From Symplocastrum torsivum CPER-KK1 (GTDB lineage: Bacteria; Cyanobacteriota; Cyanobacteriia; Cyanobacteriales; Coleofasciculaceae): a stretch of DNA of 64,000 nt. Shown one piece after another: positions 1 to 64,000 of this stretch (the first letter of the stretch is position 1; each line of letters opens with the position of its first letter). The stretch lies in NCBI GenBank assembly GCA_019358875.1, contig JAHHIF010000034.1, positions 1 to 64,000 of the forward strand. The letters run 5' to 3'. The position numbers and the translations under genes are program-made. The notes under the pieces were generated by a model, which saw nothing but the letters and a program-made list of their open reading frames with translations, ran no database searches and was not told the DNA's origin.

Positions 1-235
1 ACTGTACAACCATGAACTCCGGCTCAGTGCAGCCAAGGAGATAAGTAAAGGTTATGAATAAAGGGTAGCGATCGCCTTTGTTTAGACCCCATAGTACCCC
101 AGCGACGACTTTTGCAAGAGGTCTATTAATGATTTCCTCGTCAATTGCATCAGGATTTGGCATCACTGGATTAGGTGTTGCGCCTGTGACGACATTCCGA
201 TAGATGTTTTGATGGATCGGCTTTACATCAGACAT
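1..235 (-). CDS. Hypothetical protein, partial (C-terminal part outside the window)
   Basis: A reading frame on the minus strand opens with ATG at 233-235 (MSDVKPIHQNIYRNVV...) and stays open for 78 codons to the window edge, so the C-terminus is missing. The visible part has a Pro/Asn-rich start, an acidic stretch (DAIDEEIINRP) and then a hydrophobic segment (PLFITFTYLLG) around residues 59-69. I do not recognise the family. It is divergent from thiL, whose start lies 155 bp away, so the gap probably holds both promoters. A plus-strand ORF overlaps its 5' end, but the minus-strand frame has the more protein-like composition. Confidence is moderate because only the N-terminal part is seen. 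Confidence 0.55.
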   Translation of the reverse strand, partial: MSDVKPIHQNIYRNVVTGATPNPVMPNPDAIDEEIINRPLAKVVAGVLWGLNKGDRYPLFITFTYLLGCTEPEFMVVQ

Positions 236-389
236 GGGGTTAAGCACCTCTGGATGAAAATGACTGTCTTCTACATTCTGTTGGACAGCTTACAACACAG
301 AATTTCTCATGGCTCAAAAGCTTTGATAGTTGAGCTTCACTTGCATGCTTGGGCAACCTTCTCAAAGAGTATAAATGAAGAGAACCTAG

Positions 390-1412
390 ATGAGTAGCTT
401 TCAGCAGCCAGTGGAATTACGAGTTCGAGACATTGGGGAACAAGGTCTTTTGGAACGGTTGCAGCGCTTTTGTCCTGCGGATATTGTGGGTGATGATGCG
501 GCTGTGATGCCGTTCCCTGGCTCAGGTCGCTCACTGGTTGTGACAACAGATGTTTTAGTAGATGGGGTACATTTTAGCGATCGCACTACCAGTCCCGAAG
601 ACGCGGGTTGGCGTGCAACGGCTGCTAATTTATCTGATTTAGCGGCAATGGGAGCTGCCCCAATCGGAATTACTGTGGGATTGAGCGTTACAGGTGATGT
701 TGCGGTTAGCTGGGTAGAGCGACTCTACCAAGGCATTACCCAATGTTTGCAGCAGTACAATACAGTAATTGTCGGTGGTGATGTGGTGCGATCGCCTGTT
801 ATTAGTCTCTCGATTACCGCCTTTGGTCAAGCTTTACCGAACCGAATACTCCGTCGTTCAACTGCGGTTGTGGGAAATGCGATCGTTATCACGGGTGTCC
901 ACGGTGCTTCCCGTGCAGGACTGGAACTACTTCTCAACCCAGAATTAGGCAAACACTTGAGCGAAGCCGAACGTACCTATTTAATCCAGGCTCACCAACG
1001 CCCAAAACCCAGACTTGATGTTTTGCCCCTACTCTGGAATAGTCTAGATTCCTACTCCGCAGTTCAAGTAGCAGGAATGGATAGCAGTGACGGTTTGGCA
1101 GATGCCATTTTACAACTCTGCCGTGCTAGTGGCGTTGGGGCAAGGCTTGAAAGAACCTCAATTCCTTTATCATCAGCCATGAGTAAGTTGATATCCGTCG
1201 CGCCAATCTTAGACTGGGCTTTGTACGGTGGTGAAGACTTTGAACTCCTGCTGTGTCTACCTCCAGAACCCGCTGAAGCTTTAGTAGCACAGTTAGGAGG
1301 AGCCGCGATTATTGGCAACATCACGACTGGTACTGAAGTCTGGTTAACAGATAGCACAGGCACTTGTGCCGATGAATTACTGGCTCTGAGCCGAGGATTT
1401 CAGCATTTTTAA
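390..1412 (+). CDS. thiL: Thiamine-monophosphate kinase
   Basis: Phosphorylates thiamine monophosphate with ATP to make thiamine pyrophosphate, the last step of cofactor synthesis, in the cytoplasm. The 340-residue product has the PurM/ThiL-like order of motifs: GDDAAV (34-39), TTDVLVDGVHF (52-62), NLSDLAAMG (80-88) with Asp residues expected to bind Mg-ATP, GGDVVRS (129-135), GMDSSDGLAD (229-238) and YGGEDFELLL (279-288). Length fits the family. ATG at 390 is preceded by a weak purine stretch (GAAGAGAAC). It stands alone: the upstream gene is divergent and gap2 downstream is convergent, with a hairpin between them. Confidence 0.95.
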   Translation: MSSFQQPVELRVRDIGEQGLLERLQRFCPADIVGDDAAVMPFPGSGRSLVVTTDVLVDGVHFSDRTTSPEDAGWRATAANLSDLAAMGAAPIGITVGLSVTGDVAVSWVERLYQGITQCLQQYNTVIVGGDVVRSPVISLSITAFGQALPNRILRRSTAVVGNAIVITGVHGASRAGLELLLNPELGKHLSEAERTYLIQAHQRPKPRLDVLPLLWNSLDSYSAVQVAGMDSSDGLADAILQLCRASGVGARLERTSIPLSSAMSKLISVAPILDWALYGGEDFELLLCLPPEPAEALVAQLGGAAIIGNITTGTEVWLTDSTGTCADELLALSRGFQHF

Positions 1413-1485
1413 ACAAGTGTAGGCATACTAAGCTAATCAGTATCGAAGTGCGTAACTTCTCAGTTAGTGAGTTTCTCAAAAATTA

Positions 1486-1510
1486 AGCCTAGGAATTTGT
1501 TTCCCAGGCT
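1486..1510 (-). terminator. Hairpin terminator between thiL and gap2
   Basis: Arms at 1486-1495 and 1501-1510 pair over 10 bp with one A-C mismatch around a 5-nt loop. Read on the minus strand, the stem is followed by TTAATTTTTG, a fair U-tract, so it best serves gap2. It may also stop thiL transcripts from the other side. Confidence 0.6.
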
Positions 1511-1564
1511 CACACTTATATTTGACTCAAGTGAACGTCTGTTCCTTAAAGTTCGATTGAAGGA

Positions 1565-2581
1565 CTAACTCTCCCACTTCTGGGCAATGATTTCTGCCAA
1601 ATCCACAACTCGCTGAGAGTAACCCCACTCGTTGTCATACCAGGCAACAACTTTGACCATGTCACCACCCATAACCATCGTTAGGCTGGAATCCACAATT
1701 GAAGAGGCATCGTGACCCTTGTAGTCTGTTGAAACAAGCGGCTCATCACTGTATGCCAAAATTCCGTTGAGTGGTCCTTCAGCAGCTTCTCTGAGAACGC
1801 TATTCACCTGCTCTGCGATCGTTGGTTTCTCGACTTGAACCACCAAGTCAACCACAGAAACGTTTGGTGTTGGCACACGCAAGGCAATACCATTTAGTTT
1901 GCCTTTCAGTTCCGGCAAGACTAAACCGACAGCTTTTGCTGCACCTGTGCTGGTTGGAACAATGTTCATCGCTGCTGCCCGTGCCCTGCGAACATCACGG
2001 TGGCTAGCATCCAAAAGACGTTGGTCTCCTGTGTAGCTGTGAGTCGTGGTCATCGTCCCTTTGATGATACCGAATTGTTCATGTAGCACTTTGGCAAAGG
2101 GGGATAAGCAATTAGTTGTACAGCTAGCGTTGCTGACAATATCATCCTTATTGTGATCGTAGTGATGGTCATTGACACCTACCACATAGGTACTGACATC
2201 ATCCCCTTTAGCAGGAGCTGTAATCATTACCTTTTTTGCGCCCGCTGCTATGTGCTTCGAGGCTCCCTCACGGCTGACAAATACACCTGTAGCTTCAATG
2301 ACAAGGTCAATTCCCCAATCTGCCCAGGGCAAGTTCAGCGGGTTGCGATCAGATACGCACTTAACTGTTTTGCCATTGATGATGATGGAGTTTTCATCAA
2401 AGCCGATATCAGCATCCAACTTCCCCAGCATCGTGTCGTACTTCAGCAAATGAGCATTCGTTTTAGGGTCAGAAGTATCATTGATGCCTACTAAATCTAT
2501 TTGGCTATTTTCCCTGGTTAACCAGCATCGTGCGAAGTTGCGTCCGATGCGCCCGAACCCATTGATCGCTACTCTAATCAC
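1565..2581 (-). CDS. gap2: Glyceraldehyde-3-phosphate dehydrogenase, photosynthetic Gap2 type
   Basis: Interconverts 1,3-bisphosphoglycerate and glyceraldehyde 3-phosphate; the Gap2 class serves the Calvin cycle and accepts NADPH as well as NADH. The 338-residue product shows the Rossmann motif NGFGRIGR (7-14), the catalytic segment SNASCTTNC with Cys154, [12 protein letters not shown], and the C-terminal WYDNEWGYS. The cofactor region INDTSD (33-38) and overall wording match cyanobacterial Gap2/plant GapA rather than the glycolytic Gap1. The start is GTG (2579-2581) with AGAGGG upstream on the minus strand. A hairpin terminator follows the gene. Some cyanobacteria carry a second Gap2-like copy (gap3), so the exact paralogue is not certain. 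Confidence 0.93.
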
Positions 2582-2865
2582 AACGTCTTGCCCTCTGTAT
2601 TCAAGCTCAGTAAGTAAATATCTCCACTAATGACCCCAATCATATCGCAAAGCCTGTACAATTCCACCTTGGAATTGGTAAAGATACGGAGAAGGGGATC
2701 AGGAGCTAGAAAAGATTTGCTCCTCATCTTGAGTGCAACGCTGTGAACTTTTCACGACTCTGGGGTTATAAAGCAAAAGGCAGAAGGTTCCAGGGCAAAA
2801 AGCCCAAGGGCAGAGGATGAGCGTTTTCTTCCTTGTCCCTTTTCTCAGCTTAAACGTAACAATAA

Positions 2866-3546
2866 CTAGACTTGTGAGCTACTCCCCACTCCCTCCAAGT
2901 AGAGGTTGTGGTCAGTAATGTAAGCTCGAACAGATTCTGGAACGAGGTAGCGAATTGAGCGATGCTGACGACAGTATTGTCGAATTAGTGTTGAGGAGAT
3001 GCCTACGGCTGGCATTTGCAGAAGCTGCCAGCGAATTGAGATATCTTGAGAAGCTAGTTGTTGAGCGACTTGTTGGCACAGCCAGCTACTTTGGCTATCT
3101 GGTAGAGGTTGAGTTCTCTCGCTTTTAGTGAAGTGAACCCTTGTTGTAACGATAGGGCGTGGTGCAACTAACCAGTCGCAGGCAGGTATAACGGCTTCAC
3201 GGCAATACCACTGTGGCAATGTCTGAAAAGCATCAATCCCAATAATCCAGTACCACTGACAGTTAGAATAGGTATCCTGAAGCTCGGTTAAAGTTTTGAG
3301 CGCGTAATTGGGTTTAGCGTCTACTGTCTCCAGAGGTGAGAGTATAAAGTTTGGGTTGTCTCTGATCGCTTGCTCTACCATTAACCGACGATGCTCATAG
3401 CTACAGGCTTGTTTATGAGGTGAAAGGCGATCAGGTACCCAGATAACTTGAGTTAGATTTAACTGACTGAGCGCTGCCTGTGCAATTAACAGGTGCCCCC
3501 AGTGAACGGGATCGAAGGTGCCGCCTAGAATTGCCACTTGTCCCAT
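2866..3546 (-). CDS. nadD: Nicotinate-nucleotide adenylyltransferase
   Basis: Adenylates nicotinate mononucleotide to deamido-NAD in NAD synthesis. The 226-residue product begins with the nucleotidyltransferase signature GGTFDPVHWGH (8-18), which carries the HxGH-type histidines, followed by VPDRLSPHK. Near the C-terminus it has ISSTLIR (183-189), matching the ISSTxIR motif of the family, and the usual VPESVRAYI tail. Length is normal. It is on the same strand as gap2 but 284 bp upstream of it, so co-transcription is unlikely. ATG at 3544-3546 follows a HIP1 site. Confidence 0.92.
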   Translation of the reverse strand: MGQVAILGGTFDPVHWGHLLIAQAALSQLNLTQVIWVPDRLSPHKQACSYEHRRLMVEQAIRDNPNFILSPLETVDAKPNYALKTLTELQDTYSNCQWYWIIGIDAFQTLPQWYCREAVIPACDWLVAPRPIVTTRVHFTKSERTQPLPDSQSSWLCQQVAQQLASQDISIRWQLLQMPAVGISSTLIRQYCRQHRSIRYLVPESVRAYITDHNLYLEGVGSSSQV

Positions 3547-3986
3547 AATGAAAGCGATCGCACAATTGACAAACGATGTAGGAGGTGACTCCGTACCAAG
3601 GACAATGGAGAAACGGGTGAGGCAATGAAGCTAACTTCCCCTTACACTCTCTGTCGTGCAAGTTGTGAATTCTTCCAACTCTCGATTCTCCCTCAACTAG
3701 ACAACGGGTTTGACTCAAATCTGAATCACCTCGTTGGTAGGTTCTGAGTTGTTTTCTTGACTAAAGCTTCCGGACGGAGAATAGCTCTACGTGTTTAGTA
3801 GTAAAAACCGTCTAGGGGTAGAAAAATTTAGTTCAGCAATAACACAATCTATAGGACAAGTGTACCTTTTTTATGAAAATTGCGCTAAATCTATGCTTGG
3901 CTATATCTTGAAAAATCAATTCTTGATATGATAGCGCGTGTTATTGGCACAGTAGGCTTGTGTGGTGTGGTGTGTAAGGAGTTAAG
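3547..3986. other. Divergent intergenic region, nadD/murC
   Basis: No credible gene in 440 bp. It must hold the promoters of both divergent neighbours. The stretch 3880-3960 is AT-rich with TATGAT-like hexamers, but I could not place a promoter with correct spacing. A clear ribosome site AAGGAG (3976-3981) sits 5 nt before the murC ATG. Confidence 0.5.
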
Positions 3987-5570
3987 ATGCCGAATACTGT
4001 TGATTTTACTGGGAAGCCATTTCATTTCATCGGCATTGGTGGAATTGGAATGTCAGCCCTTGCCTACGTTCTAGCAAAGCGCCAAATACCTGTATCGGGT
4101 TCTGACCTTCGTTCAACGCATATTACTCAACGTTTGCAAGCAGTTGGCGCTCATCTTTTTGGAAACCAAGACGCTACTAATTTAGAATTTTTCCGCTCTA
4201 GGACAGAGCCAGCGTATGGAGAATTGCCGACTGGTATCAGTGTTAGCCCAACTTTAGGAATCGCATCTGGACTTGCAAATACCAAGACTGTCGGGACAGG
4301 ACAACTCTCGTCAAGCTTGCCTCAAGTGATCTGTTCGACAGCGATTAATACAGTTAATTCTGAGTATCAAGCGGCTTTAGAACGAGGCTACCCAATTTTT
4401 CATCGCTCAGATTTGCTAGCGGCTTTGATTCAAGATTATCAAAGTATCGGCGTGGCGGGGACTCATGGAAAAACGACAACAAGTAGCTTGATTGGGTATC
4501 TCTTGCTTAAAGCAGGTCTCGATCCAACGATTGTTGTCGGAGGCGAGGTGGATGCCTGGGATGGGAATGCACGATTGGGGAATGGGCCTTATCTCGTTGC
4601 CGAAGCTGACGAATCTGACGGGTCTTTAGCTAAGCTCTCTCCTAAGATTGGGGTTGTCACGAATATTGAACTGGATCATCCAGACCACTACGACTCGCTG
4701 GAACAGGTAATTGAGATCTTCCAGACGTTTGCTCGGCGTTGTCAGATATTGGTTGGATGTATTGATTGTGAGACATTGCGATCGCACCTCAACCCCACAA
4801 TCAGTTACAGCCTACGGAGAGATGCTGGTGCTAATTACAGTGTAGATAATGTAAACTACCATGCCCATGGCACCACTGCCCGTGTTTGGGAGGGCAATGA
4901 GGTTTTAGGAGAACTGCATCTCAAGTTGCTGGGTCAACACAACCTCAGTAATGCTTTGGCTGCTGTGGCGGTAGGACGATATCTGGGTTTAGAGTTTGAT
5001 GTCATCGACTCAGCACTCTCAACCTTTGAGGGAGCCAAACGTCGGTTTGAGCTTCGGGGTAAGTGCAATGACATCTCGTTTGTTGATGACTACGCTCACC
5101 ACCCTAGTGAAATTCAAGCCACACTTGCTGCAGCTCGTCTACGCAAGAGTGAAGACGGTACTTCGTCCTCAACACCTCGACGAGTGGTTGCGATTTTCCA
5201 GCCTCATCGCTACAGCCGCACCTTGACATTTTTGTCGGAATTTGCTGAAGCTTTTAGCGATGCAGACATTGTTGTAATCACTGACATTTACAGTGCTGGA
5301 GAACCTAACTTAGGGCACATTAGCGGGGAGCAGGTTCGAGATGCGATCTGTGCTGCGGCGCAACGCTCTGCTAACGGTGTTCACCACGAGAATGTGTACT
5401 ACAGCCCAACGTTAAGCTCGGTAACCGAGTTGCTCACCCAAACCCTCCAACCCGGAGACCTTGCCCTATTTTTAGGAGCAGGAAATTTAAATCAGATTAT
5501 TCCCCAGGTCATAGAGTTCTACCAAAAGGCTGAGAAAGATCAATTAAGAGAATTGAGCCAAAAAGCCTAA
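3987..5570 (+). CDS. murC: UDP-N-acetylmuramate--L-alanine ligase
   Basis: Adds L-alanine to UDP-MurNAc with ATP, the first step of the peptidoglycan stem peptide. Domains: nucleotide-binding N-terminal domain with GIGGIGMS (16-23), central ATPase domain with the P-loop GTHGKTTT (158-165) and EADESDGS (206-213), and the C-terminal ligase domain with DDYAHHP (367-373). The 527-residue length exceeds the usual 450-490 because residues about 66-111 form an extra low-complexity loop between DATN and QVICSTAI. Start ATG is supported by AAGGAG. murB follows after 71 bp on the same strand, so the two probably form an operon. Confidence 0.95.
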   Translation: MPNTVDFTGKPFHFIGIGGIGMSALAYVLAKRQIPVSGSDLRSTHITQRLQAVGAHLFGNQDATNLEFFRSRTEPAYGELPTGISVSPTLGIASGLANTKTVGTGQLSSSLPQVICSTAINTVNSEYQAALERGYPIFHRSDLLAALIQDYQSIGVAGTHGKTTTSSLIGYLLLKAGLDPTIVVGGEVDAWDGNARLGNGPYLVAEADESDGSLAKLSPKIGVVTNIELDHPDHYDSLEQVIEIFQTFARRCQILVGCIDCETLRSHLNPTISYSLRRDAGANYSVDNVNYHAHGTTARVWEGNEVLGELHLKLLGQHNLSNALAAVAVGRYLGLEFDVIDSALSTFEGAKRRFELRGKCNDISFVDDYAHHPSEIQATLAAARLRKSEDGTSSSTPRRVVAIFQPHRYSRTLTFLSEFAEAFSDADIVVITDIYSAGEPNLGHISGEQVRDAICAAAQRSANGVHHENVYYSPTLSSVTELLTQTLQPGDLALFLGAGNLNQIIPQVIEFYQKAEKDQLRELSQKA

Positions 5571-5641
5571 GTTCGACTAACTAAAGCAAAAAAACAAGAC
5601 TTTAGACCCAACTCACTTGCCCAAAACCAATCGGCATTCTT

Positions 5642-6631
5642 TTGACGTGTATTGATATGACCCTGTCCTATGATCCCAAAAGCGTTACTAGCGCAGTTCC
5701 TACAAAAAAGAAAGTTTACAAGCCTGAGCTTTATGTGCCTGGAACCGACTGTCCGCTTCGTGCGGCTGCCCCGTTAGCGAGCCTCACCTCGTTTCGAGTC
5801 GGTGGTCCAGCCGAGTGGTACGTTGCTCCCCGACGCTTAGAAGACCTGCAAGCCAGTTTTGAGTGGGCTTTGTCCCAAGGATTACCCCTAACACTGTTGG
5901 GGGCAGGCTCTAATCTTTTAGTAAGCGATCGCGGTTTGCCCGGTTTAGTGATCTGTACTCGCCATCTCCGCCGAAGTCAGTTTGACTACGAAACCGGAAG
6001 AGTCACAGCAGGGGCTGGTGAACCCATTGCTCGTCTGGCATGGCAAGCCGCAGAAATTGGCTGGCAGGGAATGGAGTGGGCAGTAGGAATCCCTGGCACA
6101 GTTGGCGGTGCCGTAGTGATGAATGCTGGTGCCCACAAAAGTTGTACGGCTGATGTGCTTGTAAGTACCCAGACGCTCTCTCCAACGGGGAAAGTTGAAA
6201 CACTAAATCCTCAGGACTTAGGCTTTAGCTATCGCACCTCAAACCTGCAAGGAGGCGAGCGGTTAGTTACGCAAGCAACCTTTCAGTTAAAACCGGGTGC
6301 TGATCCAAAACAGGTACTTGCCGAAACATCTCGCCATTTGGAGCAACGACGTAAATCTCAGCCTTATCACCTACCTAGCTGTGGTAGTGTCTTCCGCAAT
6401 CCTGATACACACCCAGCAGCTTGGCTAATTGAACAAATTGGTTTAAAGGGTTATCAAGTTGGCAAGGCTCAAGTGGCTGAGCGTCATGCCAACTTTATCC
6501 TCAACTGTGGTGGGGCAAAAGCTAGCGATATCTTCCAAATTATTCACCATATCCAGCAGCAGGTAGAGCAGCATTGGTCGCTCTGCTTAGAACCAGAAGT
6601 CAGAATCTTGGGTGAGTTTCAACTAGGCTAA
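5642..6631 (+). CDS. murB: UDP-N-acetylenolpyruvoylglucosamine reductase
   Basis: Reduces UDP-GlcNAc-enolpyruvate to UDP-MurNAc using FAD and NADPH, the step just before MurC. FAD-binding motifs are FRVGGPAEWYV (51-61), LGAGSNLLVSD (86-96) and GIPGTVGGAVVMNAGA (149-164). The catalytic segment SCGSVFRNP (246-254) supplies the Ser proton donor, and LEPEVRILGEF near the C-terminus supplies the Glu. YRTS (197-200) fits the shorter type II MurB class. An internal ATG at 5657 is an alternative start; the first 40 residues are not conserved. It sits 71 bp after murC. Confidence 0.95.
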   Translation: MTCIDMTLSYDPKSVTSAVPTKKKVYKPELYVPGTDCPLRAAAPLASLTSFRVGGPAEWYVAPRRLEDLQASFEWALSQGLPLTLLGAGSNLLVSDRGLPGLVICTRHLRRSQFDYETGRVTAGAGEPIARLAWQAAEIGWQGMEWAVGIPGTVGGAVVMNAGAHKSCTADVLVSTQTLSPTGKVETLNPQDLGFSYRTSNLQGGERLVTQATFQLKPGADPKQVLAETSRHLEQRRKSQPYHLPSCGSVFRNPDTHPAAWLIEQIGLKGYQVGKAQVAERHANFILNCGGAKASDIFQIIHHIQQQVEQHWSLCLEPEVRILGEFQLG

Positions 6632-6809
6632 AGATGTCGCACGGCGGTAAGGGGTACTAAGATCAATACAACTCATTTCAACATCGTGGAACTCACAAAA
6701 TAAGCCTGTGGAGTTGTCTGATAATAAGGACGATAAAGCAGGACGTTCTTACCGTAAGGTAGATGTCACCACTGATATACTCGTTTAACTCAGATAGAGT
6801 CAATCTAAT

Positions 6810-7154
6810 ATGACAAAAGGACAAGGATTCGGCTTCGGTTTAGGCAAAATGAAAGAACTCGCCGAAGCATTCAAAAAAGCCCAAGAAGTTCAACAAGGTG
6901 CCAAACAACTCCAGGAAGAACTGGAGCAAATGGAAATTGAAGGCTCATCAGCAGATGGCAGTGTCAAGGTTGTGCTTAGTGGCAACCAGGAACCCCTGCG
7001 TGTAGAGATTTCTGAAGCTGCGATCGCTCAAGGAGCAGGTACGCTCTCTGAAACCGTCACAGCCGCGATGAAAGATGCTTACGAGAAGTCCACAGCCACC
7101 ATGCGAGAACGGATGGAAGAACTCACAAGTGGGCTAAATCTTCCAGGAATGTAA
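6810..7154 (+). CDS. ebfC: YbaB/EbfC family nucleoid-associated protein
   Basis: A 114-residue homologue of YbaB/EbfC, small dimeric proteins that bind DNA without strong sequence specificity and associate with the nucleoid. It has the usual plan: a Gly/Phe-rich start ([11 protein letters not shown]), an amphipathic helix rich in Lys/Glu/Gln (about 12-46), a short beta region with [18 protein letters not shown] (about 50-67), and a long C-terminal helix (about 75-108). Here it is 179 bp downstream of murB and ends at a strong terminator. Elsewhere the gene often neighbours dnaX/recR, which are not present here. Confidence 0.9.
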
Positions 7155-7174
7155 CTGAAAGTTTAGTTAAAGGT

Positions 7175-7219
7175 CAAAAGGCAAAAGAAACTCATTCAAA
7201 CGTTTTCTTTTGCCTTTTG
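7175..7219 (+). terminator. Long hairpin terminator after ebfC
   Basis: Arms at 7175-7190 and 7204-7219 are perfectly complementary over 16 bp (CAAAAGGCAAAAGAAA and its reverse complement) with a 13-nt loop, and CTTTAT follows. The position 20 bp after the ebfC stop suits rho-independent termination. The AAAAGGCAAAAG wording resembles short runs elsewhere in the window (near 2772 and 39780), so the arms may derive from a dispersed repeat. Confidence 0.75.
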
Positions 7220-7317
7220 CTTTATGGCGATTCTCGTATCAGTGAGGTAAATCTTACTTTCTTGCCTATTCCCGAAAACGCAGAATCTTGTACCTCATCC
7301 TTAGGAGAACCGCTATA

Positions 7318-8688
7318 TTATGTCGGTGGCTTCGGGGGAGCAACCTGTAGCTTAGGCAAACTCGTAATCACTCGATAAAACTGCTCAGCGAGGGCGGTAT
7401 TGGCTTCCTCAGTTAAGTGAACCGTGTCATAAAAGGCTGGCTTAGAGAAGTTTTCATAGAACTTGTAGAAATTGAGCGTCTTCACATTTTTAGGAAACGC
7501 TTTCTGAAGTTGTTCGTTCGCTTGCGCTAATTCTGCATAACCCGTCTGTACCTGTTGTTTGTAGCTTGGCTTGAGTTCATTTAAAATCGCCTGTTCTTTT
7601 GGTGAAAGATTACTCGTGCCACGACCCGTAATTTCTGGCTGAAGGGCAAGAAAGATAGGAATTCCTGCTCCAGTTGTCAAACGAACCATTTGGGCTTGAT
7701 GAGTCCGGTAACGTGCGACTCGACTGTCTAGTTCACCAGGGTTAGCGGCGAGATGTTGCTCTAGTGGTGCTGCATTCTCCGTTGCGATTAGGCTTGTCTG
7801 AGTGACATTCGGCTCTGGACGTAACAGCCAGTATTGAATGGCTTTAACGAAATAAGTCCCTGTAATGGTGTCTTTTAGCTGTTGGGTTATGGTTGTCCAA
7901 TAGTGTCCTGAGGCATTGTTGAGAAAGGCTTCCGTGTGGGGAATATCTTTAGCCGCTTGATTACTTGGCAGCATTAAGTCACTATATCCATCCAAAACCA
8001 CGATCGCATCTGGACTATAGGGCAAAATCTGGAGAGCTAGCTGCGCGAGTTCGTTACCAGACGTATAACCCGGTACAGCCGCATTGATAACGCGATACTG
8101 ACCATCCCGTAGCCTTAGTGGCAACTTAATGACTTTATCAAGCTCGCTTTTAAAGTAGGGTAATGTTGTCGGTCGATATTTCTCCGGAGTCCGCTTCTGC
8201 TGTGCTATCCGTTCATTGAGACGGGTTTCCAGTTTGCTGGCTAATGTGGCTTGATTACTGGCACTCCATTGACCAAAAGCTGTAGAACCACCTAAAAGAA
8301 AAATCCGAATTTCATTTTTGGGTTTAGCGAGGGGAAGCGGATCATTGTCGCGAAACCCTTGCTCATTGATGCCCCAATACTGACTTTTTTGCTTGCCAAC
8401 TAAGCTATAGCCCATCCCAAACTGCCGTTGGGCAGCTAGACGACCACGGTCAAAAATCCCATCATAGGGTTGTTGAGATTGACCGAGAAACTTGAGACCG
8501 TAAGCGGTAGCAAGTTCAGGTTGACCTTCATAAGCTGCCAACTCGGCGCTTTTGCCCGCAAAGCCAACAAAAATTCTTGCCAGCAACTCCAGTGCAATCA
8601 AGACCAAAGGTATGGTCATGAAGATTATTGGTAATGGCAAGGGTCGGCGGGGCTTGCGGTAAGAGCGGTGGCGCGACTTGAACTTCAA
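7318..8688 (-). CDS. SGNH/GDSL-type hydrolase with an N-terminal membrane anchor
   Basis: A 456-residue protein with a very basic N-terminus (residues 1-16) followed by one membrane segment (about 17-42), so it is probably anchored with the domain outside the cytoplasm. The hydrolase part carries FLLGGSTAFG (block I, nucleophile Ser), NAAVPGYTSGNE (block II Gly), VVLDGYSDL in the place of the usual GxND block III, and DTVHLTEEAN with the catalytic Asp-His pair. Such proteins are lipases, esterases or polysaccharide O-acetyl esterases; the substrate is unknown. It is convergent with ebfC across a terminator. Confidence 0.8.
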   Translation of the reverse strand: MKFKSRHRSYRKPRRPLPLPIIFMTIPLVLIALELLARIFVGFAGKSAELAAYEGQPELATAYGLKFLGQSQQPYDGIFDRGRLAAQRQFGMGYSLVGKQKSQYWGINEQGFRDNDPLPLAKPKNEIRIFLLGGSTAFGQWSASNQATLASKLETRLNERIAQQKRTPEKYRPTTLPYFKSELDKVIKLPLRLRDGQYRVINAAVPGYTSGNELAQLALQILPYSPDAIVVLDGYSDLMLPSNQAAKDIPHTEAFLNNASGHYWTTITQQLKDTITGTYFVKAIQYWLLRPEPNVTQTSLIATENAAPLEQHLAANPGELDSRVARYRTHQAQMVRLTTGAGIPIFLALQPEITGRGTSNLSPKEQAILNELKPSYKQQVQTGYAELAQANEQLQKAFPKNVKTLNFYKFYENFSKPAFYDTVHLTEEANTALAEQFYRVITSLPKLQVAPPKPPT

Positions 8689-9008
8689 AATACTTTCCTC
8701 AAATCACATTGAAACGGGAGCCATTCAATCACAACTAGAAGGCGTTTTTTATGTTCCTACTGGGCTTCTAGTCAGTTTGATTGTGCTACTAATTAACTCT
8801 GTTCCCGGCATTTGTTATCTTACTGCAATGGTAAGATTGGTCAGCTTCGTTGCTAAACTTAACACGGGGGCTACTAAGAACCTGTCATTCATGGAACTCG
8901 GTCAGCGAAGGCTTTTGTGTAACATAAACGGACAAAATTTAAGTTAAATAGATTTGTACGCGATCGCATTTTAGGCTGCATACAAAGTTTAAGTTAAACA
9001 TTATACCC
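8689..9008. other. Intergenic region, SGNH hydrolase/phosphatase
   Basis: 320 bp between divergent genes. An 89-codon frame crosses it but its composition and lack of family resemblance argue against a gene. AAGTTTAAGTTAAA-like direct repeats occur at about 8937-8947 and 8986-8998. Promoters for both flanking genes are expected here. Confidence 0.4.
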
Positions 9009-9485
9009 ATGCCTTGCAAGTTACTTTTCGTCTGTCTTGGAAATATTTGCCGTTCTCCATCAGCGGAGAATATTATGAATCACCTGATTGAACAAGCAGG
9101 TCTGGGTGAGAGTATTGTCTGCGATTCGGCTGGAACTGGCGGCTACCATATTGGTTCTCCTCCCGATCAACGTATGGCAGCAGCAGCAGCACGTCGGGGG
9201 ATTGAGCTTAAGGGTCAAGCACGACAATTTCAAAAGTCTGATTTTGAGAACTTTGACTTAATTTTGGCGATGGATCAGGAAAATTATCAGGATATCCTCT
9301 CCCTTGATCGAGCCGGAAAGTACAAAGACAAAGTACGGCTAATGTGTGATTTTGCCTCAAATCATCGTGAGCGAGAAGTCCCTGACCCTTACTACGGTGG
9401 TACGGAGGGTTTTAACAAGGTTATTGATTTACTGCTAGATGCCTGTGAGGGTCTGCTGCAATACGTGGTTAAAACTTACCTCTAG
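9009..9485 (+). CDS. Low-molecular-weight protein-tyrosine phosphatase
   Basis: Hydrolyses phosphotyrosine in proteins; bacterial members (Wzb, Etp, PtpA) often act on exopolysaccharide tyrosine kinases. The 158-residue product has the P-loop CLGNICRS with Cys9 and Arg15, directly followed by PSAE, and the general-acid loop PDPYYGG with Asp126. Length matches the family. No tyrosine kinase or polysaccharide gene is adjacent, so the target cannot be read from context. A small conserved hypothetical gene follows after about 58 bp and may be co-transcribed. Confidence 0.92.
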   Translation: MPCKLLFVCLGNICRSPSAENIMNHLIEQAGLGESIVCDSAGTGGYHIGSPPDQRMAAAAARRGIELKGQARQFQKSDFENFDLILAMDQENYQDILSLDRAGKYKDKVRLMCDFASNHREREVPDPYYGGTEGFNKVIDLLLDACEGLLQYVVKTYL

Positions 9486-9543
9486 AATTATCAAATTAAG
9501 TTAGTAGAGCATGGATTTTCTGTTAAACAATCTGGGGAAAATT

Positions 9544-9840
9544 ATGACTCTAGATGAATTCATACAATTGTTAGAAAAACAAGAACGAGGTCCTGAATTT
9601 CTGCCATTAGCACTACAAGCTATGTGGTATGAAAAAAGAGGAGATTGGGACAAAGCTCATCAAATTGTACAAAATGCTAGTGATGTTGACAGTGCTTGGG
9701 TTCATGCCTATCTACATCGAAAAGAAGGCGACGATAGTAATGCCCGTTACTGGTATAGGCGAAGTAGTCAGGTAGAGTTTAAAGGAGAGCTTTCCAAAGA
9801 ATGGGAGCAAATTGTCTCTGACTTGCTTCAAAAGAGCTAG
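9544..9840 (+). CDS. Conserved hypothetical protein, TPR-like
   Basis: A 98-residue protein from the ATG at 9544, which has GGGGA 5 nt upstream; a start at 9511 would add 11 poorly conserved residues. Wording such as LPLALQAMWYEKRGDWDKAH and AWVHAYLHRKEGDDSNARYW is typical of a widespread uncharacterised bacterial family of helical-hairpin, TPR-like proteins. Function is unknown. It follows the phosphatase gene closely and is convergent with the histidine kinase gene. Confidence 0.75.
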   Translation: MTLDEFIQLLEKQERGPEFLPLALQAMWYEKRGDWDKAHQIVQNASDVDSAWVHAYLHRKEGDDSNARYWYRRSSQVEFKGELSKEWEQIVSDLLQKS

Positions 9841-9875
9841 CGTCAATTAGTTGATTAATGAAGGGGAAGGCAAGA

Positions 9876-12671
9876 TTAAATACTAGCTGATTGAAGTTGA
9901 AGCACTGTTGAGCTAGATAAAGGAAGAGTGAACCAGAACGTTGACCCAGTTCCTGGCGTACTGATGACACCAATTTGACCACCGTGAGCATTAATAATTT
10001 GCCGACACTGATACAAGCCTAAACCAATACCTGTTAAGTGTTCGGTGTGAAGACCTCGAATGTAGAGTTTGAAGAGGCTCTTCTGTTGCTGTTGACTCAT
10101 TCCTACTCCATCATCCTGAAGAATGCAACGAACCATCTGGTTTTCAACGGTAACTTGTAAAGTGAGGTTCACTCCTAATGGGTTATGTTTGAGGGCATTA
10201 ATAAGTAAATTGTCCAATACCCGTCGCAATTGTTGTGGATCGGCAGGAATTAAGGGAATATCTTCTGGCAATGTGTAGGTTAGGGTAGCTTGGTTTTGTG
10301 CAAGCTTTGTTGAGTAGTCGGCAGCTAGGTTTTGAATCAACGTGTTGAACTGTAGGGGTTCGCATTGAAGATCTAATTCTCGCTCTTCGTTGAAATGATC
10401 TTCTAAAAGGGAGTTGATCAAACTAAGTTGGCGATCGCTACATGTCATCATTCGCTCAATCAGAGAGCGAGTGATGGTTACGGTTTCTCCGGCTGATTGG
10501 TGCAAATTTTTCAACACCATGGACATTCCCAGCAAAGAGGTGCGTAGGTCGTGGGAAACGGCTTGCAGGAAGACATCTTTCAAGTGGTTGAGTTCCTGAA
10601 GTTCCGTCATTTTGGCGCTGAGTTCTTGGGTACGTTCTTCTACCTGAGATTCAAGATGAGTGTTGAGTTCAGTAATTTGTCGATACAGTTCGGCTTGCTG
10701 AATTGCGATCGCAACTTGTGTGGCGAGGGACGTAAGCCAATCAATCTCCCACGGTTGCCACTGCCGCGACTCTTGGCATTGATTCACCACTAAGCCACCA
10801 TATAACTCATCACCCACAAGAATGGGTACAGCTAAAACAGAGCGGATATGGTATTGGGTGTAGTATCTGGCTTGCTGAGGGGAAAGTGCGATCGCGCTTG
10901 TATCCTCAATCACACGAATACGGCTTTGTTCAAATACCGATCGCCATTCTTGTAAGGACGCTTCATCATCAATAATCAGGCTGCGTAGCGATGGGTAGAA
11001 TGGGTCTACGGATTCAGCAATGACTGAGCCTCGTAAAGAAGTTTGAGAGTTACTCTTGACTATATCTATTTGTGCAATGAAAACCCGGTCAGCTTGGAGA
11101 AATTGCCGGACTTCAGCGACTGTTGTGTTGAGAATTTGATCGAGATTAAGCGATCGCCGAATCCGCATTGCCATCTCTCCTAATAAGCGATGTCGTTCGG
11201 CGGCTTCGCGAACACGTTCAGCAGCTTCTCGCAGTTGAGTTTCGACTTGTTGGCGATCGGTAATGTCTTGTACTGTGCCTGTGATGCCGCATCTATTAAT
11301 CTCAGATTGTTCAGAAACCACCCTTTCTGAACAATCTGGCCAAACAATCCGATACTCAATCGAGTAGGGCTTATTTTCGCTCAGTGCGCCCTGAATCGCT
11401 TGCCCAACTCGCTGGCGATCGGCTGGATGGACAACTTGGAAGAAAGCTTCCCAACTGGGTTCAAAGGCTTTGGGGGGAAAACCAAAAAGGCGATAGAGTT
11501 GATCAGACCACCGCAATTGCTGCTGGGGTAGATATCTACCTTGACAGACTTCAAAAAAATCCCAGTTGCCTAGCTGAGCAAGGCGCTGAGCATTTGCTAA
11601 GCTGGCTTCTCGTTCTTTGAGTAACTTAACGGCTAAGGCACGTTCTGAGCCTGCTGCCGCTAAGACTAAAGCGGTAATCGTGATGACACCCATAAACCCA
11701 TGCAAAAACAGAATTGCCTGATAGGTGTTCTCCGCTTTTGTCATAAATGGTCCGACGCCCCGTGCTGCGCCCCAAATCGCAAATGAGCAGACAATTAAAC
11801 TTGACGCGATCGCACCTATTTGGGCAAAACGAAGTGCTGCCCAAACAACGAAGGGAAAAGCAAGGTATTCCAGCGGATACTGAGCAATTCCAGCCCCTGT
11901 TTTGGAACCAAAGACAAACCAGCTGATAAAACACAGCAAACTGAAACAGATAACTGCCTCAAGACCATATTGGATTTCTTTCCGGTGAGAGTGAGGCGAA
12001 GGGGAAGTGGGATGTGGGATTACGGCAAGGTTTCTCGACTTCGAGCGATTTTGACCTTTCCTAAAGATTCCCCAACTGAAAATGTTTGCGATCGACCATT
12101 TGAAATCCCAAATCAAGTAGCTCAAAACCAAGAAAAGGGGGGTGACTACTAAAATTCCGATCCAGTCACCTAGCCAAAAAATCCACAAATTTCTCTGCCA
12201 ATTCGCAAGGGCAACCGTTCCACCCAAGCAGCCAATAAGTGTGCTGATACTAGCATTCACGAGGGGAGAAACCGCAGCACCTAAGACGACTAGCTGCATA
12301 ACATCTTGCAGTCGTTCAAGGGACGGATGAAATCTCATCCGACGCAGTAATTCCGCCCCAATTACGGCTTGTAAAGCGCTACTGAAACCGAGGCTGCCAG
12401 CGACTACCCAAGATACTCCTAGCGATCGCGCAAAGAAAAACGCACCCAAGGCAACTCCTGGCCAAACACTCCGTCCCTGCAAAACTATTGCTGCCAAAGC
12501 CATTCCGGCTGGTGGCCAAAGGGGAGAAGGGCCAACATTTAGGTTTAAAATTGAGAAGGCAAGTTGGGCTGTAACAAAGTAAACAACACTCAGCGACCCG
12601 ATTGCAGTAAAATACCGCCAGTAGTATTTAAAGCTCCACCGTCCCTGGAGCATGTTATTGTTCAACATCAT
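9876..12671 (-). CDS. MASE1-PAS-GAF hybrid sensor histidine kinase
   Basis: A 931-residue membrane sensor kinase. Order: MASE1 membrane sensory domain (about 20-345, with GPSPLWPPAGMALA at 47-60), PAS_3-type domain (about 380-470; LFGFPPKAFEPSWEAFF), a short coiled linker (about 478-500), GAF domain (about 505-660), HisKA with phospho-acceptor His707 in AVSHDLRT, and HATPase_c with N825, DDGVGM (853-858) and GIGLGLY (881-887). A cytoplasmic, Pro/Ser-rich loop interrupts MASE1 at about 205-235. No receiver domain is fused and no response-regulator gene is adjacent, so it is an orphan kinase. Signal and partner are unknown. Confidence 0.9.
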   Translation of the reverse strand: MMLNNNMLQGRWSFKYYWRYFTAIGSLSVVYFVTAQLAFSILNLNVGPSPLWPPAGMALAAIVLQGRSVWPGVALGAFFFARSLGVSWVVAGSLGFSSALQAVIGAELLRRMRFHPSLERLQDVMQLVVLGAAVSPLVNASISTLIGCLGGTVALANWQRNLWIFWLGDWIGILVVTPLFLVLSYLIWDFKWSIANIFSWGIFRKGQNRSKSRNLAVIPHPTSPSPHSHRKEIQYGLEAVICFSLLCFISWFVFGSKTGAGIAQYPLEYLAFPFVVWAALRFAQIGAIASSLIVCSFAIWGAARGVGPFMTKAENTYQAILFLHGFMGVITITALVLAAAGSERALAVKLLKEREASLANAQRLAQLGNWDFFEVCQGRYLPQQQLRWSDQLYRLFGFPPKAFEPSWEAFFQVVHPADRQRVGQAIQGALSENKPYSIEYRIVWPDCSERVVSEQSEINRCGITGTVQDITDRQQVETQLREAAERVREAAERHRLLGEMAMRIRRSLNLDQILNTTVAEVRQFLQADRVFIAQIDIVKSNSQTSLRGSVIAESVDPFYPSLRSLIIDDEASLQEWRSVFEQSRIRVIEDTSAIALSPQQARYYTQYHIRSVLAVPILVGDELYGGLVVNQCQESRQWQPWEIDWLTSLATQVAIAIQQAELYRQITELNTHLESQVEERTQELSAKMTELQELNHLKDVFLQAVSHDLRTSLLGMSMVLKNLHQSAGETVTITRSLIERMMTCSDRQLSLINSLLEDHFNEERELDLQCEPLQFNTLIQNLAADYSTKLAQNQATLTYTLPEDIPLIPADPQQLRRVLDNLLINALKHNPLGVNLTLQVTVENQMVRCILQDDGVGMSQQQQKSLFKLYIRGLHTEHLTGIGLGLYQCRQIINAHGGQIGVISTPGTGSTFWFTLPLSSSTVLQLQSASI

Positions 12672-13155
12672 AGTGATGTAACCCTAAAAATATTGCCTTC
12701 ATTGTTGTTCGCCTCCGATAAATCCCCTCTAAAAATAGCTTGCATTATCTACTAGTAATCAACTTCCCCCAGGTGGATGAGCATGGATGGCATACTACAC
12801 AAAGATTTCATGAAGATTTGCCTAGACGTTTAAGTGTAGAGAGTTAAACGGCAAGATAACTTTGTTGGTGAATTTTAAGCGTTAGTAATAGAAACATTGC
12901 GGGAGATCGTTGGAAATAATAACAGCAAAATTCTGAGTACAGGTGCGATCGCTTCTCCAATTACTGCAACTATTCTTCTTTCTTCGTCATCTCCAAGTGC
13001 ACCCTGATAAACTCTGCTGCTGCTGGATTAATTTCCTAAGCGCTTCCCGAATCTCAAGTATTTTTTCACCGCCAGTGTCTCTTACTTCATTCACCGCACT
13101 ACCTACAACTAAGTGAAGTTAAAATTGCACTAACGCTTACGGGTAGCCTTAACCG
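12672..13155. other. Intergenic region, kinase/Uma2
   Basis: 484 bp with no supported gene. A short frame at about 12771-12845 (VDEHGWHTTQRFHEDLP...) reads like protein but has no convincing start. The region marks the left edge of the accessory island and must hold promoters for the divergent flanking genes. Confidence 0.4.
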
Positions 13156-13839
13156 ATGACAGCTTCAATTCTTACAGCCATCCAAGAAGCCGATACTCTA
13201 CACATTCCACAATGGCAGCCAGCGACTTGGGAGGATTACTTACGCTATCGCAACGATCCTACTCCTGAGAGAATGAGATTGTTTTTCAATGGCAACTCCC
13301 TTCTTCTTGATATGGGTTCAGAAGGCATCAACCATGCGAGAGTTAGTGACCTGTTCACGTTACTGTTTTATATTTGGTTCACTCAGTTTGCTCGGCAAAC
13401 GGCTGAGTCTCTGGGGCGCTGTTTGCTGGAGAAGCCAAATCAGCGTGCAGCAGCACCCGATTTAGTGCTGTATGTCGGAGAAGGTGTCCCACAATGGCAA
13501 GAAGGGGAACCGCGTCGAATTGACTTGACTCAATGGCGAGTTCCTGACTTGGTGGGTGAAATCTCTGACACAACGCTGGCAACTGACCTAGATGAAAAGA
13601 AAAAACTCTATGCTGATCTGGAAATCCCTGAGTATTGGGTAATTGACGTGTTGGGGAAACGAGCGATCGCGTTTCGGTTGCAACCCGATAAGAAGTATCA
13701 GCAATGTGTTTACTCTGTAGCGTTGAAAGGATTGCCAATTCCCCTCCTAGACCAAACCTTAGAACGCCTGGTTGAGGGAACTAATATTAGTGCGGCTAGC
13801 TGGTTTGCCCAACAAATTACTGGTTTGAATGTAGAGTAG
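13156..13839 (+). CDS. Uma2 family endonuclease (DUF820), copy 1
   Basis: A 227-residue member of the Uma2/DUF820 family, PD-(D/E)XK-fold proteins that are massively expanded in cyanobacteria and whose role is unsettled. Visible core: AAPDLVLYVGEG, VPDLVGEISD with the conserved Asp/Glu, DEKKKLYADLEIPEYWVID holding the Lys and Tyr-Trp-Val motif, then the usual C-terminal Leu-rich strand region. It is the first gene of the accessory island and stands 90 bp before a toxin-antitoxin pair on the same strand. Two more intact copies and one scrap are in this window. Confidence 0.85.
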   Translation: MTASILTAIQEADTLHIPQWQPATWEDYLRYRNDPTPERMRLFFNGNSLLLDMGSEGINHARVSDLFTLLFYIWFTQFARQTAESLGRCLLEKPNQRAAAPDLVLYVGEGVPQWQEGEPRRIDLTQWRVPDLVGEISDTTLATDLDEKKKLYADLEIPEYWVIDVLGKRAIAFRLQPDKKYQQCVYSVALKGLPIPLLDQTLERLVEGTNISAASWFAQQITGLNVE

Positions 13840-13928
13840 TAGCGCTTCATTTGCAGGTCAATTGCACCCCAACTTGCGATCGCATTATCATCTATCCCAA
13901 GAGTGATCGCACTCTTCACCTCCCTACA

Positions 13929-14204
13929 ATGATTGATGTAATAATTCAGTTTATTGAGTCAAAAGTGATGATAAATACAGAAGTTGTTAAAGGCATTGCC
14001 TCGGAAATACAGATATTTCAAGATATTGAGCAAAAGGAGAGCTTTTTATTTGTTCTTGGTGCTTTAACTGCCAGAGTTATTAGCTTAAAGAAAGCAGCAG
14101 AAGTCATGGATGTAGAGCCGGAAGTCTTTCTGAAACTACTAGATTTGATAGGGTTTGACTACTCTTTTTTATCAAAAGAAGATGTTTCGATGGAAAGAAG
14201 CTAG
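13929..14204 (+). CDS. Putative antitoxin, UPF0175-like
   Basis: About 91 residues from ATG 13929; an ATG at 13968 gives a 78-residue product and may be the true start, because the upstream part is poorly conserved. The section AARVISLKKAAEVMDVE-like (ARVISLKKAAEVMDVEPEVF) resembles the helix-turn-helix of UPF0175 proteins, which accompany DUF3368 PIN-like toxins. The next gene is exactly such a protein, 8 bp downstream. The role as an antitoxin is inferred from this pairing. Confidence 0.7.
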   Translation: MIDVIIQFIESKVMINTEVVKGIASEIQIFQDIEQKESFLFVLGALTARVISLKKAAEVMDVEPEVFLKLLDLIGFDYSFLSKEDVSMERS

Positions 14205-14212
14205 TAATTCTG

Positions 14213-14695
14213 GTGAAAATTGTTTTCAATTCGTCCCCTTTGATTTTCCTGGCTCGATTGCATTTCTTAGAAAAATTTGTTAACTTCTTGGGCGAGTTTT
14301 ATCTGCCAGAAGTAGTAAATGATGAAATCAAGGCTAAACAGGACGAAGCTAGCGAATATATTCAACGTTTAATTGATGACAAAAAGATAGAAGTTAAAGG
14401 AACAAATCTAATTTCCTTGGCTAGCAGTCTGAATGCACGTCTTGGCAAAGGGGAGTCAGAAGCGATCGCACTAAGTACAGAATTACAAGCTGATTACGTT
14501 GTTCTAGATGACTTTGCAGCTAGAAGAGAAGCTATGCGATTAGGGTTGAATGTCAAAGGTACTCTAGCTATTATCAGGAAGCTGAACTCAGAAGGTAAAA
14601 TTACTATTGGTAGCTTGGAAGAGCTTTATCAACGACTGATGGCGATTAATTTCAGAGTCAAGCGATCACTATTTGATGCCATCTTTGAAGATTGA
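14213..14695 (+). CDS. DUF3368 PIN-like toxin
   Basis: A 160-residue product from a GTG start 8 bp after the putative antitoxin. It opens with FNSSPLIFLARL, the DUF3368/PIN-like strand that usually bears a metal-binding acidic or Asn residue, continues with LGKGESEAIALSTEL (Glu of the active site) and DYVVLDDFAARREA (paired Asp), and ends with the common NFRVKRSLFDAIFED. PIN-domain toxins are ribonucleases; this family is presumed to be the same. The pair resembles vapBC-like modules common in cyanobacterial genomes. Confidence 0.8.
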   Translation: MKIVFNSSPLIFLARLHFLEKFVNFLGEFYLPEVVNDEIKAKQDEASEYIQRLIDDKKIEVKGTNLISLASSLNARLGKGESEAIALSTELQADYVVLDDFAARREAMRLGLNVKGTLAIIRKLNSEGKITIGSLEELYQRLMAINFRVKRSLFDAIFED

Positions 14696-14773
14696 GCGGG
14701 AGGCTGGATACTAGGTACATAGAGCGATCGCATGAAAGTGGAGAGTGGGGGAAGTGCGATCAGTATCTACTGA

Positions 14774-16645
14774 CTATGCCTTGTGCATTGCTTTCAGTAC
14801 ATTTTCAATAAAAGTATTTACATCTGACTTAATTTTTGTCTTAACGCAAATCACACATTCAAAAGCTGAGCGTGAAAAGGTTATGTAACCAAGATTTTTC
14901 AAGCTAATGTTGGTTTTCTGGCATAAACTTTCTAGTTGTTCAATACCGAAGATAATAACACGCCTTCCTTCAATACCACGAGCACTGTGAAAGGTACACA
15001 GTCTTACCATATTAGGTTGTGCAATATCACGGCGGTAATCATCATTTGTATAATCGATAAAATCGATTTTCAGTCCTTCTATTGCTTTCAGAGCGCATAT
15101 ACGCTCTATTCCATTAGTATCTGGAACCAAAACTAAGCAGTCAAGAGGACAATCACCTCGGCTCTTATCTAAGAGTTCAATTTGATTTTTAATTATTCTC
15201 TTGTATTCATCACTAATGATTTCGATATAAAAAGAAAAACCAAAATCATCACTGCATGATTCATCAATGTTGATCAAGCTAGGAGGTTGCCCGTCTGGTC
15301 TCTCAAATAGTAACGGTTGTATAATTTTGCTATCAGTTTTTTTATCAATTTTACTCAGAGGTTCTTCTATTTTATTAACATCAAGACCAGCCTCATAAAA
15401 AACATGAGCAAATTTAGCCATAGGCGCAGCATTACGGAAGATTCGTCTTAAGCCTATCTCCCTACTAGCGTTTTGCTTAAAGTTCTTAAGCCACTCTGCT
15501 GATTGACCATACAGTTCCTGACCTGAGCCAGCAGCCACACAAACTGTAGCATTTGGTGTACTCAGTAATTCAAGTATTTCCAGTGCCCAGTCTTTCATAT
15601 CCTGAGCTTCGTCAATTAGAACAGTTTCGTATTTCGGCAAACTATGAGCGATTTTTTTCATTTTTTTGAGTACAAGTTCCCCCCATGTATCGTGATCTTC
15701 TGCCCATTGCCCGTCAGAATACCCTCGTGCGATAGCAAAAATGTCTTGCACAAAAATATGCCCTTCAGCTTTCGGTAGTTTTTGTGAGTAAGAAAATATC
15801 CTGCGAATATCAGCAGCCAGTACTTTGTTGAAACATACAAAAAGTACCTTCTTCCGTCCCTCAAAGGCATGATATGCTCCAATCTGGAGCAATCTAAAAG
15901 TTTTTCCTGTACCTGGATAGCCGTAATAGAAAATACGCTTTTCGCTGTCTGGAGAAACTTCCTTTAGTGTCTCTCTGGAGACCTTATCTTCAATAATCCT
16001 TAGCTTGTCTAGATCGCTTGGCGCTGCTTTCTTCCTGGCTTCTACGGAAAGGCATTCTTTGACCTTATAAAGTTGGTCTTCTTTGTGAAAGTGTGGATAT
16101 CTTGGAGGTTCTTTTACTGGAGGATTTGACCAAATGTACTTAAGCCTATCCAATAGAACATCAAGACCACTTTCAATATCCTCTTTAAAGAGCATTCGCT
16201 CAGAAAATTCTCCTACGACTCGCTCATCATCCCAACAACGATTCCATCCTTCGCGAGATATCAGTGGCCAACAAGCTGTTCCTACAAGAAATGGAAGTTT
16301 TCGATAAGGCATCTGAGGGCGTAAATAGTTACGCAATGAATTTAAAGCTCTGTCAGCTTGCCTACATGGAGAATCATCTACAGGACGCTTTTGAATCTGA
16401 TAACTTTCCCAGCCAAAAAACTCTATAGCTTCGAGAATCACAGCCTTAACTTCAATAATGAACACGCCCTTTGCTTCATGCCATAGCAGAACATCGATAT
16501 CACGAACTCCAGGAATAAAATCAAGCCCGAACCAAAGGTGAAGCTCCGGATCATCGAACGAGGTAAGTTGCTTGGCAAGGTTTCGCTCACCTGGACGCTT
16601 TGGAAGCTTAGTGTAACACTGGGTCATAGTTGTAGTCTTATTCAA
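14774..16645 (-). CDS. NERD domain-superfamily 1 helicase fusion
   Basis: A 623-residue protein. Residues about 15-130 are a NERD (nuclease-related) domain: ERNLAKQL, DIDVLLWHEAKGVFIIEVKA gives the D...ExK pattern of PD-(D/E)XK nucleases. After a linker comes an SF1/UvrD-like helicase core with Walker A GYPGTGKTF (about 242-250), Walker B VLIDEAQDM, an arginine-bearing GLRRIFRN segment, and a late motif RLCTFHSARGIEGRRVIIFG. NERD-helicase fusions occur in phage-defence and DNA-repair contexts; the substrate is unknown. It is the only minus-strand intact gene of its size in an island with a toxin-antitoxin pair and nuclease-like genes. ATG at 16627 is an alternative start. Confidence 0.8.
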   Translation of the reverse strand: MNKTTTMTQCYTKLPKRPGERNLAKQLTSFDDPELHLWFGLDFIPGVRDIDVLLWHEAKGVFIIEVKAVILEAIEFFGWESYQIQKRPVDDSPCRQADRALNSLRNYLRPQMPYRKLPFLVGTACWPLISREGWNRCWDDERVVGEFSERMLFKEDIESGLDVLLDRLKYIWSNPPVKEPPRYPHFHKEDQLYKVKECLSVEARKKAAPSDLDKLRIIEDKVSRETLKEVSPDSEKRIFYYGYPGTGKTFRLLQIGAYHAFEGRKKVLFVCFNKVLAADIRRIFSYSQKLPKAEGHIFVQDIFAIARGYSDGQWAEDHDTWGELVLKKMKKIAHSLPKYETVLIDEAQDMKDWALEILELLSTPNATVCVAAGSGQELYGQSAEWLKNFKQNASREIGLRRIFRNAAPMAKFAHVFYEAGLDVNKIEEPLSKIDKKTDSKIIQPLLFERPDGQPPSLINIDESCSDDFGFSFYIEIISDEYKRIIKNQIELLDKSRGDCPLDCLVLVPDTNGIERICALKAIEGLKIDFIDYTNDDYRRDIAQPNMVRLCTFHSARGIEGRRVIIFGIEQLESLCQKTNISLKNLGYITFSRSAFECVICVKTKIKSDVNTFIENVLKAMHKA

Positions 16646-16687
16646 GCAATGGTTAGGGAACTTGCTGGCTGATAAATTTCAGAATAC

Positions 16688-16925
16688 TTACTTATAGATT
16701 TCCCTGACATCCTGATAAAGGAACGTAGGAACCCGATACAACATCAAATCTAGAGTTACCGCACGGTTTTGACGATGAAAACACCAAATTGCCAGATATC
16801 TCAGTTGTCACACCACTATACAAAATAGCCTCATCTGACTCTAGCCAAGTATCCAGAGCAATCAATTCCACCGCTAGCTGTGTAAACCCTCGCGTTAAGT
16901 CTGCCTGCTTAGCTTCTACTATGAA
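16688..16925 (-). pseudogene. Frameshifted remnant of a PD-(D/E)XK-like hypothetical gene
   Basis: The minus strand encodes FIVEAKQADLTRGFTQLA followed by VELIALDTWLESDEAILYSG in one frame from 16925, then DIWQFGVF in a second frame, then QNRAVTLDLMLYRVP in a third, ending at a stop (16688-16690). Read together these give the C-terminal half of the EAKQAD family also represented intact at 17045-17650. Two frameshifts and a missing N-terminus mark it as dead. The upstream frame closes at a stop just beyond 16940. Confidence 0.7.
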
Positions 16926-17048
16926 ATTCGATGGAATGAATCATTCCAGAGAACACAACAAAACCTTAAGGCTGCGGCAAAACGTGCCAAACAGGAAATT
17001 GCTGAGGGGCAAGCTACTGTGATGGACTCATCGGGAAGCGATCGCTAA
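16926..17048 (+). pseudogene. Possible C-terminal scrap of an unidentified gene
   Basis: In the plus strand a 40-codon frame (IRWNESFQRTQQNLKAAAKR...EIAEG...) ends at TAA 17046-17048. It is helical, Lys/Ala/Gln-rich and reads like the tail of a real protein, but it has no start: upstream lies the antisense remnant at 16688-16925. I do not recognise the family. The abutting of two opposed gene ends suggests a deletion or rearrangement joint near 16926. Confidence 0.3.
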
Positions 17049-17650
17049 CCTTCCTGCACCATCCACACCAAAAAGCCCAAGATTTGTTCCACAGGAGGAA
17101 GGGGGTAAATTATCAAGTCAATAGTTATAGTTTGCCCTTCCAGTTTCAGGAATTGCCACTGAACCCCGTTGCTAACGCTGCCATAGATAATGGGGATAGA
17201 TTTTTCCTTAGACTCATTAAACTTTTGTGCCGCAACCATCTCCGCCACACATTGCCCAAACCCTGTTTTTAGGTCAGCCTGTTTTGCTTCTATAATCACT
17301 ACAGCTGGAGCCTCGATCGCCAACATTTCAGCAGAGCGACTAATCAAGAAATCACAGCGTCCATTCAGCCCTAAACTTTCATCAACAGTAAAATCTTCCC
17401 CAGAGAACAGCGTCACTTTGCGATCGAGAATCCGTCGTACCTCTACCAATACAGGAGTGATAATTAATTCTGAACGTGCTTTTTCGCTGCCCGTTGCGAT
17501 CGCAATGGGTAAAGTTTCCTCCAGATAGTCTCGTAAAGTATTAGAAGGTGAGATAGGAGCAATCTCTGGTAAAAAACGAATCCCTTCTCTAGTAGAAAGG
17601 TTAAAGGCTTCTTTAACTTTAGTGATGGTTGTGAATTGACTGTAGGGCAT
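17045..17650 (-). CDS. PD-(D/E)XK-like hypothetical protein (EAKQAD family)
   Basis: A 201-residue cyanobacterial-type protein. The segment LNGRCDFLISR (about 93-103) followed by APAVVIIEAKQADLKTGFGQ (about 113-132) gives the D...E-x-K arrangement of restriction-endonuclease-like folds, similar to the N-terminal domain of type I restriction R subunits. No methylase or helicase accompanies it, so it is not a full restriction system. Its 3' end overlaps the end of the plus-strand scrap at 16926-17048 by 4 bp. Function is unknown; DNA binding or cleavage is only suggested by the fold signature. Confidence 0.7.
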   Translation of the reverse strand: MPYSQFTTITKVKEAFNLSTREGIRFLPEIAPISPSNTLRDYLEETLPIAIATGSEKARSELIITPVLVEVRRILDRKVTLFSGEDFTVDESLGLNGRCDFLISRSAEMLAIEAPAVVIIEAKQADLKTGFGQCVAEMVAAQKFNESKEKSIPIIYGSVSNGVQWQFLKLEGQTITIDLIIYPLPPVEQILGFLVWMVQEG

Positions 17651-17720
17651 AAGAGAAGAGTTAGCAGATCAAGAGAGTGATAACGATCGCTCCTATGTGC
17701 GATCGCTACTCGTCATAGTT

Positions 17721-17764
17721 TACTGACTTGGTGAGTGAAATCTCTCACACGACGCGGGCGATCG
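17721..17764 (+). pseudogene. Scrap of a Uma2 gene
   Basis: A 44-bp stretch reads TDLVSEISHTTRAIA and is nearly the same at DNA level as 13543-13580 in the intact Uma2 gene (PDLVGEISDTTLAT). Nothing else of the gene remains on either side. It marks a lost extra Uma2 copy at the right edge of the island. Confidence 0.5.
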
Positions 17765-17881
17765 CTTTCCTGTTCATGCCGTACACATAGCCCTTCAGGA
17801 TGAGAGAATTTGAACTGAATTAGCAACAGGCTGAACTGGCAGCACGGGAGAGAATGCACTCATGCAGATAAAGGAGAAGCA

Positions 17882-18853
17882 ATGAAAGCGTTCGTAACGG
17901 GAGCAAACGGATTCACAGGCTCTCACTTAGTGAAAGCGTTGGAACAGCAAGGTAATTCTGTTGTTGGTCTAGTTCGCAAGTCCAGTAATCTAGAGCGTCT
18001 ATCGGATTGCAAGGTGCAACTCGTTTACGGCGACATTACTGATCGGGATGCACTCCAGAGTGCCATGACTGGAGTAGATACAGTGTTTCACACCGCTGCC
18101 TATGTAGAACTGGGGCTTGTTGATGCTATTCAGATGGAACGGGTGAATGTTGAAGGTACCCGTGCTGTAATGGAAGCCGCTCAATCCTCCGGCGTGTCTA
18201 AAGTAGTTTATTGCAGCACAATTGGTGTACTTGGTGATACCAAAGGTCAAGTTGTTGATGAAACCTTCCAACGGACACAGGCTGATTTTTCCTCTGCTTA
18301 TGACCGTACAAAGTACCAAGCTCAACAAATAGTAGACGAATTTGCCGCTCAAGGCTTGCCTGTTGTGAGTGTCTTACCTTCTGGGATTTTTGGTGCAGAT
18401 GACCCTCATTTTGGCCCTGTGATGCAGCAATTTCTCAAAGGAAGACTGAAATTGTGGGCAGGAGGCGATCGCGTTACGGGTATCGTCCATGTCGATGACT
18501 TAGTGGCGGCGATGATTCTAGCCGTAGAAAAAGGTAAACCTGGAGAACATTACATCATTTCTGCGGGTGACCTTACCACTCGTGAAATGTTTAATCTTCT
18601 TAGTCAAGAAACAGGGATTCCAGCACCGAGTGAAGCTCCCAAATCCATAGTCAGATTAGCCGGAAACCTACTTGATCCAATCGGACATTTACTCAAATGG
18701 CAGCCCCCCTTAAGTCGAGAGCGTGTTCACTATATTTATGACCGTTGTGTGCGGGTAGATGCCACGAAAGCGCGTCAGGAACTGGGTTGGCAACCTCGCT
18801 CAGTCCCAGAAACCTTGCGGGAGATTGTTGGAACAATGAAAGCAAACTTGTGA
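17882..18853 (+). CDS. NAD(P)-dependent epimerase/dehydratase (extended SDR)
   Basis: A 323-residue extended short-chain dehydrogenase. N-terminal nucleotide-binding motif TGANGFTGSHLVKAL (7-21), acidic VYGDITD, and the catalytic YDRTK (Tyr-x-x-x-Lys) at about 139-143 preceded by the Ser of YCSTIGVLG. It resembles dihydroflavonol-4-reductase-like and HpnA-like proteins; the substrate is not predictable. The start is well supported by AAAGGAGAAGCA before ATG. The genes on both sides are unrelated. Confidence 0.85.
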   Translation: MKAFVTGANGFTGSHLVKALEQQGNSVVGLVRKSSNLERLSDCKVQLVYGDITDRDALQSAMTGVDTVFHTAAYVELGLVDAIQMERVNVEGTRAVMEAAQSSGVSKVVYCSTIGVLGDTKGQVVDETFQRTQADFSSAYDRTKYQAQQIVDEFAAQGLPVVSVLPSGIFGADDPHFGPVMQQFLKGRLKLWAGGDRVTGIVHVDDLVAAMILAVEKGKPGEHYIISAGDLTTREMFNLLSQETGIPAPSEAPKSIVRLAGNLLDPIGHLLKWQPPLSRERVHYIYDRCVRVDATKARQELGWQPRSVPETLREIVGTMKANL

Positions 18854-19081
18854 GGCAGATGCGATCTAAAAAACCAGTCGTACCCGATGAGCAATTTTCC
18901 CAGAAAAAGCAAACTCCTCAACTAATAGACAGAGGGTTGTTTCCTTACTGCAACTTAAACAGGCTAATGCTTCTCCTAGGCTCAAGTTGAACACAAACTC
19001 ATCCATAAGTTAGACATTATGCAGACACCACCCTAAACATCAGCCTTTGATACTGAAAACAGAAGTAAGCGGTTTTCCTCC

Positions 19082-19372
19082 ATGAATTCACTGGTAACTG
19101 ATTCCTGCTGCCAAGTTCTCTGTGGCTATGCCAACACCACAAGCGCCGTACAAATTATTCGGATTGTCAATATTCCTAACTGGTACTTCGAGAAGGTGAT
19201 TTTTCCAGGGCAACGTCTTTTATTTGAGGCTAACCTCGATGCAGAACTAGACGTTTATACCAGTCGCTTTGGTCAACCTGTCTTGGTAAAACAGATTCCT
19301 GCTATTTACCTGCAAGTTGAGCAGGGTTCTGAATCTATAAGTGGTAGTAGCACAAAAGTGATGAGCAACTGA
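19082..19372 (+). CDS. DUF1830 domain protein
   Basis: A 96-residue protein of the cyanobacterial DUF1830 family: CCQVLCGYANTTSAVQIIRI, then NWYFEKVIFPGQRLLFEA, the two conserved blocks that give the family its shape. No signal peptide. Function is unknown. The last 15 residues (Ser-rich) are outside the domain. It stands alone, with a hairpin terminator about 190 bp downstream. Confidence 0.8.
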   Translation: MNSLVTDSCCQVLCGYANTTSAVQIIRIVNIPNWYFEKVIFPGQRLLFEANLDAELDVYTSRFGQPVLVKQIPAIYLQVEQGSESISGSSTKVMSN

Positions 19373-19565
19373 TTCTCCAAAATCTCCTTTTACCACCTAG
19401 CGGCAGTGGGATAAGCTTAACGTTCGAGGTGGATTTAGCTTAGACGTTAATGTGTATCTAAGCATTTATACTTAGATATCTAGTAGATTTGGCGGATGCC
19501 TACAACCAAGTATTTTTGCGAAGATTATATTGTAAATCGCAAGCACTCAACAATTTAGATTAGAT

Positions 19566-19603
19566 AACACCTCAGCAAAATGTCTGAGGTGTTTCATTTT
19601 TTG
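19566..19603 (+). terminator. Hairpin terminator between DUF1830 and CsbD genes
   Basis: Perfect 10-bp arms AACACCTCAG (19566-19575) and CTGAGGTGTT (19584-19593) around an 8-nt loop, followed by TCATTTTTTG. The U-tract is on the plus side, so it fits the DUF1830 transcript; the stem lies just past the csbD stop on the other strand as well. Confidence 0.75.
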
Positions 19604-19613
19604 CCGTTTCAGA

Positions 19614-19814
19614 TCAGTCAGCTGAGACAACATCAATGTTTTCGTTTTTAGCTTCGTCTTTTTTATCCTCTGCTATCTGACGAATCTCAGCTTCAGCCTG
19701 CTTAGCTTGACCTTCCATCTGAGTGTCAGAGTCTCCTGTGACATTACCTACAGCTTCAGTGATTTTCCCCTGGATGTTCTGAGCCGTTGCCTTTGCCTTT
19801 TCTTCTAAACTCAT
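19614..19814 (-). CDS. CsbD family stress protein
   Basis: A 66-residue hydrophilic protein from ATG 19812-19814, which has GGAG 8 nt upstream; the frame could open 14 codons earlier but that part is unlike the family. MSLEEKAKATAQNIQGKITE and GNVTGDSDTQMEGQAKQAEA match CsbD, a helical family induced by general stress in many bacteria. The exact role is unknown. The C-terminal tail (EDKKDEAKNENIDVV) is an acidic extension. Confidence 0.85.
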   Translation of the reverse strand: MSLEEKAKATAQNIQGKITEAVGNVTGDSDTQMEGQAKQAEAEIRQIAEDKKDEAKNENIDVVSAD

Positions 19815-19954
19815 GATTTGTCTCCATAGTTCTAGACTGAACTTCCATTGCAACAAGAAACATGAGCTTGTTTCATCTACTTTTTTGCTGAATTATTACA
19901 GCAATTTGCCTTCTGCCTTCTGCCTTTTTTGCTTCGGGAATTGGCGCTTGGTTT

Positions 19955-20884
19955 TTAGGGACTACTAGGAGAACTTGAGTCGGGTGATGTTGCATCTGGA
20001 ATGTTTGAGGCGGGTGCTGTTGTGCCTTGTGCAGGAGAACTTGAGTTCGGTGGTGGTGTTGTCGCACCTTGAGCAGGAGCGCTTGTATCCGGAGCCAATG
20101 TATTGTTGTTACAGCGCGAATTCAAGGGAAACTTCTGACACAAACTCTGTACCTCTTGTGGAGAAGGCTTGCGTTCTGGAGCTAATAAGGCTTCAAGAGT
20201 GGCAAAAGGTCGCGTATCTTGGCAACGTGAATTCAAGGGGAACTTCTGGCACAAACTTTGTACCTCTTGTGGAGAAGGTTTGCGTTCTGGCACTGGAGAC
20301 GCTTCGGGAATACTAAAAGGTAGTGTCGGCGTTGGTAGTTCCTCTGGTGGACTCGGCAAAGTTATAGCTTGAGGTGAGGGTATAACAGTCGCTTCTGGTG
20401 TCTTTAAGGAAGATTCAGCTTCAGCCGCAGCAAAAGGTGGTGTTGCTACTACTCTTTCTGGTGGGCGCAGCGAGATTAAAGCTTGTGATGAGAGTCTAAA
20501 GGCAGGTTGAGATTTTGTTGGTGATGAAAGGGTGCTGGAAACTGCTACTTGTCTAGGGGCAATTGGAGGTGATGTCGTCACAGAAGCGATCGGTTGTGCA
20601 GGGCGTGCCAATACGGGTTTAATTTTCTTTGGTAACGGTTTGATGTCGAGAGCCAGAGGTTGTACTGAAGGCGCTGAGACTGGCTCTTTCGCGGAAGATG
20701 GTAGTAGCAGCTCTTTCGCTTGGTCAGGTTTTTTTAGTGATGGCTTGGCATCGGGAGCAACTACAGGTTGACTTGAACTATCGTTGGTCGCTATTGGCGC
20801 TTTAGGTGTCAAGGCTATTACTAGACCTACTATAGGAAGCGTAACAGCATTAAAAATCCATAGGGTCGGAGTCAGTTTAGGCAT
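19955..20884 (-). CDS. Proline-rich protein with duplicated cysteine segment
   Basis: A 309-residue protein with one N-terminal hydrophobic segment (about 9-27), then a long Pro/Ser/Ala/Lys-rich region without predicted fold. Near the C-terminus a 23-residue unit, PERKPSPQEVQSLCQK plus FPLNSRC, occurs twice with a 37-residue period; each copy holds two Cys. Such LCQ-FPLNSRC pieces occur at the ends of various cyanobacterial secreted proteins. The tail is Ser/Pro/Thr-rich. It is probably exported or anchored and extracytoplasmic; function unknown. Confidence 0.65.
   Translation of the reverse strand: MPKLTPTLWIFNAVTLPIVGLVIALTPKAPIATNDSSSQPVVAPDAKPSLKKPDQAKELLLPSSAKEPVSAPSVQPLALDIKPLPKKIKPVLARPAQPIASVTTSPPIAPRQVAVSSTLSSPTKSQPAFRLSSQALISLRPPERVVATPPFAAAEAESSLKTPEATVIPSPQAITLPSPPEELPTPTLPFSIPEASPVPERKPSPQEVQSLCQKFPLNSRCQDTRPFATLEALLAPERKPSPQEVQSLCQKFPLNSRCNNNTLAPDTSAPAQGATTPPPNSSSPAQGTTAPASNIPDATSPDSSSPSSP
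20118..20290. repeat. Two-copy direct repeat inside the proline-rich gene
   Basis: Copies at 20118-20179 and 20229-20290, each 62 bp and offset by 111 bp, differ at only a few positions. The offset is a whole number of codons (37), so the repeat keeps frame and encodes the duplicated PQEVQSLCQKFPLNSRC unit. Confidence 0.8.
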
Positions 20885-21067
20885 ATCGTCAGCACCCCCA
20901 TTCGTTAACTGAATGATACTACTCGCTCTCGAAAGCGTCGGATAAAATCTTAAACTCCTTCCGTTTGGATTTCTCTGATGATTCTCAGCACATTTCTGGG
21001 ATAAAGAACTAAGGTAGCATCACCTTGCTTCAATATGTGATCCAAGCGTCTGAAGTCGGAGGGGAAA

Positions 21068-21706
21068 ATGAATTACTCAGTTGCGATCGCCTTTTTATTG
21101 CACTCAGATCCTGTCCTAGCAAAAGTCATTGAAGAAGTTGGCCCTTGCCAACTTCTTCAGAGTCAACCGGAGGGAGACTTGTTCTTTTGCCTATCCCGAT
21201 CAATTCTGCATCAACAACTCTCCACCAAGGCAGCGGGTACTATCCACTCCCGGTTTCTCCAGCTTTACCCTGATAGCGAGTTTCCGACAGCACTAGATAT
21301 CCTCAATACACCCGACGAAGACCTCCGTCGTGTTGGTATCTCACGTCCCAAAATCTCTTATCTCAAAGACCTAGCTCGTCATGTGATTGAAGACTTGCCT
21401 ACTCTTGAAGAGTTGGACGTGATGGATGATGAGTCTATTATCACAACCCTGACGCGGGTTAAAGGCATTGGACGTTGGACTGTTCAGATGCTCCTAATCT
21501 TCCGTCTCAAGCGGTGGGATATTCTACCTGTTGATGACCTGGGGATACGAGCAGGTATTCGGAAAGTCTATGGTCTTGAGACACTGCCTGACCGAAAGAC
21601 TACAGAAAGCTTCGGACAACGTTGGAAACCTTATTGCAGCATTGCCTCGTGGTATCTGTGGCGCAGTCTGGAGATGAAACCGCAGCCAATCGTGACAACT
21701 CTTTAG
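21068..21706 (+). CDS. DNA-3-methyladenine glycosylase II-like (HhH-GPD)
   Basis: Removes alkylated bases from DNA in base-excision repair. The 212-residue protein belongs to the HhH-GPD superfamily: SILHQQLSTKAAGTIHSRF, then helix-hairpin-helix LTRVKGIGRWTVQMLL (about 136-151) and the catalytic Asp in LPVDDLGIRAG. The C-terminal WKPYCSIASWYLWR is characteristic of AlkA-like glycosylases. It lacks the iron-sulphur cluster cysteines of Nth/MutY and the N-terminal domain of full AlkA. The next gene starts about 46 bp downstream, so the two may share a transcript. Confidence 0.88.
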   Translation: MNYSVAIAFLLHSDPVLAKVIEEVGPCQLLQSQPEGDLFFCLSRSILHQQLSTKAAGTIHSRFLQLYPDSEFPTALDILNTPDEDLRRVGISRPKISYLKDLARHVIEDLPTLEELDVMDDESIITTLTRVKGIGRWTVQMLLIFRLKRWDILPVDDLGIRAGIRKVYGLETLPDRKTTESFGQRWKPYCSIASWYLWRSLEMKPQPIVTTL

Positions 21707-21752
21707 CCAATTCTGATTCGTCTTGCCGTTATTGGGCTACAGGAGAAACGGT

Positions 21753-22640
21753 GTGAGAAAAATTTTTGCGTTGAGCTTGCTCATAATCGGCTTAGGGATT
21801 GTACTGCTATCTATCTCTCATAAGGAACCTCCGAGAACAGCCTCTTCAACGGTTGAGCCTCTGCTAGAGAAAGAGGTTCAATACAAGTCCTACACCTTGG
21901 AGTCAAGTGTTGTTCACACCTTGTTGATTCCAGGGGATAGTCGTTTTTTGGTGATTCCTGCTGTCTCCCAGGAACTCAGCAGTTTGGAAAGCTTTGCTCA
22001 AAAGCATGAGGCTGTTGCAGTAATCAATGGAGGCTTTTTTGATCCACAAAATCAAGAATCTACATCTTACGTTGTCCAGCAAGGGGTTTTAGTGGCTGAC
22101 CCTCGCAAGAACGAGCGGCTGATGGACAATCCCAAATTAGCGCCTTACTTGGAGAAAATCCTTGACCGAACGGAGTTCCGACGATATCGTTGTGGGTTAA
22201 CTGTTGGCTATGATATTGCCCTTCACAGTGAACCCACTCCAAAAGAGTGCCAGTTAGTGGATGCTTTGGGAGGCAGCCCTCGCTTGTTGCCAGAGATAAC
22301 TTCTGTTGCAGAGGGTTTTTTGGATGTTGAGAACGGGTTAGTGATCCGAGACTCGCTGAATAGCCGTCAATCTAACGCTCGGAGTGCGGTTGGCATTACT
22401 CGCGATCGCAACATTCTTTTGGTGATGGTGGCTCAACAACCTCTATCTCAAACCAGTGGGATGTCTTTAGCCGCACTAGCTGACTTCATGAAAACTCTAG
22501 GGGTTGAAAAAGCGATGAATCTGGATGGGGGAAGCTCTTCTTCGTTTTATTACAAGGGTAAGACCTTTTACGGGAAAGTGGGCAATGAGGGGAATCCGCT
22601 AAGGCGACCTGTTTTGTCTGTTCTACTCGTTAAAGATTAG
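21753..22640 (+). CDS. Phosphodiester glycosidase (NAGPA/DUF2233 family)
   Basis: A 295-residue protein from a GTG at 21753 with AGGAGA 6 nt upstream; a TTG at 21723 is open but has no such site. It has one N-terminal hydrophobic segment (about 5-22), so it is secreted or anchored. The domain shows VINGGFFDP, ARSAVGITRD, LADFMKTLGVEKAMNLDGG with the Ser run after it, matching the family of the mammalian uncovering enzyme and of sporulation/cell-wall phosphodiester glycosidases. The substrate here is unknown. It ends at a terminator. Confidence 0.85.
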   Translation: MRKIFALSLLIIGLGIVLLSISHKEPPRTASSTVEPLLEKEVQYKSYTLESSVVHTLLIPGDSRFLVIPAVSQELSSLESFAQKHEAVAVINGGFFDPQNQESTSYVVQQGVLVADPRKNERLMDNPKLAPYLEKILDRTEFRRYRCGLTVGYDIALHSEPTPKECQLVDALGGSPRLLPEITSVAEGFLDVENGLVIRDSLNSRQSNARSAVGITRDRNILLVMVAQQPLSQTSGMSLAALADFMKTLGVEKAMNLDGGSSSSFYYKGKTFYGKVGNEGNPLRRPVLSVLLVKD

Positions 22641-22664
22641 ACTTCTTGCATAAATCCTGGAATG

Positions 22665-22698
22665 CCCCCTAAATTCCCCAATTTTGGGGGACTTTTTT
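22665..22698 (+). terminator. Terminator made from a C-run/G-run repeat
   Basis: CCCCC (22665-22669) and CCCC (22676-22679) can pair with GGGGG (22686-22690); the inner stem is CCCCAA/TTGGGG around a tiny loop. CTTTTTTC follows immediately. The wording (CCCCCTAAATTCCCC...) is that of a short repeat I have seen dispersed in filamentous cyanobacteria, here apparently used as a terminator. Confidence 0.65.
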
Positions 22699-22823
22699 CA
22701 AGACAGGTATAGTCAGCAATAGGCTAAGCCAGACTATGATTGAGTCGCAAGGTGAGGCACTGGCAATCGGGCGATTGTTAGGCTTTTACTAATAGATGCG
22801 TTTGAGAAGCGGATGTTTGAGGT

Positions 22824-23795
22824 TTGACTATGCCCAACGAAGAACAAAATGCACGGGAAACACTACAGCTAGAACCGGGCACGTTGTGGGATAAAGCGAT
22901 CGCACAAACCGAATACGCAAAAAGCTGTGGCGCACTTCAGTTTCTCCCAACCGAGTATGAGTTCATAGAGCAAGATGGGATTAACTTCCTCGTTCGAGTT
23001 TTGCCTCACCTTGTACGCAAAGATGAGGCGAAAAAGAAGCAGGACAAAGATACTGCCAATTCAGGAAAAGGCTTTAATCCATTCCTACCCTACGAGGAAG
23101 ACTTGTTTGTTGCTGATATTTCTGACACGCATCTGTGTCTGTTGAACAAATTCAGCATTATCGACCATCATCTGCTCATTGTGACGCGAGCGTTTGAGGA
23201 GCAGGAAACTTGGCTCACGCTACAAGATTTTGAGGCGATGTGGGCGTGTCTTAATGAAATTGATGGCTTGGTGTTTTACAACGGAGGAAAGATGGCTGGG
23301 GCAAGTCAGCGACATAAGCACTTGCAACTCGTTCCACTACCACTTGTAGAAGAGGGACTAAAGATACCGATTGAACCTGCGATCGCATCTGTTATATTTC
23401 AAGACTCTGTTGGGACTACAACTCGCTTCCCCTTTGTTCATGCGATCGCCAAGCTAGACTTTCATCCAGAGAAATCTCCACTAGCATCTGCCGCGTCTAC
23501 GCTTGAGTGCTATCACAATCTCCTCCGGGCAGTGGGTTTGATTAGCGATACCCCAGTGAATGGAGAAAAACAATCGGGTGCCTACAATTTTTTGGCAACA
23601 CGAGATTGGATGCTGGTAGTACCACGAGCGAATGAGTGTTTTTCAGACATCTCCGTGAACTCGTTAGGATTCGCGGGTACCCTCGTAGTACGTTCCGTTG
23701 AGCAAATGAATCTACTAAAAGATAAAAGTCCGATGACGGTACTAACGAGTGTTGCTGTACCCACGGCACTTGAAACTGAAGGATTAAAGAGGTAA
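22824..23795 (+). CDS. apa: ATP adenylyltransferase (Ap4A phosphorylase)
   Basis: Splits diadenosine tetraphosphate with phosphate into ADP and ATP. The 323-residue protein has a HIT-like fold: LNKFSIIDHHLLIVTR, MAGASQRHKHLQLVPLP (His-x-His-x-Gln, the nucleophile region), and a C-terminal block YNFLATRDWMLVVPR with NSLGFAGTLVVR, all typical of bacterial Ap4A phosphorylases. Start ATG has a GAGG 9 nt before it. The next gene (Uma2) begins 4 bp after the stop, so the two are likely co-transcribed although unrelated. Confidence 0.9.
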   Translation: MTMPNEEQNARETLQLEPGTLWDKAIAQTEYAKSCGALQFLPTEYEFIEQDGINFLVRVLPHLVRKDEAKKKQDKDTANSGKGFNPFLPYEEDLFVADISDTHLCLLNKFSIIDHHLLIVTRAFEEQETWLTLQDFEAMWACLNEIDGLVFYNGGKMAGASQRHKHLQLVPLPLVEEGLKIPIEPAIASVIFQDSVGTTTRFPFVHAIAKLDFHPEKSPLASAASTLECYHNLLRAVGLISDTPVNGEKQSGAYNFLATRDWMLVVPRANECFSDISVNSLGFAGTLVVRSVEQMNLLKDKSPMTVLTSVAVPTALETEGLKR

Positions 23796-23799
23796 TGCT

Positions 23800-24363
23800 A
23801 TGACAACGGTACTGAATTTGGAGCCAATTACTACGCTGACACGGGAGCAGTTTTTTCAATTGTGTCAAGCGAATCCGGATTTACAGCTTGAACGTTCACC
23901 TAATGGAGAATTAGTTATTGTGACGCCTATTGGTGGTGAAAGTGGCAATCAAGAAGCGAGTTTGATTGCGAAGGTCGTGGTCTGGAATGAACAGACTCAC
24001 TTAGGTGTGGTGTTTAGCTCTCAGACTGTATTTAGTTTACCCGGAGGTGGCGATCGCTCTCCCGATGTTGCTTGGGTAGAGTTGCAACGGTGGCAAGGAT
24101 TGAGTCAGGAGGAACGGGAGGGGTTTCCGCCGATTTGCCCGGATTTTGTAATTGAGTTGCGTTCTCGCACGGATAGGTTAAAGCCGCTACAGAATAAGAT
24201 GCTGGAGTATTTAGCGAGTGGGGTGCGGTTAGGTTGGCTGATTAATCCTAAGGATAAACAGGTGGAAATTTATCGCAGGGGGCAAGAGGTGGAGGTGGTG
24301 GAGATGCCTGTGCTGTTGTTGGGGGAGGAGGTGTTGCCGGGGTTTAGTTTGGAGGTGAAATAG
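23800..24363 (+). CDS. Uma2 family endonuclease (DUF820), copy 2
   Basis: A 187-residue Uma2 protein of the shorter, common subtype. Core: RSPNGELVIVTPIGGESG, GGGDRSPDVAWVEL, CPDFVIELRSRTDRLKPLQNK (Asp, Glu and Lys of the PD-(D/E)XK-like site) and LGWLINPKDKQVEIYRRG. It starts 4 bp after the apa stop. Its subtype differs from copies at 13156 and 39113, so these three were not produced by recent local duplication. Confidence 0.88.
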   Translation: MTTVLNLEPITTLTREQFFQLCQANPDLQLERSPNGELVIVTPIGGESGNQEASLIAKVVVWNEQTHLGVVFSSQTVFSLPGGGDRSPDVAWVELQRWQGLSQEEREGFPPICPDFVIELRSRTDRLKPLQNKMLEYLASGVRLGWLINPKDKQVEIYRRGQEVEVVEMPVLLLGEEVLPGFSLEVK

Positions 24364-24454
24364 GTAAGGATAAGGGATGAGTTGAGGATAGTAGCAGATT
24401 TTTGGGTGAGCGATCGCTTTTCTCCGCGTCAGTACTTACGCAGAACCTCTACCT

Positions 24455-24480
24455 GTAGGGTGCGTCCTGACGCACCCTAC
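24455..24480. repeat. Perfect inverted repeat, dispersed cyanobacterial type
   Basis: GTAGGGTGCGTC (24455-24466) and its exact reverse complement (24469-24480) flank a 2-nt centre, giving 12-bp arms. It lies between a Uma2 gene and tRNA-Ala. The TAGGGTGCGTC wording is that of a short palindromic repeat common in filamentous cyanobacteria. There is no U-tract, so it is not a typical terminator. Confidence 0.7.
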
Positions 24481-24506
24481 TACTAAAGTGTTATTCGACT
24501 TTTTAG

Positions 24507-24579
24507 TGGAGGTTAGCGGACTCGAACCGCTGACATCCTGCTTGCAAAGCAGGCGCTCTACCAACTGAGCTAAACCCCC
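24507..24579 (-). tRNA. tRNA-Ala (anticodon UGC)
   Basis: A 73-nt cloverleaf on the minus strand. Acceptor stem GGGGGTT/AACCTCC carries the G3:U70 wobble that is the identity element for alanine; D-arm AGCTCAGTTGGTAGAGC; anticodon arm CCTGCTTTGCAAGCAGG with anticodon TGC; T-arm GCGGTTCGAGTCCGC; discriminator A73. CCA is not encoded. It stands alone and not in a 16S-23S spacer. Confidence 0.97.
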
Positions 24580-24766
24580 AAGCACTAAAATAGTGTAACG
24601 CAAGAATGGAAACTTATCTACCATAGTTATCTTACTCCTTATCGTTCCATTCTTGATAGAGGATGAAGAAAAAAGATCAGGGGTATATCATCATCTTGTA
24701 GCTGAGTGCCTGTAAAGTATGCAACAAGCCGAATGTAGCACCTCTATCTCTCAGTCGATCGGGAAA

Positions 24767-25702
24767 ATGACCCAGGTTGTTGCAACATTTTATAAATTTG
24801 TTAAGTTGCCGGACTTTGCTGAGAAACAAAGTTCATTGGTGGAATACTGCGAAAAGCAGGGTATCAAAGGGACAATTCTTCTTGCGGCAGAAGGAATCAA
24901 TGCCACTCTCTCTGGTTCACGTCAGGCAATTGATTCAGTTCTCGCTTTTATACGCTCCGATCCACGTCTAGCTGACTTGGAACACAAAGAGTCTTATACT
25001 GATGCTCCACCCTTTGACCGTCTGAAAGTTCGGTTGAAGAGTGAAATTGTCACCTTGGGCATTCCTGAAATTGATCCGAATGACCAGGTTGGTACTTATG
25101 TTAGCCCGAAGGATTGGAATGAGCTGCTGTGCGATCCGGAGGTACTGGTTGTTGATACCCGCAACGATTATGAGGTGGTTATTGGTACGTTCAAGGGCGC
25201 GTCTAATCCTCAGATTGCTTCATTTCGAGAATTTCCTGACTATGTGACGCACCATCTCAAGCCGGCTGTACACAAGAAGGTAGCGATGTTTTGTACTGGC
25301 GGGATTCGCTGTGAGAAAGCGTCATCGTTTATGCTCTCTCAAGGCTTTCAGGAGGTGTATCACCTCAAAGGTGGCATTCTCAAGTATTTGGAGGAAGTTC
25401 CAGCCGAAGAGAGTCTATGGCGGGGAGAGTGTTTTGTCTTCGATCAGCGCATTGCTGTTAAAGCTGGGTTGGCAACGGGATCTTACGATCTGTGCCGAAG
25501 CTGTGGACATCCAATTTCTGAGGGCGATCGCATTTCTCCTCATTACCAAGAAGGCATTTCCTGCCCGTACTGTTTTGACAAGCTTACAGAGGAAAAACGG
25601 GCGCGTCAGGAGGAGAGACAGCGACAGTTTGAGCTAGCGAAGAGGAAGCATTTCAACGCTTCAGCGCCAGAGTCAAGCCATCCCCAATCGGAACTAGGCT
25701 AA
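24767..25702 (+). CDS. trhO: tRNA uridine(34) hydroxylase (rhodanese-like)
   Basis: Oxygen-dependent 5-hydroxylation of uridine 34 in certain tRNAs. The product from ATG 24767 has 311 residues and opens [17 protein letters not shown] as the family does; an earlier ATG at 24719 adds 16 unlike residues. The N-terminal acylphosphatase-like region ([17 protein letters not shown]) is followed by the rhodanese domain with the active Cys in [11 protein letters not shown] and a C-terminal zinc-like CRSCG...CPYC region. Its last 50 bp overlap the convergent O-methyltransferase gene. Confidence 0.92.
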
Positions 25703-26315
25703 GGGTTACTCGCTGATCTTGATGGAGCTTTTGATTTAGCGATCGAATTGCATTGGTTCTATTGTCCTGCACTTGGGCGTCTGCTACTCGCCCCGACCAA
25801 AGTACATTGTCTACAATAATCAGCCCACCAGGACGCACTAATTCTAAGGCGAGTTCGTAGTAGATCTCGTAGTTGCTCTTGTCTGCATCAATGAAGGCAA
25901 AGTCAAATGTACCGGCTTGTCCTTCTGCCAGTAGCGATTTCAAGGTTTCTTGTGCTGGGGCGATATGGAGGTCAATTTTGTCAGCTATTCCTGCTTGTTG
26001 CCAATAACGACGTGCAATGTTTGTATATTCCTCACTCACATCACAGGCAACTACCTTGCCTTCTGGCGGTAGCGCTAAGGCTACAACTAGAGAACTATAG
26101 CCTGTAAACACCCCAACCTCTAGGGTTTTCTTTGCTCCGATTAACTGCACTAGCAATGCCATAAACTGTCCCTGATCTGGGGCAATCTGCATCTGAGCCA
26201 TTGGATGCTGCGCTGTTTCCTGCCTTAGCTGAGTCAAAATTTCTGGTTCTCTGAGAGAAACTGACTGCAAGTAGTTGTAAAGCTGAGTGTCGAGTCCTAG
26301 TGTTTGATTAGACAT
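25653..26315 (-). CDS. Class I SAM-dependent O-methyltransferase
   Basis: A 220-residue member of the caffeoyl-CoA O-methyltransferase-like (OMT family 3) group. It has [19 protein letters not shown] (SAM motif I, about 76-94), [26 protein letters not shown] (metal-binding Asp, DADK motif), [10 protein letters not shown] (second Asp-Asn) and the typical end [11 protein letters not shown]. Cyanobacterial homologues methylate catechol-like phenols; the substrate here is unknown. The 3' end overlaps trhO by 50 bp tail to tail; both ends look intact. Confidence 0.9.
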
Positions 26316-26401
26316 TATGGGTTTCGAGTTGGAGTCAGAGGTGCAAGAGTTAGGCTATCAGCTTTGGGGAGTCAGCAGTCAGGTTTTAGGGCAAAAGTTG
26401 C

Positions 26402-26507
26402 GTTTCAATCCCTGAAAGGGATTAGAGGTAATTGAAAGACGATAGCCCTGAAGAGGCGATAGAGCAGGGAGTTTCAATCCCTGAAAGGGATTAGAGGTAA
26501 TTGAAAG
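26402..26507 (-). CRISPR. Two-repeat CRISPR-like locus, no cas genes nearby
   Basis: Two identical 37-bp repeats at 26402-26438 and 26471-26507 flank a 32-bp spacer. Read on the minus strand, each repeat starts CTTTCAATTACC and ends CAGGGATTGAAAC; ATTGAAAC is the usual 8-nt crRNA handle of type I/III repeats in cyanobacteria, and the inner AATCCCT/AGGGATT is the usual stem. Only one spacer is present and no cas gene lies in the window. The spacer itself contains CCCTGAAGAGG...ATAGAG, partly like the repeat, and CCTGAA recurs after the second copy, so degenerate repeats or a non-CRISPR tandem repeat remain possible. Confidence 0.65.
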
Positions 26508-26768
26508 AGCGGGAGCCTGAAAAGCTTGCTGTATTCGGTTTTCAAGGTGCTTTTTCGCGAATGATTTAATCATCTCCAAAAATCTCTATTCTGTCAAGAG
26601 TCAAAAACGCTGAAAGCCTTTCCCTGTATGGTGCGCGGATGTCCCAATTGTCTCAAAAGCTTCAGATCCTTATGGAGTCAGCCATCCAGCCTAACTTTTA
26701 GCAGCGTCATTTCAAACATCTACCCATCCGCGCCATTCATGATTCTCAATCGATTGAGATGCTAGGGC

Positions 26769-27014
26769 TTACGCATCGTCTTCGGCTTTCTCAATCCCAA
26801 TAATTTCTTGGTTTGCTAAATCTTTCCATGTGTGAAATGTAAAGCGGCGTTTGCCTCCCTCCAAATCCCATACCCTCTGCAATGTAGCGTTTGGGTAGGT
26901 GCCATTGTCGAGTTGAGCCAATAGTGGTGGCCAAACGTTTTTGATGCGGCTTGTCTCACCAACGTAAAGCTTTAGATGACCAATGTGTGCGATCGCATAG
27001 ATCCCAGAAGCCAT
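26769..27014 (-). CDS. Small GIY-YIG-like protein
   Basis: An 81-residue protein with ASGIYAIAHIGHLKLYVGE at its N-terminus, the GIY...YVG strand pair of the GIY-YIG nuclease fold, followed by TSRIKNVWPPLLAQLDNG where the family's helix with Arg lies. A conserved Glu is not obvious. Homologous small cyanobacterial proteins are uncharacterised; nuclease activity is uncertain. It is divergent from the SLH/WG gene and 260 bp from the CRISPR-like locus. Confidence 0.65.
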   Translation of the reverse strand: MASGIYAIAHIGHLKLYVGETSRIKNVWPPLLAQLDNGTYPNATLQRVWDLEGGKRRFTFHTWKDLANQEIIGIEKAEDDA

Positions 27015-27214
27015 GACTGAGAACCACCCAGCTAAGATTGAGTAAGTCTTTAAGCTTCTACAGCGACAGTAATGTCTTTTCCATTCTTAACTATTTTTGC
27101 ATTTTTGGGAGAAAAGTCCAGTATCGAGGAAGTGAGTCGCTTAATCCCAACGAGAGTGAGTCTAGACTGTTGAGAGGCAATTTGAAAGCTTAGTAACGCT
27201 TCCTCTCTCAGTCA

Positions 27215-29893
27215 ATGTCAAGTAATTTGATTTTTTCCGATACTCAGAACCATTGGGCTAATGACAGTATTAGCCAACTCGTGGCGAGAAACTTCATCAG
27301 TGGCTACCCAGATGGTAGTTTTCGACCCAACGCATCTGTAACTCGTGCTGAATTTGCTGCCCTTTTGTCTAAGGCGTTTGCCAACACGCCTCCTATCCGC
27401 AGCGCCATCACCTTTAAGGATGTCTCCTCCAATAACTGGGCAAATTCTGCTATTCAAACCACTTATCGAACGGGTTTTCTCTCTGGCTACCCTGATGGCA
27501 CATTTAGACCTAACCAGCCAATTCCGCGAGTGCAGGCACTGGTAGCATTAGTGAGTGGATTGAAGTACACCGCAGGAGCGCAAGGTGTTGCATCCCTATC
27601 ACGGTATTATGATGACGCGGCTTTGATTCCGAGTTATGCGCTAAATGCGATCGCCGCAGCAACCGAAAAGCGTCTTGTTGTTAACTATCCAAATATTAAA
27701 CGCCTCAACCCCAATCAAAACGCCTCAAGAGCTGAGGTAGCCGCATTTATTTGCCGCGCCTTAAACATCCCTGGTGTCCCATCTCAGTACATTCCTGGGT
27801 TAGACTTATTTGCCATTCCTCCCCAATTTGAGGAGGCAGATTCCTTTTCCGAAGGACTAGCGCGAGTCAAGAGTGGGAATAAGTGGGGTTACATCGACAC
27901 AACCGGGAAACTCGTGATTCAGCCACAACTGGATGAGGCGAATTCATTTTCCGAAGGAGTAGCATTAGTTAGAACGTATCAGAGGACTTCGCCCCAGTCT
28001 ATCTCACGTCAAGGAGACGTTGTAGAAACACGCGGAGTTTGGCTGACGACTACCGCTAGCCAAGTTCTCAACTCCAAGCAAAACATTGCTGAGGCGATGA
28101 ATTTTCTTGCCGAAACCGGGTTCAACGTTGTGTTTCCTGTTGTCTGGAATAACGCCGCTACGATTTACCCCAGTCGCATTATGCGGGACACGTTTGGATT
28201 GGAGATTGACTCACGCTATGCTGGACGAGACCCTTTGGGGGAACTGATTGTCGAGGCAAAGCGGGTTGGACTAGCGGTTATTCCCTGGTTCGAGTATGGA
28301 TTTGCCAGTTCCTTTAACCAAAATGGCGGACGACTGCTGGCGAAAAAACCAGAGTGGTCAGCACGCGATGCAAGTGGTAATCTGCTGAAAAAGAATAACT
28401 TTGAGTGGATGAATGCGCTTGATGTAGAGGTGCAGGATTTCCTTCGGAGTTTGGTACTGGAAGTTGTTAACAACTATGATATTACGGGCATCCAAGGCGA
28501 TGACCGAATGCCTGCACTCCCCTCGGAAGGTAGTTACGACGCGAGAACCATTGACCGCTACTTTCGGCAGTTCAACCAAAACCCTCCCCAAAATCCAAAA
28601 GATCCACAATGGCTTCAGTGGCGTGCCGACATCCTCAGCGACTTCTTAACCCGACTCTATCGAGAAGTAATTACAATCAATCCCAACCTAATCATTTCAA
28701 TGTCTCCGAGTGTCTACCCTTGGGGAATGCAAGAGTACCTTCAGGACTCGCAAGCTTGGATTGATCAGGGACTCGTGGATCTAATCCATCCCCAGTTATA
28801 TAGCCGTAATTTTGAGGGGTATAAATTACTGGTTGATCGGCTTGTTACGCAGCAATTTACATCATTACAAATGCCTTCTCTAGTCCCTGGTGTTCTACTC
28901 AAGTCCGGTTCGTACCGCATGACTCCAGAACTATTGTTGCAGACGATTCAATACAATCGCGATCAAGGAATTCTAGGAGAAGTCTTTTTCTTCTATGAAG
29001 GTTTACGAGAAGAGAATGATGCTCTAGCAAAAGTCTTACGCACTGGTCCCTACGCTCAACGCGCACAATTCAGTTCCTCAAAAATCAAAGAACATGGTTT
29101 TACTGAACGGAGACTCGGTGGTCAATATCTTTATATTGACAAGTTAGGAAAATCCGTTAGCCAACCCCAATTTGATTGGGCAGATTCCTTCTCCGAAGGG
29201 CTAGCACCCGTCAAAATGGGGTATAAGTGGAGCTACATCGACAAAACAGGAAAACTCGTTAGCCGCTTTCAATTTGATCAAGCTGAGTTTTTTCCTTCTA
29301 GCGAAGCAACTCCGGATAACACAGGACTCGCGCTAGTCAGAATCGGCAGCAAGTATGGCTATGTTGACAAGACAGGTAAGCTTGTAATCTCAACGCAATT
29401 TGATGCAGCAAATTCTTTCCAAGAAGGACTAGCCGCTGTAAAAATTAATGACACTTGGCTTTATATCGACAAAGCGGGAAAACCAGTAATCCTACCGCGA
29501 TTTGATAAAGCGGGTTCTTTTAGTGCAGGATTGGCATGGGTTAAGGTTTCTGGCAAGTATGGCTATATTGACAAATTAGGTAAAGTTGTGATTCAGCCAC
29601 AATTTGATGAAGCAGAGTCTTTTGCTGAAAGCTTAGCGCCTGTAAAAATGGCTAACAAGTGGGGTTATATTAACTCAACAGGGCAACTGGTAATTGCGAG
29701 GCAATTTGAGAAAGCTAAATCGTTTCAGGAAGGATTAGCAGCGGTGAAAGTCGGCAGTTTGTGGGGCTATATCAACAAAACCGGAAACGTTGTAATCACT
29801 CCAGAATTCAATGAAGCTAATTCTTTTAGTGAAGGATTTGCTCTGGTGAGTAGTGGTGGAAAGTGGGGCTACATTCGGAATATTCTTCGCTAA
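27215..29893 (+). CDS. SLH-WG repeat-glycosyl hydrolase-like (GHL10) fusion protein
   Basis: An 892-residue composite. Residues about 5-190 contain three S-layer homology modules (FSDTQNHWANDSISQLV; FISGYPDGSFRPN; FLSGYPDGTFRPN). Residues about 205-255 hold one to two WG/KWG repeats (SFSEGLARVKSGNKWGYID). Then about 265-620 form a GHL10/DUF187-type domain (GVWLTTTASQVL, NVVFPVVWNNAATIYPS, IPWFEYGFA, ITGIQGDDR, LIHPQLYSR). WG repeats resume from about 640 to the end. So the glycosidase-like domain sits inside a WG array. No N-terminal signal peptide precedes the SLH modules. SLH modules bind cell-wall polymers, so a surface location is expected but export is unexplained. Confidence 0.85.
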   Translation: MSSNLIFSDTQNHWANDSISQLVARNFISGYPDGSFRPNASVTRAEFAALLSKAFANTPPIRSAITFKDVSSNNWANSAIQTTYRTGFLSGYPDGTFRPNQPIPRVQALVALVSGLKYTAGAQGVASLSRYYDDAALIPSYALNAIAAATEKRLVVNYPNIKRLNPNQNASRAEVAAFICRALNIPGVPSQYIPGLDLFAIPPQFEEADSFSEGLARVKSGNKWGYIDTTGKLVIQPQLDEANSFSEGVALVRTYQRTSPQSISRQGDVVETRGVWLTTTASQVLNSKQNIAEAMNFLAETGFNVVFPVVWNNAATIYPSRIMRDTFGLEIDSRYAGRDPLGELIVEAKRVGLAVIPWFEYGFASSFNQNGGRLLAKKPEWSARDASGNLLKKNNFEWMNALDVEVQDFLRSLVLEVVNNYDITGIQGDDRMPALPSEGSYDARTIDRYFRQFNQNPPQNPKDPQWLQWRADILSDFLTRLYREVITINPNLIISMSPSVYPWGMQEYLQDSQAWIDQGLVDLIHPQLYSRNFEGYKLLVDRLVTQQFTSLQMPSLVPGVLLKSGSYRMTPELLLQTIQYNRDQGILGEVFFFYEGLREENDALAKVLRTGPYAQRAQFSSSKIKEHGFTERRLGGQYLYIDKLGKSVSQPQFDWADSFSEGLAPVKMGYKWSYIDKTGKLVSRFQFDQAEFFPSSEATPDNTGLALVRIGSKYGYVDKTGKLVISTQFDAANSFQEGLAAVKINDTWLYIDKAGKPVILPRFDKAGSFSAGLAWVKVSGKYGYIDKLGKVVIQPQFDEAESFAESLAPVKMANKWGYINSTGQLVIARQFEKAKSFQEGLAAVKVGSLWGYINKTGNVVITPEFNEANSFSEGFALVSSGGKWGYIRNILR

Positions 29894-30020
29894 GTGTATT
29901 GGGGAGTATTGAAATGCGATCGCATTTATCTGTAGTTCTGACTATCTGAACACAATAAACGTGACATACTCCTACACCAACTGAGTACAGATATGGCGTG
30001 AGGCTTCCGGCGAGAAAGCT

Positions 30021-30059
30021 AAAAAATAAACAAAAGGAGGCGGAATAATCCACCTCCTT
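30021..30059 (-). terminator. Terminator of the rbc operon
   Basis: Arms 30034-30044 and 30049-30059 pair over 11 bp with one mismatch around a 4-nt loop. On the minus strand the stem is followed by TTGTTTATTTTTT. It lies 39 bp after the rbcS stop. Confidence 0.85.
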
Positions 30060-30097
30060 ATTCATCCAAATGTCAGAAAATTTCAGCCAGAAGCCTA

Positions 30098-30442
30098 TTA
30101 GTAGCGGCTACGGGTGTTGGCAGTAGGTTTGTGAACGATGAAGCTAAGAACTTGGCACTGCTTTATGTTATCGAAACCTACTACACGGATGTAAGAGTCG
30201 CGGTAGTCAGAGCGACAACCATCTACTTCTTGCATCACTTCTTGAGGAGTGCGAGCTTTGAACAAGGGCAGTTTCCACAGTGTCCAGTAGTGCTGTTTTG
30301 GTTCTGAATCTTCGCTAAATTCTACGGCTGGGATATAGCCTTGATCCAAAATGTACTGGACTTGCTTGAGAATCTGCGAATCAGTCAGGGGTGGCAAGTA
30401 GGAAAGAGTTTCGTAACGACGTTCTTTCGGTAAAGTTTGCAT
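30098..30442 (-). CDS. rbcS: RuBisCO small subunit, form IB
   Basis: Small subunit of the L8S8 carboxylase in the carboxysome. The 114-residue product has [41 protein letters not shown] and [20 protein letters not shown], all characteristic of cyanobacterial RbcS. The tail [12 protein letters not shown]-like end is short and variable. It is the third gene of rbcL-rbcX-rbcS, 69 bp after rbcX, and is followed by the operon terminator. Confidence 0.98.
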
Positions 30443-30511
30443 GGGTTATGCTCGTAAATTGAAGTAGGGGTATACAACTAGAGACTTTATGGTGTCCCTG
30501 ACTCGGTAGTC

Positions 30512-30901
30512 TTAGTTTTCTGAATCAGGTTGCTGTTCGGGGTAGCTAGGGGGTTCAGAGCTTGTAAATTGCGTAATGCGCTCTAGATGCTGACGCCGAT
30601 GTTCTGTGTTTGACTGCTGGATGCTAGTGCAAACCATTTCTGGTAAGAACTCTGCTACTTCTTCTGCCATGTGCTGCCGTACAGTCATCAGTCGAAGCGC
30701 TAGCTCTTGTTTCTCTTGAAGTAAGGCTAGGAGGAAAGCTTCGCCATCTTGGATACTGTTCCTTGAGCAAAAGGAATGCAGCCATAGGGCTTGAGGTGGG
30801 TCATTTTCACTCAACTGAGCTAAAACCGTCCTCAGTGCTTGATAGGTAAAATAGCTAGTCAGCACCTTGGCTGTATCTTTCGCAACTTGTTTTAGATCCA
30901 T
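30512..30901 (-). CDS. rbcX: RuBisCO assembly chaperone RbcX
   Basis: Dimeric helical chaperone that binds the C-terminal peptide of RbcL and helps assemble the L8 core. The 129-residue product has MDLKQVAKDTAKVLTSYFTY, TVLAQLSENDPPQALWLHSF and the long helix AFLLALLQEKQELALRLMTVR, all typical of RbcX. It lies between rbcL and rbcS as in most filamentous cyanobacteria. The C-terminal 25 residues are Pro/Ser/Glu-rich and probably disordered. Confidence 0.97.
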   Translation of the reverse strand: MDLKQVAKDTAKVLTSYFTYQALRTVLAQLSENDPPQALWLHSFCSRNSIQDGEAFLLALLQEKQELALRLMTVRQHMAEEVAEFLPEMVCTSIQQSNTEHRRQHLERITQFTSSEPPSYPEQQPDSEN

Positions 30902-30920
30902 CTTCTGAACCCTGCCTAGT

Positions 30921-30981
30921 AAGTGCTGAATCTTGAGTACTTAGTCTTTGAGTATACTTTGTCACTCAGGACTCAGCACTT
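30921..30981. repeat. Large inverted repeat between rbcL and rbcX
   Basis: Arms at 30921-30938 and 30964-30981 pair over 18 positions (16 Watson-Crick, one G-U in RNA, one mismatch) around a 25-nt loop. The wording AAGTGCTGA...TGAGT resembles the AGTGCTGAGT repeats dispersed in cyanobacterial genomes. It fills nearly the whole 91-bp gap. No U-tract follows towards rbcX, so it could act as a processing or stability hairpin at the rbcL 3' end. Confidence 0.75.
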
Positions 30982-30992
30982 GGCACCTTACA

Positions 30993-32423
30993 TCAGACGG
31001 TGTCCATTGCCTCGAACTCGAACTTGATTTCCTTCCAAAGTTCGCAAGCAACAGCCAATTCAGGACTCCACTTGCAAGCTTCACGGATTACATCGCCACC
31101 TTCACGCATCAGGTTGCGACCTTCGTTACGGGCTTGGACACAAGCTTCTAGGGCAACGCGGTTAGCGGTTGCACCAGGAGCATTACCCCAAGGGTGTCCG
31201 AGTGTTCCGCCACCGAACTGTAGGCAGGAATCATCGCCGAAGATTTCAACCAACGCAGGCATGTGCCAAACGTGGATACCACCGGAAGCAACGGGCATTA
31301 CTCCAGGCATAGATGCCCAATCTTGGGTGAAGTAAATCCCGCGATCGCGGTCTTGTTCAATGTGGTCTTCGCGCATCAGGTCAACGAAGCCCATGGTGAT
31401 GCCTTTCTCACCTTCCAACTTACCAACGACGGTACCGGAGTGGAGGTGGTCACCACCGGACATCCGCAGACACTTAGCAAGAACGCGGAAGTGGATACCG
31501 TGGTTCTTCTGACGGTCAATTACCGCGTGCATTGCACGGTGGATGTGCAGCAGGATACCGTTGCGGCGGCACCACTTAGCCAGGGTGGTATTAGCGGTGA
31601 AACCACCTGTTAGGTAGTCGTGCATGATGATTGGAGTGCCAATTTCTTTGGCGAACTCAGCACGCTCCATCATTTCTTCGCAGGTGGGGGCGGTGACGTT
31701 GAGGTAGTGACCTTTAATTTCACCGGTTTCAGCCTGGGCTTTCTCAATGGCTTCTTGAACGAACAGGAAGCGATCGCGCCAGCGCATGAATGGCTGAGAG
31801 TTGATGTTTTCGTCGTCTTTGGTGAAGTCTAGACCACCGCGTAGGCACTCATAAACCGCACGTCCGTAGTTCTTCGCAGATAGACCCAGCTTAGGCTTAA
31901 TCGTACAACCCAAGAGAGGACGACCATATTTGTTCAGCTTGTCCCGCTCAACGGTAATTCCGTGAGGAGGGCCTTGGAAGGTCTTGAGGTAAGCGATAGG
32001 AATCCGCAAGTCTTCTAAGCGCAGGGCACGCAAAGCTTTGAAACCAAATACGTTACCCACAAGTGAGGTGAGCAAGTTGGTAACGGAACCTTCTTCAAAC
32101 AAATCTAATGGGTAAGCAACATAGGCGATGAACTGATTGTCTTCCCCACGTACTGGCTCGATGTCGTAGCAACGGCCTTTATAGCGATCGAGGTCAGTCA
32201 GCAAGTCTGTCCAGACTGTTGTCCAAGTACCTGTAGACGACTCAGCCGCAACCGCCGCACCGGCTTCTTCCGGTGGCACCCCAGGCTGTGGGGTCATGCG
32301 AAACGCTGCCAGAACATCGGTGTCTTTGGGTGTGTAGTCCGGAGTATAGTAAGTTAATTTATAATCTTTTACCCCGGCATCGTAACCAGCTTTTGACTGA
32401 GTTCTGGTTTGTGAGTAAGACAT
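30993..32423 (-). CDS. rbcL: RuBisCO large subunit, form IB
   Basis: Catalytic subunit that fixes CO2 onto ribulose-1,5-bisphosphate. The 476-residue product has [36 protein letters not shown] (the Lys that is carbamylated and the two acidic Mg ligands), [12 protein letters not shown] and [17 protein letters not shown]. It is full length and typical of cyanobacteria. AAGGAAGG lies 7-10 nt before the ATG. First gene of the operon; about 590 bp of non-coding DNA lies upstream. Confidence 0.99.
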
Positions 32424-33015
32424 GTTTTCCTTCCTTAGGAACTCTTGAATATTGCAACTACTTCCGCTGCTTTTTGGTGTTGTAGATTTTGACCTAAATT
32501 GTAGGTACGAAAATCCTTAAAAAGGCTTGTACAAATAGCCCCTTGTGGATGCAACATCACACCCATTATCCCCCTGCAAATCACTCATGCCTGGGAGTAC
32601 CTAACCTATGCTATTTGACCACAAAATTGGCTTTATGGGGACAATTTTTTTTGGCAAACCAAACGGCTGAGGTATTAAATAATTTCTTAATGCTTAGTTA
32701 CTATAACAAGAATTCGATAAGTTGAAGTTCAATTATTCTTTACGAATGTATAAACTTTTTTTATATCTAAAAGTAATACAACTTTTTGTAAATTTTCGTG
32801 AAATAAGTAGAAAAAGTGTCCCCTTTAAAGCATTGACAAGGAGAGCAACTTTCTATGGCAATTCTCATGGAATGGAACACAGAAAGCTTGCCTTGGACAA
32901 GAAAAATAAAGAGAAAGCTCTTCATTCCTCTCTCGGCGTCCCTGGCTTATTTTCAATCACAGTGGCGTAGAAAGTATTAAATGGAATCCTAGGAACACAA
33001 GTAAGGAGAATCACT
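32424..33015. other. Upstream region of the rbc operon and the propeller gene
   Basis: 592 bp between divergent genes. AT-rich at 32640-32830, where promoters are expected. I could not identify an RbcR or NtcA site that fits a known consensus. A 41-codon frame at 32855-32980 has AAGGAG 11 nt before its ATG but no other support. AAGGAG (33003-33008) serves the next gene. Confidence 0.4.
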
Positions 33016-34131
33016 ATGGCGTTTTTGATTACCCGTATAGGTCTTGTCTTTACTGCAATGCTGTTGTGCTTGAACTTACTAGTCCCAAACGCAAAAGCTC
33101 AAAGGCAAGGACAAACTGATAGAGATTGGCTAGTGGCACAACGTGAAACTAACCAAGATGTGTATAGCCCCACCTATGTAGATGAACCACCCCCACCCTT
33201 AAACGAACCGCTACCTTCTGAACGCCTACGGCAAGATACTCAACGTTTATCACCAGATTTTCGTGTAAGTGCCTTACAACCTGACTTTACAGGTGACCTC
33301 TGGATTGGTTCATGGTTAGGGTTATCGAGAATCAACCCCAATACTGGAAAGGTGTTAGCTCGTATTCGCCTACCGAACTATACTGTTGGTGCTTTAGCGC
33401 AAGACCGAGTTGGACGGATTTGGGTGGGAACCTATGAAGGGCTGTTGCGTGTAGACCCACGTAGCAATGAAGTGACTGCACAAAACTTCACATTACCCTC
33501 TAATCGAGTCCTGTCGATGTTGATTGACCGTCGAGGCTATCTGTGGGTAGGAAGCGATCGCGGTCTTACCCTAATCAGCCCCGATCAGGGATTATTAATG
33601 ACTACAGTCCAAAAACTTCCTGGTGTCAGTGCCAACGCTCTTACCTTGGATAAAGAAGGTCAGCTATGGGTGGGGACGCTAAACGGCATCGTGCGAGTCG
33701 ATACAGCGAGTGCTTTGCCTAGAGGACGAATTGAAGGCATCCCTGGAACTGTTGTGCAAACCCTTACCCTTGGCACAGATGGGATGCTTTGGGCGGGGAC
33801 TCCCAACAGCTTACTCGTGATTAATCCTGAAACGTTTCAAGTTATCCGCTCTGTAACACCACTTCGGGGACGTAATGTTACATCTATACGCTTTGCTCAA
33901 GATCGTAGTGTTTGGGTTGGCACCGATAATGGCTTGTTGAAACTCAAACCGGATAGCGGCGAAGTACTCGGTCAGATAGCCAACCTTCCTTCTGACAGTA
34001 TCCTGTCTCTTTCGCCGGATACTGGCAACAAGTTATGGGTTGGCACAAGTGAGGGATTAGCTTGGGTTAGTTTAACGAGTGGTCGCGTTCGTCCTCATTT
34101 TGCCTTTATTCGCGAACCTTCTCCTCAATAA
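33016..34131 (+). CDS. Secreted seven-bladed beta-propeller protein
   Basis: A 371-residue protein with a signal peptide (about 1-28, ending NAKAQ) and, after a Pro-rich linker, seven repeats of the type LWVGT-x-x-GL-x-x-(I/V)-(N/D)-P (for example DLWIGSWLGLSRINPNTG, RIWVGTYEGLLRVDPRS). This is the pattern of the two-component-regulator propeller (Reg_prop) family, but no kinase or other output domain is attached. It is expected to be a periplasmic or exported binding module. AAGGAG precedes the ATG by 7 nt. Partner unknown. Confidence 0.8.
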   Translation: MAFLITRIGLVFTAMLLCLNLLVPNAKAQRQGQTDRDWLVAQRETNQDVYSPTYVDEPPPPLNEPLPSERLRQDTQRLSPDFRVSALQPDFTGDLWIGSWLGLSRINPNTGKVLARIRLPNYTVGALAQDRVGRIWVGTYEGLLRVDPRSNEVTAQNFTLPSNRVLSMLIDRRGYLWVGSDRGLTLISPDQGLLMTTVQKLPGVSANALTLDKEGQLWVGTLNGIVRVDTASALPRGRIEGIPGTVVQTLTLGTDGMLWAGTPNSLLVINPETFQVIRSVTPLRGRNVTSIRFAQDRSVWVGTDNGLLKLKPDSGEVLGQIANLPSDSILSLSPDTGNKLWVGTSEGLAWVSLTSGRVRPHFAFIREPSPQ

Positions 34132-34242
34132 GTCGTTACGATTCAGTTGTGAATCTGCGAACCCTAGACATTAATAGTGATGTCTGAGACAACAAATTTC
34201 CTCAGATTCGTGCAAACAATCAAACCTCAACGCTAAACCAAA

Positions 34243-35031
34243 ATGGCAGTCACCACTCAGCAATTAATCCAATGGAAGCGGCAGTCTCGTCCGATTGTGA
34301 CACTCACGGCTTGGGATTATGCGATCGCGCAACTATTGGATGCGGCTGGAGTGGATGTCATTTTGGTAGGAGATTCCATGGCGATGGTGACGTTAGGCTA
34401 CCAAAATACCTTGCCCCTAACACTAGAGGAGACACTGCACCATACGAAAGCGGTGCGTCGGGGTGTTAAACGAGCATTAGTCGTTTGCGATTTACCGTTT
34501 TTAACTTATCAAGAAAGTCCCCAACAAGCGATGCACTCCGCAGGTCGAGCGTTGAAGGAAACGGGCGCACAGGCGGTAAAGTTGGAAGGCGGGTATCCTG
34601 CGATCACACAAACAGTTGCACAACTCACAACTGCGGGAATTCCAGTGATGGGTCATGTCGGGCTGACACCGCAATCTGTTCATCAGTTAGGGTATCGCAA
34701 GCAAGGGAAAACACAAGATGCGGGGGGGCGAATTCTACAAGAAGCGATCGCGCTTTCTGAAGCAGGGGCCTTTGCCATTGTTTTAGAGCATATCCCTGAT
34801 GATTTAGCCTTGCAGATTACCCAAAAGGTTCCTATTCCGACGATTGGAATTGGTGCAGGTCCACATTGCGATGGGCAAGTGCTAGTCACATCTGATTTAT
34901 TGGGACTTTCAGAATATAAGCCACCGTTTGCTAAGTCTTATGTGGATTTGCGGCAGATAATTACACAAGCCGTACAGGAGTTTAGTACTGAAGTCCGAGA
35001 GCGACAATTTCCAGAACCGGAACAACATTAG
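34243..35031 (+). CDS. panB: 3-methyl-2-oxobutanoate hydroxymethyltransferase
   Basis: Makes ketopantoate from 2-oxoisovalerate and methylene-tetrahydrofolate, the first step towards pantothenate and coenzyme A. The 262-residue product has [30 protein letters not shown] (metal-binding Asp), [35 protein letters not shown] and [15 protein letters not shown], all PanB signatures. Normal length. It stands alone after the propeller gene (111 bp). panC/panD are not in the window. Confidence 0.95.
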
Positions 35032-35112
35032 ATCAGAAGCCTCTGTCCTGAATAGGCAACTGAAACTGGAGCTATGCTTTAAAAATATTGGCTGAGGAGG
35101 AAGTCATTAAAA

Positions 35113-35223
35113 ATGAGTAACTTTTACGTAACTGATAATGCTTCCGCTGCTTATGAAGAGGATTTTCATAAGATGATGAAGATTTTCCTTCTGAATGTCC
35201 CTATAACTTGGAGCAATTGTTAA
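35113..35223 (+). CDS. Small ORF, possibly frameshifted
   Basis: A 36-codon ORF (MSNFYVTDNASAAYEEDFHK...) starts at ATG 35113, 12 nt after a strong AGGAGG (35095-35100). In the middle, around 35178, a second frame becomes more protein-like (DDEDFPSECPYNLEQLL) and runs to a stop at 35259-35261, so the original product may have been about 49 residues ending in GEGIDC. The family is unknown. It lies between panB and the convergent hydratase operon. It may be a real small protein, a decayed one, or a sequencing error. Confidence 0.4.
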   Translation: MSNFYVTDNASAAYEEDFHKMMKIFLLNVPITWSNC

Positions 35224-35295
35224 GCTCTGTATTTCTTCCAGGGGAAGGCATTGACTGTTGAAGATAGCCATAGCTAAGTAGACTGTTGCTTTAGT

Positions 35296-35940
35296 TCATA
35301 TAGATGACTTTCCTGTAAGCGAAGCTTCCGGAGCATTAACTATTGTCACACCAATCATGCTGTCACGGGTGACTAGCGCAGCGAGTGCTTCCTCATCCAT
35401 CCCCTCGGTTGATGCTGGACGCTGGGGTAAAACAAGATAACGCATCGTCGCCGTACTGTCATGTACGCGAACTTCGACAGATTCAGGAATATGAGTCCCA
35501 AATTCAGCAAGCACTGCACGCGGTTCTCGTACAGCACGAGAGCGATAGGCTTTACTCTTGTACCAATCGGGTGGCAATCCTAAAATCATGCGGGGATAGC
35601 AGGAACAAAGAGTACAAACGACGAGGTTGTGGACTTGTGAGGTATTCTCGACTACGACTAGCTTTGTCACCCCCACTTCTATACCTAGTTCCGTAGCGGC
35701 TGCACTCCCGTCCTTAAGCAATCGGGTTTTGTAGTCTGAGTTAGTCCAAGCACGGGCAACAATTTTAGCTCCAAGGGCAGGACTACGTGCATCCATTACC
35801 TCGACGGTTCGACGCACTTCGTCAGCAGTAATCAGCCCTTTCTCAATGAGCAACTCACGCACAGCGATTTCTAACTTCTGGTAGTAGGTTAGAGGTGCAT
35901 CATCGTCGGGTCGCACTTCATGATTAGAGTGGTTGTGCAT
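35296..35940 (-). CDS. Cobalt-type nitrile hydratase alpha / thiocyanate hydrolase gamma-like subunit
   Basis: Catalytic subunit of the nitrile hydratase superfamily, which adds water to nitriles or hydrolyses thiocyanate at a non-corrin Co(III) or Fe(III) centre. The 214-residue product carries the metal claw CTLCSC (109-114); Thr at the second position indicates cobalt. GLPPDWYKSKAYRSR and MRYLVLPQRPAST are the flanking conserved blocks. The residue three after the last claw Cys is Arg117 (CYPR), where cobalt nitrile hydratases normally have Trp; I recall Arg there in thiocyanate hydrolase, so that activity is plausible. It is the last of three adjacent subunit genes. Confidence 0.85.
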   Translation of the reverse strand: MHNHSNHEVRPDDDAPLTYYQKLEIAVRELLIEKGLITADEVRRTVEVMDARSPALGAKIVARAWTNSDYKTRLLKDGSAAATELGIEVGVTKLVVVENTSQVHNLVVCTLCSCYPRMILGLPPDWYKSKAYRSRAVREPRAVLAEFGTHIPESVEVRVHDSTATMRYLVLPQRPASTEGMDEEALAALVTRDSMIGVTIVNAPEASLTGKSSI

Positions 35941-35950
35941 CGTCCTAGAT

Positions 35951-36235
35951 TTAGGCTGGCTCTAGCCAGTGTTCGGAAATCTCAATTACAAGTGTGTCAT
36001 TCTTGGAGCCTGTGTACTCAGTCCAGACATCACTCTGCTGAAACCGTACCCAATAGAGAGGCTGTTTTGGAAGTCCATCACGTCCGTAAGCAAGTTCTTC
36101 TGGATTGGCAAACTCTCCACAAATGCGTTCAACAACCCCAATCTTGCCGCGAATGTAGAACGGTGTACGAACATGACCAGGGGGATAAGCAACACGAACT
36201 GAAACGCGATCGCCAACAGTAAAACGTGTACTCAT
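35951..36235 (-). CDS. Nitrile hydratase beta, C-terminal half / thiocyanate hydrolase-like small subunit
   Basis: A 94-residue SH3-like barrel corresponding to the C-terminal half of nitrile hydratase beta: TRFTVGDRVSVRVAYPPGH, RTPFYIRGKIGVVERICG, and LYWVRFQQSDVWTEY. I place the start at ATG 36233-36235, 7 bp after the upstream stop; a start at 36262 would overlap the upstream gene by 20 bp. In ordinary nitrile hydratase this domain is fused behind the helical half encoded by the neighbouring gene. It ends 10 bp before the alpha-like gene, so the three form an operon. Confidence 0.85.
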   Translation of the reverse strand: MSTRFTVGDRVSVRVAYPPGHVRTPFYIRGKIGVVERICGEFANPEELAYGRDGLPKQPLYWVRFQQSDVWTEYTGSKNDTLVIEISEHWLEPA

Positions 36236-36242
36236 CGTATAA

Positions 36243-36548
36243 CTATTGCTCACGCTCCTCAATCTCCGCTAACTTGCGTCCTAGTTCATCCACTGTCAGA
36301 ACACCTTTCTCTAAGAGGACTTGAGTAAGCGAAGCAATCCAGCGCTCATAGTAGCTCAGCTTTTCGTAAGCCTCAGCACCAAGAGACTCAATCCCACGCC
36401 GCAGTTCATCATCACAAATTAATGGGGGATTCCTATTTGATAGGAGTACGACAAGAGCATCAACACGCTTTTCCCATAGCTCATAGTTGTGTTCAGCGCG
36501 TTCTATTGCTCCAGTCGGCAAACCCCCAACATCGTGATACCCTCTCAT
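36243..36548 (-). CDS. Nitrile hydratase beta, N-terminal half / thiocyanate hydrolase-like subunit
   Basis: A 101-residue helical protein matching the N-terminal half of nitrile hydratase beta: GYHDVGGLPTGAIERAEHN (the D-x-GG motif), DDELRRGIESL (with Arg50/51 where the beta subunit contacts the metal-claw oxygens) and SYYERWIASLTQVLLEKG. A free-standing activator (p14K type) also resembles this fold, but the DVGG start and YYERW block favour a beta half. First gene of the three-gene operon. Confidence 0.8.
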   Translation of the reverse strand: MRGYHDVGGLPTGAIERAEHNYELWEKRVDALVVLLSNRNPPLICDDELRRGIESLGAEAYEKLSYYERWIASLTQVLLEKGVLTVDELGRKLAEIEEREQ

Positions 36549-36798
36549 GACTCAACTTGCTCACTTCTTGCTTAAGGATTAGCTTTCGAGACTGGCTACT
36601 TGTCCAGATTTATCAATTGTCCAATTATCAGGTCATTGTGGAAGTGAAATCAATTGGTTGAAATGCGATCGCTTGCAAATAGTTAACAACTGTGCGTCTT
36701 GATGATGAATCAAAGTCCCTACTCTGTTTTCTTAGACAACCGACTTGTTTAGGGTTCAATGAAGAAGCAGAGAAATTAATCAAAGGGGGATAATCGGC

Positions 36799-37467
36799 AT
36801 GGAGACAAACAAGGACGTAGCAATCGAACACCAAAATGTACCTGTTGAGCATCGGGGATTGCATGATTTTTTGTACAGTTCTCCAGATGAACACGATACT
36901 ACTGATGTAACTGATAAACAGGAACTTGAAAGTAATAGCAATCAAGTCTTATCGCTTGAGGCTTGGTGCGCCCTTTCGCAAAATGCAAAGGTTGCTGGCG
37001 TATATGCGGTGCTGAACGATAAGCAACAAACACAGTACATCGGCTACTCGCGCAATGTGCTACTCTCCCTCAACAGCCATGTTGCCCAAAATGGGACGGC
37101 AGCTTGTGCCTTCGTGCGAGTGCAGACGTTCAAGTTCCCGAAGCGCCAAGAAATGGAAGACTTGCGTGAAGCGTGGCTTTCCGAACTGGACTACATTCCT
37201 CCAGGAAACAGTGAGGAGAGTGCAAATTGGGCAAGTACAGTCGGTGAAGCTGCAAAGGCAACGATGTCAGCAAGTGAGCGTAATGCTTATGAGGAGAAGA
37301 AGCTTAAATTGCGTAAAGCGATGGCTGACACTGCACTGGTTAAGGAACTAGAGGCAAAGGATAGGAGTACTACCGAAACTCGTCATCAGATTGAGGCAGC
37401 AGTGGAGAATGACGATTGGAGTACTGTTATAGACGGACAGACGCAGGAAACCAAGCCTGAAAACTGA
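36799..37467 (+). CDS. GIY-YIG domain protein with helical C-terminus
   Basis: A 222-residue protein. After about 50 acidic residues, AGVYAVLNDKQQTQYIGYSRN (about 76-96) gives the GIY/YIG strand pair with Arg at the expected helix, followed by FKFPKRQEMEDLREAWLSEL (conserved Glu candidates). The C-terminal third is a Lys/Glu-rich helix. Proteins of this kind occur widely in cyanobacteria and plants and are not shown to be nucleases. It is divergent from the split hydratase operon (250 bp between starts). Confidence 0.7.
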   Translation: METNKDVAIEHQNVPVEHRGLHDFLYSSPDEHDTTDVTDKQELESNSNQVLSLEAWCALSQNAKVAGVYAVLNDKQQTQYIGYSRNVLLSLNSHVAQNGTAACAFVRVQTFKFPKRQEMEDLREAWLSELDYIPPGNSEESANWASTVGEAAKATMSASERNAYEEKKLKLRKAMADTALVKELEAKDRSTTETRHQIEAAVENDDWSTVIDGQTQETKPEN

Positions 37468-37753
37468 GATCGCGATCGCTTTTCCTTCAGTAACTAGTTT
37501 CCATTGGGCATTCAATCATAATAATGCCAGAGTGTCCCAACGTTAATTGGATGAAGTGCAGACTGTAAAAGTCTCTTAATGTAAACAATGCTGTGATTGG
37601 AGAAATGTGAGAGCGTGAACTTAAGTTAACGAAAGACTACAAAATATATCTTTCCTAAAATCATGTGTTTTTTTCCTTGCTTTCACGGTCAGCCACTTGA
37701 GATTTGAATTACTATTTCGTCTACCATGTCCCTGTCACTAAAGGATGTTGTAG

Positions 37754-38149
37754 ATGATAGAAGCAGAGCGATACTACAGAATCCTTGAGCTGGAGCCAGG
37801 AGCTTCACCAGAGGAAGTTCACCAAGGCTACCTCGATTTGACTTGGGTTTGGCATCCTGACCGCTTTACAGGTCATCCCCGGCTACAACAGAAAGCTCAA
37901 AGTAAGCTTCAAGAACTTAATGAAGCTCATGAACAGTTGCGATCTTTCCGATCAACTCCTCGAACAAGAGATTTACGCACTCAGACCAAATCCCAAACCT
38001 CCCCAGCTTCATACGACCAATCCTCTACAGAAGGCTTACACCAATCCAACGTGCATCGAGCTTGGGTAGCAGAAGATCAACAAACAACCAAAGAATGTCG
38101 GCGTCCGGTTAGTTTCAAAAGCCGCGATGTCAATGAGTGGTTAGATTAA
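37754..38149 (+). CDS. Short J-domain protein
   Basis: A 131-residue protein whose first 65 residues are a J-domain: AERYYRILELEPGASPEEVH, helix II with WVWHPDRF carrying the HPD triad that stimulates DnaK ATPase, and LQELNEAHEQLRSF. The rest is a Ser/Thr/Gln-rich tail ending in RPVSFKSRDVNEWLD. It lacks the Gly/Phe and zinc regions of full DnaJ, so it is a class III J-protein. The DnaK partner is unknown. Confidence 0.85.
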   Translation: MIEAERYYRILELEPGASPEEVHQGYLDLTWVWHPDRFTGHPRLQQKAQSKLQELNEAHEQLRSFRSTPRTRDLRTQTKSQTSPASYDQSSTEGLHQSNVHRAWVAEDQQTTKECRRPVSFKSRDVNEWLD

Positions 38150-38379
38150 TCAGGAGGTTGAGGAGAGTGCTTTCACTGATGGTTGGGTGATATATGTCTA
38201 CGCTGGGGCAATTTCGGTTTTGCCCTTGCCCCAAAGTGTCATTAATTTCTAATGCTTATAGATGATGCCTTCTGGCTAACAATAGTGCTTGTCACCTGAG
38301 TTATGTCAGGAGGCATTTAAGGTATGACCATCGTACTCTGTGCCAGAACCTAGAGAATGTCATCAATCAACGAATCATT

Positions 38380-39015
38380 GTGTTGCGATCGCCTTTTGGT
38401 ATCCTTAGGGCTGTGATAAACCTTACAGAATGTTTTGCCAAGGCTTTCTCCTTAAAATCCCGTTTTACCAGCAATAGAGAATTAAGGCAGGTGAATCGGC
38501 TTCAGTGGCAGGATTTTGTGAATCAGCAAAATCCCGTAGTAAGTGCCTTGATGTCCAAAATGAGGATAGATGCTCAAGAACGGTTTACAGTTAAGTTAGT
38601 ATCGCTGCAATTGTTGGCTAGTTTGGGACTGAATCCAGCACAAGTGCAGCTAATCTCTGGATTTATTGATACTTACCTCAAGTTGAATGCCGAGGAGGAA
38701 GCAATGTTTCAGGCAGAGCTTGCTAGGATTGAACCAGCTAGAGCAGAGGGAATTATGGAGATTGTCACTAGCTGGATGGAACAAGGTATTCAACGGGGAC
38801 TGCAACAGGGACTGCAACAAGGATTACAACAAGGAAGGCAGCAGGGAGAATTTGCACTGGTGATGCGTCTACTTACTCGCTGCCTTGGTGTAGTAGCTCC
38901 TCAGTTACGAGAGCGTATTGGGATGCTGTCTATTGAGCAGTTAGAGAATTTGGGTGAAGCGCTGTTAGACTTTACCAATATTGCTGATTTAGAAGCTTGG
39001 TTAGGTGGGCAGTAA
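38380..39015 (+). pseudogene. N-terminally truncated Rpn/PD-(D/E)XK nuclease (DUF4351 tail)
   Basis: The frame encodes the C-terminal two-thirds of a cyanobacterial Rpn-type (putative transposase/nuclease) protein: NRLQWQDFVNQQNPVVSALM, QLLASLGLNPAQVQLISGF, then a Gln/Gly repeat linker (RGLQQGLQQGLQQGRQQGE) and a DUF4351 tail (LLTRCLGVVAPQLRERI, LENLGEALLDF). The nuclease core with its PD...ExK motif, normally about 100 residues, is absent, and residues 1-34 are not family-like. No upstream remnant was found in either frame. Probably a decayed gene. Confidence 0.6.
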
Positions 39016-39112
39016 GCGATCGCTTCTCCCTTTGTGAACTCATGGGTTGTGCTTCTAGTTTGCTCAAGAATCTCTGGTCAAAACTCAAAGGGATTTTTCG
39101 TTAAGGTAATCT

Positions 39113-39763
39113 ATGAGTGAATTACAGACAAAAGTGGCTAGTGATACCTGGGTTGTAGCTAGCTGGGATGAGTATATTCAGGTAATTGAAGACCCTACTT
39201 ATGGAAAAGCTAAGGGCTACTACAACAAAGGGCAACTAAGAATTGAAATGCCACCAGTCGGAGCTGACCACGCTGATAATAACGGAATTGTTGTTATATT
39301 AGTCAACCTCTTTGGAATTGCAAAAGCTATAGCACTCAAGCTATTTGTCAACTGTAGCTACCGGAAACAAGGTCTGCGAGAAGCTCAACCAGATGCGTCT
39401 TATTACATTGGAGAACGAGTTCAATCAGCCCCAACAGGTAGTTCTGTAGTTAATCTAGATAACAACCAAGCCCCAGATTTAGTGATAGAAATTGCTGACA
39501 CTTCTTTATCTGATGACTTAGGTGAAAAACGAATACTGTATGAAGATTTAGGTGTTAGAGAATACTGGGTAGTAGATGTAAAAAAAGCACGAATTACTGC
39601 CTTTAAGATGATTGCTAATGGTGGTAGTCAACGGATTAGAGAATCAGAGATGTTGCCAGGATTAGCTATTTCCTTGCTAGAGGAAGATTTACGGCGTAGT
39701 CGTGAAATGGATAACACTGAAGTCGGTACTTGGTTTTTGGCTCAGGTACAAACATCAGGGTAA
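39113..39763 (+). CDS. Uma2 family endonuclease (DUF820), copy 3
   Basis: A 216-residue Uma2 protein. It has KAKGYYNKGQLRIEMPPVGADH, AQPDASYYIGE, APDLVIEIADTSLSDDLGEKR (core Asp, Glu, Lys) and LGVREYWVVDVKKARITAF, with the C-terminal LPGLAISLLEE. It follows the truncated Rpn-like gene by about 100 bp on the same strand. The subtype is closer to copy 1 than to copy 2. Confidence 0.87.
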   Translation: MSELQTKVASDTWVVASWDEYIQVIEDPTYGKAKGYYNKGQLRIEMPPVGADHADNNGIVVILVNLFGIAKAIALKLFVNCSYRKQGLREAQPDASYYIGERVQSAPTGSSVVNLDNNQAPDLVIEIADTSLSDDLGEKRILYEDLGVREYWVVDVKKARITAFKMIANGGSQRIRESEMLPGLAISLLEEDLRRSREMDNTEVGTWFLAQVQTSG

Positions 39764-39951
39764 TGATAATTAAAGGACACCTTTTGCCCTTTGCCAGCTT
39801 GAGAGAAGCCTTACAGTTGAATCAGCCAGTTTGAGTCTTTACCTAAATGCGATCGCCCTCACCACCAGAGATGAAGCGCGATCGCAAGTGCTACTCCGAT
39901 TGAGTATGGGTAGTAGCATCTGTTGCAGAGGAAGAGTAAAAGGCTATTGAG

Positions 39952-41040
39952 TTAAGCAATTGTCACTTCCGTAGACAAGTAGACATCCTGAATTGCGTGA
40001 AACAGCTTCACACCTTCCTCAAATGGTCGCTGGAAGGTCTTGCGACCAGAAATAAGACCTGAACCACCAGCGCGTTTATTAATCACAGCGGTGCGAATTG
40101 CTTCGGCAAAGTCGCTTTTCCCTGATGCCCCGCCGGAGTTAATTAAACCAGCACGACCAGCGTAGCAGTTGAGAACCTGATAGCGCGTTAAGTCAATGGG
40201 GTGGTCAGTACTGAGTTCAGAATAAACTAGGTCATTGGTTTTGCCGTACACCTTTGCACCAAGCGTTTTCCCAACCGCACCGTAGCCATTGTTACATTCG
40301 GGCAACTTCTGCTTGATGATGTCGGCTTCAATGGTGACACCCAGATGGTTTGCCTGACCTGTCAGGTCAGCCGCAAGGTGATAATCCTTCTCATCTTGCT
40401 TAAATGCACTATTACGGAGATAGCACCAGAGAATGGTTGCCATACCGAGTTCATGGGCGCGGGCAAAAGCGCGGCTTACTTCCTGAATCTGGCGAGTAGA
40501 TTGTTCAGAACCAAAGTAAATCGTTGCCCCCACAGCAACAGCCCCTAAATTCCAAGCTTGCTCAACGCTAGCAAACATTATCTGGTCATATTGATTCGGG
40601 TAGGTGAGTAGTTCATTATGGTTGATTTTCATAATGAACGGAATGCGGTGGGCATACTTACGAGAAACCATGCCCAGAACACCCAAGGTAGTAGCAACTG
40701 CATTACAGCCACCTTCAAGGGCGAGTTTAATGATGTTTTCTGGGTCGAAGTAACTAGGATTCGGCGCAAAGGAGGCACCAGCCGCGTGTTCTATCCCTTG
40801 GTCTACTGGGAGGATGGAGAGATAACCGGTATTGGCAAGACGTCCAGTTGAGTAAAGCTGATAGAGACTGCGTAATACTTGGGGGTTGCGATCAGTATTG
40901 CTAAAAATTCGCTCTACCCAGTCAGGGCCAGGTAAATGTAACAGCTGTTTGGAAACCTTAGGCTGGTACGTGAGTAGGTCTTCAGCTTCTCCACCTAACC
41001 AGGCTTCAATCGATTCAGGTGCGGATAATGTAGCAGTCAT
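39952..41040 (-). CDS. Fructose-bisphosphate aldolase, class I (DhnA/FbaB type)
   Basis: Cleaves or forms fructose-1,6-bisphosphate by a Schiff base on Lys. The product from ATG 41038-41040 has 362 residues; GAGGA precedes it, whereas a TTG start five codons upstream is less likely. [33 protein letters not shown] (Schiff-base type Lys region), GATIYFGSE, and [15 protein letters not shown] match the archaeal-type class I aldolases that cyanobacteria carry besides the class II enzyme. It is expected to serve glycolysis or the Calvin cycle. Confidence 0.9.
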
Positions 41041-41465
41041 ACTACTTTTCCTCAAAGTTTCACTAGGAAGTATCTATCCTTTGATTGTGACAGCCGCTTA
41101 CGGTAAGAGCCGTCTCTACAGCGACAGAGTAGTTACTCGAATTATTAAAGAGCTTAAGGAAAGCGAGTGTAACAGCGTCAGGTCAAACTCAGAGCTGACT
41201 GTAAAGAAAAACTAAAAATTAGCGATTTAGGGAAAGTTTTGCTGATCGCGGTTTTCTATTGTGTTATTCGCTACATTGCAAATCACTCTGTCTGAACTAT
41301 TGAGTTCCAATGTGCCATTTGCGATCGCCCCTAATGCCCCCTGTTCAAGCATTGCGATTTCTAGAATCCGACCCTAATGGGATATAAGCCGCTTATACAC
41401 AAAGATTTAGCTCTTTGTGATGAGGGCAGTTTCACCAGGAAATATTTTTAATTTCTATATGAGAA
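41041..41465. other. Divergent intergenic region, aldolase/terminal oxidase
   Basis: 425 bp with no supported gene; it holds promoters for both divergent neighbours. GATATAAGCCGCTTATAC at about 41381-41398 includes an AAGC-GCTT inverted repeat about 70 bp before the oxidase start. Confidence 0.35.
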
Positions 41466-42230
41466 ATGCTCCAAAACGATACCAAAATGATCAGGCTCCT
41501 CGTTAAGTTTTTAAAAGCTCTTTTGAATACCTTTTATCGCGATCGCATATATCCGCGATTTTTTGTGTTAGAGACAGTTGCTCGTGTCCCTTACTTCGCC
41601 TATACCTCAGTCCTCCACCTTTATGAAACAATGGGTTGGTGGCGTAAGGCAGATTGGATAAAAGTTCACTTTGCCGAATCCTGGAACGAATTACATCACC
41701 TGCTGATTGCCGAAGCGCTTGGTGGCGATCAACATTGGATTGACCGCTTCGTTGCTCGCACAGGAGCTTTTGTTTACTACTGGATTATCGTCTTGGTGTA
41801 TATGGCTACTCCCCAATCTGCCTATCACTTCATGCAATTGATTGAAGAACACGCTTACCACACCTATGACAACTTTCTGCAAGAACAAGGAGAGTTTCTC
41901 AAAACCCAGCCTGCACCGGAAGTTGCAATTAGCTACTACCGTGATGGCGACCTCTACTTGTTTGATGAATTTCAAACATCTCATCCAGGAGAAGAACGTC
42001 GTCCTAAGATAGAAAATCTCTACGATGTGTTCGTTGCTATCAGAGATGACGAATTAGAACACGTCAAAACAATGATTGCTTGCCAGAAACCCAACGCCCA
42101 AGAAACCTTTCAGAGTCCCCACAACGCCAAAAGACCAGCTATGCTGGAACCCACGAAGGGTTCCATTGACTCGCATTCAGTTGACATAGCGCAAGGGGCA
42201 GTCGAGAGAGAGCCAGTAGAAATGTCCTAA
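41466..42230 (+). CDS. Plastoquinol terminal oxidase (alternative oxidase family)
   Basis: Di-iron oxidase that passes electrons from plastoquinol to oxygen, relieving over-reduction of the photosynthetic chain. The 254-residue product has all di-iron motifs: FFVLETVARVPYFAY, ESWNELHHLLIAEA, QLIEEHAYHTYDNFL and DDELEHVKTM. ARVPYFAY and the sequence between match the plastid (PTOX/IMMUTANS) rather than mitochondrial branch. Residues beyond about 210 form an unconserved tail. ATG at 41487 is an alternative start. The gene stands alone. Confidence 0.93.
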   Translation: MLQNDTKMIRLLVKFLKALLNTFYRDRIYPRFFVLETVARVPYFAYTSVLHLYETMGWWRKADWIKVHFAESWNELHHLLIAEALGGDQHWIDRFVARTGAFVYYWIIVLVYMATPQSAYHFMQLIEEHAYHTYDNFLQEQGEFLKTQPAPEVAISYYRDGDLYLFDEFQTSHPGEERRPKIENLYDVFVAIRDDELEHVKTMIACQKPNAQETFQSPHNAKRPAMLEPTKGSIDSHSVDIAQGAVEREPVEMS

Positions 42231-42258
42231 AACATCGCTAAGTAGTAAGTTAAGTAAA

Positions 42259-43299
42259 TCACTTCAAATCGGTTTTAACCAAAACTTGACAGGAGCGATC
42301 GCGTTTTTTGCGCTTGAGTACTGAACCTGTACCTAAAGCACCAATAGCCAATAAACCCATAGCCGAAGCGGGTTCAGGAACACCCGTAGGATCTTCTGCA
42401 TTTAGTGCTGCCAAGGCTAAATCTCCCACGTATTGATGCGCTGCTGTTGTTGGGTGTCTATCGTCCCAAAATAAATACTGGTTCTGCTCATCTGGGTTAG
42501 CAACGCATGATTGTACTAATAGACAAGGAGTAGTTACATTCGTAAAGCCAAATTCCTGGGGTGCAGCAAAAAGTTGATCGATACCCTCACTAACATCAAA
42601 CAAGATAAGGTTAAGAGCAGGATCGAAGCTTTCGCTTAACTCTTCAAGAGCAGCATTATGAGCATCTACCAAAGCGCTAAGCTCCTCAGATTCCGGGGTA
42701 TTGAGAGAAACTGGAGTCTTTCCCAAATCCGGTAGGTTAACGACCATGATATTTTGCGCTCCAACATTAGCAAGGGATGTCACAGCTTGCGATATGTTGA
42801 CAATAGTTGTGTCAGGGTCTTCAAAGGGTACAAAAGTTCCATCAGTGGGTCCATAATCATTAGCACCTGCCCATATTATGTAGAGTGCATCCGGATCAGC
42901 AACAGGTGGAAGGTTTGTAAAAAAGTCAATCTGCTGCTCTAATCCTGGTAAAGGAGGTAACTGAGGAAAAGTCAGAGAAATCGTATTCTCCACTCCCGTA
43001 GTTGCACCCCCAAAAGCAAAGTTTATGCCTTCAGTTAGGTCAACATTTCCAACGAACGGATTAACTTCTAATCCTAGATCTTGGGCAAGATAATCTACCC
43101 AAACCAATCCATTGGAAAAACTTCCCTCAGAGTACGGTGGGCTTGGGGGGATAGCTCCTCCAGTCGCGTTAAATACATTACCCTGATCGGAAAGACTATC
43201 GCCAAAGACATAAATATTACTAAAACTTGCTGCTGAAGCTCTAAGCGGAAACAGGAAAGATAATAGGAAAAACCCAGTCGCTACAGCTTTTTTGTTCAT
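42259..43299 (-). CDS. Secreted GDSL hydrolase with PEP-CTERM sorting signal
   Basis: A 346-residue protein with a signal peptide (about 1-23, ending ASAA). The GDSL core shows VFGDSLSDQGN (nucleophile Ser), FAFGGATT, IIWAGANDYGP and FWDDRHPTTAAH (catalytic Asp-His). C-terminus VPEPASAMGLLAIGALG then a basic KRKKRDR forms a PEP-CTERM signal, recognised by exosortase and typical of surface or polysaccharide-associated proteins. Eleven more residues follow the basic cluster, which is unusual. It is convergent with the oxidase gene. Likely an extracellular esterase or lipase. Confidence 0.88.
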   Translation of the reverse strand: MNKKAVATGFFLLSFLFPLRASAASFSNIYVFGDSLSDQGNVFNATGGAIPPSPPYSEGSFSNGLVWVDYLAQDLGLEVNPFVGNVDLTEGINFAFGGATTGVENTISLTFPQLPPLPGLEQQIDFFTNLPPVADPDALYIIWAGANDYGPTDGTFVPFEDPDTTIVNISQAVTSLANVGAQNIMVVNLPDLGKTPVSLNTPESEELSALVDAHNAALEELSESFDPALNLILFDVSEGIDQLFAAPQEFGFTNVTTPCLLVQSCVANPDEQNQYLFWDDRHPTTAAHQYVGDLALAALNAEDPTGVPEPASAMGLLAIGALGTGSVLKRKKRDRSCQVLVKTDLK

Positions 43300-43690
43300 A
43301 GTAATTTTGTCCCCTGATAGTCTTGGTTAATTTTTGACTCGAACACATAGCATCTGAGCGTTTTGGCTTCAATCTGAGAAGAAGCTATACGGAAATTCAG
43401 TACATGAGAGTAGAAGTTGAAATCACTCCTCATATCACGTTCTAACCACCGCTCATACCAAGTCGTATTTAAATAGCGTACCTGAGTCCGAGTGATTAGC
43501 TCAAAACTAACTGTTCGCTAACGGCTACTTGGTATTAAATTGCAAAGTGTGTTTCTATAAACCGTAAGTTTACAGAAACAATTATTCTCTCAGTAACAGC
43601 AAGTAAATCGACAGAACTAACTTAAAGATTTTGTGAACTATTTTCAGGCTTTTTTCCTAAAGCTACAAAGACCATAATCTTTTAAGACAA
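43300..43690. other. Intergenic region, GDSL/SLH genes
   Basis: 391 bp without a gene. ATACCAAGT (43455-43463) and its exact reverse complement ACTTGGTAT (43527-43535) bound an 81-bp segment, which may be a small palindromic or MITE-like element. The rest is unremarkable and must hold the GDSL gene promoter. Confidence 0.45.
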
Positions 43691-45103
43691 CTACTGCTCA
43701 TCAGAACTTGATGGTGATGGCGTTGGTGTCTCTGATGGCTGAGCGTCTTCACGTTTAAGTTGCTGTGCTTCTTTTGCTGATAGCCCTTCACCTTGGGAGC
43801 CAAAGTACCAAAGAACTGATGCGGCTTCAGCACGAGTTACAGGCTTTTTGGGCTGGAATAGCGTTGTATAACCCAGCATCCGGCGGATGTTAGCGGACTC
43901 TCCATTCTGAAAATCTGCTAATACAGCGCGTAACGCCTTTGGTTCAACCTTTGCGGCATCTTGGAAACCCCAAGTCTGTTTCACGGCATCAACCGAAGCC
44001 GAAGGCAGAGACTGACGGGTATCCAAAGGGACTTTCCACAAAATGAGGTTTTCTCTGGTTAAGGGGGCATCTGGACGAAATAAAACGGCTGTAGCGTCGC
44101 CAGTTAAGGGACTAGGAATCAAGCCAGCTTCCGCTAAGGCTTGGATGCTTTGGAAATCGCGATCGCTTCGTGGAACATCCCGGAAGGCTGGTTGAGTGGT
44201 TTCTGATGCCGAACGAATTTGTTGCCCTGGACGATTGGCATAAATCTGATTATTCGCCGCAACTAGCCAACGCGCATACTCCCGACGGGTAATTGTTTTA
44301 TTCGGCTCAAATGTCGTACCACTAGCACCGGCATTAGTTTTAGAACCAGAGGAATCAACGGTTAAAACTCCTAAAGTCGCCAAATCTTCAATATATTGGC
44401 GCAACTCTTTAGGGGCTTTATCAAGGTCAGTGAAATCTTGCGCTTCCCCTGCTGATCGGCTAGGAACGTAAGACGGGACTTCTGATTGTGACGAATCCTG
44501 TCCAGATTGCTCAGAAGCTGCCTCGCCTTGATTACGGATGTACTGAATCTCGAACTCTGTAACAGCGTTGGAAGTTCCACTGGTAGATGGTTCTCTTGCT
44601 GAAGATGTTTCCCCTGAGTTGTTAGTTGCTGCACTTGATGGAATAGTTACAGTCACTTGTAAACCATTTCGACGTGCGACAAATGTGCCACCTGCTTCAT
44701 CAGTGGGTTGAGACGTAATCTGCCAGTTATTCGACTCAAATTCTCTCTTATAAAAGCTCTGAATGGCATCAATCGGGTCAGCGGATGACCAGCTTGTTTG
44801 CTCACCTTGAGCATTTGGCACAGTCAACGGCTCAACGTTCTCTAGCGTTGCCTCTGGATACAGTGGAATCTCTGAGGGGAAACCCTCTGGCAGTTTTGCT
44901 GTAGTTTGACTCGGAGAATTTCCCTGTGATGAACCACCTAAAGTAGTTGAGTTATTCCTCAACTTGGGGTCTGCTGCAAAGGAACGCTCAAGCGCCTCAC
45001 CCGTTGAGCTGTTGGCACAGGAGGTCAACAACCCTAGGAGGCAAGCAGCAAAACCAGTAAGTAGGACAGGGCGTTTATCAAACAGCACGGATGTTCTTGA
45101 CAA
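43691..45103 (-). CDS. SLH-domain lipoprotein
   Basis: A 470-residue protein with an N-terminal lipobox (GLLTSC, Cys at 29), so it should be a lipidated, membrane-attached protein. A small beta region (about 75-155; FPSEIPLYPEATLENV) precedes Ser-rich linkers. Residues about 245-445 hold S-layer homology modules (TITRREYARWLVAANNQIY; RPDAPLTRENLILWK; KPVTRAEAASVLWYFGSQG). The tail is acidic and Ser/Pro-rich. The start is TTG at 45101-45103; a GTG five codons in is an alternative. Function: probable cell-envelope structure or outer-membrane anchoring. Confidence 0.8.
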   Translation of the reverse strand: MSRTSVLFDKRPVLLTGFAACLLGLLTSCANSSTGEALERSFAADPKLRNNSTTLGGSSQGNSPSQTTAKLPEGFPSEIPLYPEATLENVEPLTVPNAQGEQTSWSSADPIDAIQSFYKREFESNNWQITSQPTDEAGGTFVARRNGLQVTVTIPSSAATNNSGETSSAREPSTSGTSNAVTEFEIQYIRNQGEAASEQSGQDSSQSEVPSYVPSRSAGEAQDFTDLDKAPKELRQYIEDLATLGVLTVDSSGSKTNAGASGTTFEPNKTITRREYARWLVAANNQIYANRPGQQIRSASETTQPAFRDVPRSDRDFQSIQALAEAGLIPSPLTGDATAVLFRPDAPLTRENLILWKVPLDTRQSLPSASVDAVKQTWGFQDAAKVEPKALRAVLADFQNGESANIRRMLGYTTLFQPKKPVTRAEAASVLWYFGSQGEGLSAKEAQQLKREDAQPSETPTPSPSSSDEQ

Positions 45104-45288
45104 AGAGTCTCACTTCCTACGCTAGCGCAAATTGACTAGCGATTATTGGCACCGCGCTTTGCCGCATTACCATAGGCTTAGAAACCTTATTAAGCGTGGT
45201 ATCTTGGCTGAGAGCCAAAACTGGCAAAGACTTATGAAGTGCTGGTGAGGTGAAGATACTATACCAGCTATTTTCCGTTCAAACTTTT

Positions 45289-45948
45289 ATGGCTTTAGAG
45301 AAAAAAAATGCTTCAGCGGCTAGCCAGTCTCCTGGATTAGCGAATTCAACATCAGAAAAAATCACATTAGGTCAAGCAAGCGCTGCGACTCAAGAGACAG
45401 AAAAGGTAAATCGTCAGTCAAAATTCTGGCAGCAAACGCGGGAAAATCTACAAATTATTGCGATCGCACTTGCCTTAGCTCTGTTCATCCGTGCGTTTGT
45501 TGCAGAACCTCGTTACATCCCCTCGGATTCGATGTTACCGACGTTGGAAGTAGGCGATCGCTTAGTTGTAGAAAAAGTCTCCTACTATTTCCGACCACCT
45601 GCCACTGGTGAGATTGTTGTCTTTGACCCACCTCAACAACTCCAAATTCAGGGTTATGCCAAAGACCAAGCTTTCATCAAACGAGTGATTGGGACACCCG
45701 GACAAACGGTTCAAGTTCAAGACGGTAAGGTTTACATCAATGGTCGTTCGTTAAATGAGAACTACATTGCTGAACCACCTGCCTATCAGATGGAACCTGT
45801 GCAGGTGCCTGAAGACCAACTATTTGTTATGGGAGATAACCGTAATAACAGCAACGACTCTCACGTTTGGGGCTTTTTGCCTAAGCAAAACGTGATTGGT
45901 CACGCTTGTTACCGCTTCTGGCCTTTCAGTCGTATTGGTCGTGTTTGA
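45289..45948 (+). CDS. lepB: Signal peptidase I
   Basis: Membrane serine protease that removes signal peptides. From ATG 45289 the product has 219 residues (a GTG at 45250 would add 13). A hydrophobic segment (IIAIALALALFIRAFVAE) anchors it; the catalytic Ser is in PSDSMLPTL and the Lys in FIKRVIGTPG; MGDNRNNSNDSHVWG is the conserved box E. The 45-residue polar N-terminus is typical of cyanobacterial LepB. It is divergent from the SLH lipoprotein gene. Confidence 0.95.
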   Translation: MALEKKNASAASQSPGLANSTSEKITLGQASAATQETEKVNRQSKFWQQTRENLQIIAIALALALFIRAFVAEPRYIPSDSMLPTLEVGDRLVVEKVSYYFRPPATGEIVVFDPPQQLQIQGYAKDQAFIKRVIGTPGQTVQVQDGKVYINGRSLNENYIAEPPAYQMEPVQVPEDQLFVMGDNRNNSNDSHVWGFLPKQNVIGHACYRFWPFSRIGRV

Positions 45949-45970
45949 TGAAAGTGCTGCCGCTTTGAAA

Positions 45971-46528
45971 TCAGAATCGCAAGTAGTACATTAGCTCAGA
46001 GATCAACTGAGGGTTTAGAGAAAGACGCTGTTGGAAATTGGCAAGATTACGATAAGCGCCCAACTCATGACGATTTTGTACAATCGCTCTGGCAAGAAAT
46101 AAGTCAACTGCTGGGATTTTCGTGAGTTGTTCTACCGTTGCTGTATTTGGGTTGATTGGCTGAGGTGTTAAAAGACTCTCCGCGTCGTAATAGCAAAAAC
46201 TCAGAATCGGCTGTAACGGCATAAGCCGCTGTACGGGTACACTCAGAGCTGCCGCTAAGTCTTCCATACAGCAAAACTGAACACCTGCCTTAGTGAGTTC
46301 AAAAAGCGATCGCGCTTGATGAATTGATAGTCCTGGTAATCTTAGCCAATCATCGACACTTGCTTGATTAACATCAATTTTGATGCCTAGTGCTGCGGCT
46401 ACCGCAATTTCTTCTGCTGATTTCAGCCGATAGTAGGGGTCGCTCTGGAGCCGCGTCCGGATGGCTTGCCAATTTGGATTAAGTCGAGCAGCAGGAGTGA
46501 GCCAGTCAAACAGTGCCATTTTCCTCAT
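45971..46528 (-). CDS. ComEA-like helix-hairpin-helix protein
   Basis: A 185-residue protein with two HhH-type regions: IDVNQASVDDWLRLPGLSIH (about 51-70) and INPNTATVEQLTKIPAVD (about 125-142), each with the ComEA-like NxAxxxxLxxxPG wording, followed by ARAIVQNRHELGAYRN. No signal peptide. ComEA relatives bind DNA in competence, but soluble forms are uncharacterised. Its ATG overlaps the stop of the TM2 gene (ATGA, 46525-46528), so the two are translationally coupled. Confidence 0.78.
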   Translation of the reverse strand: MRKMALFDWLTPAARLNPNWQAIRTRLQSDPYYRLKSAEEIAVAAALGIKIDVNQASVDDWLRLPGLSIHQARSLFELTKAGVQFCCMEDLAAALSVPVQRLMPLQPILSFCYYDAESLLTPQPINPNTATVEQLTKIPAVDLFLARAIVQNRHELGAYRNLANFQQRLSLNPQLISELMYYLRF

Positions 46529-46920
46529 GCAATACGGTCAAGTAATTGGCGACGCTTTTGCTCAAACTCATATTCTGACATCAAGCCATCCTGGCGTAGG
46601 CTATCTAGCTGTCGGAGGGCATCTGCGATCGCTCCCACCTGCGCTGGGTCAACTCCCACCGATTGAGTCTGTACCGACGCACCTGCGGGAATTACATTCA
46701 GATTAAAATTACGGTCAAACTCATCTTGACCTTGTGCCAAGTACCAAAATCCTTCAATTACACTAGCGACCTTAGGAATGGGTGTCCAGCAAAGTAGCAA
46801 ATACAACATTCCCCAAAGTGGCTGCCCCAAATAAAACTTGTGGAATCCAGCGATCGGTACCACTGCCCCACTAAAGGCTAAGATTGCCGCAAGTTTTCGA
46901 TTTTTTGGCTTGCTCAACAT
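46525..46920 (-). CDS. TM2 domain protein with SHOCT-like tail
   Basis: A 131-residue membrane protein. AAILAFSGAVVPIAGFHKFYLGQPLWGMLYLLLCW is split between two segments (about 10-48) and is the TM2 domain (G-x-HKFYLG signature). After a linker, the C-terminal DALRQLDSLRQDGLMSEYEF reads as a SHOCT-like short helical motif (EYEFEQKRRQLLDRI). Function unknown. It lies upstream of, and overlaps by 4 bp with, the HhH gene. Confidence 0.8.
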   Translation of the reverse strand: MLSKPKNRKLAAILAFSGAVVPIAGFHKFYLGQPLWGMLYLLLCWTPIPKVASVIEGFWYLAQGQDEFDRNFNLNVIPAGASVQTQSVGVDPAQVGAIADALRQLDSLRQDGLMSEYEFEQKRRQLLDRIA

Positions 46921-47195
46921 ATTTGCTCCGACCCGTGATGTAGCTCTGTTTGCAGAAAGAATCAGCGATTCATTTTTCTATGATATTGACTTACGCTGTT
47001 TGTCGTAGAAGCGGTAATGACTTTATTCGTTCGTGACCAAGCGAACCTAAACAGTCCCTCTTGCCTTTGTTGCGTTGGAGAGCATCTCCCCCTCCTGTAG
47101 TAATACGGAAAACCGAATTATACGGAAGCTTTACGCTCCACTAAAATGTGACTATGACGACGCAGTAGTACAACCTACTTGGTTGATGAGGAGCA

Positions 47196-47519
47196 ATGGG
47201 GTTCTTTGATTCGGAAATCGTACAACAAGAAGCCAAGCAGCTGTTTGAAGATTATCAGTCTCTAATCCAGTTGGGAGGCAGCTACGGCAAGTTTGACCTC
47301 GAAGGGAAAAAAATCTTTATCGAGCAGATGGAATCCATGATGGAGCGCTATCGCATTTTTATGAAGCGCTTTGAGTTGTCTGACGACTTTATGGCACAGA
47401 TGACTGTGGAACAACTTAATACACAGCTTGGTCAATTTGGCATGACGCCTCAGCAAATGTTCGACCAGATGAACATGACTCTGAAGCGGATGAAGTCAGA
47501 GATAGAAAAGCAACCTTAG
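47196..47519 (+). CDS. DUF1825 family protein
   Basis: A 107-residue protein confined, as far as I know, to cyanobacteria and plastid relatives: MGFFDSEIVQQEAKQLFEDY, GKFDLEGKKIFIEQMESMM, and FGMTPQQMFDQMNMTLKRM. It is helical with no membrane segment or metal motif. Function unknown. Its ATG follows GAGGAGCA (7 nt). The gene stands alone, with about 0.9 kb of non-coding DNA downstream. Confidence 0.85.
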   Translation: MGFFDSEIVQQEAKQLFEDYQSLIQLGGSYGKFDLEGKKIFIEQMESMMERYRIFMKRFELSDDFMAQMTVEQLNTQLGQFGMTPQQMFDQMNMTLKRMKSEIEKQP

Positions 47520-48406
47520 CGATCGCCGATCAGTAGTCTATCCATTATTCGTCCTTGAGTGACAGGTCAATAAAACGGCACCGATGACAAGTGACGAGGA
47601 GGAAAAGCTTGTCGTAGGGTTTTGCTGGATGCTTTGAGGAAAACAAGGGCTGTTTTTCCTACTCATGATTAGGGAATTTCGACAAATCAGGTAGACAGCC
47701 GTGCTACCAGAACTTGCTATTGATAACCTTGTCCAGAAACTAGAAGTTCTACAACCCACTGAATCTTAAGGGATGCAGTGGATATTAATACTTAAAAAGA
47801 GACTCTTGTTAAAAATAATAAACGGAGCAGAAAGAATTTTTTCTAAGATGACTTGTGTAAAAGTTACACACAAAGCTCATAATAATCTGTGACTCTCAAC
47901 TGTCGTTTGTATCCAATCCAGAACGCCGGAAGCTTACTGTAGAGGTAAATCGTAGCATCTACCGCAGGATAGGACTAAATAAACCATTGACTTTCTTCAC
48001 AAATTCTTCACACTGAATTTAAGAAATCTACTAAGTCTTAAAAATCATAACTGTACACCATTATTGATACTAGCTGACTGAGGGGAGGTTCACTCCCATC
48101 TTCCCTGCCTTCCCTAAAGTTATCTATACTTTATTTGAGTTCTGAACGGCGTACCCTTATGGAAACAAGAGGGTGTTTTCAGGCGCTCGTGCATTTAATT
48201 TGCTATGTGAAGCCAGTTAATTTTAAGAAAAAGCAACGGACGCGAATCGTAAGAGTTTACCTTGTTCCCTTGCTTCTTCCCCTGTAACTGAATGCTGTAA
48301 TAGCCCATTTGAAGGCACAACCGCTTATAAGCTGTTCTCACCCCAAAGATGGGCAGCTATGTGCTGACTCTACATATTACTAGACCTAACAGGAGTGCAT
48401 TAGTTC
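47520..48406. other. Long gene-free stretch
   Basis: 887 bp without a supported gene on either strand; ORFs present are short and unlike proteins. It includes an operator-like dyad at 47854-47870 and AT-rich segments near 47780-47850 and 48000-48060. Such a length is enough for a non-coding RNA, but I do not recognise one (no 6S, tmRNA, RNase P or Yfr motif seen). Confidence 0.45.
47854..47870. promoter_or_regulatory. Operator-like dyad
   Basis: TGTGTAA (47854-47860) and its exact reverse complement TTACACA (47864-47870) flank AAG, a 7-3-7 dyad of the size bound by dimeric helix-turn-helix regulators. No gene starts close by (next start 48407), so its target is unclear. Confidence 0.3.
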
Positions 48407-48643
48407 ATGCCAAACTACAAATCAGTTGATGATTACACACAAAGAAAAGCTCGTTTAAAAGCCGTTCAAGACGCCCAGGCAAAACTTCCAGAGGTGAAAG
48501 CTAAGGTAGAGCGTTTAAGGAAATTGCACTCTGAGCTTTGCAAAAAATGTGGTGATAGCGGTAGTGTCCGACAGCAGCTAGAGGATGCTGAAAATTCTTT
48601 AGAAGAACTACAAAAGGTTTTAAAACAGCCCGTCAGTTCATAA
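48407..48643 (+). CDS. Small coiled-coil hypothetical protein
   Basis: A 78-residue hydrophilic protein, mostly helical with heptad-like spacing (LPEVKAKVERLRKLHSELCK). It has one C-x-x-C pair (ELCKKCGDSG) that could bind metal or form a disulphide. ATG follows AGGAG (12 nt). Family not recognised. A strong hairpin terminator directly follows its stop. Confidence 0.6.
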   Translation: MPNYKSVDDYTQRKARLKAVQDAQAKLPEVKAKVERLRKLHSELCKKCGDSGSVRQQLEDAENSLEELQKVLKQPVSS

Positions 48644-48646
48644 AAT

Positions 48647-48683
48647 AACAGCGCACAGCCTAGTATTAGAGCTGTGCGCTGTT
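48647..48683 (+). terminator. Hairpin terminator shared by two convergent genes
   Basis: Perfect 12-bp arms AACAGCGCACAG (48647-48658) and CTGTGCGCTGTT (48672-48683) around a 13-nt loop. It lies 4 bp after the small coiled-coil gene and 46 bp past the crtW stop, suiting both convergent genes. Confidence 0.8.
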
Positions 48684-48729
48684 TAAACCTCCAAAGCTTG
48701 GCAACTCAACACGCCATGAAAATCACGTC

Positions 48730-49503
48730 TCAAGAAATTCCTTTGTTCAATTTATAAATTTCTGGTAGTTGCCACCAAGGAACATGAGGATACTCGTGAT
48801 GTTCTTGATGGTAGCCAAAGTGATAACAGGTTATAAATGACCAGAAAACTGGTAATTGATTGCTTTTAGCACGACAAGCGTTCGTGTAGCCTTCTTTGGG
48901 TTCTTTGTGAGGCAGGAAGCTACCAAAGTAAAATAGCTGTACTGAACTCAAAATAGAGGGTATTACCCAAAATAATGTAAGATTGGCATCTGGAATATGT
49001 AGGGTGTGTGTAACGAGATTAAAGATTGCCATCAATCCTAAAAGTCTTGTCCAGCTCCAGTACTCCGTTGTGAATTGCCAATACCAGGCGAAAAAGTTTT
49101 TGTGATTGCCATCATGATAATCGGGGTCGAGTTCACTGGCAGGATGGTTATGATGTTGCCAATGCTTTTCTGATAATTTCTTAAACGAAAACAGGGCATA
49201 AACTAGAGCAGCTACTGAACCGACGAAGTTATTAATTTTTCGGTTTTTTGGAAATATGACTCCATGCATGGCATCATGAGTTGTGACAAACAAACCTGTA
49301 TAGACAAAGGTTTGCCAAATCATGGCTGACACTATCCAATAAACTGGAAGCTTATCAACATCTAAGGAGACTAAAAAGATTAAGCTAATTGCCCAAATGG
49401 CAAGGATTGAAAGAGCAACTAAAAGCCCGTAATTTGTATCTTCACTTCTCGCTATTCGTGTAGATTCTGCTTGCAGTAGAGGTACGTGGTCAAGTTCGAT
49501 CAT
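48730..49503 (-). CDS. crtW: Beta-carotene ketolase
   Basis: Adds keto groups to the beta-ionone rings of beta-carotene to give echinenone and canthaxanthin, pigments used in photoprotection. From ATG 49501-49503 the product has 257 residues, the normal CrtW length; a GTG 19 codons upstream is unlikely. Three His clusters typical of membrane di-iron enzymes are visible: THDAMHG, KHWQHHNHP, and YHFGYHQEHHEYPH, with DPDYHDGNHKNFF between. SILSSVQLFYFGSFLPHK is strongly CrtW-like. A perfect palindrome lies 31 bp upstream. It is convergent with the coiled-coil gene. Confidence 0.93.
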   Translation of the reverse strand: MIELDHVPLLQAESTRIARSEDTNYGLLVALSILAIWAISLIFLVSLDVDKLPVYWIVSAMIWQTFVYTGLFVTTHDAMHGVIFPKNRKINNFVGSVAALVYALFSFKKLSEKHWQHHNHPASELDPDYHDGNHKNFFAWYWQFTTEYWSWTRLLGLMAIFNLVTHTLHIPDANLTLFWVIPSILSSVQLFYFGSFLPHKEPKEGYTNACRAKSNQLPVFWSFITCYHFGYHQEHHEYPHVPWWQLPEIYKLNKGIS

Positions 49504-49533
49504 TCGTTTACTAAGGCGTAACGTTGTCGTGAA

Positions 49534-49553
49534 GATTTGTAACGTTACAAATC
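49534..49553. promoter_or_regulatory. 20-bp perfect palindrome upstream of crtW
   Basis: GATTTGTAAC followed directly by its reverse complement GTTACAAATC, with no spacer, 31 bp before the crtW ATG. The core GTAACGTTAC and nearby CGTTACG and GTTACG pieces suggest a binding site for a dimeric repressor or activator. No regulator gene is adjacent. Confidence 0.6.
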
Positions 49554-49679
49554 GTAACACTATTTATCTTCTCACAAATGCTACCAAGGCATAATCATTC
49601 CTTTGAGATAAATCTGCAAAAATCAAATGATTTCGCCAATTTGTCGCAAGGAGTAGGCAGAGATTCTTGCAATCCCCTA

Positions 49680-50804
49680 TTAATAAAGCTCGTATTTGAG
49701 GAGGGTACAGGCGATCGCACCATTGTACACAGGTATCCGGCGAGAGGCTCTTAGCCCCACCCGTTTTGCCAATTCCTTATTCCCAGTCAAAACAAATGCA
49801 GTCCAACCTTTAAAGCGTTGCTTAAGGACATCACCAAGTAGTTTGTAAAGTTCGCCCAGTTCTTTAGCCTCTCCCAGACGTTCCCCATAGGGAGGATTGC
49901 AGATAAGAACTCCACTGTCGGCTGGTGCTTCTAGCTGTGATAGTTCCCTTTGAGTAAAGGTGACTTGATCAGCAACACCACATTGTTGAGCATTGGTGCG
50001 GGCTTGACTGATGATATCAGCATCGCGATCGCTTCCTAAAATGGGGGCATTGAGTTCCGGCAATTCGCTTTCATTCGCTTCCCTGAGCAACTCATCCCAC
50101 AACGCTTCGTCAAAATCCAGCCACTTCTCAAAGGCAAACTGCTGACGAAATAACCCAGGCGCAATGTTTAACGCTTTTAAACTAGCCTCTAGGGGTAGGG
50201 TGCCAGAACCACACAATGGGTCTAAAAATGGTTGACTTGGCTCCCACTCAGCCATTTCCAAAAGCGCAGCGGCAAGCGTTTCTTTAAGAGGAGCAAGTCC
50301 AACAGCAGGGCGATACCCCCGACGATGCAGGCTTGTACCCGAACTATCTAAACTTAGAATGCAACGGTTTTCATGGATGTGGGCGTTGACCAACACATCA
50401 GGATTTTCGGTATCAATGCTAGAGCGTTGGTCAAATTGGCGACGCTGTTGATCAACGATCGCATTTTTGACTTGTAGCGCTGTAAAGTGAGTGTGATTGA
50501 GTTTCTGATTGCCCCCTGTTGCATTTACTGCTAGGGTTTGGTGAAGTTGGAGGTACTGCTCCCAATTGATTTTTTGGACTTCTTGGTAAAGGCGATCGGC
50601 ATCTGGACAGGGGAATTCCCGCAGCGTCACTAACACACGGAAAATGGTTCTCGCCCAGAGATTCACGCGATAGAGTAATGCCACGTCACCCACAAAATGC
50701 ACCCCAGTGAAATCAGGACGTACTTGTGTCGCACCCAGACGTTTCAGTTCTTGGGCAGCAATTGGTTCTAGTCCACGGGCAACCGTAGCAAAGTAGTGGT
50801 TCAT
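49680..50804 (-). CDS. THUMP-domain rRNA methyltransferase, RlmL-like
   Basis: SAM-dependent N2-guanine methyltransferase related to the N-terminal half of RlmL (23S rRNA m2G2445). The 374-residue protein has an N-terminal ferredoxin-like/THUMP region (about 1-155, YFATVARGLEPIAAQELKRL), then the methyltransferase core with FLDPLCGSGTLPLEAS (SAM motif I, about 192-207), GSDRDADIISQAR, and the catalytic CNPPYGERL motif. It lacks the second (RlmK-like) methyltransferase of E. coli RlmL, as usual in cyanobacteria. Target base is inferred. Confidence 0.9.
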   Translation of the reverse strand: MNHYFATVARGLEPIAAQELKRLGATQVRPDFTGVHFVGDVALLYRVNLWARTIFRVLVTLREFPCPDADRLYQEVQKINWEQYLQLHQTLAVNATGGNQKLNHTHFTALQVKNAIVDQQRRQFDQRSSIDTENPDVLVNAHIHENRCILSLDSSGTSLHRRGYRPAVGLAPLKETLAAALLEMAEWEPSQPFLDPLCGSGTLPLEASLKALNIAPGLFRQQFAFEKWLDFDEALWDELLREANESELPELNAPILGSDRDADIISQARTNAQQCGVADQVTFTQRELSQLEAPADSGVLICNPPYGERLGEAKELGELYKLLGDVLKQRFKGWTAFVLTGNKELAKRVGLRASRRIPVYNGAIACTLLKYELY

Positions 50805-50831
50805 TCGTTGTAGGCGATCGCGCTATGCTTA

Positions 50832-51533
50832 TTAACCTATTCCAAGGCTGTAATCAAAATTGCCTTCCCCTACATTCTCACGAAGCGTCTTGAGAATGTT
50901 GTTGGGGTCGTCATAGGGGCCACTGACGTAAAAGGGCTTGCCATTACGACCACACTGGATTTTCAGTTTTCCACTCCACTCACCTAAATGCGATCGCGAT
51001 TTCTCAAAATCAGGATGAGGCTTAAACCCTAACTGCCCCGCATAATTTATTGCGCTGAAAACTAATGCTTGGGCTTGTTCTAGAGTAATTTTCTGTGTTT
51101 CTTCAGCAAAGCCACGATACACAGCATCTATGAATTGTAGATACTTCATCCGATTCATCTGGCGTGGACCAATGGTATCTTTAACACCCAGACACCATAA
51201 ATCCAGCATATACGTGCAGACAGTTAAACGATTGTAACCAACTTGTCGGGTGACTGAAACAATCGCTAACCCACCGTTCATGTCCTCGTCTGATTCTGGC
51301 TCTTGGGTAGCGCTATTTTCCAGAAATTTCTCAGCACAACTAGCATTCACTAGGCACTCCACTACTGGATTTAGTTCTCCTGTAGCTGCACGGGTAAGTG
51401 TTGTTTGCTCAGCTTGTTCTTTAATTGCCACACTTACCTCAGCCACCTTCAATCCCAACTTTCGGGCAATTTGCTTGGGTGTCAGCTTCTGAACTCGTAA
51501 ATTGATAATTTCTTGCTGTTGTTCTGGTGTCAT
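50832..51533 (-). CDS. HTH-containing conserved hypothetical protein
   Basis: A 233-residue protein. The first 40 residues (EIINLRVQKLTPKQIARKLG) look like a helix-turn-helix of the sigma-70 region 4/transposase type. The middle and C-terminal parts (YNRLTVCTYMLDLWCLGVKD, AQALVFSAINYAGQLGFKPH, GKPFYVSGPYDDPNNILKTL) are conserved in bacteria but of unknown function. It lies 27 bp upstream of the rlmL-like gene on the same strand, so the two are probably co-transcribed. Confidence 0.72.
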   Translation of the reverse strand: MTPEQQQEIINLRVQKLTPKQIARKLGLKVAEVSVAIKEQAEQTTLTRAATGELNPVVECLVNASCAEKFLENSATQEPESDEDMNGGLAIVSVTRQVGYNRLTVCTYMLDLWCLGVKDTIGPRQMNRMKYLQFIDAVYRGFAEETQKITLEQAQALVFSAINYAGQLGFKPHPDFEKSRSHLGEWSGKLKIQCGRNGKPFYVSGPYDDPNNILKTLRENVGEGNFDYSLGIG

Positions 51534-51648
51534 CGGTTTCTCCTAACCGTTTATTCTCATGCGTAGAGTTTAAAAGTTGTTCTATCTCTAGTGCTGAGCG
51601 AGTTTTACAATAAATTGGCGCAATATTTAGCTCGAACTTAACTAATCA

Positions 51649-52821
51649 ATGTCAGATTCCCTCAGACTCCCTCAAAAATTTATGCTCCTTGGTTCAGGAG
51701 AACTCGGCAAAGAATTTGTGATTGCGGCTCAACGACTGGGCAATTATGTTGTTGCTGTTGACCGTTATGAGAATGCTCCAGCCATGCAAGTCGCTGATTG
51801 CTCAGAAGTTATTTCTATGCTAAGTGCTGAGGATTTGGAACGAGTTGTTACCAAACATCAGCCAGATTTCATTATTCCAGAAATTGAAGCCATCAGAACT
51901 GAGAAACTGCTGGAATTTGAGCAAAGAGGAATCACGGTAATTCCTACAGCGATGGCTACTAACTACACAATGAACCGAGACAAAATTAGAGAATTGGCGC
52001 ATCACCAGTTAGGCATCAGAACGGCTAACTATGCTTATGCAACGACTTTGGATGAGCTAATCGAGGTTTCTCAAAAAATCGGTTTTCCGAATGTTGTCAA
52101 ACCCGTGATGTCCTCCTCTGGCAAAGGTCAATCGACTGTTAATTCTCAAGCTGAAGTAGAAAGGGCATGGAATTATGCCATAGAAGGGTCAAGGGGCGAT
52201 AGTCAAAAGATTATTGTTGAAGAGTTTATTCAATTTGAGTTAGAGATTACTTTACTCACCATTAAGCAGTGGAATGCACCGACAATATTCTGTCCAGCGA
52301 TTGGGCATCGTCAAGAACGAGGGGATTATCAAGAGTCCTGGCAACCTGTAGCAATTTTTGAAAAACTGATTCGAGAAGCAGAGGCGATCGCAAAAAAAGT
52401 TACTGATGCTTTAGGTGGTGCTGGAATCTTCGGAGTAGAGTTTTTTCTCACTAAAGATGAAGTAATTTTTTCTGAACTTTCTCCCCGACCTCATGATACA
52501 GGCATGGTCACTCTAATCTCTCAAAACCTTAATGAATTTGAGTTACATCTCAGAGCTATTTTAAGCTTACCCATTCCTAAGATTGAACAACTCGGAGCTT
52601 CTGCTAGTGCTGTAATCTTAGCCAAAGATTATTCGGATTCAATTGCGTTTGAAGGTGTAGCTGAGGCTTTGTCAGAACCCGATGTCGATTTAAGATTATT
52701 TGGTAAGCCAGATTCCCGCCCGTTCCGGAGAATGGGAGTCGCTTTAGCTAAGGGAAACGATACACAAGAAGCCAGGGAAAAAGCAAGTAGAGCAGCCAAC
52801 AAAATAAAGATTGTGAGTTAA
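51649..52821 (+). CDS. purT: Formate-dependent GAR transformylase
   Basis: Uses formate and ATP to formylate glycinamide ribonucleotide in purine synthesis. The 390-residue ATP-grasp enzyme has [45 protein letters not shown] (ATP loop), [46 protein letters not shown] split as the family catalytic and metal-binding end. Full length. It stands alone and is divergent from the HTH gene. Confidence 0.96.
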
Positions 52822-52885
52822 TCTAACCTGTGGTTTTGCTTGGAGCGATCGCACTAGTGCGGTGCGGCAAAAATAACCCACCAGT

Positions 52886-52972
52886 CTAGACCGCTTCTGG
52901 GTAGCCTTCATACTTCCACTCAAACGGTTTAGCCAGGGTTAGGTTGAAATATTCGATAAATGCCAAAATGCG
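52886..52972 (-). pseudogene. IS630-family transposase C-terminal scrap
   Basis: The last 28 codons before a TAG stop read RILAFIEYFNLTLAKPFEWK plus YEGYPEAV, the usual end of IS630-type (DDE) transposases. Upstream in the same frame the sequence turns into low-complexity DNA built from GCGAAGCGC/GCCAAGGGCGAACGC palindromic wording (about 52975-53030), so the element is truncated there. No inverted terminal repeat or catalytic part is left. Confidence 0.65.
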
Positions 52973-53122
52973 ATCTGCGCTAGCCTTCGGCAACGCCAAG
53001 GGCGAACGCAGCAGCGCTTCGCTATCACTTAAATCTTGAGTGGAAGTGAATCTCCCCCATCTCCCCAATTTCTCTAACGACAATAAATTAGTCCTGCTTA
53101 CCAAGCAGGGCTGGGGAGTTCT

Positions 53123-53584
53123 TCAATCATCCGGGATTCGTCGGGAGGAAGCGTCTTTCGCAGACGGTTCTGTGTACTCACAAAACACATTGAGTCCAAT
53201 TTTAAGAATGTAAAGGACAACAACAGTTGCGATCGCTCTTTCAAGTGGAAAGCCATTAGTGGCTGCCACCCCTACCAAAGAGACAATCAACCCCGTAAGC
53301 AATGGTACACTCCTGGGATTCTTGTTGTAATCCGAGACTTGAGCGCGAAACCCCTCATTCCCACAGACTGCCTCTCGTAGTTGCTTGAGTGTTATCTGCA
53401 ACAACGACTTGCCCTCCGGCATATCCGGTAGGCTTCCGAATTTCTCGCTGTAGATCTCATTCAACGAGTCATCAAAACTACCGTTATTTTTGTCCAGAAT
53501 AGTCAGAACCTCTTGTGCTGGGTCATCGTTTGGGAATATCTCCCGATAATCATTAATTTCAGCCGTGCTTAATTGAGCAGCCAT
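53123..53584 (-). CDS. Membrane-anchored hypothetical protein
   Basis: A 153-residue protein: a soluble N-terminal half with a CUE/UBA-like helical wording (DYREIFPNDDPAQEVLTILD), then two hydrophobic segments (about 94-112 and 117-134; LLTGLIVSLVGVAATNG and IATVVVLYILKIGLNVF) and a short polar tail. I do not recognise the family. It is 61 bp downstream of the 1003-residue protein gene on the same strand, so the two may be co-transcribed. Confidence 0.6.
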   Translation of the reverse strand: MAAQLSTAEINDYREIFPNDDPAQEVLTILDKNNGSFDDSLNEIYSEKFGSLPDMPEGKSLLQITLKQLREAVCGNEGFRAQVSDYNKNPRSVPLLTGLIVSLVGVAATNGFPLERAIATVVVLYILKIGLNVFCEYTEPSAKDASSRRIPDD

Positions 53585-53645
53585 AGTAAGATTGGTTGTT
53601 TGAGTAAGCGATGTTCCCTAACCCTATCTTCAGCGATAGAGACTG

Positions 53646-56600
53646 TTATGTCTCAAAGTCATCTAGAGAGAAGTCCGGCATATCCGGCGGAACAACAACA
53701 CAATCAACCGTCACCTTATGGCTTTCTCGTTGGCTGTAGATATCAACTGCGATCGCCTCAAACCGGATTTCTGTCGTGCCAAATGGGATAAGCAACTGAG
53801 TCATCGCCTCCAGATTTCCTGCACCGTCTGGTAACAAATCCACCAACCAACGGGGGCCATCCAAAAGCGATCGGCTTTGTCGATCTTGCAGCCACAGCTT
53901 GATACACAGCCGCGTCGGATGAGGCGGTAACTTGATACGGATAATTACAGGTTCTCCAGCCGCCAACTCAGTCGAAGGGACGAAGAGGACAGGGGCTGGC
54001 AATGGCGACTCCAACTCCTGCGGGGAAAGCGGTTCCGGTTTCGGTTCAGAACTAACCACCTCTGTCGGATAAGCCATTCCTGAAGCATCATGCTTGACTT
54101 CTGGTTGTTGAGTTAATTCTTCTTCGTCTTCTACAACAATTTCTTGAGCCGTCCAGTCTATTGGCTCAACCTCTACCAAAGGTGGCTCAGCTAATTCCTC
54201 CGCTTCTGAAGCCGTCTCCTCTTCAAAATTTGGTGGTTGTAGTTGGTCTACCTCCGCAGGGACATTCCCAACCTCGTCAGAACCTTCCCACATCGATTCA
54301 TCAAAATCAGCCAGTAGCCCATCAGAATTCGGCTGTTCTGTGACTTCAAGGTTGTCAGCGAGTGGAGTGTCATTTTGTGGTGGTACGTCCTCCTCATCCG
54401 TTGGAGGATGAGACGGCGATAGCTCAAATTTCAGCCATTCCGATAATTCAGCATCGGCTGCCAGAGAATTCAGCCGCAACCAGAAACGGTCTTGTAGGTT
54501 CAAGGCTTGAAAAGCACTATCCACAGTCGTAGAGTCATTGGCAGCAGGTGCCTCAGTGGATTTCTCTAATTCTGGCGCGTCCGACTCACTCTCCTGGGAA
54601 TCAACATCTGGCGTAACAGTAGCTGGCACATCAATTGTCTCTGAGGTATCTAACTGAGAATTTGTCAATGCTGAAGGCTCAAGCGTTTCAGTTACCTCTG
54701 GAGTATCTAGCCCGGAATCTATTACAGAAACGGAGGAATCTGACCAGGCGATCGCATCCCAGGTACTCGCTGAAGAATCTGCCACAACGATATCGTCCTC
54801 AGACGTTCCCTCCTCAAATAGTTGTCCAACGTCCTGGAGTGAAGCAGCTTGCTCCAAAGCCTCAACTGGCTCAGGAACACTTAGGGCAACGGGTGGCACC
54901 TTGGGGAGTTTAGGCAGTTGCAAAAATTTTGAGGCTTTGGGAGTAGGTGCAAATTTCTCAGGTGCAGATTTGTTAAGTTGTGGCGGTAGGGGCTGTCGAG
55001 ATGCTGGCTGCAAGGATATAGGCTGATGGCTTTTAGGAGCATCTACCAAGTCAAGTAATGCCTGATTGAGCGGTGGTGGTGCGGGTTCGGACAACTCTTC
55101 CTGAAGTTCTTCTGCAGCAGCAAGCTTGTTAGAGAGAACTAGCATTTTCGCGACAGGCATTGCCTTACTCGCCGGGATAATTGCTCCGAGTAGCTCATCC
55201 AAATCAGCCGTCACACTAAACGGTTGACTTGCCAAAGCCCTTGAACTTGACCCATAAAGTACAGCTTTTCCTAATATCAGGCGAGTATTGCAGTCTGGCG
55301 GAATCTCTAGAGTATGGCGAAACGCTAACGGTAACTCCTGTTCCGGTAAGGGTTGTTCGACATTGAGCAAAACTTGTAGGGTTTGAGGGTCACGCAATTC
55401 ATAACGCAGGGTGCCATGAAAAATAGAGTTCAAGGGACTCGACTGCTCACCGTTACTGAGCTGATTGACTTCCAACGCATCCACTTGCCCCGTAATCGTC
55501 AAAGGCTCACCCCGTCTCGCCACTAAAGCGTCTTCGTTAAGGGTTAACATTACCCCTTGCTCATTGACAACCTCTTCTGAGAAGTCGGCATCAGGCGTTT
55601 CTGATGTCTCCTGACTAGAAGGCTCAGGTCGGTCAAATTCTTGCAAGACTGGCTCAAGCACCTGCTGGAGAATTTGCTCCAGCATTTGCAGCGACTGGTC
55701 TAAAATCGGGTTTGCCGCCGCTGTCACCTCTGCTGGATTGTTGCTGGCTGCTACTGGGGTTTCTGGATTGTTGTTTCGCTCAACTGGATGAAGGGGAATT
55801 ATTTTGTCTGTTGTGGTGGCTAGCTTAGCCTCATTAAGTTGGGGAGTGGGGACTGAATCGACCTCAGAAATTAGAGAGGTTAAATCCTCCATCAATTGAT
55901 CCATCTCAAGGTCTAGCTGTTCTTCCGTAAATTGTTCCTGATTCGCCCCTAAAGCCTTGGTTTCCTCCATTATCTCATCTTGGTTATTGGAAAGGGCTGA
56001 GGCTACGGGAGTAAGCGGACTAACCTCGGTTTCGATAGGGATAGGTTCAACAACTTGGTCAAAGTCAGAAGTCGTCGTCTGTTGGAGAGTGGGGAAAGCC
56101 TTTTGTGCCAAGATTGAAACGGGGCTAGGCTCTGCTATGTCCTGCTGACTGGCTTCGCTACCGTTTAGACTTGTGATTTCGTTACTCTCCCTTAGCTCCT
56201 GATTCTCTTTCTCCGACAGATGGTTAGAGGGAGAATTGGCAACCAGTTCTGCTTGGGTGATGTCTGTTATTGGTGCTACAGATTCAGGAACTTGTAATAC
56301 TTCGCTGGCTTTGGGTAAGACTTCTAAACGAACCGCTTTCTTCCAGGATTTACCCAGCAAGTCGGACATAATATCACCACAGCAACGTAACTCCCACGAC
56401 CCTGGTTTAAGGTACGTGAAGGGAATTACAACCATTAACCCTTCTGGATTGGTACGACGCGATCGCTTCTGAAACCGTCGCTTGGGTGGGTCTTCTTCGG
56501 TACACTCATGCATCACGCAAATTTCCACATCAGTATTGGTGCAGCTTGAGTGAGCCACTACCCGATACCGACCCGCTTCAATTTTAAATTTTGGCGACTT

Positions 56601-56657
56601 AATGGGACGCCAAGAGCGATCGCCTTCTTTCTGGAGTAGAAATTCCCAATAATCCAT
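53646..56657 (-). CDS. Very acidic 1003-residue cyanobacterial protein
   Basis: Residues 1-115 form a compact domain (DYWEFLLQKEGDRSWRPIKS; WELRCCGDIMSDLLGKSWKK) that looks beta-sheet rich, perhaps Ig-like. Most of 120-900 is Glu/Asp/Pro/Ser-rich and probably disordered, interrupted by an Ig-like block at about 370-490 (LTITGQVDALEV; LRYELRDPQTLQVLL). A last beta domain is at about 915-990 (EPVIIRIKLPPHPTRLCIKL). No signal peptide or membrane segment. Similar large acidic proteins occur in filamentous cyanobacteria; function unknown. Confidence 0.7.
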   Translation of the reverse strand: MDYWEFLLQKEGDRSWRPIKSPKFKIEAGRYRVVAHSSCTNTDVEICVMHECTEEDPPKRRFQKRSRRTNPEGLMVVIPFTYLKPGSWELRCCGDIMSDLLGKSWKKAVRLEVLPKASEVLQVPESVAPITDITQAELVANSPSNHLSEKENQELRESNEITSLNGSEASQQDIAEPSPVSILAQKAFPTLQQTTTSDFDQVVEPIPIETEVSPLTPVASALSNNQDEIMEETKALGANQEQFTEEQLDLEMDQLMEDLTSLISEVDSVPTPQLNEAKLATTTDKIIPLHPVERNNNPETPVAASNNPAEVTAAANPILDQSLQMLEQILQQVLEPVLQEFDRPEPSSQETSETPDADFSEEVVNEQGVMLTLNEDALVARRGEPLTITGQVDALEVNQLSNGEQSSPLNSIFHGTLRYELRDPQTLQVLLNVEQPLPEQELPLAFRHTLEIPPDCNTRLILGKAVLYGSSSRALASQPFSVTADLDELLGAIIPASKAMPVAKMLVLSNKLAAAEELQEELSEPAPPPLNQALLDLVDAPKSHQPISLQPASRQPLPPQLNKSAPEKFAPTPKASKFLQLPKLPKVPPVALSVPEPVEALEQAASLQDVGQLFEEGTSEDDIVVADSSASTWDAIAWSDSSVSVIDSGLDTPEVTETLEPSALTNSQLDTSETIDVPATVTPDVDSQESESDAPELEKSTEAPAANDSTTVDSAFQALNLQDRFWLRLNSLAADAELSEWLKFELSPSHPPTDEEDVPPQNDTPLADNLEVTEQPNSDGLLADFDESMWEGSDEVGNVPAEVDQLQPPNFEEETASEAEELAEPPLVEVEPIDWTAQEIVVEDEEELTQQPEVKHDASGMAYPTEVVSSEPKPEPLSPQELESPLPAPVLFVPSTELAAGEPVIIRIKLPPHPTRLCIKLWLQDRQSRSLLDGPRWLVDLLPDGAGNLEAMTQLLIPFGTTEIRFEAIAVDIYSQRESHKVTVDCVVVPPDMPDFSLDDFET

Positions 56658-56855
56658 AGTTGTTAGTGGTTCTTCTCGTAGCCATTAGTTTAGACGTTGG
56701 AAGGTGCTGCCGCCCTTGAACCTAATATCATCTAACGTCCTTTATGAAAATAGGCAAGGGCGGAAGATTTTCATCTTCGATGGCGGCAATTTTCCCATAC
56801 GCCTGTAATTTAATTTCTTAAGTTTAATGTCTACCAGAAGATCGTTGACTAACAA

Positions 56856-58148
56856 CTAATCAGCTTGTTGAATGTGAGCAATCTTGCGGCGTAAATCCTC
56901 GGCTTTTTCCAGCAAGTCAGCTTGTGCGATCGCTTCCTGTTCCTTAGACTTCAGCCACTTCAAATTCACTGTTTGTTGCTCTGCTTCAGCATCACCCAAA
57001 ACCAAGCAAGCGACTGCACCACTGCGATCGGCTCGTTTAAACTGCTTACCAAAGGCACTCCCACTCAAGTCCAGTTCTACAGCAAACCCAGCCTGACGAA
57101 GCTTTTGCGCCAGTTTCAGCGCTTGTGATTCTGCCGCTTCGCCTTTCGAGACGACATAAAAATCGAGGGCTTGGCGCGACGGTTGCGAGAGTTGTTGCAA
57201 CAATAGTATCAAACGCTCTAGACCAATCGCCCAACCGACAGCAGGTGTTTTTGCTCCACCCAATTCCTCTACCAATCCATCGTAGCGACCGCCACCACAA
57301 ACTGTTGCCTGCGCTCCCAAGTCATCAGACTGGATTTCAAAGGCGGTGTGGGTGTAGTAGTCTAAACCTCGTACTAAGCGAGGGTTGAGCTTATAACTAA
57401 TTCCTAAATCACTCAGTAACTGCTTTACCTGCTCAAAGTGACGCTTAGAATCTGAGCCAAGGTAGTCCAAAATACTTGGAGCATTAGCTGCAATTTCTTG
57501 AGTACGTTTATCCTTGCTGTCTAATATCCGCATCGGATTACGAGTTAGACGCTCCTGAGAGTCTTTATCTAACTCATCCTTGTAAGGTGTTAGATAGTTG
57601 ACTAGCGCTTCTCGATACTGCTGTCGGTCTTCTGGATTTCCAACGGAGTTGAGGTCTAAATTCAAGTTAGAAAGTCCCAACGTTTTCAGGATATCAGTGG
57701 CGATCGCAATCACTTCAGCATCTGCCCGTGGGTCAGCACTACCAATTACCTCTACCCCTAGTTGGTGAAATTGCCGCTGACGACCCGCTTGAGGTCTTTC
57801 GTAACGAAACATCGGACCTGTGTACCAAAGGCGTTGTACACCTCCGGCTGCATAAAGACTATTTTCGATAAAGGCTCGGACTACTCCGGCTGTCCCTTCT
57901 GGTCTTAGTGTCACAGAACGGGGTGGGGTAGCGCGGTCATTGAAGGTGTACATTTCCTTCCCAACCACGTCTGTCGCTTCCCCAATCCCCCGTTCAAATA
58001 ACTCTGTTCGCTCAAAAATCGGGGGACGAATTTCCTGATAAGCCGCCCTCGTGAGAATCTGCCGTGCGATCGCTTCGACGTGCTGCCAATACCCAACTTC
58101 GTTTGGCAGTATGTCTCGTGTTCCTGGTAAAGCCTGAATCGAACCCAT
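56856..58148 (-). CDS. hisS: Histidyl-tRNA synthetase
   Basis: Charges tRNA-His. The 430-residue class II synthetase shows ALPGTRDILPNE, RPPIFERTELFERGIGEATD (motif 1 region), VTLRPEGTAGVVRAFIE, PMFRYERPQAGRQRQFHQLG (motif 2), the histidine-specific GLDYYTHTAFEI, VCGGGRYDGLVEELGG and AVGWAIGLERL (motif 3), then the anticodon-binding domain. Normal length. It is 26 bp downstream of a small hypothetical gene on the same strand. Confidence 0.97.
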   Translation of the reverse strand: MGSIQALPGTRDILPNEVGYWQHVEAIARQILTRAAYQEIRPPIFERTELFERGIGEATDVVGKEMYTFNDRATPPRSVTLRPEGTAGVVRAFIENSLYAAGGVQRLWYTGPMFRYERPQAGRQRQFHQLGVEVIGSADPRADAEVIAIATDILKTLGLSNLNLDLNSVGNPEDRQQYREALVNYLTPYKDELDKDSQERLTRNPMRILDSKDKRTQEIAANAPSILDYLGSDSKRHFEQVKQLLSDLGISYKLNPRLVRGLDYYTHTAFEIQSDDLGAQATVCGGGRYDGLVEELGGAKTPAVGWAIGLERLILLLQQLSQPSRQALDFYVVSKGEAAESQALKLAQKLRQAGFAVELDLSGSAFGKQFKRADRSGAVACLVLGDAEAEQQTVNLKWLKSKEQEAIAQADLLEKAEDLRRKIAHIQQAD

Positions 58149-58173
58149 TAAATTTTCGCTTCCAATCTACATC

Positions 58174-58494
58174 TCACGGCACGACTTCAGTCGTTACGTC
58201 TTCCCAAGCACCATAGCGATTTTGATAATACGCCAAAATTTGGTTCACCCGTTCTTGATTCTCTAAATCAACAGCCTCGGTGTACTGAATCAACAAGCCA
58301 CCAATCTGACTGTCTTTGTAGTCAAACTGCTGTGATGTCTGAGGAATCAACTCGGCTTCCACCCCTGTGACTTGCCGTAAATGAGCCGCCACCTCCCGAT
58401 ATATTGCCAAGGGTAACCCAGGACAACGGATTTGCGATCGCCTTTGAAGCTGCTCATTAGGCGATCGCGGCTGTTCGTTCACTCCCTGCTGCAC
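58174..58494 (-). CDS. Conserved cyanobacterial hypothetical protein
   Basis: A 106-residue protein. After a polar start it reads CPGLPLAIYREVAAHLRQVTG and DYKDSQIGGLLIQYTEAVD, a beta-alpha arrangement found in many cyanobacterial genomes and often next to hisS. No catalytic motif is evident. It is immediately upstream of hisS (25 bp) and likely co-transcribed with it. Confidence 0.7.
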   Translation of the reverse strand: MQQGVNEQPRSPNEQLQRRSQIRCPGLPLAIYREVAAHLRQVTGVEAELIPQTSQQFDYKDSQIGGLLIQYTEAVDLENQERVNQILAYYQNRYGAWEDVTTEVVP

Positions 58495-58543
58495 GCTCTA
58501 AACTCCTACATCCAAGCTTTACAGGTAGTACTCACACTTGAGA

Positions 58544-59485
58544 CTAAACATTCGGTCGAACAACTGGCGGGGGTGGAGGTAAAGCGGCACTCGGTGACCC
58601 TGCTCCTTCAGCAGCCTCTACTGGGGCTTCTCCAACTGCTCTGCCAACCTCAATACCGTATTGCTCCAAAATCACCACCGGAGTAGGACCACGATTCAGT
58701 TCAATCCGCTTGACTAACACCTGTCCATTGGCTAACCGCTGTCCTGCTTGCACGTAACGGCTAGTTGGCTCATTCGGTACTTGCACAATGGCATTAGTCC
58801 GACCTCCAGCTTGAACAACTCCTGTTACTGCAATCGCCCGTGCAATTTCTGGTTCTGGTAACGGCGGCAATTCTGGTACTAATCCTGGCAGAGTTGGAGG
58901 TGGGGGAGGCAAAATAGGATTGCCATTTGCATTATTAGGACGACCTGGCGTAGCGGTAGGACGGCTAGTTGCTGGAGTTCTTGGTGCCGGTCGAGTCGTG
59001 CGAGGGACAACATTTCCTCTGGATGCAGTTGTTCCCCCTCTAGCTGTTCCCCCTCCAGATGTTCTTGGTTGATTCGTCCCGGTATTTCCACCACCACCGG
59101 GGCGTGGAAGTTGGGGAAGTACAGGCACGGGTCTAGCGGTAGAGCCACCCCGACCCTGACCAGTTTGCGTTACTTCTACTTGCGGTTGCACTGGAACTAC
59201 CGCAAATGGATCAGTCCGCCCTTTAGGAATCTGACCAATTCGTACTTCTGCTGGTAGAGATGGAACTAAGCCTGTCACGGCTGGCGCACTTCCCGGTTGC
59301 CTGGGTGCTACAGGATTAGCAAATGGTGTTGCGGCAGGTGAGGGTGAGGGTTGAGCAGTACGTTGGCGGCGAACAGGCGATGGGCTAGGTGTGATCTCAC
59401 TAACATCCTCACCTTCGTTCCCTGCTGGGCAGCCCCCGATGAATAGAGCCACACCCACTAACACAAATAATGAAGCTTTACGCAT
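58544..59485 (-). CDS. Proline/glycine-rich putative lipoprotein
   Basis: A 313-residue protein with a lipobox (GVALFIGGC, Cys at 19), so it is likely lipidated. Most of it is Pro/Thr/Gly/Arg-rich and disordered. A small folded C-terminal block, AIAVTGVVQAGGRTNAIVQV and RYVQAGQRLANGQVLVKRIE, resembles the beta domain of pilus-assembly lipoproteins of the PilP kind. The link to pili is an inference from this resemblance only. It lies 49 bp upstream of the hypothetical gene before hisS. Confidence 0.65.
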   Translation of the reverse strand: MRKASLFVLVGVALFIGGCPAGNEGEDVSEITPSPSPVRRQRTAQPSPSPAATPFANPVAPRQPGSAPAVTGLVPSLPAEVRIGQIPKGRTDPFAVVPVQPQVEVTQTGQGRGGSTARPVPVLPQLPRPGGGGNTGTNQPRTSGGGTARGGTTASRGNVVPRTTRPAPRTPATSRPTATPGRPNNANGNPILPPPPPTLPGLVPELPPLPEPEIARAIAVTGVVQAGGRTNAIVQVPNEPTSRYVQAGQRLANGQVLVKRIELNRGPTPVVILEQYGIEVGRAVGEAPVEAAEGAGSPSAALPPPPPVVRPNV

Positions 59486-59834
59486 TAATCCCTCCCCCCA
59501 ACCTTTATTACCAAGGCTGTCGAAATTACCCTATCAGAAATCGATCAATCAGCAGATATGTCAATAATCTATTATAGCTTTGTCGTGTTTAAGGAATAGT
59601 TGCTTTACTCTTATTCCTTTTCCTTACCGTTTAAGTGTCAAGAGCGAAATGCTAAGTTGAATGCCTATTAGCTTGGTAAAAGCTGTGCTAAATAACTCCA
59701 ACTAATCAACTATCAAAATGTAGGGTTTTTGTGCGATCGCTTATGTGAGTTAGCACTTACCAAACCTGGTGATACGGTGACTGGCTGTACCCTAGTGGCT
59801 AGAATCCAAGGATGAGTTGCACCGTCTTTCAATT
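59486..59834. other. Intergenic region upstream of the lipoprotein
   Basis: 349 bp with no gene. It separates the sigma factor stop from the lipoprotein start (both minus strand) and should contain the lipoprotein promoter. I see no clear terminator or repeat. Confidence 0.35.
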
Positions 59835-60611
59835 TTAACGTTCGCTTCCAACCATTAACTTTTTCAGTGAATCCAGTCCTTTTTTAACGCGACGGGAAAC
59901 CGTTACAACACTGATGTCCAATCGTTCAGCCACTTCTTTTTGAGTTAGGTCGTGTAAAAACACGAATTCTAAAACATCACGGGTACGCTGTTCCAAGTGG
60001 GCTAAAGCCTGTTGTAGACGAATTTGGTCTTCTTGCGCTAACTGGAAACTCCGATAGCGAGGATCGGGGACAAGTTCGCCTAAGCTAGTGGAGCCTTCGT
60101 CTGCATCCCCAATCGGTGTATCTAAACTTAGAGGTTCCCTGTTTTGATGAGCTAGCTTGATTTCTTGCCATTCCGCCAGAGAGATATCTAAAGCTGCTGC
60201 TATTTCAGAATCTGTTGGTTGTCGATTAAACTTACCCCGTAGGTTTTGGGTAACTTCCACAGACTGCTGTCGTAGTGCTAGCCAACGTCGCGGGATACGA
60301 ACTGAACAACCGCGATCGCGTAAGTAGTGCTGAATCTCGCCACGAATGTAAGGAATGGCGAACGAACTAAAAGCGCTTCCCTTGGTTATGTCAAATCGCT
60401 CAACGGCGCGAATTAGACCAATACAGCCAACTTGAAGTAAATCTTCATAGCTCTCACTACACTGATTAACCCAGTGGTGAGCCTCTTTCCTAACCAGTCC
60501 GAAGTTGAGATGAACTAGTTGATTGCGGATCTTAGCACAATTGCCTAATTGGTACTCTCGCAACAACCGTAGACTTTCGTGCTTCAGTTCATGGGTGACA
60601 GGAGTGGACAT
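59835..60611 (-). CDS. sigF: RNA polymerase sigma factor, group 3 (SigF type)
   Basis: An alternative sigma factor of 258 residues from ATG 60611 (an ATG 8 codons upstream is open). Region 2 shows DLLQVGCIGLIRAVERFD and KGSAFSSFAIPYIRGEIQHY; region 3 has RIPRRWLALRQQSVEV; region 4 has the helix-turn-helix LTQKEVAERLDISVVTVSRR. Group 3 SigF in cyanobacteria controls type IV pili, motility and stress genes. No anti-sigma gene is adjacent. Confidence 0.92.
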   Translation of the reverse strand: MSTPVTHELKHESLRLLREYQLGNCAKIRNQLVHLNFGLVRKEAHHWVNQCSESYEDLLQVGCIGLIRAVERFDITKGSAFSSFAIPYIRGEIQHYLRDRGCSVRIPRRWLALRQQSVEVTQNLRGKFNRQPTDSEIAAALDISLAEWQEIKLAHQNREPLSLDTPIGDADEGSTSLGELVPDPRYRSFQLAQEDQIRLQQALAHLEQRTRDVLEFVFLHDLTQKEVAERLDISVVTVSRRVKKGLDSLKKLMVGSER

Positions 60612-61195
60612 AGCATTAATTGGGTGGTAGAGCACAGTCTGATCAAAGACTCTTTTTCTAGTAGGAGTCCTCTTTAAAGGTAGTCGCTGTGATTTGGAAC
60701 ACAGCCATTAGCTATTTTGCACCCATGAAATGACGGACTTAAGCCGGGAAAAGATTGACGGCTTTTTAAAGTCTTCAATCCTATAACTAGTAGAGATGCT
60801 GTTTGACTAATCTTAACATTCAATCAAGATTTATTAAAACCGCAATTTCACTGACTTGAGTCCTAATAAAAACGGTATTTTTACTGAAACAGTCTTATCG
60901 CTCCCCAACGCTTACTGGTGGTTCTTACAGCGATAGAAGAACAAGCTAATTACCATATAGCGGTTAACCGAGATTGTCAATAGCCATAGATTATAAAGTG
61001 GTTGAAACCACCAAAAGAGTGATTGTCGGTCTTTTGTGACCTCTAGGAGTGAGATTATTTGAAGCACCGAGCCTTCTTGCAAAACTGTTGAGTTGAGGTA
61101 CGAAAACTACATGAAATAAGGCTCAATTTATTCTCTCTACAGAGTGATTAGCAAGCGTTACCTTAACTAAGTTTCCTATTGAAGGTCTGTGCAAT
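60612..61195. other. Intergenic region, psbO/sigF
   Basis: 584 bp with no gene between psbO and sigF, both on the minus strand. It should contain the sigF promoter. Small perfect palindromes CGGTTAACCG (about 60962-60971) and GTGGTT-GA-AACCAC (about 61000-61013) are seen about 350-400 bp before the sigF start. Confidence 0.4.
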
Positions 61196-61215
61196 AAAAA
61201 AGGGGCATTTGCCCC
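61196..61215 (-). terminator. psbO terminator
   Basis: GGGGCA (61202-61207) and TGCCCC (61210-61215) form a 6-bp GC-rich stem with a 2-nt loop. On the minus strand TTTTTTATT follows at once. It is 69 bp past the psbO stop. Confidence 0.85.
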
Positions 61216-61283
61216 AGTTTGACTATTTTTTTAAGCAGCCAGTCAGCGCGTTACTCACCAAGGGAGTTAAACAGCGCTAAACT

Positions 61284-62120
61284 CTACACTTGTTCGGGTT
61301 CAATTCGACCATAAAAGATACCTCGAATTAGTACTTCTTTTGGCTCAGCCGCACCTAAGTCAGTATCTGAGGGCTGTTCGCTCTCAAACGTACCAGCAAT
61401 TTCTCCAGTACGGCTATCGACCTTGGCGACTTGCAGGGAGATAGAACCAGGGATAGTTTCCACCCGCTTAACATTGGCACGAGTTAAGTCTTCCCGGTCA
61501 GCTTGAGAGGGAAGGGCGATCGCATTGTCGTATCCAGATGCCACACCACGACCCTTCGGATCGAGGAAAACAGCGCCCCGGTAAGAGGGGACTTGAAACT
61601 CGCCTTCAAAGTCTGTAGAGGTGTTGATGCTGTCTAGACCCGATTGAGTCTTGGCAACTAGGTTTTTAATCGTGAACAGGAATGGTACTCGTTCACCACC
61701 CGGCAACTGTACTGTAATCGGTTGAAAGTCTAAACCATCTTTTTCAATAAAGGTTAGGCTTCCATCTCCACCAACTTTTAAGTCTCCTCGAACTTGGTCA
61801 AGGCTAGACGTGTACCGTGTCAACAACTTGCCTGGAATAAATTCTGCCACTTGCCGCTTATTGGCAGGCTCTTCCTTGACAAAGAAGGTCGTTGGCTGTA
61901 GACACACATCCAGCAGTACATAGGACTGTCCGGAATCTAAGGGAATAGAACCGCGAGTGGTTTCTGCCAGTTGTGGACAGTTATTCGCAAGTCCAGTATT
62001 TCTAATCTGGTCATAGGTTAATTTCTCAGTGCTGGTCGCATTAGCTGAACCATCACTACAAGCTGTTAGCACTCCTAAGCACAAAGCCAGGAAGGCAACA
62101 ATGAAAGCGCGATACCTCAT
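61284..62120 (-). CDS. psbO: Photosystem II manganese-stabilizing protein
   Basis: Extrinsic lumenal subunit that stabilises the Mn4CaO5 cluster of photosystem II. From ATG 62120 (GAGG 7 nt upstream; an in-frame TTG four codons earlier is unlikely) the product has 278 residues. LTYDQIRNTGLANNCPQL, GQSYVLLDVCLQPTTFFVKE (the two disulphide Cys), FLFTIKNLVAKTQ and GIFYGRIEP are PsbO signatures. The signal peptide ends in LTAC, a lipobox-like sequence, so the mature protein may start with a lipidated Cys, unlike the classic Ala-x-Ala processed form. Terminator follows. Confidence 0.96.
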   Translation of the reverse strand: MRYRAFIVAFLALCLGVLTACSDGSANATSTEKLTYDQIRNTGLANNCPQLAETTRGSIPLDSGQSYVLLDVCLQPTTFFVKEEPANKRQVAEFIPGKLLTRYTSSLDQVRGDLKVGGDGSLTFIEKDGLDFQPITVQLPGGERVPFLFTIKNLVAKTQSGLDSINTSTDFEGEFQVPSYRGAVFLDPKGRGVASGYDNAIALPSQADREDLTRANVKRVETIPGSISLQVAKVDSRTGEIAGTFESEQPSDTDLGAAEPKEVLIRGIFYGRIEPEQV

Positions 62121-62483
62121 GGTCAACCTCAATCGTCAATCTCTAGATCTGAAAATTTCTGTTAGGGTTTTGCTATGAATTGGGTTCCAATGAATCGGAG
62201 TGAAACAACTGCTGTCCTCAAGACGCCGACAAGAGATGCCCACAATTCACTTTCTACCCATGCTATATTTTGGGGCACACGAATACTTTCGGTTAGCGCA
62301 TACGTTCAGTTGAACTGCTGCGATAATTGAGCAACGTTCTTAGAATGGCACCGAATGCGTGAGCCTCTGTTCTTCTAAGAAAGCATTGTACACGGGAAGG
62401 GTCGCCTTTACTCGCTTGACTTAGCTCTCCCAAAGCCTCAGCTAACTTTATAAGTCAATCTTAATTTCTGTGAAATTGATCGC
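62121..62483. other. psbO upstream region
   Basis: 363 bp between divergent genes, no ORF supported. It must include the strong psbO promoter. A short dyad CAGTT-G-AACTG is at about 62308-62318. No consensus promoter could be fixed by eye. Confidence 0.4.
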
Positions 62484-62822
62484 ATGAACGGTGACAAAGA
62501 TTTGGAGTCGCGGCAATTACAGGTCAAACTGCAAGCCATTACTGCCGATATTCGGACTTTAGCCGATAGCCATCAGGGTAACACTCTAGCGTTGCTATCT
62601 TTACTTCGGGCTTTGGAGCATTCACATCGGGAGATTCGAGAAAACCTGTTTCAAGCCTCGCTGCCAGATAATCGACAGGCGCTTTATTCCCTCTTAAGAG
62701 ATATTGAGGAAACGGGAGGCTGGCCGTACATCGATCGAATGAAGCTGCAATTGCTCTTGTGCAATCTTCTTTTGGAAGCAGAGCCAGAAGTGTTGACGAC
62801 TGACGTGAGCAAAGAGGGATGA
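62484..62822 (+). CDS. Conserved cyanobacterial hypothetical protein
   Basis: A 112-residue helical, Leu-rich protein (LQAITADIRTLADSHQGNTL; ALLSLLRALEHSHREIRENL; GGWPYIDRMKLQLLLCNLL). It has no membrane segment or known motif. Related short proteins appear in many cyanobacteria without assigned function. It lies 137 bp before the phosphohexomutase gene on the same strand; a shared transcript is possible. Confidence 0.68.
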   Translation: MNGDKDLESRQLQVKLQAITADIRTLADSHQGNTLALLSLLRALEHSHREIRENLFQASLPDNRQALYSLLRDIEETGGWPYIDRMKLQLLLCNLLLEAEPEVLTTDVSKEG

Positions 62823-62959
62823 GCTTCTTGAGCAGGGGAGACTCTTAGGGAACTCTATAAATAATCAGTAACGTCAGTTAGCACGAGCAAGACAGTGGGC
62901 ATCACAAGTGCTAAGATGCTGCCGTTGGTCTTGAAAGTTTAGAAAAACAGTACCTTTTT

Positions 62960-64000
62960 GTGATACCGGTTGCCGTGCAATCAATTAAATTTGGGACAGA
63001 CGGCTGGCGAGGGCTAATTGCCGCCGATTTCACGTTTGAGCGCCTCGCTTTGGTCGCACCTGTGGCTGCAAAAGTCTTGGCGGACGTTTATGGTGATTCC
63101 ACGGGTAGCAACACGCTAATTGTGGGTTACGACCGACGCTTCATGGCAGAAGATTTTGCCAAAAAGACAGCAGAGGTTGTGACAGCGGCTGGATTTGATG
63201 TCCTGTTCTCAGAGAGTTATGCTCCGACTCCCGCATTTAGCTGGGCAGCGAAGCAACAAAACGCTCTAGGAGCTTTGGTTCTCACAGCAAGCCACAATCC
63301 TGGAGGCTACCTGGGATTAAAAGTAAAAGGAGCGTTTGGTGGGTCAGTTGCCCCAGAAATTACTCAGCAGATTGAAGCTCAACTAGATTGGGAACCGTCC
63401 TCAGTTACAAAACCTGGAAGTCTTCAGACATTTAACCCCTGGTTGAGTTACTGCGAGGCACTGCGGGCAAAAGTCGATCTAGCTCAAATTCAGGAGGTGA
63501 TTCGACAAGGAAAGCTGACTGTCTATGCTGATGTGATGCATGGGGCAGCAGCAGGTGGTTTAGAACAAATATTGGGTGTTCCGATTCAGGAAATAAATAG
63601 TTCACGCGACCCTTTATTTGGTGGTGGTGCCCCAGAACCATTGCCGAAGTATCTTTCTCAGCTATTCCGGGTAATGCGAACTCATCGGCGTAAAGAAGGT
63701 ACGGAGTTGGCAGTGGGGCTGGTGTTTGATGGTGATAGCGATCGCATTGCTGCTGTCGATGGCGAGGGGAACTTCCTAAGCTCTCAAATTCTCATCCCTA
63801 TTTTGCTCGAACATCTAGCAGAACGGCGTCACTTTACTGGTGAACTTGTCAAAACGATTAGTGGTTCAGACTTGTTTCCGCGTGTAGCTGCCTTGTATCA
63901 GTTGCCAGTCTACGAGACTCCTATTGGCTACAAGTACATTGCTGATCGGATGTTAACAACTCCCGTCTTGCTAGGTGGCGAAGAGTCGGGAGGAATTGGT
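62960..64000 (+). CDS. Phosphoglucomutase/phosphomannomutase, partial (C-terminus outside the window)
   Basis: A phosphohexomutase of the alpha-D-phosphohexomutase superfamily; 347 codons are visible to the window edge. The frame opens at GTG 62960 (GTG 62975 is an alternative, giving VQSIKFGTDGWRG). Visible: FGTDGWRGLIAADFT, the phosphoserine loop LTASHNPGGYLG, the metal loop VFDGDSDRIA (three Asp), and the sugar-specificity loop GGEESGGIG at the edge. Family members interconvert glucose- or mannose-1- and 6-phosphates; the exact sugar cannot be told without the C-terminal domain. Confidence 0.9.
   Translation, partial: MIPVAVQSIKFGTDGWRGLIAADFTFERLALVAPVAAKVLADVYGDSTGSNTLIVGYDRRFMAEDFAKKTAEVVTAAGFDVLFSESYAPTPAFSWAAKQQNALGALVLTASHNPGGYLGLKVKGAFGGSVAPEITQQIEAQLDWEPSSVTKPGSLQTFNPWLSYCEALRAKVDLAQIQEVIRQGKLTVYADVMHGAAAGGLEQILGVPIQEINSSRDPLFGGGAPEPLPKYLSQLFRVMRTHRRKEGTELAVGLVFDGDSDRIAAVDGEGNFLSSQILIPILLEHLAERRHFTGELVKTISGSDLFPRVAALYQLPVYETPIGYKYIADRMLTTPVLLGGEESGGIG

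Follow-up and report, generated by a model that had tools for sequence, protein, structure and literature searches.

A probable activator-less three-subunit cobalt nitrile hydratase encoded by the cyanobacterium Symplocastrum torsivum CPER-KK1

Introduction

The nitrile hydratase (NHase) of Streptomyces canus, ScNHase, consists of three subunits of 10.4, 11.4 and 21.3 kDa, which are encoded in the order anhD-anhE-anhA with no activator gene (PMC7329996). It hydrates acetamiprid, thiacloprid and benzonitrile but refuses indole-3-acetonitrile, and AnhD, which corresponds to the N-terminal half of an NHase beta subunit, acts as a chaperone for metal and subunit swapping (PMC7329996). Another three-subunit enzyme, PnhF of Microvirga flocculans, has the gene order beta-alpha-beta and hydrates flonicamid (PMC11573777, PMC8278588); it is counted among the NHases without an activator (PMC11573777). 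Two further enzymes of the same superfamily have structures in the PDB. The two-subunit cobalt NHase (Co-NHase) of Pseudonocardia thermophila (4ob1/1ire) has a fused beta subunit, a Trp after the Cys-Tyr-Pro (CYP) of its metal claw and a separate activator gene. In thiocyanate hydrolase (SCNase) of Thiobacillus thioparus, ScnBAC (2dd4), beta is divided between two genes, the N-half first and the C-half second, which precede the gene of the claw subunit; the claw reads CTLCSCYPR. Here, we describe an operon of the cyanobacterium Symplocastrum torsivum CPER-KK1 that shares features with all of these enzymes. It lies in a window of 64,000 nucleotides, which is the whole stretch of DNA analysed.

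Gene content and domain composition of the operon

The operon spans positions 35296-36548 of the minus strand and contains three genes, transcribed in the order N-half, C-half, alpha (Table 1). The C-half starts 7 bp after the stop of the N-half and alpha 10 bp after the C-half, and the two halves are in different reading frames. In alignments, the N-half matches the N-terminal region of Co-NHase beta as well as the beta subunit of SCNase (2dd4_B), and the C-half matches the C-terminal region of NHase beta as well as the alpha subunit of SCNase (2dd4_A). An earlier note on this DNA had described the three genes, both gaps, the CTLCSC claw and Arg117, all of which we confirmed. It had also rightly recognised the short genes as halves of beta; the order in which it named them, C- and N-terminal, is that of the plus strand, and transcription begins with the N-half.

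Table 1 Features of the hydratase operon in the window.
Feature	Position	Strand	Description
Beta N-half gene	36548-36243	minus	101 aa; NHase_beta_N PF21006, E 6.5e-17; equivalent of ScNHase AnhD / SCNase beta
Beta C-half gene	36235-35951	minus	94 aa, ATG start; NHase_beta_C PF02211, E 4e-22; equivalent of ScNHase AnhE / SCNase alpha
Alpha (metal-claw) gene	35940-35296	minus	214 aa; NHase_alpha PF02979, E 9.5e-83
Cobalt claw and following residues	35590..35616	minus	Cys109-Thr-Leu-Cys112-Ser-Cys114-Tyr-Pro-Arg117; from the translation, aligned with 2dd4_C (CYPR) and 4ob1_A (CYPW)
Beta N-half Arg50 codon	36399..36401	minus	Counterpart of Arg52 of NHase beta, which is conserved and binds the claw; the residue before it, Leu49, is Arg in SCNase; from alignment columns

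Against the NCBIfam model of nitrile hydratase alpha (TIGR01323), the alpha subunit scored 263.5 bits, above the cut-off of 249.85, and it carries the CTLCSC claw, as a Co-type NHase alpha does. Against the SCNase gamma model (TIGR03887) it scored 213.4 bits, below the cut-off of 291.45 (nine clear SCNases reach 382-397 bits). The residues of a Co-type NHase beta are present but spread over two genes, namely Arg50, Tyr66 and Trp70 in the N-half and Arg23 and Arg29 in the C-half. The window resembles the P. thermophila enzyme in fold, claw, claw-binding Arg, Tyr66, Trp70 and the LPP motif, and differs from it in the three features given above.

The arginine after the claw

In the alignment, Co-NHase (4ob1_A) has CYPW and the window alpha has CYPR. 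The gamma subunit of T. thioparus SCNase (2dd4_C) also has CYPR (the alignment shows CTLCSCYPRPILGQSPEW), so that the Arg given for SCNase in the earlier note is correct. The chain 3vyg_C (SCNase) departs from 2dd4_C by CYPW, i.e. Arg to Trp, and 3vyh_A (P. thermophila NHase) has CYPR at a site that is CYPW in the other chains of this enzyme. Judged from these sequences, 3vyg and 3vyh are reciprocal swaps made by others at exactly the Arg/Trp position after CYP. A paper in J Biosci Bioeng in 2013 reportedly deals with two arginines that control SCNase selectivity, the second of which we take to be Arg90 of SCNase beta. Arg117 in place of Trp would change the charge of the pocket, and the substrate might change with it.

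Relatives with a split beta subunit

We compared the operon with related loci fetched from genomes and plasmids. About 50 non-SCNase homologs, from Alphaproteobacteria, Streptomyces and cyanobacteria, combine a split beta with the Arg (Arg-type). Nearly all CYPR loci have a split beta; most show the order N-half, C-half, alpha (N-C-A), and a plasmid-rich group the order C-A-N. Outside SCNase they carry the motif GLPPDW or a similar one, whereas SCNase has GQSPEW. The CYPW (Trp-type) loci mostly have a fused beta; it is split in nine, and in eight of these the genes run A-N-C with an activator gene behind them. Two cyanobacterial Trp-type loci (L002 and L079) have the order alpha, N-half, C-half, activator, and represent an independent split or fusion event. 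The nine clear SCNases have a split beta, and two plasmid loci of Roseomonas and Azospirillum annotated as scnC (L073 and L074) are Arg-type with a fused beta. Since non-SCNase Arg-type loci are split and these two scnC loci are fused, a split beta alone is neither necessary nor sufficient for SCNase. The two scnC loci have CbtA/B or HupE and TauE/SafE genes nearby, in a two-gene SCNase-like layout. A more divergent hydratase (L006:63-2565, cyanobacterium G133) falls outside all three main groups: its alpha of 360 aa has a CTVCSCYPQ claw and a long insertion within the alpha domain, and it is accompanied by a fused beta and an extra N-half-like gene.

The window and ScNHase share the N-half, C-half, alpha order, the cobalt claw and the lack of an activator. 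The two belong to different phyla and were compared by gene architecture. A Streptomyces plasmid locus with the same gene order sits in the Arg-type lineage of the window. PnhF, compared here by its description only, also has a split beta but differs in gene order; the plasmid locus of Microvirga terrae that shows the PnhF order is Arg-type. From their architecture and from these Streptomyces and Microvirga relatives, we infer that ScNHase and PnhF carry the Arg as well. The nearest named relative is the nthA locus of Planktothrix agardhii plasmid p1 (L069), which is uncharacterised and has 70% alpha identity, the same gene order and CYPR.

Phylogeny

The alpha-only tree (104 rows, 203 columns) resolved three groups: the Trp-type with a support of 100/99, SCNase with 100/100 and the split Arg-type with 80/85. 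Starred branches nested the window in the Arg-type. The sister relations of the three clades stay open in this tree because it is unrooted, without a suitable outgroup. In a concatenated tree of alpha, N-half and C-half, from which the Arg column had been removed (100 rows, 388 columns), the Trp-type was split from Arg-type plus SCNase at 100/100. SCNase joined the Streptomyces/C-A-N subgroup of the Arg-type at 98/97, on a long branch (1.18). Monophyly of the Arg-type without SCNase was not rejected by the AU test (p = 0.187). Because of this result and the long SCNase branch, we regard the nesting of SCNase within the Arg-type as a lead, not a result. In the N-half tree, which has few columns and long branches, the N-halves of Arg-type and SCNase lay apart from Trp-type betas and activators (SH-aLRT 96).

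A grouping of the window with SCNase had AU p values of 0.017 (concatenated) and 0.052 (alpha alone). For a grouping with the Trp-type the values were 0.138 and 0.169, respectively; this grouping is not formally rejected, but the bootstrap branches contradict it. The earlier note had named a superfamily tree as one check of its suggestion that the operon may encode an SCNase-like enzyme. The window lies apart from the Trp-type NHases by bootstrap, although AU p values of 0.14-0.17 do not formally reject that grouping, and it also lies apart from the SCNase clade. Alpha identity averages about 48% to SCNases and is 47-57% to Trp-type enzymes.

Pocket residues

The claw residues, N-half Arg50, Tyr66 and Trp70, and C-half Arg23/Arg29 are all conserved through the Arg-type lineage. 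Arg-type and SCNase have in common alpha Arg117, N-half Arg51 and Arg69, C-half Thr24 and a Tyr74 position that is missing from the Trp-type. The window also resembles SCNase in an RR and a YY-x-RW motif of the N-half and in a Tyr insertion of the C-half that is absent from Trp-type NHases. At other positions Arg-type and Trp-type agree and SCNase differs: Glu54 of the N-half (Asn in SCNase) and, in the C-half, His21 (Tyr in SCNase) and Pro25 (Gln or Met in SCNase). The window follows the NHases at each of these, and it has GLPPDW where SCNase has GQSPEW. N-half position 49 is Arg in 12/12 SCNases, mostly Leu, Lys or Ser in the Arg-type and Leu in the window. This difference stands in MAFFT and pairwise alignments alike, and is robust to the alignment because both SCNase residues that could correspond to position 49, Arg90 and Arg91, are arginines.

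Absence of an activator gene

A second N-half-like (activator) gene was found at 35/40 Trp-type loci versus 1/52 Arg-type loci. In the S. torsivum genome, the only gene matching PF21006 was the beta N-half itself, apart from a weak match in the N-terminus of alpha, and thus no separate activator was found. The layout of the operon is therefore that of ScNHase, with the order N-half, C-half, alpha and no activator gene. Given this absence and the precedent of AnhD, the beta N-half probably doubles as a chaperone, which would serve cobalt insertion and subunit swapping besides being a structural subunit.

Genomic context and distribution

The operon is isolated and lies downstream of panB, with a propeller gene before panB. 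This propeller-panB pair recurs in many related genomes, and a hydratase was present at that site in none of those examined. In the sampled phylum, alpha had any match in 16/386 genomes; most matches were short and leader-peptide-like, and full-length homologs occurred in few genomes. The only relative of the same family with a full-length homolog (G790) is of the Trp type, and the nearest relatives include Alphaproteobacteria (73% identity). This patchy distribution suggests that the operon was probably acquired laterally. Its GC content differs little from that of the surrounding DNA.

No amidase and no cobalt transporter adjoin the operon; a NicO-family transporter is encoded on another contig. 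Matches to an NtcA-type nitrogen box occurred only in coding DNA, with 0 in the 250 bp upstream of the operon, and a scan for promoters and terminators around the operon gave nothing above chance. A divergently oriented neighbour (positions 36799-37467 of the window) gives a weak match to a GIY-YIG nuclease domain (E 7.5e-05).

Neighbourhoods of the relatives were compared by tblastn with annotated neighbours. Downstream of most plasmid-borne Arg-type loci of C-A-N order lie genes for aquaporin, DUF302 and cobalt transporters. On the alphaproteobacterial plasmids L071, L072, L076, L077 and L078, aquaporin, DUF302 and CbtAB or NixA lie downstream in varying combinations, and chlorite dismutase (L076) or sulfite oxidase (L075) is encoded near two C-A-N loci. 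Cobalt transporters and aquaporin beside these relatives support the view that the enzyme uses cobalt and acts on a small molecule, although the window is without such neighbours. In P. agardhii p1 (L069:274-6621) and in cyanobacterium G312 (L174:1444-8060), genes for a methyltransferase, a TauD/TfdA dioxygenase, a NADAR protein, a GST and an asparagine synthase precede a split Arg-type hydratase. The accessory genes of the two loci are 78-91% identical, and the cluster resembles a biosynthetic pathway in which a nitrile, or the amide derived from it, is used. Unlike the P. agardhii hydratase, which ends this conserved asnB cluster, the window operon is outside any such cluster.

Probable function of the operon

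We consider it likely that the operon encodes an activator-less three-subunit Co nitrile hydratase of the S. canus AnhD-AnhE-AnhA type. This reading is based on the TIGR01323 score, the conserved residues, the placement in the Arg-type lineage, the lack of an activator and the precedents of ScNHase and PnhF. Two points weigh against it: neither an amidase nor a cobalt transporter neighbours the operon, and Arg117 might alter the substrate. The three proteins would form a complex that corresponds to an alpha-beta heterodimer, in which the two short ones jointly replace beta. The CTLCSC claw of alpha is predicted to bind low-spin Co(III) with two of its cysteines oxidised, and the oxidised claw may be held by arginines of beta (N-half Arg50 and C-half Arg23 or Arg29). 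A Co-bound water or a sulfenate would then attack the carbon of the cyano group, yielding an amide.

The Arg in the pocket could also indicate a hydratase specialised for a cyano compound that is small or charged, such as cyanamide, cyanide, an N-cyano compound or a biosynthetic nitrile, with organic nitriles as poor substrates. Two N-cyano insecticides are among the best-described substrates of the S. canus enzyme, which refuses indole-3-acetonitrile, and the hydratases of the nearest cyanobacterial relatives end the biosynthetic-looking cluster described above. However, the S. canus enzyme also takes benzonitrile, PnhF takes flonicamid, acetamiprid is hydrated by ordinary two-subunit NHases too, and the window operon lies outside such a cluster. 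We therefore regard this specialisation as unlikely.

An SCNase, as raised in the earlier note, is less probable still, and we give it a small chance. The complex would then split SCN- into carbonyl sulfide and ammonia, and Arg117 would bind the anion. This reading draws on the gene order and split shared with T. thioparus SCNase, on CYPR as in 2dd4_C, on the concatenated tree, which places SCNase within the Arg-type lineage, and on the choice by others of the CYP+1 position as a swap between both enzymes (3vyg/3vyh). The gene order is indeed that of SCNase, but it is not diagnostic, as it occurs in about 50 non-SCNase homologs, and the split beta together with the Arg is no sign of SCNase for the same reason; relatives with the same layout, such as ScNHase, hydrate nitriles. 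Membership in SCNase is rejected by the model score, by the tree, in which the window is outside the 100/100 clade, and by a pocket residue, as the window has Leu49 instead of the invariant beta Arg. The NHase-type Glu54, His21, Pro25 and LPPDW of the window and its lack of a P15K-like activator gene also speak against it. Finally, an ordinary two-subunit NHase with a beta broken by frameshift or sequencing error, to which the adjacency of two halves that jointly equal beta might point, is practically untenable, as the halves are well-formed separate genes and the split is conserved in the Arg-type lineage, with separate genes in most of the grouped relatives and annotated as such in several species including Planktothrix.

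Implications for the family

The preferred reading, a three-subunit nitrile hydratase, makes the window one more cyanobacterial example of a widespread, little-studied lineage, in which the Arg after the claw, the split beta and the lack of an activator travel together through Alphaproteobacteria, a Streptomyces plasmid and cyanobacteria. For annotation, a split beta with CYPR must not be called thiocyanate hydrolase. The interest of the operon lies in its evolution: SCNase branches either next to or within the Arg-type group, although its nesting is insecure. It is conceivable, if rather doubtful, that activator-less three-subunit hydratases of the Arg-type are the stock from which SCNase arose, and that they, the cyanobacterial enzyme of the window among them, retain a partly charged pocket and act on heteroatom-bound cyano groups (thiocyanate, cyanamide, N-cyano) as well as on nitriles. 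The Arg-type relatives are natural material to test which of two pocket arginines turns an NHase into an SCNase, and they also suit the study of cobalt insertion without a dedicated activator.
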